IMG/VR virus record: IMGVR_UViG_3300006637_000021
Span: 1-28,701 of that record
Direction: 5' to 3' (one strand)
Source of the DNA: a virus
DNA: 28,701 nucleotides
A program made the translations under genes and the position numbers. Shown in pieces: positions 1 to 28,701 of the stretch; positions within the stretch are counted from its first letter, which is position 1; each line of letters opens with the position of its first letter. The notes beneath the pieces were generated by a model. It was given only the letters and a program-made list of their open reading frames with translations. It was not told the origin of the DNA and did not search any database.

Positions 1-11
1 GCAGCTCCCGC

Positions 12-563
12 GTGAACCAGTACGCGATAGACATTGCTGACCTCATCATCGAACTAGAAGGCGGCCTGGTAGACCACCCGTCTGACCCGGGCGGCGTCAC
101 GAAATACGGTATTAGTCAACGCGCGTACCCGCACTTGGACATTCCCAATTTGACGGTGGACGAAGCCCGCGAAATTTACGTGCGCGACTACATTACGCCC
201 GTCATGAAGGTCGTCCTGAGCGAACGAATGCAAGCCATGGTGAGTGACGCTGCCGTCAACCACGGCCTCACCAGAGCAATCGACTGGTACCAGACGTACT
301 CAACGCTTGAACTGTTCCTAGCGAAACGCATTCGCTTCTACACTAGCCTCAGCACGTTTGACACGTTCGGGAAAGGGTGGATGAATCGCGTGAACAAGGT
401 CTTGCAATGGATTGCCGACAAGCCAATGACAGCGGACGTGATGATTGACAATCGCAGCATGAGTGCACGTCTTGCCGCGGCAGGCAACGGTAAGTCACAC
501 AACGTCAAGTTCAACGTTCGTGCCCTGGCCAGGGGTGCAGGCGTCAAGCTTGATGTCGCGTAA
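12..563 (+). CDS. endolysin, glycoside hydrolase family 108 N-acetylmuramidase
   Basis: This protein of 183 residues should cleave the glycan backbone of peptidoglycan at the end of infection. The N-terminal block reads IIELEGG, then DPGGVTKYGIS at about residues 27-37, which is the GH108 signature; the Glu of ELEGG is the expected catalytic acid. The second half carries DAAVNHG and FGKGWMNRV, matching the helical core and conserved C-terminal part of the family. No signal peptide or cell-wall-binding repeat is visible, so release would depend on a holin; candidates follow directly downstream. The start is GTG at 12, and no other reasonable start precedes the catalytic motif. If the window is circular, this GTG overlaps the TGA of the gene that begins at 28384, implying translational coupling at the end of the tail operon. 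The family call is secure; substrate detail is inferred. Confidence 0.88.
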   Translation: MNQYAIDIADLIIELEGGLVDHPSDPGGVTKYGISQRAYPHLDIPNLTVDEAREIYVRDYITPVMKVVLSERMQAMVSDAAVNHGLTRAIDWYQTYSTLELFLAKRIRFYTSLSTFDTFGKGWMNRVNKVLQWIADKPMTADVMIDNRSMSARLAAAGNGKSHNVKFNVRALARGAGVKLDVA

Positions 564-676
564 GTTCATCGCGTATAGGCTTCGAAGGTTCATGAGGAGG
601 ATCACGTACACTGGCAAGTAAGGAGGTGATCCGGAGTATCTCCACTTTCGCCTTCTGCCCTTGAAAGGGGAATAAT
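564..676 (+). other. spacer with unusually perfect Shine-Dalgarno sequences
   Basis: The gap between endolysin and the next gene holds two strong ribosome-binding-like sequences: GAGGAGG at about 592-598 and TAAGGAGGTGATCC at 619-632. The second is complementary over about 13 bases to the usual 3' end of 16S rRNA, yet no ATG, GTG or TTG lies at a normal distance. A 22-codon basic ORF (ATG 553, TAA 619-621) overlaps the endolysin end but has only a weak ribosome binding site. A small GGAG-TAT-CTCC hairpin follows. I cannot assign a function. Confidence 0.45.
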
Positions 677-1018
677 GTGATTGGCAAGATTTCACTGGTG
701 ATTCAATGGCTGCCGCGCGTTCTGGCTACCGTCATGCTTGTTGAGGAGCTCTTGAAGGCCGGTACGCCAGGCAGTGTGAAGCGGGACAAGGCACTGGAGT
801 TCCTAGCGCGTCAGGGCCTGTCTGAGCGGTACGTGAACGTGATTGGGTCGTTGATTGACTTGGTTGTTGACGTGCTTCACGCTACCGGCTTGTTCAAGCG
901 GATTGATGTAGAAGCTGATGACGTGATCGTGGACGCGGACCTCCTGGAACCTGCCGTGAAGGCTGCAACGACGGCTGAGGAGTTCAAGGACGTGTACAAG
1001 AGCATGCTTCGCGACTAA
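677..1018 (+). CDS. lysis-cassette protein, possibly holin-like
   Basis: A 113-residue protein with a GTG start behind AAAGGGGAAT. Residues 1-27 form a hydrophobic or amphipathic segment (VIQWLPRVLATVMLVEELL), followed by a short basic linker (SVKRDK). A second hydrophobic stretch near 57-72 (VIGSLIDLVVDVLHATGLF) precedes an acidic tail. The layout resembles small phage proteins with a short helix, a KRDKALEFL-like connector and an amphipathic helix that sit next to endolysins and are often annotated as LLH-type holins, but I see no decisive motif. Position directly after the endolysin and before a terminator supports a lysis role. It could equally be a conserved small structural protein. The gene is real by ribosome binding site, spacing and composition; the function is a guess. 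Confidence 0.55.
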   Translation: MIGKISLVIQWLPRVLATVMLVEELLKAGTPGSVKRDKALEFLARQGLSERYVNVIGSLIDLVVDVLHATGLFKRIDVEADDVIVDADLLEPAVKAATTAEEFKDVYKSMLRD

Positions 1019-1038
1019 ACACGTTTGTTGGCTCTTGA

Positions 1039-1072
1039 TGGGCACTGCCTTAGGGTGGTGCCCACTTTTTTT
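1039..1072 (+). terminator. intrinsic terminator
   Basis: The stem TGGGCAC (1039-1045) pairs with GTGCCCA (1058-1064) and is followed by C and seven T residues (1066-1072). It sits 20 bases after the stop of the preceding lysis gene and would reduce transcription into the next genes. Position and T-run are those of a classical rho-independent terminator on the plus strand. Confidence 0.85.
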
Positions 1073-1089
1073 GTGGGGAGGAGCATAAC

Positions 1090-1380
1090 GTGGGCCAAGA
1101 TCCAACGGTCACGCAGTATCGGATTGAAAACCTGTACGACGCGTTTGAGCGGCTGGAGAAACAAATGCGTGAAGGTTTCGCAGACATCAAACGCATTCTG
1201 GATGAGCGGTTGGAGTCACGCGATCGTTTCCTGCAAGATCATGAGAAACGCATTCAAGCACTGGAGTTGCGCCTGGCGCGACAGCAAGCCATCAACGCGA
1301 TTCTGTCCACGATTGGCGGCATTAGCCTTGCCGGTGTCGTGTCGTGGATCTTGAATCGGGTGCTGAATGGTAGTTCCTGA
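1090..1380 (+). CDS. XhlA-like coiled-coil membrane protein (holin accessory)
   Basis: A 96-residue protein starting at GTG 1090 behind GGGAGGAGCATAAC. Residues about 8-66 are strongly helical and charged with heptad-like spacing (RLEKQMREGFADIKRILDER and onward), predicting a coiled coil. Residues about 68-90 form one hydrophobic span (INAILSTIGGISLAGVVSWIL) with a short polar end. A coiled coil plus C-terminal membrane anchor is the plan of haemolysin XhlA and similar phage proteins that cooperate with holin and endolysin. The neighbours, an endolysin and a small hydrophobic protein, agree. It is downstream of the terminator at 1039-1072, so its expression may depend on read-through. The XhlA-like label rests on architecture, not on a residue-level match. 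Confidence 0.6.
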   Translation: MGQDPTVTQYRIENLYDAFERLEKQMREGFADIKRILDERLESRDRFLQDHEKRIQALELRLARQQAINAILSTIGGISLAGVVSWILNRVLNGSS

Positions 1381-1558
1381 CGTTGCTCTAGAGTTGTTCG
1401 ATGATGGCCTTGTGTTGCACGTGGGAGATTCCATGATTGATTTTGAGATCGTGCAGGACATTGCGTTCCTGCAATCACGTGACCCTGAAACGCTTGAGGT
1501 GCTAGTGAAGTTGTTAAGCATGGGCGTGGATCGCGTGCGTGGCCGCGTGAAAGCATGA
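1367..1558 (+). CDS. small acidic hypothetical protein
   Basis: A 63-residue protein whose ATG lies inside the end of the XhlA-like gene and whose TGA overlaps the next ATG as ATGA, so it is embedded in a tightly coupled operon. The chain is acidic and hydrophobic in alternation (ALELFDDGLVLHVGDSMIDF), which suggests short beta strands, then a helical second half ending in basic residues (GVDRVRGRVKA). No cysteines, signal peptide or membrane span. I do not recognise it. Coupled spacing on both sides is the main evidence that it is translated. Confidence 0.6.
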   Translation: MVVPDVALELFDDGLVLHVGDSMIDFEIVQDIAFLQSRDPETLEVLVKLLSMGVDRVRGRVKA

Positions 1559-2409
1559 GCGTGCAGGTTGAGCGGGAGTTGTTGAATGGCACGCCAGCGT
1601 TGACGTTCCAAATGACTTCACTGTCAGACGTTGGGAAGGTCTTGTTCTTGGGTGACTTGCACTGGGATCACCCGCAGTGTGATCGTCGCGCGTTGAAGCG
1701 TGTGCTGGATGAAGCTGTGAGTGAAGGTTATTGGATTGCTTTGTTGGGTGACACGTTTTGTGCGATGCAGGTGACGGGTGACAAGCGCGGATCGAAGGAA
1801 AGTGTTCGCGCGGAGCACCAGCGGAATGATTACTTGACGGCGTTGATTGACACGGCCGTGGAGTGGTTCAAGCCGTACGCTGCGAACCTGTGGCTTGTTC
1901 TTCACGGGAATCATGAGACGTCAGTGTTGAAGCATCACAACGTGGACCTTGTGAGGCACTTCGTGGGCGGTCTTGGTACTGAAGCGTTAGCGCCGGGGTA
2001 CAGCAGTTACGCAATGCTTCGCCTTCGTAGGCAATCGCAAAGGTCGACGGTGCCGTTGTGGCTGGCGCATGGGCATGGTGGTGGTGGGCCGGTGACGAAG
2101 GGCGTGATTCAAGCGCAAAGGCGTGCCGTGACATTTCCGGACGCGCGGATCGTGGTGAGTGGCCACATTCACAATTCGTACTTTGTGGCGCATGAACAGC
2201 ATCGTCTCTTGTCGAACGGGCGCGTGTACGCGACGGAGCAGGAGCATTACGTGGTGTCGTCCTTCAAGAATGAATTTAAGAACGGTAGTGGTGGGTGGCA
2301 CGTGGAGCGTGGTGGTGGGCCGGTGATCCCGTCGGGGTGGTTTGCTGACTTTCGGTTTGTGAATGCTTTGCGTGGTGACGTGCACTGGGATTTCAGGCGG
2401 GCAAAGTAA
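1555..2409 (+). CDS. calcineurin-like metallophosphoesterase
   Basis: A 284-residue protein with the ordered metal-binding motifs of the calcineurin-like phosphoesterase superfamily: FLGDLHWDH near residue 32, LLGDTF near 63, LVLHGNHET near 118, AHGHGGGGP near 171 and VVSGHIHNSY near 200. These place His, Asp and Asn residues around a two-metal centre that hydrolyses phosphomono- or diesters. The second motif ends in Phe-Cys rather than the usual Asp-Arg or Asp-Asn, a variant I associate with phage homologues carrying FCAMQ. It starts at an ATG overlapping the previous stop and is the last gene of the rightward operon before a terminator. The substrate cannot be deduced; nucleic acid ends, nucleotides or a signalling nucleotide are all possible. 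Confidence 0.85.
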   Translation: MSVQVERELLNGTPALTFQMTSLSDVGKVLFLGDLHWDHPQCDRRALKRVLDEAVSEGYWIALLGDTFCAMQVTGDKRGSKESVRAEHQRNDYLTALIDTAVEWFKPYAANLWLVLHGNHETSVLKHHNVDLVRHFVGGLGTEALAPGYSSYAMLRLRRQSQRSTVPLWLAHGHGGGGPVTKGVIQAQRRAVTFPDARIVVSGHIHNSYFVAHEQHRLLSNGRVYATEQEHYVVSSFKNEFKNGSGGWHVERGGGPVIPSGWFADFRFVNALRGDVHWDFRRAK

Positions 2410-2411
2410 AA

Positions 2412-2431
2412 CTCCCGCTTTGCGGCGGGAG
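2412..2431. terminator. terminator between convergent operons
   Basis: CTCCCGC (2412-2418) pairs with GCGGGAG (2425-2431) around a six-base loop. On the minus strand the stem is followed by TTTTA, giving an intrinsic terminator for the leftward operon. On the plus strand it lies just after the phosphoesterase stop and is followed by a T-containing but broken tract. It separates converging transcription units and probably serves both. Confidence 0.7.
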
Positions 2432-2454
2432 CTTGTCTTGGTATTGGGTTGGGT

Positions 2455-2691
2455 TTATTCGTTGATGTCTTCGTACGCGTCGTGCAGGTTGTCGTCAAGG
2501 TTGCGAATGGCTTCTTCCATGCTAAAGCCGCTACCTTCGACGATATCCCGGGCGGCACTGTCGACGGCCTTGAGAGCGTCAAGCGCGTCATCGCAGTACT
2601 TAACTTCGGCGTACCACACGTCATCATCAAGGGTGACGCGGACGCGGTGAAGGTGCGACTTGTTGTTGAACTTCGCGTCAATGTAGATCAT
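2455..2691 (-). CDS. small acidic hypothetical protein, last gene of leftward early operon
   Basis: A 78-residue protein with a good ribosome binding site (TAAGGAGACGAAC) before ATG. The first half looks like beta strands (MIYIDAKF, LHRVRVTLDDDVWYAEVKYC). The second half is acidic and helical (DALDALKAVDSAARDIV, SMEEAIRNLDDNLHDAYEDI). The strong negative charge is typical of phage early proteins that bind host proteins or mimic DNA, but no known anti-restriction or inhibitor motif is recognisable. It is the promoter-distal gene of the leftward operon. Confidence 0.65.
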   Translation of the reverse strand: MIYIDAKFNNKSHLHRVRVTLDDDVWYAEVKYCDDALDALKAVDSAARDIVEGSGFSMEEAIRNLDDNLHDAYEDINE

Positions 2692-2701
2692 GTTCGTCTC
2701 C

Positions 2702-3019
2702 TTAGAATGGTGCTACTGCGGGAAGGCTAGCGTTGATGATTGCAACTTCGTGCTTGTACTGCCTACGCAACTCTTCAACAATAGCGTGAACTAATGCTTG
2801 ATCGTCGATGACGGCTGGTTGGTAGTACGCGTCGAACTCTTCAGCAATGGCGTTGAGGATGCCGTTAATGTTGATTGGCGGGTGGCTGAGTGCGTCACCG
2901 CAAACGCGGCACGTGTCATTCAGCAGGTACGGCGGGTTGATGTCGGTGCCTTTGTTGTAGTGCGCTTCGACGGGTTGGTTCCAGGCGTGGCAGGTGGTGT
3001 TGTCGCAGGCGATGGTCAT
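2702..3019 (-). CDS. small zinc-ribbon-like protein
   Basis: A 105-residue protein with two cysteine pairs, CDNTTC at residues 5-10 and CRVC at about 37-40, spaced as a small treble-clef or rubredoxin-like zinc site with a disordered loop between. After these comes a Pro-rich turn, then a helical region (ILNAIAEEFDAYYQPAVIDDQALVHAIVEELRR) ending in a hydrophobic tail. It overlaps the upstream gene by four bases (ATGA), so it is co-translated with it. Likely a small DNA- or protein-binding phage accessory protein; no family is recognised. Confidence 0.62.
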   Translation of the reverse strand: MTIACDNTTCHAWNQPVEAHYNKGTDINPPYLLNDTCRVCGDALSHPPININGILNAIAEEFDAYYQPAVIDDQALVHAIVEELRRQYKHEVAIINASLPAVAPF

Positions 3020-3207
3020 CGTTTGGCTTCCCAGAGTTGGTTGCGGATTTGTTGTTGGAGGTCTTCGGTCTTCAGGTAGTGGGGGTCGTGCTTGCCTTTG
3101 AGGCCGCGGGTTTTGCTAGCGTGGTCTTTGAGGAGTTGTTGAATGAGGTCAATTTCTTCTTGGTAGAGGAGGAGTTCTTTGATGCGGTCGTAGTCTTTGT
3201 CGTTCAT
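3016..3207 (-). CDS. small helical hypothetical protein
   Basis: A 63-residue, highly charged protein preceded by AGGAGGCCACA and ATG. It is nearly all predicted helix, with hydrophobic residues repeating at heptad positions (YDRIKELLLYQEEIDLIQQLL, EDLQQQIRNQLWEAKR), so a short coiled coil or dimerising helix pair is likely. It is coupled to the next gene by an ATGA overlap. No function can be assigned. Confidence 0.62.
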   Translation of the reverse strand: MNDKDYDRIKELLLYQEEIDLIQQLLKDHASKTRGLKGKHDPHYLKTEDLQQQIRNQLWEAKR

Positions 3208-3233
3208 TGTGGCCTCCTATTGGGGTGGGGTGT

Positions 3234-3253
3234 GCCCCCGCCGAAGCGGGGGC
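3234..3253. terminator. strong intergenic hairpin, partial terminator or RNA stabiliser
   Basis: GCCCCCGC (3234-3241) and GCGGGGGC (3246-3253) form an eight base-pair GC stem closed by a four-base CGAA loop (plus strand). It lies in the 54-base gap between two leftward genes. No T-run follows on the minus strand, so it may attenuate transcription, protect the 3' end of the upstream message, or mark a processing site, rather than terminate fully. Confidence 0.55.
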
Positions 3254-3261
3254 GTTGGTGT

Positions 3262-3591
3262 TCACTGAGCGTAAGTAGCGTAAGTCTCCGCATCGTCGTA
3301 AATGCTGAAGAAGTAAAGGTCAACAACCGTGGTGGTGATTGGCTTGCCTTTAGCCCAGGACTTAATGCGCTCAATGAGGTCTTGGGAGCTTGGCATGTAC
3401 CCCACGTCTTCTTTTTCAGCGACCGCGTATTCGGCAACGACTGCCAGGAGTTCAGCGTCCTTGGTCAAATCGTCGGTAGCGAACTCAAAAACGACTTTTT
3501 CCGCGATGCTCAGGCCGGTGTCAAGGGCTGGGTGGGATTTGATGTAGCGATCCACCATTTTCATTGCGTGTGGTTTCAAGTCGGGTTGCAT
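3262..3591 (-). CDS. hypothetical early protein under its own promoter copy
   Basis: A 109-residue protein. I chose ATG 3591 because AAAGGAGGCAAGAC precedes it exactly as at two other leftward genes; an upstream in-frame extension to 3660 would run through the promoter. The chain is mainly helical and acidic (KMVDRYIKSHPALDTG, AEKVVFEFATDDLTKDAELL) with a tail rich in Asp, Thr and Tyr (YFFSIYDDAETYATYAQ). No motif recognised. It is directly downstream of a TTGACA/TATTGT promoter and a short hairpin, a setting nearly duplicated upstream of the gene at 6884-7105, which suggests it is expressed early and strongly. Confidence 0.7.
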   Translation of the reverse strand: MQPDLKPHAMKMVDRYIKSHPALDTGLSIAEKVVFEFATDDLTKDAELLAVVAEYAVAEKEDVGYMPSSQDLIERIKSWAKGKPITTTVVDLYFFSIYDDAETYATYAQ

Positions 3592-3612
3592 GTCTTGCCT
3601 CCTTTTGGTGTC

Positions 3613-3625
3613 TCCCCTTTGGGGA
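3613..3625 (-). promoter_or_regulatory. leader hairpin before gene 3262-3591
   Basis: TCCCC (3613-3617) pairs with GGGGA (3621-3625) around three bases. It lies between the predicted -10 box and the ribosome binding site, matching in position the GTCCC/GGGAC hairpin at 7121-7135 in the duplicated leader. Possible mRNA stabiliser or regulator binding site. Confidence 0.5.
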
Positions 3626-3631
3626 TGATCA

Positions 3632-3660
3632 ACAATACACAGTCTATTGACGCGTGTCAA
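3632..3660 (-). promoter_or_regulatory. leftward promoter with near-palindromic -35 region
   Basis: On the minus strand TTGACA (3660-3655) is followed by a 17-base spacer and TATTGT (3637-3632). The -35 box sits in TTGACACGCGTCAA, one mismatch from a perfect palindrome and nearly identical to the site at 7157-7170. The shared sequence extends downstream (AGAC, then TGTAT or TGTTGA), so the two promoters probably descend from one copy and answer to the same regulator. Confidence 0.72.
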
Positions 3661-3809
3661 CTCCTATCGTCTTGTTCCTCCTCAGACGCTTCAATCGCGA
3701 CAAGCTGCGCAAGTGCTTCACGCCGCGTGCCATGACAACCCATCACCCGCCCATCATCAATCTTCACAACGCAATACTCCCCATCCTCAACATCAATCCT
3801 GTACGGCAT
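3657..3809 (-). CDS. 50-residue acidic hypothetical protein
   Basis: A short gene overlapping the end of the methyltransferase gene by 17 bases. It has an excellent ribosome binding site, AAGGAGG, six bases before ATG 3809. The product begins MPYRIDVEDGEYCVVKIDDG and ends EASEEEQDDRS: an acidic protein with a small beta-hairpin-like start and a helix (TRREALAQLVAIEA). Its TGA falls inside the -35 box of the downstream promoter. Function unknown; the ribosome binding site and coupling make translation likely. Confidence 0.62.
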   Translation of the reverse strand: MPYRIDVEDGEYCVVKIDDGRVMGCHGTRREALAQLVAIEASEEEQDDRS

Positions 3810-4650
3810 TCCAAACCTCCTTGATTCGATGACCAATGAACTCAGCGACTTGGGGCACGACGGCGTTGCCTAGGGTTCGCAGTCTGTCCACCCGGTGGGG
3901 AATCCCATCAGCCACTCTACCCACGTTGGGTTCAGGGTCCCACCGACGGTTGCTGGCAATCCCAGGTTGCTGCTGGTTCCATTGGGATTGCGTTTGCGTA
4001 TCGTTCCAGTTTCGGTCACGTACGTTCCTTGCGTTTGCATTCTTTTTTCTAGGATTGGATCGTGAGCTGTTGGCGTTGGCCACATTCGACGTCCCACGAC
4101 CGTCTCTAGGTTCGGGTTCCTGTCCGGATGCCACACGCTTTCTGGCGTGATCCGTGCCGCCATTGCTGGGTTCGCCCTGGGGGTAGGCCACGATGAAGAG
4201 CCGGTCACGTCGGTGAGGGGCACCAACGGCGGCTGCTGGAATGCAGTCCCACTCCGCATCGTACCCGCACGCGGCCAGGTCCCCAAGAACCCTGTCGAAC
4301 CCCAGGGTAAGGTGCCCTGGGACGTTCTCCAGGAGGACGACTCTTGGTCGTACGTTGCGAATGATTCGATGGACTTCGGGCCAAAGATGCCTTTCATCAT
4401 GCTCTCCTTTTCGGCTACCAGCTACGCTGAACGGTTGACAGGGGTACCCGCCGACCAGCATGTCGAACGGCCCGAACTCCGTGCCGGTGAACGTGCGCAC
4501 GTCACGCCACCGTGGCACGTCCGGCCAATGCCGCTCCAGCACGCGCGTCGCGTAATCATCGATCTCCACCTGCCCAGCGCACGTGAAGCCTGCCCGCTCT
4601 AGGCCCAGGTCAAAGCCGCCAATGCCAGCGAACAAGCTCACGAAACGCAT
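3793..4650 (-). CDS. dcm: DNA (cytosine-5) methyltransferase
   Basis: A 285-residue protein with the ordered C5-MTase motifs: FAGIGGFDLGLE (motif I, residues 7-18, SAM binding), GGYPCQPFSVAG near 67-78 (motif IV, Pro-Cys nucleophile), LLENV near 105 (motif VI), HRRDRLFIVA near 146 (motif VIII) and RLRTLGNAVVPQVAEFIG near 253-270 (motifs IX/X). The likely role is self-modification against host restriction; the target site is unknown. The region between motifs VIII and IX (about 155-245), where the target recognition domain should be, is low in hydrophobics and rich in Asn, Gln, Arg and Ser. Another frame of the same DNA carries a second conserved protein there. The gene starts at an ATG overlapping the SSB stop (TAATG). 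Confidence 0.9.
   Translation of the reverse strand: MRFVSLFAGIGGFDLGLERAGFTCAGQVEIDDYATRVLERHWPDVPRWRDVRTFTGTEFGPFDMLVGGYPCQPFSVAGSRKGEHDERHLWPEVHRIIRNVRPRVVLLENVPGHLTLGFDRVLGDLAACGYDAEWDCIPAAAVGAPHRRDRLFIVAYPQGEPSNGGTDHARKRVASGQEPEPRDGRGTSNVANANSSRSNPRKKNANARNVRDRNWNDTQTQSQWNQQQPGIASNRRWDPEPNVGRVADGIPHRVDRLRTLGNAVVPQVAEFIGHRIKEVWNAVQD
3870..4397 (-). CDS. overprinted WPTP-repeat phage protein inside the methyltransferase gene
   Basis: A second long frame lies wholly within the methyltransferase gene on the same strand. Two adjacent ATG codons (4400 and 4397) follow AAAAGGAGAGC; the second is six bases from AAGGAG, so I use it (175 residues). The product contains FATYDQESSSWRTSQG, a TWPRAGTMRSGTA block, two repeats of WPTPxA (SSSWPTPRA, RMWPTPTAHD) and a C-terminal LNPTWVEWLMGFPTGW. 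I recognise these as hallmarks of a phage protein family usually found as a separate gene near cytosine methyltransferases; its biochemical role is unknown to me. Retention of all motifs plus a proper ribosome binding site argues against a chance frame. The overlap with motif-bearing methyltransferase codons means both proteins are constrained at once. Confidence 0.66.
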   Translation of the reverse strand: MKGIFGPKSIESFATYDQESSSWRTSQGTLPWGSTGFLGTWPRAGTMRSGTAFQQPPLVPLTDVTGSSSWPTPRANPAMAARITPESVWHPDRNPNLETVVGRRMWPTPTAHDPILEKRMQTQGTYVTETGTIRKRNPNGTSSNLGLPATVGGTLNPTWVEWLMGFPTGWTDCEP

Positions 4651-5402
4651 TAAAACGGAAGATCCTCTTCCGGCGGAAACTCATCATCCACTTCCACCCG
4701 CGAACGGCCAGCAGGACGCGCAGAACGCACGTCATTTGGCAAGTTCATTCCCTCACGCGTACCCACGTGCAACGACGTAGCAATCACGTTCGGATCGTAC
4801 TTCGTGTTGCCCTCCTTATCAGTCCACCGGTTGATCAACGGCACGCCATTCACGACAACGTACGTGCCTTTCGACACGCCAGCCATCACGTCATACGCGT
4901 CACCATCATCAAACGCGGTGGCCTGCAAGAACGTGGTCCTCTGCTCACCCTTCACGTACTCATTGATTGCAACGTAAAGGTTGGCAACGCGACCGCGGCT
5001 TGTTTCAGCAAGACGCACGTCTTTCGTGACGTTGCCACTAATCCAGCATTGCGCACTGTCGATCGACAATCGCGATTCAAGGATCTTGTTGTCACGCGCG
5101 TCACCAGTCCACGTGTCCGTTGGGAGGGCCTTGACGGCCCTGACGGTGTTGCCAACCATGTTCGTGAAGCGGTTACCGTTCATGCTGACGCGCTGCTGGT
5201 AATTGCCTAGAACGGCAAGGATCGTGTTGACTTGCGTTTCCGCAAAGATTTCGGCGGACGTGCCGTACAGGTTGACGCGGTGGTACCACTTGCGTTCCGG
5301 CATGGCGCCTGCAATGACTAGCGTTGCGATTGCTAGTCCGCTGGGCGTGTACTTCAGTTCAGGCTTTTCAATGAGGTTGCCGCGAAGAAAGAACTGGTTC
5401 AT
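4650..5402 (-). CDS. ssb: single-stranded DNA-binding protein with two OB folds
   Basis: A 250-residue protein that should coat single-stranded DNA in replication and recombination. The first OB fold begins MNQFFLRGNLIEKPELKYT and includes ATLVIAG and WYHRVNLYG. A second begins near residue 116 with CWISGNVTKDVRLAETSRG and includes LYVAINEYV and INRWTDKEGNTKYD. The chain ends in an acidic tail, DDEFPPEEDLPF, the usual partner-docking tip. Two OB folds per chain at this length is the arrangement of Deinococcus and Thermus SSB, whereas most bacterial SSBs have one. The ATG overlaps the Gam-like stop (ATGA) behind GAGGAGCAATC, so SSB is made in step with the recombination proteins. Confidence 0.85.
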   Translation of the reverse strand: MNQFFLRGNLIEKPELKYTPSGLAIATLVIAGAMPERKWYHRVNLYGTSAEIFAETQVNTILAVLGNYQQRVSMNGNRFTNMVGNTVRAVKALPTDTWTGDARDNKILESRLSIDSAQCWISGNVTKDVRLAETSRGRVANLYVAINEYVKGEQRTTFLQATAFDDGDAYDVMAGVSKGTYVVVNGVPLINRWTDKEGNTKYDPNVIATSLHVGTREGMNLPNDVRSARPAGRSRVEVDDEFPPEEDLPF

Positions 5403-5965
5403 GATTGCTCCTCTGGAGTGAAGTAAGGGTTTTCGCTTTCCGGGTGAGTGCTGATGAATGGAATGACTTCGCCCGTGACGATATCAACGGGAGTACCTTC
5501 AATCACTTTCACGCGGCGGGCTAACGCTTTCTTGTCGATGCTGCGTTTCACGCGAAGAACGTCCAGCGCGTCAACATCTTCCAGCCACTTGATGACTTGC
5601 GGTTCGTCAGTAACGTCCAAGCGGGCTGCAGTCTTCCGCACGCCGAACCGGCCTCCAGGCAAGTCAATGCTTTTCGTGCGTCTTCCCGCGTTCAACAGTT
5701 GATTGAACCAAGCGTGCAAAAGGCTGGTCATGTAATCAATCGTGGATTGCGGGCTTTTCAACTCCCGTTCGACGATTGCGTTAATGCGGTCGTGTTCACG
5801 TGCAGCCCATGCTTTGATGCGGGCTTGTTCAGCGTACGCGGCGTTCAACTTGCGGCTGGCCCATGCAGCTTGATCTTCAGTGGTGACCGTAAAGGTTTCC
5901 GTTCCGAAACCGTCGGGTTGCGTGTCATCGGCCAGCATGTCATTCAAGCGTTCTTCGATGCTCAT
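5399..5965 (-). CDS. Gam-like host nuclease inhibitor / DNA end-binding protein
   Basis: A protein of about 188 residues. ATG 5965 is chosen because it sits six bases after GGAGG and overlaps the upstream stop as TGATG; a GTG one codon earlier is too close. The pattern DQAAWASRKLNAAYAEQARIKAWAAREHDRI forms a long helix, followed by RRTKSIDLPGGRFGVRK and a KWLEDVDALDVLRVKRSIDK block, then TGEVIPF. This is the layout of phage host-nuclease inhibitor Gam-family proteins, which bind DNA ends and block host exonuclease. It lies between a RecT-like protein and SSB, as expected for a recombination module. Family assignment is from pattern memory, not a search. Confidence 0.8.
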   Translation of the reverse strand: MSIEERLNDMLADDTQPDGFGTETFTVTTEDQAAWASRKLNAAYAEQARIKAWAAREHDRINAIVERELKSPQSTIDYMTSLLHAWFNQLLNAGRRTKSIDLPGGRFGVRKTAARLDVTDEPQVIKWLEDVDALDVLRVKRSIDKKALARRVKVIEGTPVDIVTGEVIPFISTHPESENPYFTPEEQS

Positions 5966-6720
5966 CACATTCCTCCGTTAGCGCGTGCGTGCACTGCCTT
6001 GGCTTCTTCTACCGTCAAGTCCAAGAATGTCGTGATTTCCCTCCCAGTAACGGAAGTTGCAACTTCGAATTGATCTTTGACACCAAGCTTCGTGAGTGCC
6101 ACGTGCAGCCGTTGCGCAGCATCCTTTGACAGGCCCTGAGAAGGCCGTGAAGGGGCCTCCACTGCTGGTGCCGGTTCAGTAGGCGCAGGTGCAGGCTCAG
6201 GCGCTTCCACGGGCGTCACGTCAATCACGTCACCATCGCCATCAACCGTGGCACCCAACTCTTCCGGCGTGTACACGGCACTGCCAGTGAACACGTCCGG
6301 ACAAAACCAGCGCACGCCATTGCTCATGGCCCGCGCGAACAACATGTTCCGCGCAAACTTCTGCAAGTTCTGCGTGCCAGCAGCCCGCGCGTCATCCAGC
6401 GTGAACGTGCTCACACCAATCGATTCACCCGCTTGGAAGAACTCAATCTGGCATTCTTCGTTGTCCATCCGTCGAACGCGGTAGTCGTACTTCGGGTGCG
6501 CTTTCACTGCGGCTGCCATGAGGTTCGCGCCGACGGCTGGTTTGCCTTTGATGATGTGAACGCCGTTGACGCTAGCGAACGGGCCGAAGCCAAGTTCACG
6601 GCCGGCCAGGATCTTCACGCCAACTTGCGCAGCTTCTTTTGCGTCCATGAAGTACTGGCTGCGGGCAAACATTTCGCTCACCCGCGCCAGGTCATCCATG
6701 CTAAGTACCAGGTCACTCAC
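5965..6720 (-). CDS. RecT-like single-strand annealing protein
   Basis: A protein of about 251 residues. GTG 6720 is preferred because AAGGAG lies ten bases before it; GTG 6729 is too close to that site. The core holds AAQVGVKILAGRELGFGPF, NGVHIIKGKPAVGANLMAAA, YDYRVRRMDNEECQIEFF, STFTLDDARAAG and FARNMLFARAMSNGVRWFCPDVF, a series I know from phage proteins annotated as RecT recombinases. Residues about 170-200 are a Pro/Ala/Glu linker (EAPEPAPAPTEPAPAVEAP). A helical C-terminal domain follows, perhaps for contacting SSB or the nuclease. It anneals complementary strands for phage recombination. No RecE- or lambda Exo-type partner exonuclease is evident nearby. Confidence 0.8.
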   Translation of the reverse strand: MSDLVLSMDDLARVSEMFARSQYFMDAKEAAQVGVKILAGRELGFGPFASVNGVHIIKGKPAVGANLMAAAVKAHPKYDYRVRRMDNEECQIEFFQAGESIGVSTFTLDDARAAGTQNLQKFARNMLFARAMSNGVRWFCPDVFTGSAVYTPEELGATVDGDGDVIDVTPVEAPEPAPAPTEPAPAVEAPSRPSQGLSKDAAQRLHVALTKLGVKDQFEVATSVTGREITTFLDLTVEEAKAVHARANGGM

Positions 6721-6871
6721 TATCGTCACTCTCCTTCTCTTGCAGGAACATGAGTTCGTAGAAGTCCGTCAAGTGCTCCATGAGACTAGGTTCGTTGTGG
6801 TACGTGCCATGGTCATCGTCGACGTCGTACCCCTGCATCTTGCGTTCCATGAACCATTCCTTCACGCGCAT
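6713..6871 (-). CDS. 52-residue acidic hypothetical protein
   Basis: A short gene with the same start context as two other leftward genes: AAAGGAGGCAAGACATG (6885-6869). The product begins MRVKEWFMERKMQGYDVDDD and ends FLQEKESDDSE. It has a basic, aromatic N-terminal helix and an acidic remainder (HLTDFYELMFLQ). Its end overlaps the start of the RecT-like gene by eight bases, suggesting coupled translation. No family recognised. The repeated ribosome binding site makes me confident that it is translated. Confidence 0.66.
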   Translation of the reverse strand: MRVKEWFMERKMQGYDVDDDHGTYHNEPSLMEHLTDFYELMFLQEKESDDSE

Positions 6872-6883
6872 GTCTTGCCTCCT

Positions 6884-7105
6884 TTACCGCAAACGTCCGT
6901 CAGCTTGAATGATGCCGCACTGATCCATCATCACGAAAAGACCGTCAGCAGCAATCCGCGCAGTCATCGTGAGGATGCCGTCGTTGTGAGACGTTGCCAC
7001 TTCAACCGTTTCAGGCGTCACGTCATTACGCAACGCAAACCGGCTGACGTACCAGTCAATGACGGCCTTTTGCTTGTCGTTGATGAACGATTCCTTCGCT
7101 TGCAT
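6884..7105 (-). CDS. hypothetical protein, first gene of leftward early operon
   Basis: A 73-residue protein preceded by AAAGGAGGCAAGAC, directly downstream of the leftward half of the divergent promoter. A helical start (SFINDKQKAVIDWYVSRFALRNDV) is followed by beta-like segments (ETVEVATSHNDGILTMTARIAADGLFVMMDQCGII). Its stop overlaps the next ribosome binding site. No motif I can name. Being promoter-proximal it is probably the most abundant early product of this operon. Confidence 0.68.
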   Translation of the reverse strand: MQAKESFINDKQKAVIDWYVSRFALRNDVTPETVEVATSHNDGILTMTARIAADGLFVMMDQCGIIQADGRLR

Positions 7106-7120
7106 GTCTTGCCTCCTTTA

Positions 7121-7135
7121 GTCCCTCCTGGGGAC
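7121..7135 (-). promoter_or_regulatory. leader hairpin before gene 6884-7105
   Basis: GTCCC (7121-7125) pairs with GGGAC (7131-7135). It occupies the same position between promoter and ribosome binding site as the TCCCC/GGGGA hairpin at 3613-3625, although the stem sequence differs, which suggests that the fold is what matters. Confidence 0.5.
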
Positions 7136-7141
7136 GCACTC

Positions 7142-7170
7142 AACATACAACGTCTGTTGACACGTGTCAA
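7142..7170 (-). promoter_or_regulatory. leftward early promoter
   Basis: On the minus strand TTGACA (7170-7165), a 17-base spacer and TATGTT (7147-7142) form a sigma-70-like promoter for the recombination operon. The -35 box is one arm of the perfect palindrome TTGACACGTGTCAA (7157-7170), so a dimeric regulator binding there would cover it. Confidence 0.75.
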
Positions 7171-7185
7171 CATAGGGTGTAGGGT
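7157..7185 (+). promoter_or_regulatory. rightward early promoter sharing the -35 palindrome
   Basis: On the plus strand TTGACA (7157-7162), a 17-base spacer and TAGGGT (7180-7185) form a promoter for the small-gene operon beginning at 7206. It shares the palindrome with the leftward promoter, so the two polymerases would compete and one regulator could control both. The -10 match is weaker than that of the leftward promoter. Confidence 0.62.
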
Positions 7186-7205
7186 GCAACCAGAAAGGAG
7201 GCAAC

Positions 7206-7379
7206 ATGAACCTAGTCAGCATGACCGACGCCGCGCACGAACTAGGAATCAGTCGACAACGAATGCACCAAATCGTCAACGACAAACAAATTCCCGCGCT
7301 CACCATCGGCCAACAAAAGTTCGTGGATCGCAACGACTTGGAAGCATTCAAACTGCAACGCAAAAAGGAGAACAAGTGA
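7206..7379 (+). CDS. helix-turn-helix DNA-binding protein (excisionase / MerR-like fold)
   Basis: A 57-residue protein with a good ribosome binding site (AAAGGAGGCAAC). MTDAAHELGISRQRMHQIV is a helix-turn-helix, followed by NDKQIPALTIGQQKFVDRND, the wing of the excisionase/HTH_17 family. It is the first gene of the rightward operon and adjoins the divergent promoter palindrome. It is the most obvious local candidate for the regulator of that site, although this family usually binds direct repeats or acts in recombination. No integrase is present, so a true excisionase role is unlikely. Confidence 0.75.
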   Translation: MNLVSMTDAAHELGISRQRMHQIVNDKQIPALTIGQQKFVDRNDLEAFKLQRKKENK

Positions 7380-7486
7380 ACCTCAAACAACTCATCAACA
7401 AGATCCTCCGCAAGCAACCAGCACCAGCACGCGTCATGCCAGCACCCGTCGTGCCCCGCATCCCCCGCCCACAGAGAATCAAATGA
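7376..7486 (+). CDS. 36-residue Pro-rich basic peptide
   Basis: A tiny gene starting at GTG 7376, overlapping the previous stop as GTGA, with GGAG upstream. The product begins MNLKQLINKILRK and then is Pro/Ala/Val-rich (PAPARVMPAPVVPRIPRP), ending QRIK. It may be a linear motif peptide that binds another protein. Its stop overlaps the next ATG. Unknown function. Confidence 0.5.
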   Translation: MNLKQLINKILRKQPAPARVMPAPVVPRIPRPQRIK

Positions 7487-7734
7487 AAAGCGCGTCACTC
7501 ACCCCATACCAAGCCATTCAAGCGTTTATTGCGATTCTCAACCCAACCGTCCGCAAGTACGTTGTCGAAAACGACGTGATGCTCATGAACCTCATCAACG
7601 GGTACGTGGACGGCCTAGTTGAAACAGAACGCATTACCCGGCACGCAGCTGCAAGTGCAGTGTTGAACGCCCGGTGGATGGCTGGAAGCATTCTTGATGA
7701 AATGGAGTCAAACAATGCCGAAGCGCACGCCTAA
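7483..7734 (+). CDS. small helical hypothetical protein
   Basis: An 83-residue protein starting at an ATG that overlaps the previous TGA. It is predicted helical throughout, with hydrophobic runs (QAFIAILNPTVRKYVV, DVMLMNLINGYVDGLV) and a final helix (ASAVLNARWMAGSILDEM). The hydrophobics are periodic rather than continuous, so a helical bundle or dimer is likelier than a membrane protein. Not recognised. Confidence 0.6.
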   Translation: MKSASLTPYQAIQAFIAILNPTVRKYVVENDVMLMNLINGYVDGLVETERITRHAAASAVLNARWMAGSILDEMESNNAEAHA

Positions 7735-7903
7735 GATTGAACCAACCGAAAAGTGGCTGGCACGCCTCCACAAGCGCGTTGTCGATCACGAAGTAGCAAT
7801 GCAAGAGTGGCGCAACCCACCCGCCTGGGTCGTGTACAGGTACCACCGCGATCACGGCGTTGCCGTCAACCGCCGCAACCCAATCACTGAAAGGAACACA
7901 TAA
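7715..7903 (+). CDS. small basic hypothetical protein
   Basis: A 62-residue basic protein. I place the start at ATG 7715, seven bases after GGAG, inside the end of the previous gene. It begins MPKRTPKIEPTEKWLARLHK, has a charged helix (RVVDHEVAMQEWRN) and ends in a His/Arg-rich stretch (YRYHRDHGVAVNRRN). Possibly nucleic-acid-binding by charge alone. The stop TAA overlaps the next ATG. Confidence 0.58.
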   Translation: MPKRTPKIEPTEKWLARLHKRVVDHEVAMQEWRNPPAWVVYRYHRDHGVAVNRRNPITERNT

Positions 7904-8040
7904 TGCTTGCAATCGCGGTCATCCTCTTCGGCATCGTCATCATCGCTGCCGCAGGTGCCTTCATGAACGACAAGATCGTCGAATTGACACAAGAACGCGC
8001 TGAACGCAAAGCAGACGAAGACACTTGGGTTGACCTGTGA
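7903..8040 (+). CDS. 45-residue single-pass membrane protein
   Basis: A short gene behind AAAGGAACACA. Residues 2-20 form one continuous hydrophobic span (LAIAVILFGIVIIAAAGAF), followed by a charged cytoplasmic-type tail (DKIVELTQERAERKADED). Such one-helix phage peptides can act as superinfection-exclusion factors, pinholins or membrane anchors; which applies here is unknown. It lies in an early-type operon away from the endolysin, which weakens a lysis role. Confidence 0.62.
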   Translation: MLAIAVILFGIVIIAAAGAFMNDKIVELTQERAERKADEDTWVDL

Positions 8041-8243
8041 AAGGCAAGTACGCCCGCATGGCACAAGAGCACGCCAGCCACGCGGACAGGTACTGGACCA
8101 TGGCAAGCGACTGGGACGATGACGAAGGCAGGCACGCGCTTCGCGAACTGTCACGCTTTCACCTTCGCATGAGCTTGTACATGGTTGAAATGCAAGACCT
8201 AGAAAACAAAAAGCAGCACGCTATGCGCAGGAGCGTAGAGTGA
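8037..8243 (+). CDS. small helical hypothetical protein
   Basis: A 68-residue protein starting at GTG 8037, which overlaps the previous TGA. It is helical and charged, with evenly spaced His and aromatic residues (MAQEHASHADRYWTMASDWDDD, LRELSRFHLRMSLYMVEMQDL). No family recognised. It ends in GTGA overlap with the next gene, so the operon is translated as a coupled chain. Confidence 0.56.
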   Translation: MKGKYARMAQEHASHADRYWTMASDWDDDEGRHALRELSRFHLRMSLYMVEMQDLENKKQHAMRRSVE

Positions 8244-8422
8244 CTGCTGACAAGCCAAAGCGCAAAAGGAAGAAACAGCCGGACTGGGAGAACCGGTACT
8301 GCAAGTGCGGGTGGCTGCAAGCACCTGGAGACCCGGACAGCATGATCCGGCAATGGGAAAACCCAGAATGCCCGTTGCATTCTCCAGACCCAAAGTTTGA
8401 TCTGCCACCAGAGTTTCCGTAA
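8240..8422 (+). CDS. small Cys-containing hypothetical protein
   Basis: A 60-residue protein starting at GTG 8240 inside the end of the preceding gene. The first 13 residues are strongly basic (KPKRKRKKQPD). RYCKCGWLQ and, about 23 residues later, CPLH could form a small zinc site of the CxC...CxxH type. The end is Pro-rich. Probably a minor DNA- or RNA-binding phage protein; unrecognised. It is the last gene before paired hairpins. Confidence 0.55.
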   Translation: MTADKPKRKRKKQPDWENRYCKCGWLQAPGDPDSMIRQWENPECPLHSPDPKFDLPPEFP

Positions 8423-8430
8423 ATGCAAAC

Positions 8431-8446
8431 GCCCCAAAACCGGGGC
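8431..8446 (+). terminator. first hairpin after the small-gene operon
   Basis: GCCCC (8431-8435) pairs with GGGGC (8442-8446), with A and C residues in the loop, only nine bases after the last stop. No T-run follows, so it would act with the second hairpin downstream. Confidence 0.5.
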
Positions 8447-8448
8447 AA

Positions 8449-8485
8449 GGAATCACCCACTAGCCGGATTGCTAGTGGGTGTTCC
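8449..8485 (+). terminator. long perfect hairpin, probable terminator
   Basis: CACCCACTAGC (8454-8464) and GCTAGTGGGTG (8471-8481) are perfect inverted repeats around a six-base loop. GGAA (8449-8452) and TTCC (8482-8485) extend the stem with one bulged T. It closes the rightward small-gene operon and insulates the replication promoter at about 8.58 kb. The lack of a T-run leaves room for another role, such as a protein-binding site. Confidence 0.65.
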
Positions 8486-8573
8486 TAATCGAATACGCCC
8501 GTGACGACGAACGGGTCCAGCAGCCTTTGGTTTAGTGGGGCTGCACGCACAACGTAGCAAAATGCGGGTGACC

Positions 8574-8602
8574 TTGCAAGTATCGCGCGGGTGACGTACC
8601 AT
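8574..8602 (+). promoter_or_regulatory. putative promoter for the replication operon
   Basis: TTGCAA (8574-8579), a 17-base spacer and TACCAT (8597-8602) resemble a sigma-70 promoter. Transcription would begin at about 8608, exactly where an RNA hairpin begins. It is the only reasonable promoter in the 270-base gap before the replication genes. Confidence 0.5.
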
Positions 8603-8607
8603 AAAAG

Positions 8608-8696
8608 AACGCCAACCGATGAGGGTCGATTGGCGTTGAAAGGCCGGTGAATGCGGCACCGACAGGTGCAATCCTACCATCACACCGGGTTGCCAC
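8608..8696 (+). promoter_or_regulatory. structured 5' leader of the replication operon
   Basis: Three pairings are visible: AACGCCAA (8608-8615) with TTGGCGTT (8630-8637); GCACC (8656-8660) with GGTGC (8665-8669) around a GACA tetraloop; and an outer stem CCGGTG (8644-8649) with CACCGG (8683-8688) enclosing that hairpin. The start ATG at 8697 has no clear Shine-Dalgarno; the outer stem ends eight bases before it. This could be a protein-binding translational operator or a small RNA element. Confidence 0.48.
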
Positions 8697-9251
8697 ATGA
8701 CTCAAGCAGCCTACGATCAACAAAGATCAAACTTCACAAACGAAGCACACCAAGCCGCAAAACAAACCATCTACCCACGCCTATTCCCAAACAAGCACGT
8801 CACCTTCGAAAACACCCTAGTTGGCACCAACACGCGAAACGACATCCTAGACGGCCAACTAGGAATCGACTGCATTGCACGCGTTCACATTCCCAACGAA
8901 CACGCGCCAATACCGTTCACCATCCAAGAACGCTTCCGCGACCCGCAATACCAAAGCCGTCAAGACGTCACCATTAGAAAAATGAACCCCAGCGGAGAGC
9001 TGAGCGAAATGTACAAGATCGCCAGCATGTACTTCGTCTACGGGTACTACAACAGGCACCACAAGAAAATGCTTCAAGCCATCGCCATCAACACGGCCAT
9101 CATGATGCGATTCCTAGCCCTTGGACGGCTGCCATACCGGCAGCAAACCAATGGCGTGAATCAAACAACGTTCATTACCATCAACTTTGCTGACTTGAGA
9201 AGTTATGGCGCTATCGAAGCGACCTACGATCATGCTAGGGATGACATATGA
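8697..9251 (+). CDS. PD-(D/E)XK-like nuclease-fold protein
   Basis: A 184-residue protein, first gene of the replication unit. After a helical N-terminus (residues 1-45) it has ILDGQLGIDCIARVHI, then PFTIQERFR, then DVTIRKMNPSGELSEMYKIA and YFVYGYYN. An Asp in GID, a strand and then Q-E-x-R is the layout of a degenerate restriction-endonuclease fold, where Asp...E-x-K normally binds metal; the lysine is replaced by Arg here. The final part (AINTAIMMRFLALGRLPYRQ) is helical. If active it would cleave DNA; it might be a recombination nuclease partner for the distant RecT-like gene. The fold assignment is moderate and activity uncertain. It has no clear ribosome binding site. Confidence 0.5.
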   Translation: MTQAAYDQQRSNFTNEAHQAAKQTIYPRLFPNKHVTFENTLVGTNTRNDILDGQLGIDCIARVHIPNEHAPIPFTIQERFRDPQYQSRQDVTIRKMNPSGELSEMYKIASMYFVYGYYNRHHKKMLQAIAINTAIMMRFLALGRLPYRQQTNGVNQTTFITINFADLRSYGAIEATYDHARDDI

Positions 9252-10015
9252 GCTTCCGCGCTGTCGTGTGGGCACTCAGCCAAAACGTGCCACCACGCGA
9301 ACAACTTATCCTCATCCACCTAAGCGACTTCTACAACGACGACCTAGGCTACGCCTTCATGCACCAAGACACCCTAGCCAGACGCAGCAACTACAGCCGC
9401 GTCACAGTCAACCAAGCACTCCAAAAACTAGAAACCCACTACCAACTCATCACGACCACAAACACCCACTACCCAGACGGTCGAAGAGCTGGAAAACGCT
9501 ACTTCATCAACTTTGAAAACGGTCAAAACATCCCATTCGACACCACGAACAGCCATGTAAAGAACGTTAACTCTGGCGACACCAAAGTTAAAAATAGAAG
9601 CAACCAAAGTAAAGATCCTTTACACGCCAAAGTTAAAACCGTTAACAACAATAACTTCTTAGATTTAACTTCTTACAAAGAACTAAAAGATACGTCGTCA
9701 AAGACGACAATCGACTACAACGAATACCTTCAAGCCTGGAACAACAACTGCGGACACCTACCCAAAATCCGCGTACTCAGCCAAAGCAGAAAACGCAAGA
9801 TCAAACAACACATCAAAGAATACGGAAACGACGCCCTACCAACATTCACCCAAGCAGTACAAGCAGTCGCAAACGAAGACTTCTGGATAGAACGATCCTA
9901 CGGAATCGACAACCTACTCCGCGACAAAATCACCACCTACGCCGAAAAACACCAAGCCCGTAAAACCAACCAACGCCCCGCCATCCTAGACATCAACCCC
10001 GAAGACCTCTTCTAA
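9248..10015 (+). CDS. replication initiator protein (O-like, winged helix)
   Basis: A 255-residue protein coupled to the previous gene by ATGA. Residues 1-80 form a winged-helix domain (PPREQLILIHLSDFYND, HQDTLARRSNYSRVTVNQAL, GKRYFINF), like phage O-type and replisome organiser proteins. Residues 95-140 are a low-complexity Asn/Lys/Ser linker encoded by the iteron-bearing DNA. The C-terminal part (LSQSRKRKIKQHIKEYG, EDFWIERSYGIDNLLRDK) matches the end of many phage initiators, which have a W...IDNLLR block and bind a helicase or its loader. No helicase or loader is encoded here, so host DnaB would be recruited directly. Confidence 0.75.
   Translation: MSFRAVVWALSQNVPPREQLILIHLSDFYNDDLGYAFMHQDTLARRSNYSRVTVNQALQKLETHYQLITTTNTHYPDGRRAGKRYFINFENGQNIPFDTTNSHVKNVNSGDTKVKNRSNQSKDPLHAKVKTVNNNNFLDLTSYKELKDTSSKTTIDYNEYLQAWNNNCGHLPKIRVLSQSRKRKIKQHIKEYGNDALPTFTQAVQAVANEDFWIERSYGIDNLLRDKITTYAEKHQARKTNQRPAILDINPEDLF
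9553..9646 (+). other. candidate replication origin: iterons inside the initiator gene
   Basis: Three direct repeats of CCAAAGTTAAA type start at 9582, 9604 (CCAAAGTAAAG) and 9627, spaced 22 and 23 bases, about two helical turns. A degenerate copy (CCATGTAAAG) starts at 9553. Two GTTAAC palindromes (9566-9571 and 9641-9646) frame the array. The following 60 bases are A/T-rich relative to the surroundings, a plausible unwinding element. Iterons within the linker-coding part of the initiator gene are the lambda O arrangement. Confidence 0.6.
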
Positions 10016-10024
10016 GGAGCACAC

Positions 10025-10462
10025 ATGAAACAACCATTCCAAGACTCACCACGCGACAACACCGGCGCCATCATCCTAGGCAACCAACACCAAGGCTGCC
10101 CCTACTGCAACACCATCGAAGTCCACTACTCCACCAACGGAAAAATCGCCTGGTACCACCCAGGAACAACCTGCTGCAAACAAGCCACCCAACGACAAAT
10201 CACCTGGCGAACCCAAGAACTCCAAGAACTCCGCCGCCAAATCACCGACCAACAAAACAAAATCAACGCACTCCAAACCCAAACCCAAGACCTCACCGGA
10301 AAAAACAAACAAGACGCCATCCAAGAACTCAACCGCCAAACCGCACACCTACAACGCCTCACCCACAACAACACACTCAAAGCCAAAGGCGACCCAACCA
10401 CCAACACCATCGGCCTCCAACAAGAACTAGACGAACTCAAACAAAAACTCCACCAACAATGA
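10025..10462 (+). CDS. zinc-binding coiled-coil protein
   Basis: A 145-residue protein with a good ribosome binding site (AAGGAGCACAC). The N-terminal third has CPYC near residues 25-28 and a CC pair near 50-51 after a WYHPG segment, consistent with a small zinc site. Residues 60-145 are a long, Gln/Asn/Leu-rich helix with heptad periodicity (ELQELRRQITDQQNKINALQ and LQQELDELKQKLHQQ), a parallel coiled coil. It ends in ATGA overlap with the RusA gene. Its place between initiator and resolvase suggests a DNA-associated accessory role. Confidence 0.6.
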   Translation: MKQPFQDSPRDNTGAIILGNQHQGCPYCNTIEVHYSTNGKIAWYHPGTTCCKQATQRQITWRTQELQELRRQITDQQNKINALQTQTQDLTGKNKQDAIQELNRQTAHLQRLTHNNTLKAKGDPTTNTIGLQQELDELKQKLHQQ

Positions 10463-10914
10463 CCCTCACCCTCCCCTGGCCACCAAGCACCAACACCAGC
10501 TACGCCACATACAACAACCGACGCATCAAAAGCCTCAAAGCCCGCCAATACACACAACACATCCAACAAACCCTAAACAACCACCCCACCTGGCACACCC
10601 AAACCAAAACCATCACCCCACAAACCCAATTTCAAATCACCCTCCACCTACACCCACCAGACAAACGCAAACGCGACATCAACAACCACGACAAGATCCT
10701 CATCGACGCCATCTTCACCACCCTCAACGCCGACGACCACCAAATCACCCAACTCAACATCACCAAACACCCACCCAAACCACCAGGCCAAGCCACCATC
10801 CACATCAACTGGCACACACCAAAGGAACCAAACCCATGCCCAAAAACCCAGACTGGACAAAACACGAAATCCGCACCCTCATCCAAACCTACGAAGAAGG
10901 CGGAACCCACCTAG
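10459..10914 (+). CDS. rusA: RusA-family Holliday junction resolvase
   Basis: A 151-residue protein. The start LTLPWPPSTNTSYATYNNRR matches the RusA N-terminal strand and Pro-Pro-Ser-Asn/Thr-N turn. Residues about 70-90 contain KRKRDINNHDKILIDAIF, the conserved basic and acidic block in which Asp residues bind Mg2+. DDHQITQLNITK follows, with a further Asp. RusA cuts four-way junctions symmetrically to resolve recombination or replication intermediates before packaging. The C-terminal 30 residues are a Pro/Lys-rich extension (KPPGQATIHINWH and onward) that overlaps the next gene's start. It is coupled to the preceding gene. Confidence 0.82.
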   Translation: MTLTLPWPPSTNTSYATYNNRRIKSLKARQYTQHIQQTLNNHPTWHTQTKTITPQTQFQITLHLHPPDKRKRDINNHDKILIDAIFTTLNADDHQITQLNITKHPPKPPGQATIHINWHTPKEPNPCPKTQTGQNTKSAPSSKPTKKAEPT

Positions 10915-11579
10915 CCCAACAAAAACTACCCAACCGCAACATAAAAGCCATCAAAACCAAAGCCGTCAAACTCATGCTCCAAAGCGGAATCCCAGACGGC
11001 TACATCCAAGCTAAACACGTCATGCACAAAGGACAAACACAACGCGTAGCCAAATACCTACTCACCAAAGCCAAACAAGACGGCGTACTCCGCTACAACC
11101 CACACACGTGGATCAAATACACAGTCCCAATCGAATGGGCCGACCAATTCACCCAAACCTTCAACCAACAATGGAACGACTACCAACAAACCCTCAACTG
11201 GCACACCAGCCAACAAATCGCAGACGCACTCAACTACAACCGCACCCACATCACACGCGCCTTCAAAGACAACACCCGCCTAGCCCAAGAAATCTACGCC
11301 CAAGTCGAAGTCAAAAGAATCCACTACCCCAACAACACCCTCAAATACCACCCAACACAAGCAACCAAATTCATTGAAAGGTACAACAAGCTAATGACCT
11401 GCCCCAACTGCAACAACCAAAAAACCCGCGTCATCACAACCCGCGCAGGAGGCACCAAACAAAAACCCGACCGCACAGAACTCAAACGCCGCCGCCACTG
11501 CCCCCAATGCAACCACCGCTTCCAAACCACCGAACTACCCACCAAAGCCCTCACCCGACAACTAATGAACCTACAATGA
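10836..11579 (+). CDS. SANT/Myb-like protein with NrdR-type C-terminal zinc ribbon
   Basis: A 247-residue protein starting inside the RusA gene behind AAAGGAACCAAACCC. Residues 5-46 (DWTKHEIRTLIQTYEEGG, LPNRNIKAIKTKAVKL) form a Myb/SANT-like helix-turn-helix of a kind common in phages. The middle has a second helix-turn-helix-like segment (TSQQIADALNYNRTHITRAF). The last 60 residues hold CPNCNNQ...TRAGG...RRRHCPQCNHRFQTTE, the zinc-ribbon pattern of NrdR, where Cx2C pairs flank an R-R-R segment. NrdR's ATP-cone is absent. The product is probably a DNA-binding transcriptional regulator, conceivably the switch to late genes. Confidence 0.68.
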   Translation: MPKNPDWTKHEIRTLIQTYEEGGTHLAQQKLPNRNIKAIKTKAVKLMLQSGIPDGYIQAKHVMHKGQTQRVAKYLLTKAKQDGVLRYNPHTWIKYTVPIEWADQFTQTFNQQWNDYQQTLNWHTSQQIADALNYNRTHITRAFKDNTRLAQEIYAQVEVKRIHYPNNTLKYHPTQATKFIERYNKLMTCPNCNNQKTRVITTRAGGTKQKPDRTELKRRRHCPQCNHRFQTTELPTKALTRQLMNLQ

Positions 11580-11582
11580 ACC

Positions 11583-12077
11583 ATGCCCAAACCAACACAC
11601 GACCAAACCCTCTACCGCGGCGACTGGATCCTAGAACACTACATTGCCATCCTCAGACAAGAAATCAAATGGCACCAACACACCCACACCAGCCACAACC
11701 CACGCACACCCGGCGCCTACCACCCACAACACGACCACTACGACCCCGACCTCCTCCCACAACCCACACCCACACAACCCCGCTACTTCAACTTCACAAT
11801 CCCACCAGAACCACGCATCGACCAACCCACCGAACACCACACCACCACACCCACATGGGCACGCCAACTCACCCACCAACTACACACGTACGACATCCTC
11901 CACGACATCACCATCCACGCCATCAACCTCAACCAACACACTCCCCCCTTCGCTTACTACGACCAAACCACCCAACGCATGAAACTAGGAGCACACCCAC
12001 CCACCATCCACCACGCCACCCAACTAGCAAGCCAAAGCCTCCCACCCAACCTTGAATACCCAAACGAAACAACGTAA
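11583..12077 (+). CDS. His/Thr/Pro-rich hypothetical protein
   Basis: A 164-residue protein with a very biased composition: His, Thr, Pro, Gln and Tyr make up most of residues 30-100 (QHTHTSHNPRTPGAYHPQHD). A more folded start (DWILEHYIAILRQEIKW) and end (WARQLTHQLHTYDILHDITI, FAYYDQTTQRMKLGAHPP) bracket it. The bias follows the extreme A+C richness of the coding strand here. The start follows the previous stop by three bases and lacks a clear ribosome binding site, so coupling is assumed. Not recognised; probably real by frame continuity. Confidence 0.55.
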   Translation: MPKPTHDQTLYRGDWILEHYIAILRQEIKWHQHTHTSHNPRTPGAYHPQHDHYDPDLLPQPTPTQPRYFNFTIPPEPRIDQPTEHHTTTPTWARQLTHQLHTYDILHDITIHAINLNQHTPPFAYYDQTTQRMKLGAHPPTIHHATQLASQSLPPNLEYPNETT

Positions 12078-12102
12078 ACTCAAACTGCACGACCCTACAC
12101 CC

Positions 12103-12603
12103 ATGAAAATCATCAACCAAACCACAGAAACCATCCCCATCGACACCATCCGCCCACACCCACGCAACCCACGCCAAGGCGACATCGGCCAAATCCACCA
12201 AAGCATCCAAAACAACGGCTTCTACGGACAAATCATCGCCCAACGATCAACCGGCCACATCCTAGCTGGCAACCACCGCTGGCAAGCCGCACGCCAAGCC
12301 AACGCCACCCAAGTACCCGTCACCTGGGTAGACGTCGACGACGACCACGCCCTCCGCATCCTCCTAGCCGACAACCGCACCAACGACCTAGCCACCTACG
12401 ACGACAACCAACTAGCAGACATCCTCAAACAACTCCAAGACGAAACCGGCACCCTCAAAGGCACCGGCTACGACACCGACGACCTAGACGAACTACTTGG
12501 AACAATAAACCCTGCGTTTGAACCAACAGACGAAGAACCAAAACGATTGGATCAAAAAACGCCTATTGCTTGCCCAGAATGTGGCCATGAGTTCACCACC
12601 TAA
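12103..12603 (+). CDS. ParB/Srx-like nuclease-domain protein with terminal zinc motif
   Basis: A 166-residue protein. I use ATG 12103; an in-frame TTG at 12052 is less likely. Residues 1-100 are a ParB N-terminal-like domain: IDTIRPHPRNPRQGD, SIQNNGFYGQIIAQRSTGHI, LAGNHRWQAARQ (the GxxR-type signature) and LLADNRTNDLATYDD. Such domains occur in phage as nucleases or as CTP-dependent switches. The end has CPECGHEF, half of a zinc knuckle. Composition changes sharply at about base 12495: before it nearly all codons end in C or A, afterwards T is frequent, as in the following Mom-like gene, which overlaps by 17 bases. ParB-like and modification genes are often paired. Confidence 0.75.
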   Translation: MKIINQTTETIPIDTIRPHPRNPRQGDIGQIHQSIQNNGFYGQIIAQRSTGHILAGNHRWQAARQANATQVPVTWVDVDDDHALRILLADNRTNDLATYDDNQLADILKQLQDETGTLKGTGYDTDDLDELLGTINPAFEPTDEEPKRLDQKTPIACPECGHEFTT

Positions 12604-13225
12604 CCTACACATTGCGTTCTGTGACTTCAAAGCCGCAAAGTACGCCGTCACCAATTGGCACTACAGTCGAACAATGCCGTCCGCTCCTGTCAGGTTTGGA
12701 GTCTGGGAGCACGGTCAGTTCATAGGCGCAGTCATGTATGGATTGGGCGCAGGCAACGCAACCCGTGGCGAACAATACGGACTTGCCAAAACACATGAAG
12801 TAGCAGAATTACAAAGAGTCGCACTAAAAAACGGACACAAAACGCCTACAAGCAAGATTATCGCGATCACAATCCGTCTTTTGAAAAAACACTCACCAGG
12901 AATTCGGCTGCTAATTTCGTTTGCAGACGAAATGGCACAAGGACACCACGGCGGCATTTATCAAGCAGGCAACTGGATTTACGCAGGAAAATTCACAGGT
13001 GACGGCGGTTTCGTAATCAACGGCAAAAAGTATCACAGTAAAAGCGTTCATTCCAAAGGATGGAAACAAAGTCTTGACTGGCTACGAAAAAACGTAGACC
13101 CGCAAGCATACAAACTGCCAACGCTAAAGCACCGCTATCTGTACCCGCTAGACGAAGAACTACGTACACGCATAGCACCGCTTGCAAAAAGGTATCCTAA
13201 ACGCGCGTCCGAAGCAGGCCTCTAA
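12587..13225 (+). CDS. mom: Mom-family DNA adenine modification protein
   Basis: A 212-residue protein beginning at ATG 12587, inside the ParB-like gene; upstream in-frame TTG starts are disfavoured. The chain has AVTNWHYSRTMP, FGVWEHGQFIGAVMYGLGAG, EVAELQRVALKNG, LLISFADEMAQGHHGGIYQA and GNWIYAG, then GKKYHSKS and HRYLYPLDEELRTRIAPLAK with a PYPKR-like end. This is the GNAT-like fold and terminal block of phage Mu Mom and its relatives, which convert adenine in phage DNA to a carbamoylmethyl derivative that resists host restriction. The gene differs in base and codon usage from both neighbours, a sign of recent acquisition. Expected to act late, just before packaging. Confidence 0.8.
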   Translation: MSSPPNLHIAFCDFKAAKYAVTNWHYSRTMPSAPVRFGVWEHGQFIGAVMYGLGAGNATRGEQYGLAKTHEVAELQRVALKNGHKTPTSKIIAITIRLLKKHSPGIRLLISFADEMAQGHHGGIYQAGNWIYAGKFTGDGGFVINGKKYHSKSVHSKGWKQSLDWLRKNVDPQAYKLPTLKHRYLYPLDEELRTRIAPLAKRYPKRASEAGL

Positions 13226-13233
13226 CCCAACCA

Positions 13234-13261
13234 GGGTCACGCGGCGGTGCAACACCGACCC
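13234..13261 (+). promoter_or_regulatory. hairpin in the gap before the terminase genes
   Basis: GGGTC (13234-13238) can pair with GACCC (13257-13261), enclosing GGTG-CAA-CACC (13246-13256) with a bulge on the 5' side. The 78-base gap ends in GGGAGGTGAC before the terminase small subunit. As packaging sites are often next to terminase genes, this could be part of cos or pac, a leader structure, or a 3' end for the mom message. I cannot choose among them. Confidence 0.35.
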
Positions 13262-13303
13262 GGACGCTCCACACTCTCACACCATAAAAACACGGGAGGT
13301 GAC

Positions 13304-13648
13304 ATGCCCACCACCAAAGAATACGTACAAGCCATCCACGACGCCAACGGCCTAATCACCGTCGCCGCCCGCAGACTAGGCGTCGACCGCAGCGCAATCT
13401 ACAAAGCACGCGAACGCCACCCAAGCATCGCCAAAGCCATGGAAGACGCCCGCGAACGCACCACCGACCTAGCAGAAGGCAAGCTCTACCAACAAATCAA
13501 CGAAGGCAACATGACCGCAATCATCTTCTACCTAAAAACACAAGCCAAACACCGCGGCTACGTCGAACGCCAAGAAATCCAAGCCGACATCAAAGGCGAC
13601 ATCATCATCGACCTAGTAGACGCCCCAAATGCCAACAGCAACAATTAG
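13304..13648 (+). CDS. terminase small subunit
   Basis: A 114-residue protein; ATG 13304 follows GGGAGGTGAC. Residues 4-45 (TKEYVQAIHDANGLITVAARRLGVDRSAIYKARERHPSI) are a helix-turn-helix of the kind that recognises the packaging site. A helix AKAMEDARERTTDLAEGKLYQQI and MTAIIFYLKTQAKHRGYVER follow, which is the common oligomerisation region of phage small terminases. It overlaps the large subunit by 20 bases. The function is to bind the genome end or pac site and hand it to the ATPase. Confidence 0.8.
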   Translation: MPTTKEYVQAIHDANGLITVAARRLGVDRSAIYKARERHPSIAKAMEDARERTTDLAEGKLYQQINEGNMTAIIFYLKTQAKHRGYVERQEIQADIKGDIIIDLVDAPNANSNN

Positions 13649-14795
13649 GCACAGCGTCACACCACCACAACGCCAATTCATTCAAAACACCAACAGAACA
13701 ACCGCTTTCATCGGAGGAGTCGGCAGCGGCAAAACACGCGCCAGCATCCTCAAAACACTCACCCAACCACCCAACACAACCGGCATGCTCATCGCCCCCA
13801 CCTTCACCATGCTCAAAGACAGCGTACTCCGCACCTTCATCGACATTGCCAAACCCATCATCACCCGCTTCAACCAAAGCGACCTCAACGCACGCCTCAT
13901 CAACGGCACCGAAATCCTCTTCCGCAGCGCCGACAACCCCGACCGCCTACGCGGACCAAACCTCAACTGGGCAGGCCTAGACGAAGCAGCACTCATGAAC
14001 CGCGAAACACTAGACATCATGCTAGGACGCCTCAGGCTAGAACCCGGCAACCTCTGGTTCACAACCACACCACGCGGACGCAACCACTGGCTCTACGACT
14101 ACACGCAAGACGGCACAGCCCAAGTCACCCGCGCCCGCACCATGGACAACCCATACCTACCCACCGCCTACCTAGAAGAACTCAAGCGACAATACACAGC
14201 CGACTTCTACAAACAAGAAGTTCTAGGAGAATTCATTGAACTAGGCGGCACCGTCTTCAACCAACCCACGTACTACGACACCATCCCAACCACCGGCTAC
14301 AAAGAAGCCCACGGTTTTGACGCGGCATACACCAGCCGCACCAACGCAGACTGGACCGTCACCCTCACCGGACGCGTCATCAACAACACAATCTACATCA
14401 CCAACATGCTGCGCGATCAACTAGAACCAGCGCAGTACATTGCACGCATGAAAGCCCACGCCATCACCAACGTCACGTGGATGCTAGCCGGAACCGAAAA
14501 AGGACTCAGCGCATTCCTCAAAGACCAAGGAATCAAAGTCAACGAAGTCAAAGCAACAGGCGACAAGTTCGCCCGCGCTCAACCCGCAGCTGCCGCGTGG
14601 AACAACCAACAAATCCTAGTCCCACGACATGCAGACTGGGTAGACGACCTCACCACAGAAGTATGCAGTTTCACTGGCGTCAAAGATCCGCACGACGACA
14701 TTGTGGACGCCCTGGCGGCCCTCCACCATGCGCTACTCAAACCAACGCACATTGACTTGCGCAAACTACGCAAGATCACGGGGGTCACCACATGA
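13629..14795 (+). CDS. terL: terminase large subunit
   Basis: A 388-residue packaging motor and nuclease. PPQRQFI near residue 12 is the Q-like adenine contact, GGVGSGKTR near 29-37 the Walker A loop, LNWAGLDEAAL near 113 the Walker B with catalytic Glu, and TTTPRG near 149 motif III. The nuclease half has HGFDAAYT near 223, a central region with GTEKGLSAFLKDQGI, and PHDDIVDALAALHHAL near 360 as the last acidic residue. It is somewhat short for a large terminase, but no ATPase or nuclease motif is missing. The start is inside the small-subunit gene and the stop overlaps portal. Confidence 0.92.
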   Translation: MPTATIRHSVTPPQRQFIQNTNRTTAFIGGVGSGKTRASILKTLTQPPNTTGMLIAPTFTMLKDSVLRTFIDIAKPIITRFNQSDLNARLINGTEILFRSADNPDRLRGPNLNWAGLDEAALMNRETLDIMLGRLRLEPGNLWFTTTPRGRNHWLYDYTQDGTAQVTRARTMDNPYLPTAYLEELKRQYTADFYKQEVLGEFIELGGTVFNQPTYYDTIPTTGYKEAHGFDAAYTSRTNADWTVTLTGRVINNTIYITNMLRDQLEPAQYIARMKAHAITNVTWMLAGTEKGLSAFLKDQGIKVNEVKATGDKFARAQPAAAAWNNQQILVPRHADWVDDLTTEVCSFTGVKDPHDDIVDALAALHHALLKPTHIDLRKLRKITGVTT

Positions 14796-16153
14796 TCGAC
14801 TTGAACACCAGCATCGCCCGCGACCAACTCATGGCAATCTACGACCGCATCATCGAAAGCGAAATCACTCACGATATCGCCCAAGGAACCTGGCGCCCGC
14901 GCGAAGACTACCTACTCCCAGCCGCGTACAACCAAGCACGCAAACGCGCGTACACCCGCGCCCTCCGCCAAATGCAAACCCTAGGCCCACGCATCATGCA
15001 CACCAAAACCGACGCGATCCTAGGCAGCATCAACTGGAGCGGCAACGACCAAGAAATCGACGAAGCACTCCGCAGCCTAGACCTCATGAACTTCGCCCGC
15101 AAAAGCATCAACAACCTCATCATTGACGGCATTGCCGCAGGCATGGCCCACACCATGGAAGACGGCACGACACGCATTACACGCCTAGGCGGGTACCTCC
15201 AACCGTACACGAACGAATACGACATGGACCAAATCGACGGCCTGTACCAAGCCTGGAGCACCAGCATCTTCACCAGCGAAAAACTCACGTCCGGAACGCG
15301 GGAAAGCGACTTCGACACGAACGACACGAACTTCACGCGCACGTACCGTTGGACCGTCCGCATTTACGACTGGAGCGACGGAGAAAACAACGCCACCATC
15401 CGCGAATGGCGCAACCTCAACAACCCAACCCTCCTAGGCACGCCACCCACCACCATCGAAAACGCACCCGTCCCACGCCTTGCACAAATGACAACCACCA
15501 ACGACGGCCTACCCATTGGTGAAATGCTGCAAGCAGCACCCAGCCTCATGGCCCTCTGGAAAACCGAAGCGAACCTCACCCTAGTCGAAGAACTAGCCGC
15601 GTTCCCCATGCTGGCCATCAAAGGCACCGGCGACCTGGAAGCCATCGGCCCCGCTGAACCCATTGCGCTTGACAGTGACGGTGACGCGTACTGGATGGAA
15701 CCCGGCAACCTAGACCAACTGCGTGCACAACGCGGCATTCGAATGGAACGCCTCCGCGAAGACCTTGCCCTGCCCGGCGGGTTCCTAGGCAGCGACAGTC
15801 CCAGCGGTGAAGCATTCAAAGAAGCCAACATCCGCTTCCGACAGAACGCACGCGGGTACGCCGAAGCACTCTCCAGCCTCCTCACGGAACTGGTTGCTGA
15901 CTACGCGGCATTGATTGGCACGCAACCAGAAGTCGTGCACGTCACGCCCACCGATGAGTACGACAACTTCCAAGAGAAGGCACAATGGACCATCAGCCTG
16001 TATGAGAAGGGAATCATTCCCCTTGATGTTGCCGCGCGTGAAATGCAGGCGTACTACGGTCACTGGGATGATGAGGAACTGCAAGCGTGGATCACGCGTC
16101 AAACGGCTACCGTTTCAGCTGATGACTTGCGTGCCGCGTTGAATGGTCAGTAA
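14792..16153 (+). CDS. portal protein
   Basis: A 453-residue protein, coupled to the terminase gene by ATGA. Position between large terminase and a head morphogenesis protein, and length, fit the dodecameric portal. Features include RALRQMQTLGPRIMHTKTDAILGSINWSG in the wing, a domain with VTWRWTV-like strands (FTRTYRWTVRIYDWSD), a tunnel-loop-like segment LEAIGPAEPIALDSDGDAYW, and LPGGFLGSDSPSGEAFKEAN with a long helix after it, as seen in SPP1- and HK97-type portals. Base composition changes within this gene: mostly A+C in the coding strand before about 15.6 kb and more G+T after about 16.0 kb. Confidence 0.85.
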   Translation: MIDLNTSIARDQLMAIYDRIIESEITHDIAQGTWRPREDYLLPAAYNQARKRAYTRALRQMQTLGPRIMHTKTDAILGSINWSGNDQEIDEALRSLDLMNFARKSINNLIIDGIAAGMAHTMEDGTTRITRLGGYLQPYTNEYDMDQIDGLYQAWSTSIFTSEKLTSGTRESDFDTNDTNFTRTYRWTVRIYDWSDGENNATIREWRNLNNPTLLGTPPTTIENAPVPRLAQMTTTNDGLPIGEMLQAAPSLMALWKTEANLTLVEELAAFPMLAIKGTGDLEAIGPAEPIALDSDGDAYWMEPGNLDQLRAQRGIRMERLREDLALPGGFLGSDSPSGEAFKEANIRFRQNARGYAEALSSLLTELVADYAALIGTQPEVVHVTPTDEYDNFQEKAQWTISLYEKGIIPLDVAAREMQAYYGHWDDEELQAWITRQTATVSADDLRAALNGQ

Positions 16154-16155
16154 TC

Positions 16156-16791
16156 GTGGAAGAGTGGCTGCTTCTAGGGCAGTTGTTTGAAGCGGCGCAG
16201 CAACGCAGTCGACGTCGCGCAACGCAACTAGCGGAGCTCCTGTTCACGCTGGCGGTGGATGACGCAATCCGCAATATTGCTGCCACGTTCCTTGAGGGCC
16301 GCGTGACAGGCTGGCAAGCGTACGCGCGGGATCTTGCCCTTCCGGCGGTCATCACGCGTGAAACGGTGGCTGACTGGACGGTGCAGGCGAATGGTCAATC
16401 GCGAACGCTTGTTAGCCAGTTGGTGAACACGCTTGATGATCGTCCGGAGTTGACGCGCGTGTTCGTGGACAATTACGCGAAGAACGTTACGGACAACACG
16501 CTGTGGGCTGGTATTGACGCTAGCGGGAATGAACTGGCGGTACTGGCGGAGGTTGAGTTCAAGACGTGGGTGCGTTCGTGGCCGCGGCGTGAGGAGCGTG
16601 ACTGGCATGGCGACCTGGAGGGCGTCACGATCCTAGTTGATGAGTTGTTTACGCTGCCGGGTGGCCCGAACGTTGGGTCGCAAGTGTACGGTCCGCGTGA
16701 CTGGGATGCGGTGAGTGATCCGGGTGAGCACATGAACTGTGGTCATGCCCTGCGGTTTCGCAGGACGGTGGAAGGCCGCGACATCCTCTAA
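16156..16791 (+). CDS. MuF-like minor head protein
   Basis: A 211-residue protein starting at GTG two bases after the portal stop. The first 160 residues are helical (QLFEAAQQRSRRRATQLAEL, TLVSQLVNTLDDRPELTRV, FVDNYAKNVTDNTLWAGI). The end has RDWHGDLEGVTILVDELFTLPGG, then GPRDWDAVSDPGEHMNCGHALRF. A Trp-His, Gly, Phe-x-x-Pro-Gly order with a terminal Asn-Cys-Gly-His matches the Mu F-like domain of phage minor head proteins, which attach near the portal and may be injected. Only one Cys is left where many relatives have two. Position between portal and scaffold supports the call. Confidence 0.75.
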   Translation: MEEWLLLGQLFEAAQQRSRRRATQLAELLFTLAVDDAIRNIAATFLEGRVTGWQAYARDLALPAVITRETVADWTVQANGQSRTLVSQLVNTLDDRPELTRVFVDNYAKNVTDNTLWAGIDASGNELAVLAEVEFKTWVRSWPRREERDWHGDLEGVTILVDELFTLPGGPNVGSQVYGPRDWDAVSDPGEHMNCGHALRFRRTVEGRDIL

Positions 16792-16901
16792 CCACACTCT
16801 CCCCAAAGAATCAACCATGTATACTGACCATGCACGACCATACCCACAGGGCACCAACCGGATTGGATAAGACCCACCAAGACGCACCCGGAGTGTGACA
16901 A
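16792..16901 (+). promoter_or_regulatory. leader of the scaffold/capsid genes, possible promoter
   Basis: The 110-base gap before the scaffold gene holds TATACT (16820-16825) preceded by TG, a fair -10 box, but no clear -35 box at 17 bases. A ribosome binding site GGAGTGTGACAA precedes the scaffold ATG. A local promoter would help explain the high capsid and scaffold demand; the evidence is weak. Confidence 0.35.
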
Positions 16902-17462
16902 ATGACCGACACCGACACCCAAGCACCTGACGTGACGCAGGACGACACGCAACCAACCAACGACACGGCACCAGCCACCGACACCTTCGACCGCGAATAC
17001 GTCCAATCCCTCAGACAAGAAAACGCCAAATGGCGCACCAAAGCACGCGAACTACAAGAAGCCGCGGAAGCACGCACCAAAGAACTAGAACGCCAAAAGC
17101 TCAGCGAACTAGAACGCTTGGAAGCGGACCTCAAAGAACGCGACGCAAAACTGCAAGAATACGAAGCCAACCTGCGCCGCGAAAAAGCAATCCGCAAACT
17201 CTCCAGCCACGTCATCGACCCTGAAGCCGCCTTCAAACTAGCGGACGGCAACCCCGACCTGCTCACCGAAGATGGCGACATTGACCCTGACCGGCTCCTC
17301 CAAACGTTCACGTTCCTAGCACCACAAGCAACACCCGCCCGCGCCCCAGTCACGCCAGCAAACTCCACGGCAGCCAAACAAGGACAACTCAGTCCCGACG
17401 ACTTCCGCGGAAAGCCAGCCGATTGGGTACGCGAAAACCTGCACCGACTCAAACGCTCCTAG
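16902..17462 (+). CDS. capsid scaffolding protein
   Basis: A 186-residue acidic protein just before the major capsid gene. Residues 1-30 are disordered and Asp/Thr-rich. Residues 35-105 form a long charged coiled coil (QSLRQENAKWRTKARELQEA, KELERQKLSELERLEADLKE, YEANLRREKAIRKL). The C-terminal region ends in a basic helix (DWVRENLHRLKRS), the usual capsid-binding part. This is the standard DUF4355-like phage scaffold plan. It directs procapsid assembly and is lost before packaging. There is no protease gene nearby, so it probably exits intact. Confidence 0.82.
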   Translation: MTDTDTQAPDVTQDDTQPTNDTAPATDTFDREYVQSLRQENAKWRTKARELQEAAEARTKELERQKLSELERLEADLKERDAKLQEYEANLRREKAIRKLSSHVIDPEAAFKLADGNPDLLTEDGDIDPDRLLQTFTFLAPQATPARAPVTPANSTAAKQGQLSPDDFRGKPADWVRENLHRLKRS

Positions 17463-17479
17463 CGTGAAAGGAACATCTC

Positions 17480-18298
17480 ATGGCTTACCCTGACGATTTC
17501 ATCCCAGAAATTTGGTCAACCAGCATCCTTGACAACCTCAAGAAAGCCCTTGTCCTCCCCAACATCGTTGACCTCACGTACGCCGGTGACATTGCCAACG
17601 TTGGCGATACCGTCCGCATTCAAGGCCCCACGCAATTGACGGCAGCCACGTACACGGACGGTGTTACCACCGTCACGTACGGCAACCCATCCAGCACCAC
17701 CCGCAGCCTTGTCATTGACAAGGACTACTACGTGTCGTTCGGCGTGGACGACCTGGACGAAGTGCAGTCCAACGTTGACCTCCTCACCCTCTACACCCGC
17801 GAAAGCGCGTACGCCCTGGCCAAGCAGATTGACACCAGCATCGCTGATGAGTACACGAACGCTGCCCTTGCCGGAATTACCGTCACGATTGGCACGACCG
17901 ACGTGTACGACGCCGTGATCGACGCCCGCACCAACCTTGAAGCGGCTGACAACACCGGCGACTACTTCGTGGTCGTCAACCCCGCCATGTACGGCGCCAT
18001 GCTGAAGAACAACACGTTCGTCAGCGCAGAAGGTGACGGCGCTCAAGTTCGCCGCACTGGCGTTGTTGGCGCAATTGGCGGCATGGACGTGTACGTCAGC
18101 AACAACCTGGCCGTGGCGGCTGGAACCACGTACGGCTTGTACGGTTCGTACACTGCCATTGCGCACGCCCGCCAGTTGATTGGTCAACCGGAAGCGATTC
18201 GCCTTGAGTCGTCCTTCAAGACCGGCATTCGCGCCCGCATGGCATGGGGCAACAAGGTTGTTGACGGCAACCGCTTGGGAACGTTCGATATCGCGTAA
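17480..18298 (+). CDS. major capsid protein
   Basis: A 272-residue protein with a strong ribosome binding site (AAAGGAACATCTC). It begins PDDFIPEIWSTSILDNLKKALVLPNIVD, then GDTVRIQGPTQLTAATY, SLVIDKDYYVSFGVDDLDEVQ and a long helix (YTRESAYALAKQIDTSIADEY), corresponding to the N-arm, E-loop strands and spine helix of HK97-fold capsid proteins. DYFVVVNPAMYGAMLKN and GAIGGMDVYVSNNL match the A-domain part. Position after the scaffold and codon use rich in C-ending, presumably preferred, codons agree with high expression. No N-terminal delta domain or protease is seen, consistent with a separate scaffold. Confidence 0.87.
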   Translation: MAYPDDFIPEIWSTSILDNLKKALVLPNIVDLTYAGDIANVGDTVRIQGPTQLTAATYTDGVTTVTYGNPSSTTRSLVIDKDYYVSFGVDDLDEVQSNVDLLTLYTRESAYALAKQIDTSIADEYTNAALAGITVTIGTTDVYDAVIDARTNLEAADNTGDYFVVVNPAMYGAMLKNNTFVSAEGDGAQVRRTGVVGAIGGMDVYVSNNLAVAAGTTYGLYGSYTAIAHARQLIGQPEAIRLESSFKTGIRARMAWGNKVVDGNRLGTFDIA

Positions 18299-18543
18299 TG
18301 AAAAGTTATCGCGTTCGGAACATTAAAACCGGACGCACGTTCTGGGTGCGTGAGGACCATTTGGCCTTCACGCACCCAGACTTTGAAGTCATTACCCTTG
18401 ACGCTGTTGAGGGCGGGAAACTGGATTTCACGTCCTGGAGTCTTGATGACTTGCGTGCGTTTGCTGTGGAGCAGGGTATTGATCTTGGCAAGTTGCGGGC
18501 GAAAGCCAGCATCGTCAAAAGGATTGAGGATGCCACCGCTTGA
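18298..18543 (+). CDS. small head-associated protein with SAP/LEM-like C-terminus
   Basis: An 81-residue protein whose ATG overlaps the capsid stop (TAATG). It opens with a strand-rich basic segment (KSYRVRNIKTGRTFWVRED), then WSLDDLRAFAVEQGIDLGKLRAKASIVKRIED, a helix-turn-helix arrangement resembling HeH/LEM or Rho N-terminal-like modules common in proteins beside phage capsid genes. It may be a neck or decoration accessory. No enzymatic motif. Confidence 0.6.
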   Translation: MKSYRVRNIKTGRTFWVREDHLAFTHPDFEVITLDAVEGGKLDFTSWSLDDLRAFAVEQGIDLGKLRAKASIVKRIEDATA

Positions 18544-18681
18544 GTACCGCATGAAATGTCGCGCGGAATGACGTGATGCGAAACGCGTGAGGCGACTAAC
18601 GCAGTCCGCTAGCGTGAGTGATACCTTCAACAAGATTCCCAACCGCCCCATTCAACGATTGTTGGACGTGAGGAGGCAAGC
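18544..18681 (+). other. 138-base non-coding gap in the head-tail operon
   Basis: No ORF above a few codons is present on either strand that I would defend. A loose CGCAT/ATGCG inverted repeat is visible in the first third, and the gap ends in GTGAGGAGGCAAGC before the next start. In an operon where most genes overlap this is conspicuously long. It may hold a leader or promoter or be the relic of a lost gene. Confidence 0.4.
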
Positions 18682-19095
18682 ATGGCGCGACTCTTCAACA
18701 GCATTGACTACGCGCTGAACGACACGACATCGTTGGCATGGGCTTTGGCCTACGCACGCTTTGCGTTGCGTGACATTCCCAACGAAGCCAACGTTTACCC
18801 CGCAGACAGCCTTGAAGACACCGTGATTATTGGCACGATCACGGCATTGCAGGTTGTCGACACGAACCCTGACCCGGACGTCACGTACTACCGTCCTCAC
18901 CTTGCAGCTGCCGCGTTGATTGAGGCAAACCCAACGTACGTGACACGCTTCAGCACTAGCGGCTTTAGTGAACAGTACCGGGATGCTGCCACGGTCGCGC
19001 GTTTCATTCGAAATGCAGGCAAGTGGATTGACGACAAGATCATTGAGTTGACGGTAGGTCGCGTTGGTGGCCGTTCGTTGGACGTGCGCTTGTGA
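18682..19095 (+). CDS. head-tail connector (adaptor) protein
   Basis: A 137-residue, largely helical protein with a strong ribosome binding site. Length, position right after the capsid genes and pattern (DYALNDTTSLAWALAYARFA, DPDVTYYRPHLAAAALIEAN, GKWIDDKIIELTVGRVG) suit the adaptor that docks beneath the portal in the HK97 gp6 / SPP1 gp15 class. The ending basic strand could contact the stopper. The residue-level match is not decisive; the call rests on order and helicity. Coupled to the next gene by GTGA-type overlap. Confidence 0.58.
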   Translation: MARLFNSIDYALNDTTSLAWALAYARFALRDIPNEANVYPADSLEDTVIIGTITALQVVDTNPDPDVTYYRPHLAAAALIEANPTYVTRFSTSGFSEQYRDAATVARFIRNAGKWIDDKIIELTVGRVGGRSLDVRL

Positions 19096-19406
19096 GGAAC
19101 CAGTTGGTTGTCACTGCCATCGTTCAAACGGTCTCAGCGGTCGATAACGGCCTTGAGTTCGTGGACGGGTGGAACAATGACAAGTCGTACCGTGCAACGC
19201 TTGTAAATGCTCCTGAGGCGCTACAGGAGCGTGCTGGTGCGCGGGACGTGTTCGTCACGCATGAAATGCTTCTACCGCGTGGCGTGAGCGTGAAGCCTGG
19301 TGCAAACCGTATTTTGATTGGTACGGACGTTTATCGAATCGTGCAAGTTTTTGATGACATGTGGAACGTTCGGTTGTTGCTTGAGCATCGGGATGGTGAC
19401 GCGTGA
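19092..19406 (+). CDS. head-tail stopper/closure protein
   Basis: A 104-residue protein starting at GTG inside the end of the adaptor gene. It is rich in beta strands, with VFVTHEMLLPRGVSVKPGANRILIGTDVYRIVQVFDD, a pattern similar to the small barrel of stopper proteins such as SPP1 gp16 and HK97 gp9, in which a loop (here around LPRGVSVKPGA) closes the channel. Order adaptor, stopper, gp10-like, terminator supports this. Family call by order and fold appearance. Confidence 0.6.
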   Translation: MRNQLVVTAIVQTVSAVDNGLEFVDGWNNDKSYRATLVNAPEALQERAGARDVFVTHEMLLPRGVSVKPGANRILIGTDVYRIVQVFDDMWNVRLLLEHRDGDA

Positions 19407-19798
19407 GCGTGAATGATGCAATGAACAACCTGAACCGGAAGAGCGCGCGTGCGTTGAACGTGTACGCGGAGTCGTTGCGGGCTGAGATTTATGGAACGCT
19501 TGAACGAAACAAGGAGGGGCGCGGGATTCGGTGGCCTGGTAGCAGGCGCACGTCATCAGCTCCTGGTGATCCACCCGCACGGCAGAGCGGCAGGTTGATG
19601 GAAAGCATTGCCGTTACGAAGCGGGCCACGCCGAATGACTTGCGTAGCGAAGTAGGGCCACGACCGCAACAGTTCACGAACCAACCACCGTACCCCGTGT
19701 TCCTAGAGTTCGGAACGCGTCGAATGGCACCCCGCCCATTCATGCGACCCAGCATCAGTGCACTCCTCAAAAAAGTGCGGAACATTAGGATCTCCTGA
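19403..19798 (+). CDS. HK97 gp10-like neck/tail completion protein
   Basis: A 131-residue basic protein starting at GTG 19403, overlapping the previous stop. It contains ARALNVYAESLRAEIY, SAPGDPPARQSGRL (the Pro-Gly-x-Pro-Pro...SG-x-L motif) and YPVFLEFGTRRMAPRPFMRPS, hallmarks of the HK97-gp10 family. Members complete the tail or the connector. A confident family match on the E-F-G-T and P-R-P-F-M-R-P blocks. Confidence 0.85.
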   Translation: MSVNDAMNNLNRKSARALNVYAESLRAEIYGTLERNKEGRGIRWPGSRRTSSAPGDPPARQSGRLMESIAVTKRATPNDLRSEVGPRPQQFTNQPPYPVFLEFGTRRMAPRPFMRPSISALLKKVRNIRIS

Positions 19799-20175
19799 TG
19801 GCCCTCACCCTACAAGACGAACTGATTGCCGTTCGCACGGCATTGGAACTCACGGGCGTCAAAGTCATCGTCCGCGCTACCCTCAGCCCCAGCACGGAAA
19901 TGCCGGACGATGCAAACCACATCATCATCGACTTGATTCCCACGGCACCTGAGACGGACTTCGGTGGCAGCGTGTACGAAGACATTAGCGTGCAAGTACA
20001 ATGCTGGAGCGACACTAGCCTAGTGTCCGCGTTGACGACAGCAGAAGCAGCCCGCACGCGCATGGAAGCCATCAATTACGCCCGCACGGCAGGCACTGCC
20101 ATCCAGCGGGACGAAAACTACGTGGGCGTTATCATGACGTTCACGAACACTGCGATGTTTGACGACATCGCCTAA
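19798..20175 (+). CDS. tail terminator protein
   Basis: A 125-residue protein whose ATG overlaps the gp10-like stop. It has an early helix (LTLQDELIAVRTALELTG), then strands HHIIIDLIP, VYEDISVQVQCWSD, a helix (VSALTTAEAARTRMEAI) and VGVIMTFTNTAMFDDIA. This alpha/beta plan, size and position between gp10 and the tail tube protein match lambda gpU-like terminators, which cap the tail and connect to the head. No specific signature is claimed. Confidence 0.65.
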   Translation: MALTLQDELIAVRTALELTGVKVIVRATLSPSTEMPDDANHIIIDLIPTAPETDFGGSVYEDISVQVQCWSDTSLVSALTTAEAARTRMEAINYARTAGTAIQRDENYVGVIMTFTNTAMFDDIA

Positions 20176-20194
20176 TCTTCCCTAGGAGGACATC

Positions 20195-20848
20195 ATGGCA
20201 GTCTCCAAACTGGTCAGCCGGTCCGGCGTTACCCTTGAAGTCAAGGCGTACAGCCTCATCATCACGTACACGGGCCTTACGGGAACTTTTGAAGTTGGCG
20301 AAACCGTCACTGGCGGCACGTCTACCGCAACTGCGGAAATCGTGTACGTTGACGCGGCCAGCAGCAAGCTCCTGGTCGCCAGTGTCACCGGCACGTTCCA
20401 AGACGCTGAAACCGTTACCGGTGGCACGTCATCCGCTTCCGCCACGACCAGCGGCACTCCCGCCAACGCATGGTTCGCATCGTACGTCACGTTCGGTCGC
20501 CCGAAGAACAGCATTGCCGTCAGCGACAGCCGCGGCACGCAAACCATTACCGACTTCAGCACCGCTGAGGACAACTTTTTCGACACGATCACAGACGGTC
20601 GAACCGGCAGCATCTCCTGGACCGCAAACCTGGTCACGAACGACGCCGGTTACTACATGGCTGACGGCGCGTTCCGCTTCAACCTGGACTCCCGCGTCAA
20701 AGTCACCACCGTCTCCCGCGATGGCACGCTCACCAAAGCGTACGAATACGAAGGCCTCTTCAGCGACCGTAGCCTCACGTTCAACGAATCCGGCGTTGCT
20801 GAAACGTCCTGGACGTTTGCCATTAGCGACGAAGGACCGTTCGCTTAA
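20195..20848 (+). CDS. major tail tube protein with inserted repeat
   Basis: A 217-residue protein with a strong ribosome binding site (AGGAGGACATC). The core (VSKLVSRSGVTLEVKAYS; AWFASYVTFGRPKNSIAVSD; DNFFDTITDGRTGSISWT; KAYEYEGLFSDRSLTFNESG) is typical of tail tube subunits. Between residues about 26 and 85 lies an insertion made of two similar units, TGTFEVGETVTGGTSTATAE and TGTFQDAETVTGGTSSASAT, separated by IVYVDAASSKLLVAS. That Gly/Thr-rich beta motif is common in virion proteins of environmental phages. It would sit on the tail surface. Codons ending in C are frequent, as for the major capsid protein, fitting high expression. Confidence 0.8.
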   Translation: MAVSKLVSRSGVTLEVKAYSLIITYTGLTGTFEVGETVTGGTSTATAEIVYVDAASSKLLVASVTGTFQDAETVTGGTSSASATTSGTPANAWFASYVTFGRPKNSIAVSDSRGTQTITDFSTAEDNFFDTITDGRTGSISWTANLVTNDAGYYMADGAFRFNLDSRVKVTTVSRDGTLTKAYEYEGLFSDRSLTFNESGVAETSWTFAISDEGPFA

Positions 20849-21093
20849 TGTTCGCGGCGGGATCTCCCGCCAAGTGGGTGGCACTCAAGCCGTTCATGCA
20901 GGGCTTGGGTGCCACCACAACACCTGACGGCGTGACATTGGACGTCCTGTTCGTGAATGGCACGTCACGCTCACGCTTCGTGACCCTCAAACTATTCATG
21001 TACGCTAACGACAAGCCGTACACTGTGACGGTCAAAAACCCAAACCTTGCACCAGGCGTGCACACGAAGGTGGTCCTTGATGGAAAGCGTTAG
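20848..21093 (+). CDS. small tail protein of unknown role
   Basis: An 81-residue protein starting at an ATG overlapping the tail tube stop (TAATG). Beta-rich (GVTLDVLFVNGTSRSRFVTLKLF, KPYTVTVKNPNLAPGVHTKVVL) with no motif recognised. It sits between the tail tube and the chaperone genes. The downstream chaperone start lies within its last codons. Could be a minor tube or decoration protein. Confidence 0.55.
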   Translation: MFAAGSPAKWVALKPFMQGLGATTTPDGVTLDVLFVNGTSRSRFVTLKLFMYANDKPYTVTVKNPNLAPGVHTKVVLDGKR

Positions 21094-21487
21094 CGCACTA
21101 GGGTTCGACATTCCCGTGTGGGACTACTACACGGCAGGAGAACGTGAATCGCTAGAGTCATTGATTGCAACGCAAGACGAAACGTTGAAGGCCAGGTACG
21201 ACCTTGAAGCGTTACGCGTGTTCATTCGCACGCGCTGCAAGAAGAACATCAGCATTGAAAAACTGTTGGACATGCCCGTCAAGGGTGACGAAGTAGCGGA
21301 GGCAGTGGAGGTACTTTGCGGCCCTTTGTTCGTGATCTTGCGGGAGAGAGCGAACAGGAGAGAGAGAAAGCGCGTGGAACAGTTGACGAACCCGCAAGAG
21401 ATTCAAGCAACGTTGACGTACCATCAGGGGATCGTGCAAGCGTTAGAAGAAATGTTGAGCGTAAGTGGGCACGAACCCGCAGCTTAA
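21080..21487 (+). CDS. tail assembly chaperone, short form (gpG-like)
   Basis: A 135-residue, mainly helical acidic protein starting at ATG 21080. It lies between the tail tube and tape measure genes, the invariable site of the two tail assembly chaperones. It has GFDIPVWDYYTAGERESLESL, KARYDLEALRVFIRTRCKK and a DEVAEAVEVLCGPLFVIL block. A second frame (-1) overlaps its last 172 bases and continues to the tape measure, the organisation that gives a frameshifted long form in lambda and most siphophages. It binds the tape measure during tail assembly. Confidence 0.78.
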   Translation: MESVSALGFDIPVWDYYTAGERESLESLIATQDETLKARYDLEALRVFIRTRCKKNISIEKLLDMPVKGDEVAEAVEVLCGPLFVILRERANRRERKRVEQLTNPQEIQATLTYHQGIVQALEEMLSVSGHEPAA

Positions 21488-21786
21488 TCTTTGCTAATTC
21501 GAATGTCACGTGGCGCGACTGGGACGAAATCCCGTGGACGGTCGTGCGTGACATTCTTGAGAACCTGCCGTTGTTGGAGTTCAGGCGGCAGTACCCAATG
21601 CACGTGATTGCTAGCCTTATTGCACCTAGCGTGGGCGTGAAGAACGCTTCGTTGCTTGACTGGTTCCCGGAGTGGGCGAAGCCTGCGGGTGACCGTCGGT
21701 TTAGTGAATCGATTCATGCTGACTTGCGTGTTGGTGTGAGGCTTGGTCTTGTGAGCCAGGACTTGTTGGACTTCTTGGAGGACTAA
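21316..21786 (+). CDS. tail assembly chaperone extension in -1 frame (gpT-like)
   Basis: An open frame, -1 to the short chaperone, with no ribosome binding site of its own at its only early start (TTG 21316). The region after 21487 reads SLIFANSNVTWRDWDEIPWTVV, ENLPLLEFRRQYPMHVIASLI and NASLLDWFPEWAKPAGDRR, a compact domain that ends at the tape measure ATG (TAATG). It is best explained as the C-terminal part of a fusion made by -1 frameshifting. Slippage at CCCTTTG (21322-21328) would give a product of about 235 residues. The exact slip site is inferred. Confidence 0.68.
   Translation: MRPFVRDLAGESEQEREKARGTVDEPARDSSNVDVPSGDRASVRRNVERKWARTRSLIFANSNVTWRDWDEIPWTVVRDILENLPLLEFRRQYPMHVIASLIAPSVGVKNASLLDWFPEWAKPAGDRRFSESIHADLRVGVRLGLVSQDLLDFLED
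21322..21328 (+). promoter_or_regulatory. candidate -1 frameshift slippery site
   Basis: CCCTTTG fits the X-XXY-YYZ rule with zero-frame codons CCT-TTG; after slippage they would pair as CCC-TTT. GTTCG (21328-21332) can pair with CGAAC (21351-21355) immediately downstream, a weak stimulatory stem. Both frames are open across the site. It lies further from the short chaperone stop than in lambda, which lowers confidence. Confidence 0.5.
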
Positions 21787-24167
21787 TGGCGCAAACGTTG
21801 GAGACGCTGATCGTCAAACTGGAGGCGGACGTCTCTGGTTTGCGTCGTGAACTAAATCAAGCGGTTGATAACGCGCAACGTCAAACGGATCGACTGGATA
21901 AGTCGTTCACGAACGTTGGCAACACGATTCGTAACGTGTTCGCGTTGGGCGGCACGCTTTACGCTGCTCAAGGCTTCATTCGTGGTCTTGGAGCGTTGGC
22001 TAGTGAAGCGCAACGTGCTGAGAACGCTGTTCTGGTGTTCAACAAGCAGTTGCAACGCAGCAATATTGATATTGAACGCGCAAACACTGTCGTTCAAGGG
22101 TTGAGTGACCGGTTTGGTGTGCTGCCTAGCGTTGTGCAAGAGGCTACAACGTTGATCTTGCGTGCTGGCGGTTCACTGGAGGATGTTGAGAAGGCATTGA
22201 CGGCTGCTGGTGCTAGTGCAGCTGCCGCGGGAACAGATATCACCCGCGCGTTTGAGAACGTGAGTGTTGCGGTTGCTACGGGCCGTAGTGAACTGTTGGA
22301 AACCAGTGGCATTGTTGCGAACCTTGGCCCAGCGCAGCAAAGGTATGCCCAGTCGGTTGGCAAGACTGTTGAGCAGTTGACTGAGCAAGAATTGATTCAA
22401 GCGCGTGTGAACGCGATTTTTGAAGAGTCGAAGAGTGAGATTGAGGACGTGGATGAGTTGCTTAGCGGCTTGTCTGGTAGTAGCGCGCGGTTGAACACGG
22501 CTTTGGCTGAGTTGCGTGTTGAGTTTGGTGAGAACATTTTGCCTGCCGTGACGGAGTTGGTAGGCGCGTTCGCTAGTCTTGTGGACACGCTTGGTGACTT
22601 AGGCGTTTGGGATGCGCTTGGTAGCGCGATTGAGTCGACGACTGGCAGGTTGACTGACGCGATCACGGCTATTGACGGCTTTTTTGAGTCATTGACAAAT
22701 CGTGAGGAGATTGTTCGTAACTTCCGTAATCTTTTGATTGCATTGAACCCGTTTGATCCTCTGCAAGGGCAGTCTGAGGAGGAGTTCTTTCGCCAGTTTG
22801 GCTTGACTGCTCCAACGGCTGCTCCTACGGTTGTTGGTGGTGGCGGCGGTGGTGGCGGTCGTGGCGGCACAACGCCAGCGGCAACCGGTTTTGGTCTTGC
22901 TGACTTTCCATCGTTTGCAGGTTCTCCTGCTGCTGCGGCAGCTGCGGAAGCGCAAGCGGTTGTTGCGGCAGCAGGTCGCGCGTCAGCCCGTGCGCTTGAG
23001 CAGGCTGTCATTGACGCGGAGCGATTGCGGTTGCGTCTTGCATTGAACTTGCAAGTGCAAACGCCTGAAGGCTTGATTGACATTGGCGACGTTCCCGATT
23101 ACGTGCGTCAACAACTTCAGGCTGGCTTTACTCCAGGCGTACGCGTTCCTGGCGCCGGTATTGCACCCGCCCTAGGCCTTGCTGGTGGTGGTGTCACGCA
23201 AATCGAAGCTCCAGCGTTGACTGACGCCATTAATGACCTTGAAGGCGCCACGCGCTCTAGTGCAGAAATCTTGGCAGGTCGACCGGGTGGCGTGACAGCA
23301 CCTGGCGTCACTCCATTTTCACTGCCGGCGGTGGGTACTGCGGTTACGTCGATCGTGGATGCTGGCACTGCCTTGTCCGTTATTGGTGAGCGTCGCGCGA
23401 CACTGCAAGAACGTTTCGACACGTTCGTTGCTGGCCTTGAGTCCAGCGCAACCGTGTTGTTCGATGACTTGCCTGAAGCTGTGCGTGGCGTGAACACCAG
23501 CGCAAATGATCTTGCTGTCGCGCTAGCCATTGCTGCTGACACTGCTACGGCCTTAGGCGTGCGTGCCCTTCCAATCCCAACGCCGACGGTCACTACTCCT
23601 GGAGCGGTTGGTCTTCCCATTCCGGAAGTGCAGATTACGACTCCTACGCTTGAGGATGAATTTCAGTTTTACGCTCAAACGTTTGGTGACAACGTGTTGT
23701 CTGCTGGTGCAGGATTTATTGATGGGATTGTTGCCAGCGTGCAGGGTGGAGCTATTGATCAAGCGTTCACGATCTTGTTGACGACGTTCGCTTCCGCTGT
23801 TGGTCAGACGGTTTCGACTGCTGTTGTTGCGCAAGGCATTGGTGGCGCGTTTAGTGGGGACGTGGGTGACATTATTGGCGCGTTGGTGGCTGGCTTGATC
23901 ACTTTGCTTGGTGTTAGCGCAACGCGTGGTGGCAGGCGACAGGATGAGGTTGAGGAGGCTGCGGCTACAGCGCGTGCGCGTACTCCGTCCGCCATTCGTA
24001 TTGACTTCACGTTCAACCAGCAGAACAGCCTAGGCTTGATTGACGATCCAAACACCCGCGCCCGACTTCGTGAAGTTGGCACGGACGCGTACAAACAGTT
24101 TGAGGACGTGCTTCGCAGGAACCTCTTACCGCGCCTTGATGCGCTTGAAGGGCGGGTGTTCACGTGA
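21786..24167 (+). CDS. tape measure protein
   Basis: A 793-residue protein, the second longest gene, starting at an ATG overlapping the chaperone stop. Residues 1-60 are coiled coil (ETLIVKLEADVSGLRRELNQ), followed by long helical segments typical of the TP901/lambda H class. A Gly-rich break (VVGGGGGGGGRGG) near 350 and an Ala-rich section follow. Near 620-715 lie hydrophobic stretches (FTILLTTFASAVGQTVSTAV, VGDIIGALVAGLITLLGV) that may cross the host membrane at DNA entry. The end is helical. At about 1.5 angstrom per residue (the established ruler relation) an uncleaved protein would set a tail near 120 nm. No peptidase or lysozyme motif is visible. Confidence 0.88.
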   Translation: MAQTLETLIVKLEADVSGLRRELNQAVDNAQRQTDRLDKSFTNVGNTIRNVFALGGTLYAAQGFIRGLGALASEAQRAENAVLVFNKQLQRSNIDIERANTVVQGLSDRFGVLPSVVQEATTLILRAGGSLEDVEKALTAAGASAAAAGTDITRAFENVSVAVATGRSELLETSGIVANLGPAQQRYAQSVGKTVEQLTEQELIQARVNAIFEESKSEIEDVDELLSGLSGSSARLNTALAELRVEFGENILPAVTELVGAFASLVDTLGDLGVWDALGSAIESTTGRLTDAITAIDGFFESLTNREEIVRNFRNLLIALNPFDPLQGQSEEEFFRQFGLTAPTAAPTVVGGGGGGGGRGGTTPAATGFGLADFPSFAGSPAAAAAAEAQAVVAAAGRASARALEQAVIDAERLRLRLALNLQVQTPEGLIDIGDVPDYVRQQLQAGFTPGVRVPGAGIAPALGLAGGGVTQIEAPALTDAINDLEGATRSSAEILAGRPGGVTAPGVTPFSLPAVGTAVTSIVDAGTALSVIGERRATLQERFDTFVAGLESSATVLFDDLPEAVRGVNTSANDLAVALAIAADTATALGVRALPIPTPTVTTPGAVGLPIPEVQITTPTLEDEFQFYAQTFGDNVLSAGAGFIDGIVASVQGGAIDQAFTILLTTFASAVGQTVSTAVVAQGIGGAFSGDVGDIIGALVAGLITLLGVSATRGGRRQDEVEEAAATARARTPSAIRIDFTFNQQNSLGLIDDPNTRARLREVGTDAYKQFEDVLRRNLLPRLDALEGRVFT

Positions 24168-24652
24168 GCACTTTGACGATTAGTGGCAGCGTGTACGTGA
24201 ACGATGACGTTGCACCGACCACGCGCTTCACGGCCGTCACCTTATCTAGTGTTGGGGTGAGGGTTAGGGAGAAGTTGTACCCGCAGGGTGTGACTGGCAT
24301 TGCTGATGCTGAGGAACCAATCACGTTTGACGTGCAACGGTACGCGCGGAAGAAAGTGATTGATGACCTGCTGGGGAAGAGCGCGAAGTTTGTTGCGCGT
24401 GGGCCGCGGCGTACGCTTGATGGGTTTCGTGATGCAATCGTGGGTGATGGGGCGGAATTGTGCAAGTTTGAGTGGACGGAAGTGGATCGACGGTCTGGTG
24501 CGACTTATACGCAGTCGGAGTTTGGTTACTTTCGTGTGGTGAATGCGAACGTGCAGGGTTTTCAGGAGTCGCTTCAGTTGGTGTTGTATCCGGTGGATCG
24601 CTTGCGGTTTGTTAATAGCAGCACGTTCTTGAGTGTGGTGCAGGCAACGTGA
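24164..24652 (+). CDS. distal-tail-like minor tail protein
   Basis: A 162-residue protein starting at GTG 24164, overlapping the tape measure stop as GTGA. Beta-rich (LTISGSVYVNDDV, TAVTLSSVGVRVREKLY, SEFGYFRVVNANVQGF, ESLQLVLYPVDRLRFVNS). A distal tail protein is expected between the tape measure and the large baseplate protein, but I do not see a Dit signature, so the call is from position. Coupled to the following gene. Confidence 0.5.
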   Translation: MSTLTISGSVYVNDDVAPTTRFTAVTLSSVGVRVREKLYPQGVTGIADAEEPITFDVQRYARKKVIDDLLGKSAKFVARGPRRTLDGFRDAIVGDGAELCKFEWTEVDRRSGATYTQSEFGYFRVVNANVQGFQESLQLVLYPVDRLRFVNSSTFLSVVQAT

Positions 24653-27240
24653 GCAGCTTGCCCATCGTTTACTTGCGGCAGTACCAACTTGTCGACCCGC
24701 AAGACTGGGATTACAAGCAGGTCACGAACGGTCCATCGTTTGACTTTCCTGTCACGTGGTTCACTGTTGCTAGCAGCGAAGCCGATCCTCTTTCAACTTT
24801 GAACACGCCTGAAGTGGACGGTGCTTGGACGCAGTTTCTAAGCACGACGGGTGACACGGGTTCAGAATTGCATCCGCTTGAAGCTTGGCGTTACTACGCT
24901 AGTGATGGCGTGCCGCCTGATTTGACGGTCACCGTCAGTGGTCCGCAAGTGTTCCCACAGCGTCTTGTCGCTATGAGCATCACCCAGTTCGCTGTCGTGG
25001 GCGAAGTGACGCTCACGAATGTCCCAGTGATCTTAGCGAATTATGCGGCGTTGACAATTCCTGGGTCATTTACTGGGCAGAGGCCATTGATTGGTTTGGT
25101 TCACGCGTTGTACACGACGGCACGGACGTCGCAGGATAATGAAGCGCGGGCATTGGATGTCGCTCAAGGCACGGACTTTCCAGTGTATGACGCCACGTCA
25201 GTGAGTGACTTGACGGTGTTCAGCACGTCTTACAACGATTTTTGGTTCAATCGCTTGATTGGCACGGATCAGTATGCTGGCTTGATTACGGTGCTTGGCA
25301 CAACGTCCGTTGCAGTTGGTGACGTGATCAACCTTGGCGCGTTTTCGAATGTAACGGCTTTAGGTAGTCAAACGTGGGATGCGTGGCTGGTCACCACAGG
25401 CGCTGGTGAGTACGATCCCACGCCCGCCACGAAATCGTACAAGCGCATTAACAGCAACATGACGCATGACGTTGGCAGCCTCCTGGACAGCGTGACGGTT
25501 AACGCACTGGATTTTGGCGTGAGTGAACAAACGCTTTTGGACACGCAACGGTCCAGCATTGCGTCGAACGTGTTCCTTGAAGCCATGAACCCGGCTACCC
25601 CGGCAACGGGTTACCTGGCGTTGCCTGAGCAAACGCAAGAGTTTGTGAACCAGTACACGGGTGAAACGTTGTTGTCGCGCATGACGCGCACGTACGGCCC
25701 TGCCGTGATTGGCAAGGCTGATGAGTTGTTTGACGGTAGCCTGCCGTTGTTTACGGAGGGTGGCGTTAGTTACACGACGCCGCAAGCGTTGATTGACGCG
25801 ATCTTTAGTCAGTGGAATAGCTTGTACCCGTGGTTCAATTTCGTTCGCGTTCCGGACTTGCGTTTGAGGGTGCGTGACACGACTAGTGGGACGCTTGCTG
25901 CGGCCACGCCAGCGCAGTACGCGGCGGACGCGACACTTGGTCGTATTGGCAGTCCGGCATTGTTTTATGAACAATCGGATGAGTCGAAGTTGACGATGCG
26001 GCAGATGCTGGATGAGCTTCTGTCGCCGTTTCCTGGAACGATTGTGCGTGCCACGCCTGGTAACCAGTTGGAGATTGTGCCCGCGTACGGTCCTGATGCG
26101 ATTGCGTCATCTGTTGTGACGCTCACCGCGAAGGACGCGTACCAAGTTTCGCAGGGCCAATCGAACCCGGTGGGCATCATTAACAAGGCGACGGTGACTA
26201 GCGTGCCGTACGCGATCACGGTTGATGCTGGCGTGATGCAGGACGCGTTCTTCCGGTTGCAGTCGAACGCGTACACGGGCAGTAGCAGCCTGCCGTCAAA
26301 TGGGACTGGCAGTGACCTTACGAACCCGAACGCGAATGCTCCTCAACCGCAGTACGGTTGGAATCCGCAAGCGTGGAGCATGACCGCTAACGTGCTGGCT
26401 GACGGTGAAGTGAAGTTGAAGGACAGTAGCAACGTGGTGCAGGTAAGCATCAAGTATTACGCGCAAGGGAATGGCGCGGCGTCCACGCACACTCCTGCGG
26501 CTGCGGACGTGAACAACATTCCGATTGACGGGTCGACCGTGACGGCCATCAAAACCAGGATCTTCGTGGGTAATACGTTCTGGCCTAACGCGTACCTTCG
26601 CATTGAACTTGCAGCCCGTTATAATGCCGCAACGCGCACTGTCACCATGTGGCCCACGGGCGTGAACGATTTCGAACCAACCGTGAACTTTGCAGCTAAC
26701 CCTTGCAGTGTTGTCGTGCAACTTGGTGACGCGACAAACAAGTGGGAGTTGGGCGCCACTGAAATCGTTGGCACGTACGCTGAAGGCCTCTTGGAGGACA
26801 CGTACGGTGACCTTGGCGGCGCGTTGGTGTCATCATTGAACGCTTATGGTGAGCGTGCCCGCGACATTCGCATTACCGGGTACGGCATCAACCAAGTCAA
26901 CACGGTTGAAGAAATTGCTCACGCTTACGTGATGGAAGCCATTAGTCCAACGTTGATTCGAACGGTGGATCAGAGTGCATGGCGTGCGTTTCCCGTGAAG
27001 TTTAGTGACGTTGGGAAGCGCGTGACACTTCCGTCTGGTGAGGTTGGGCGCGTCATTAGTCGTTCGTACACGGATGATTTTGGTCGTGACTATGGTGAGG
27101 GGAGCGTAACTAGCACGATTGATGTTGAAGTGTTTGACGTGAATGGTGCAGGGTACGTGGATCCAACAATCGTGTACTTGTTGATGGATAACGGCGCCTT
27201 CTTGATTCTTGATGACTATCGTTTGGCGGAGGGAGCGTAA
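24649..27240 (+). CDS. large baseplate hub / tail tip protein
   Basis: An 863-residue protein, the largest in the window. It starts at GTG 24649, overlapping the preceding stop. The N-terminal 380 residues contain several beta domains (LDLTVTVSGPQVFPQRLVAM-like strands) and VSYTTPQALIDAIFSQWN. The middle has TMRQMLDELLSPFPGTIVRA, NQLEIVPAYGPDAIASSVVT and PVGIINKATVTSVPYAITV, resembling central hub domains (gp27/Tal-like) of siphophage tail tips. The end has PVKFSDVGKRVTLPSGEVGR and VISRSYTDDFGRDYGEGSV, another small barrel. It should organise the tip and link tube to fibre. No peptidoglycan hydrolase motif is visible. Confidence 0.68.
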   Translation: MSSLPIVYLRQYQLVDPQDWDYKQVTNGPSFDFPVTWFTVASSEADPLSTLNTPEVDGAWTQFLSTTGDTGSELHPLEAWRYYASDGVPPDLTVTVSGPQVFPQRLVAMSITQFAVVGEVTLTNVPVILANYAALTIPGSFTGQRPLIGLVHALYTTARTSQDNEARALDVAQGTDFPVYDATSVSDLTVFSTSYNDFWFNRLIGTDQYAGLITVLGTTSVAVGDVINLGAFSNVTALGSQTWDAWLVTTGAGEYDPTPATKSYKRINSNMTHDVGSLLDSVTVNALDFGVSEQTLLDTQRSSIASNVFLEAMNPATPATGYLALPEQTQEFVNQYTGETLLSRMTRTYGPAVIGKADELFDGSLPLFTEGGVSYTTPQALIDAIFSQWNSLYPWFNFVRVPDLRLRVRDTTSGTLAAATPAQYAADATLGRIGSPALFYEQSDESKLTMRQMLDELLSPFPGTIVRATPGNQLEIVPAYGPDAIASSVVTLTAKDAYQVSQGQSNPVGIINKATVTSVPYAITVDAGVMQDAFFRLQSNAYTGSSSLPSNGTGSDLTNPNANAPQPQYGWNPQAWSMTANVLADGEVKLKDSSNVVQVSIKYYAQGNGAASTHTPAAADVNNIPIDGSTVTAIKTRIFVGNTFWPNAYLRIELAARYNAATRTVTMWPTGVNDFEPTVNFAANPCSVVVQLGDATNKWELGATEIVGTYAEGLLEDTYGDLGGALVSSLNAYGERARDIRITGYGINQVNTVEEIAHAYVMEAISPTLIRTVDQSAWRAFPVKFSDVGKRVTLPSGEVGRVISRSYTDDFGRDYGEGSVTSTIDVEVFDVNGAGYVDPTIVYLLMDNGAFLILDDYRLAEGA

Positions 27241-27242
27241 GC

Positions 27243-28115
27243 GTGGCAAAGTGGAATTCTCAAACTACAATTGGTGGCACGGCCGTCGCGGTTGATGACC
27301 TGCTGTTGTTGAGTGATCAGTCGCAAGCGGCTGGTAGTCGCGATCGAAACATTAGCGTGAGTGACCTGTCGTATGCGACGGGTCGTTTCAGTGTTGGGCA
27401 GACGGGTCATGGGTTGAGCGTGGGTGACTGCGTTTGGTTTGATGGCGCGGATTACGTGGAGGCCACGGCGGACACTAAAAGCAACGCGCGGGTTATTGGC
27501 GTGATTGTTGAAGTGATTGACGTGGATAACATCGTGATTCAGTCGACTGGTTTTGCGTTTGGCTTGAGTGGATTGTCTGCTGGTAGCACGTATTACCTTC
27601 AGGATGCGGGTGGGCTTGGCACGTCACCGGGCACGGTTGTCGTGCCGGTGTTGTTGGCTTCGTCAACGTCGACTGGTTGGTTGTTGTTTGCTGCGCAGAA
27701 TGAACCGGACGTGGAGGAGGGAACGTGGACTCCTGCGTACGACTTTCATCTTGGCGGTAGTGTAACGACGATTGACACGTATGGTCGGTACCTGCGCGTT
27801 GGGAATCTAGTGTCGTTTTGGTGTCGTATTGCGACGGCTAGCCTTAGTAGTCCAAATGGTTACGCTTATGTCAGCGGCCTTCCGTTCGTGAGTAACAGCA
27901 CAACAAACTACCGGGCGGGTGTAGCGATTGGCGCTGCGGTTGACTTTGCAACGTCTAAAACGCAACTGTTTGCGTTCGTGACCGACAATAATTCGATTGT
28001 GTATATTGCGGATAACACTTCGAATGGAACCATAAGTTACTTGAGTAATACTGACTTCGCTTCCGGTAGTGGCGATAACGTGTTGATCTTGGGTGGTTCG
28101 TACGCGACAGCGTAG
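27243..28115 (+). CDS. tail fibre / receptor-binding protein
   Basis: A 290-residue protein starting at GTG behind GGAGGGAGCGTAAGC. The first 60 residues (NSQTTIGGTAVAVDDLLLLS, NISVSDLSYATG) resemble the head of short phage fibres. Residues 70-150 form repeated beta segments (GLSVGDCVWFDGADYV, GLSAGSTYYLQDAGGL). The last 130 begin with EEGTWTPAYDFHLGG, then YGRYLRVGNLVSFWCRIATA and SGLPFVSNS, which I know as the C-terminal jelly-roll of many fibre and appendage proteins (GTWTP...Y...G..V). Likely trimeric and host-range determining. It follows the tip protein directly. Confidence 0.72.
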   Translation: MAKWNSQTTIGGTAVAVDDLLLLSDQSQAAGSRDRNISVSDLSYATGRFSVGQTGHGLSVGDCVWFDGADYVEATADTKSNARVIGVIVEVIDVDNIVIQSTGFAFGLSGLSAGSTYYLQDAGGLGTSPGTVVVPVLLASSTSTGWLLFAAQNEPDVEEGTWTPAYDFHLGGSVTTIDTYGRYLRVGNLVSFWCRIATASLSSPNGYAYVSGLPFVSNSTTNYRAGVAIGAAVDFATSKTQLFAFVTDNNSIVYIADNTSNGTISYLSNTDFASGSGDNVLILGGSYATA

Positions 28116-28124
28116 GAGGGTGTC

Positions 28125-28394
28125 ATGGCTTTGACTGAGGAAACCATCATTGACCGCTTGGAAGTTTTAACGGACGGTAGCGTCCAAGTTCGTGAAGCAA
28201 CACGCATCAAGCGTGACGATCGCGTGGTGAGTGAAACGTACCACCGGCGTGTCGTAAGCATCATGGACTCCAACCCTGACCTTTCATTCCTGGACGCGGC
28301 ATCGCAAGCTGTAGTGCTTGCCGCACGTACCCCTGAGAGGCTGTCAGCAGCCCAGGAACGGCTTGCAGCATTGGCAGCAGCTGATGGCGCATGA
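28125..28394 (+). CDS. small helical protein after the tail fibre
   Basis: An 89-residue protein with a good ribosome binding site (TAGGAGGGTGTC). It begins ALTEETIIDRLEVLTDGSVQ and REATRIKRDDRVVSETYHRR, then has ASQAVVLAARTPERLSAAQE. I recognise this general type (EETIIDRLEVLEDGSVQVR-like) from phage genes placed after tail fibres, where it is uncharacterised; it could be a fibre assembly factor. Its end overlaps the next gene by eleven bases. Confidence 0.62.
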   Translation: MALTEETIIDRLEVLTDGSVQVREATRIKRDDRVVSETYHRRVVSIMDSNPDLSFLDAASQAVVLAARTPERLSAAQERLAALAAADGA

Positions 28395-28701
28395 AGACAG
28401 TTACAAGCCCACCAGAGGCATGAGAACGGAAGCAGCGCGTGGCCTTGAATGGCGACGGGAGTACGGTCGGGGTGGCACGGAAGTTGGTGTCGCCCGCGCA
28501 CGCGACATCGTGAACAATCGAAACCTGAGCGTTGACACGATCCGGCGCATGAACTCTTACTTTGCGCGGCATGAGGTGGACAAGGAGGGTGAAGGCTGGA
28601 GTCCAAGTGAACCTGGTTACCCTTCCGCTGGCAGGATCGCGTGGGCATTGTGGGGTGGTGACGCGGGCCGGTCTTTCGCGCGTACCGTGTTGAGGCATGA
28701 G
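28384..28701 (+). CDS. conserved phage protein, open at window end (EVDKxGEGW family)
   Basis: An open frame of 106 codons from ATG 28384 to the last base with no stop in the window. It begins MAHEDSYKPTRGMRTEAARG and contains YGRGGTEVGVARARDIVNN, IRRMNSYFARHEVDKEGEGW, YPSAGRIAWALWGGDAGRSF and ends TVLRHE. I recognise this small domain from many phages, often fused to, or beside, head or tail structural proteins; its function is unknown. If the molecule is circular it continues with four residues (AAPA) and stops at bases 13-15, overlapping the endolysin GTG. Confidence 0.75.
   Translation, partial: MAHEDSYKPTRGMRTEAARGLEWRREYGRGGTEVGVARARDIVNNRNLSVDTIRRMNSYFARHEVDKEGEGWSPSEPGYPSAGRIAWALWGGDAGRSFARTVLRHE

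Follow-up and report, generated by a model that had tools for sequence, protein, structure and literature searches.

The window, by which we mean the whole 28,701-nucleotide stretch analysed here, is a 28.7-kb viral record (IMG/VR IMGVR_UViG_3300006637_000021) that terminase, major head protein and tape measure genes indicate to be from a tailed phage; an endolysin gene lies at its left end (window 12-563; phrog_315, E 3e-33). The minus strand carries a gene, here called alpha, for the large subunit of a C5-cytosine DNA methyltransferase (Pfam DNA_methylase PF00145, E 7e-53; NCBIfam dcm, E 5e-42; phrog_363, E 1e-88). The SSB gene is directly upstream, Mu-Gam-like and RecT-like genes follow farther upstream, and no endonuclease was recognised among the scanned neighbours of alpha. 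Motifs I, IV (PCQ), VI (ENV), VIII and X of PF00145 occur in order along the alpha polypeptide (Table 1). Motif IX (R.LT.RE.ARL.GFP) is absent from it; at the position where ordinary enzymes have R.LT.RE.ARLQGFP, alpha reads VGRVADGIPHRV.

We confirmed that a second open reading frame of 175-176 codons, here called beta, lies on the same strand wholly within the alpha ORF (4400-3870 in 4650-3793), offset by +1, as the original prediction had stated from the sequence of the window. The AAGGAG that it had noted before two adjacent ATGs is present, and the second ATG, 6 nt away compared with 3 nt for the first, is the better spaced. The two frames also map onto each other motif by motif in the way proposed, WPTPTA on VANANS and WVEWLMGFPTGW on VGRVADGIPHRV, and the same holds for WPTPRA and VAYPQG. 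Residues 2-118 of beta match positions 61-173 of the phrog_1008 profile (E 8e-26), which joins nested and split forms of beta, and no family in Pfam or NCBIfam was matched.

Table 1 Features of the alpha/beta locus; positions are those of the window, and motif positions are given on the DNA sequence
Feature	Position	Strand	Remark
SSB gene	4650..5402	-	upstream of alpha; stop shares one base with the alpha start (TAATG)
alpha, C5-cytosine DNA methyltransferase large subunit	3793..4650	-	285 aa; motifs I-VIII and X, without IX
alpha motif I	4615..4632	-	FAGIGG
alpha motif IV	4429..4449	-	catalytic PCQ (GYPCQPF)
alpha motif VI	4315..4329	-	ENVPG
alpha motif VIII	4195..4212	-	RRDRLF
alpha variable spacer	3877..4155	-	aa 166-258; replaces classical target-recognition domain (TRD) and motif IX
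alpha motif X	3853..3873	-	LGNAVVP; starts where beta ends
AAGGAG, putative ribosome-binding site of beta	4404..4409	-	3 nt from ATG 4400, 6 nt from ATG 4397
beta, nested WPTP protein	3870..4400	-	176 aa (175 from ATG at 4397); +1 frame of alpha
beta WPTPRA repeat	4173..4190	-	alpha reads VAYPQG, end of motif VIII region
beta WPTPTA repeat	4065..4082	-	alpha reads VANANS
beta WVEWLMGFPTGW block	3888..3923	-	probable motif IX; alpha reads VGRVADGIPHRV

Taken alone, this gene gives a marginal result, with an open run of 183 codons compared with a mean of 122 in synonymous shuffles (p=0.045); it is the evidence from the family that makes dual coding decisive. A +1 beta homologue was found in 80/80 viral loci chosen by alpha alone, and beta is nested in +1 at all of the best 80 of at least 593 IMG/VR loci found with beta. 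In a non-redundant set of 134 pairs below 80% identity, 129 of the pairs are stop-free across beta. We trained profile HMMs on one half of the set and tested them on the other, with alpha codons permuted synonymously as controls; the beta frame scored a median of 209 bits in the real sequences and 62 in the methyltransferase-preserving shuffles, and each of the 129 real beta frames outscored all 20 of its own shuffles. Fourfold-degenerate sites were compared for pairs at 30-60% protein identity, alpha third positions being beta second positions. Identity at these sites is near random outside the overlap (0.30-0.38), rises to 52-58% at alpha residues 98-165 and to 74% at residues 166-258, reaches 0.94 over the WVEWLMG block (alpha aa 241-255) and drops again afterwards. 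The synonymous-site constraint that the original prediction had named as a check is therefore confined to the overlap. Beta-synonymous shuffles put stops into alpha aa 166-254 in 81% of cases, and alpha-synonymous shuffles put stops into beta in 54%.

These tests bear directly on the simplest alternative, that only the methyltransferase is real, with a +1 frame that GC-rich DNA has left open by chance and that is alike among relatives through methyltransferase similarity. The marginal run length in the single gene would fit such chance openness, and about 62 bits of +1 similarity do carry over from the methyltransferase amino acids. We nevertheless reject it and give it a negligible probability: every one of the 129 frames lies above all shuffles that preserve the methyltransferase, the fourfold constraint is limited to the overlap, frame +2 shows no open-frame excess, and 26 ordinary C5-methyltransferase loci from gammaproteobacterial genomes have neither a long +1 frame beyond shuffles nor a beta match. 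Dual coding, as predicted, is thus strongly supported: beta is a genuine second gene, and both frames are protein-coding and under selection.

The arrangement extends well beyond viruses. Among the best 80 of 247 prokaryote-genome matches to beta, 77 are nested in or overlap the methyltransferase in +1, in 76 of these 77 motif X belongs to the large ORF, and the few deviating matches are cut or frameshifted. By record titles, these best 80 matches come from Pseudomonadota, Actinomycetota, Bacillota, Bacteroidota, Chlorobiota, Chloroflexota, Gemmatimonadota, Armatimonadota, Elusimicrobia and others. Beta is carried by 15/369 genomes sampled from one gammaproteobacterial class and by 21/300 sampled from the Bacilli class (4-7%), and many of the loci in prokaryote genomes may be prophages. 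The WPTP protein had been described as normally a separate gene, which does not agree with these counts: no stand-alone WPTP gene was found among the best 80 of the 247 genome matches or in the examined phage records, and the 'separate' phage genes in those records lie in frames that still overlap the methyltransferase. Two loci differ in their surroundings or extent. In Microcystis phage Mel-JY01 (L085, 1-2081) an S-adenosylmethionine synthase gene lies directly upstream of the nested pair, and on plasmid p2 of Leptospira interrogans (L170, 1218-2033) the nested beta is 262 aa long and begins at an ATG 4 nt after the annotated start of alpha, so that the overlap spans nearly the whole alpha gene.

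The overlap leaves a recognisable imprint on the alpha protein. WPTP, encoded by TGG CCN ACN CCN, forces [MVL]-A-[YHND]-[SPTA] in alpha, where its commonest counterparts are VADA, VAYP, VAHA and VADT, and we therefore read VADA, VANA and LADA as WPTP shadows. Over alpha aa 166-238 identity is 0.17-0.19 for alpha and 0.23-0.29 for beta, while both frames stay open. The suggestion that VADAxG stretches are a shadow of the second protein is accordingly borne out by the codon constraint of WPTP and the weaker conservation of alpha in the spacer, and aa 166-258 of alpha appear to be largely a codon shadow of beta. In the same way WVEWLMGFP of beta yields VGRVADGIP in alpha; the resulting alpha signature [MVL]G[RG]VA[DHNY]G, counted in a loose form of the pattern, occurs in 101/129 homologues and is the codon shadow of beta motif IX. 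Over motifs V-VIII the direction would be reversed. All C5 methyltransferases share these motifs, so that the ancestral frame there must, on this comparison, be alpha, and the N-terminal domain of beta (YDPxxSSWRTSQ...TWPRSGMMRNG) would have been overprinted later onto the pre-existing alpha gene.

Two routes to the beta product were considered, internal initiation and +1 programmed frameshifting from alpha, the latter giving a fusion of the alpha N-terminus with beta. Ahead of the conserved core every homologue has a start codon in the beta frame, where 16% would be expected to lack one, and a well-scored start with a Shine-Dalgarno (SD) sequence is present in 78% (28% expected), an excess that may partly reflect open stretches longer than those in the shuffles. 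An ATG with SD falls at alpha residues 44-51 in 36/129 homologues (9.9 expected; maximum of 18 in 200 shuffles), and frame +2 has no such cluster there. A second start position, at alpha residues 84-85 with AAGGAG, is used by the window, L005 and L007. Few homologues share the start position of the window, and a conserved internal start at this position was rejected as a candidate, with 55% of homologues having any start there compared with 51% expected.

This lack of positional conservation would suit frameshifting, as would the fused actinophage forms, in which the N-terminal half of beta lies in +1 and the C-terminal half in frame 0 and a change of frame may occur. Against frameshifting stand the strong enrichment of starts with SD in the beta frame, the lack of an upstream block of synonymous conservation such as a shift site should leave (alpha aa 61-90 are at background), and the product itself, a fusion without motifs VI and VIII. 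We regard frameshifting as improbable and favour internal initiation, with a start site that would have moved among homologues.

What beta contributes is best approached through rearranged relatives. Gp65 of Mycobacterium phage DLane is a single 464-aa chain with motifs I-VIII, LPTP repeats, RLAAAFPEWMMGWPAGWVT and then motif X. In Upyo, Backyardigan and Camerico, alpha ends after motif VIII, and a second ORF (gp53, gp73 and gp39, respectively) holds LPTP repeats, the EWMMG block and motif X. All four carry the N-terminal domain of beta, at least partly, in +1 over motifs V-VIII. The fused enzymes of the DLane gp65 family thus resemble the window pair in their LPTP repeats, EWMMGWPxGW block and +1 N-terminal module, and differ in being one long polypeptide, whose C-terminal half is read in the enzyme's own frame. 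The DLane-family locus L175 (1841-2236 and 2241-2892) and many of L176-L190 and L282-L314 have the N-terminal half of beta in +1 and the LPTP/motif IX half in frame 0.

Further arrangements were observed among actinophages. In Mycobacterium phage Jinglebell (L172, 1095-1977) the frames are swapped, one ORF running from the beta start into the later motifs of alpha and motif X; the swap looks like a single indel, and minus-strand hypothetical proteins are annotated there. Llama, Ochi17 and their relatives give the same two-piece match. Gp38 of Streptomyces phage Darolandstone (L169, 555-2249) has LPTP repeats in +1, an EWMMGLP/motif X end in frame 0 and many VADA shadows between.

The C-terminus of beta aligns with that of the fused actinophage enzymes (hhalign, E 6e-9), which in turn aligns with ordinary motif IX-X (hhalign, E 5e-5; R.LT.RE.ARLQGFPD against RLaa.F.EWMMGWPaGW). 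Aligned directly with ordinary motif IX, the beta C-terminus gives a weak match (probability 9%, E 0.0035), and a Pfam search with it recognised no motif IX family. An AlphaFold model of L200, a compact fused enzyme, has good confidence except in the repeats (pTM 0.71; pLDDT <50 in the LPTP region) and matches M.HhaI end to end over 1..363 (Z 21.0, rmsd 2.7 over 218). Beta alone gives a poor predicted fold (pLDDT 61, pTM 0.27), too poor for a fold search, and a search of solved structures with beta or the fused actinophage C-terminus returned nothing relevant. Based on the module order in actinophages, the hhalign bridge and the M.HhaI-like fused model, beta most likely supplies motif IX, and alpha and beta would be subunits of one enzyme. 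The C-terminus of beta (LNPTWVEWLMGFPTGWT) is then most likely the conserved motif IX that is absent from alpha. The original prediction had placed the WVEWLMGFP block before motif IX/X; we correct this, since the block most likely is motif IX itself, and motif X follows in alpha. The distribution of the motifs between alpha and beta can be read from the alignments, the assignment of motif IX less securely.

Alternatively, beta could be an independent protein with a function of its own, such as anti-restriction or regulation of the methyltransferase, that is merely overprinted on alpha. Its N-terminal domain, a new sequence over motifs V-VIII without known relative, would be in keeping with such a role. 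In actinophages, however, the module extends through to motif X and, correctly ordered, forms part of a fused enzyme; alpha is without motif IX, and beta accompanies alpha on every contig long enough to tell, except three weak genome hits. We therefore consider a separate job for beta a remote prospect, and it is very probable that the pair forms one heterodimeric C5 methyltransferase, alpha with motifs I-VIII and X and beta with motif IX.

M.EcoHK31I reportedly has a 176-aa beta polypeptide encoded in an alternative frame inside the gene of a 309-aa alpha polypeptide, both of them needed in vitro, and a small subunit in the other frame inside the large-subunit gene is likewise what we find for alpha and beta of the window. 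In its published description (PMC3404938, citing Lee, Kam and Shaw 1995), M.EcoHK31I recognises YGGCCR and is built from two polypeptides; motifs I-VIII and X are in the larger one, and motif IX is the only motif in the smaller. By that account the window pair distributes its motifs over two polypeptides in the same way: alpha has I-VIII and X without IX, and beta would carry motif IX by way of the fused actinophage bridge. The two systems differ in that M.EcoHK31I is part of a restriction-modification system in bacteria whose specificity is known, whereas the window pair is without a recognised adjacent endonuclease. They differ also in the TRD, which PMC3404938 assigns to the large subunit, whereas the corresponding spacer of the window alpha resembles a codon shadow. 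When we searched E. coli genomes for EcoHK31I-like genes, only the prophage relatives L337 and L338 came up; in the latter (PCP07014 prophage, 1867-2628) the methyltransferase is annotated as a pseudogene with an internal stop, and the beta matches persist.

M.AquI (CYCGRG), again as given in PMC3404938, is a naturally two-subunit C5 methyltransferase split after motif VIII, and the actinophage alpha/beta pairs (most of L315-L336, plus L083, L168 and L174) are like it. The window pair is not: the small subunit of M.AquI has half of the variable region and motifs IX-X, whereas the window pair keeps motif X in alpha and has beta entirely inside the alpha gene. An AquI-like layout also occurs outside actinophages, in Bacilli-class genomes (L363, L364, L368-L370), where alpha ends after motif VIII and beta runs past it.

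Two phage cases were also compared. Gp56 of Paenibacillus phage Shelly is the same nested protein, annotated as 'g55 internal gene'; it is named 'DNA methyltransferase', and neither function nor overlap is discussed in the examined passages of the P. larvae phage paper (PMC6070908). The ShiLan-domain HNH is likewise an out-of-frame protein hidden within a phage methylase gene (PMC11855218), but it is a homing-endonuclease insertion of patchy distribution, related to the window beta neither as a subunit nor in sequence. A literature search for nested or overlapping methyltransferase genes in phages, covering few subscription papers, found no description. The view that this pair lacked any published description has nonetheless to be given up, given the motif distribution of M.EcoHK31I in PMC3404938 and the 'g55 internal gene' annotation of Shelly gp56. 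The kind is thus already known from the EcoHK31I-like motif distribution; what is new is how widely the pair occurs, the dual constraint as measured here, the almost complete absence of annotation and the explanation of the VADA and VGRVADG motifs as codon shadows.

Taken together, we propose the following course. Alpha, translated in frame 0, would provide the SAM-binding and catalytic motifs I-VIII plus motif X, and beta would be produced in frame +1 from its own internal ATG behind AAGGAG, with an N-terminal domain over alpha motifs V-VIII, WPTP repeats at the position of target recognition and motif IX at the C-terminus. The two proteins would then associate and complete the methyltransferase fold as in M.EcoHK31I, beta being required, and the phage would methylate its DNA at a particular sequence, presumably as protection against restriction by the host.

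More tentatively, and with somewhat less than even confidence, we suggest that the WPTP-repeat region of beta, and not the shadow spacer of alpha, is the exchangeable target-recognition module in a widespread heterodimeric class (some ten or more phyla) whose second subunit is dual-coded in the first. The TRD assigned to the EcoHK31I large subunit in PMC3404938 argues against a role of beta in specificity. If the proposal holds, specificity would evolve in one frame under the condition that the other remains open.

Several consequences follow for this clade. Since Pfam and NCBIfam have no beta model, beta has likely been missed in most of its annotated members, and the signature [MVL]G[RG]VA[DHNY]G flags a hidden beta gene from the alpha protein sequence alone. 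Expression of alpha by itself may give a falsely inactive enzyme. As a long same-strand overlap found across phyla, with both frames under measurable selection, the pair is a good test bed for the origin and persistence of overlapping genes.
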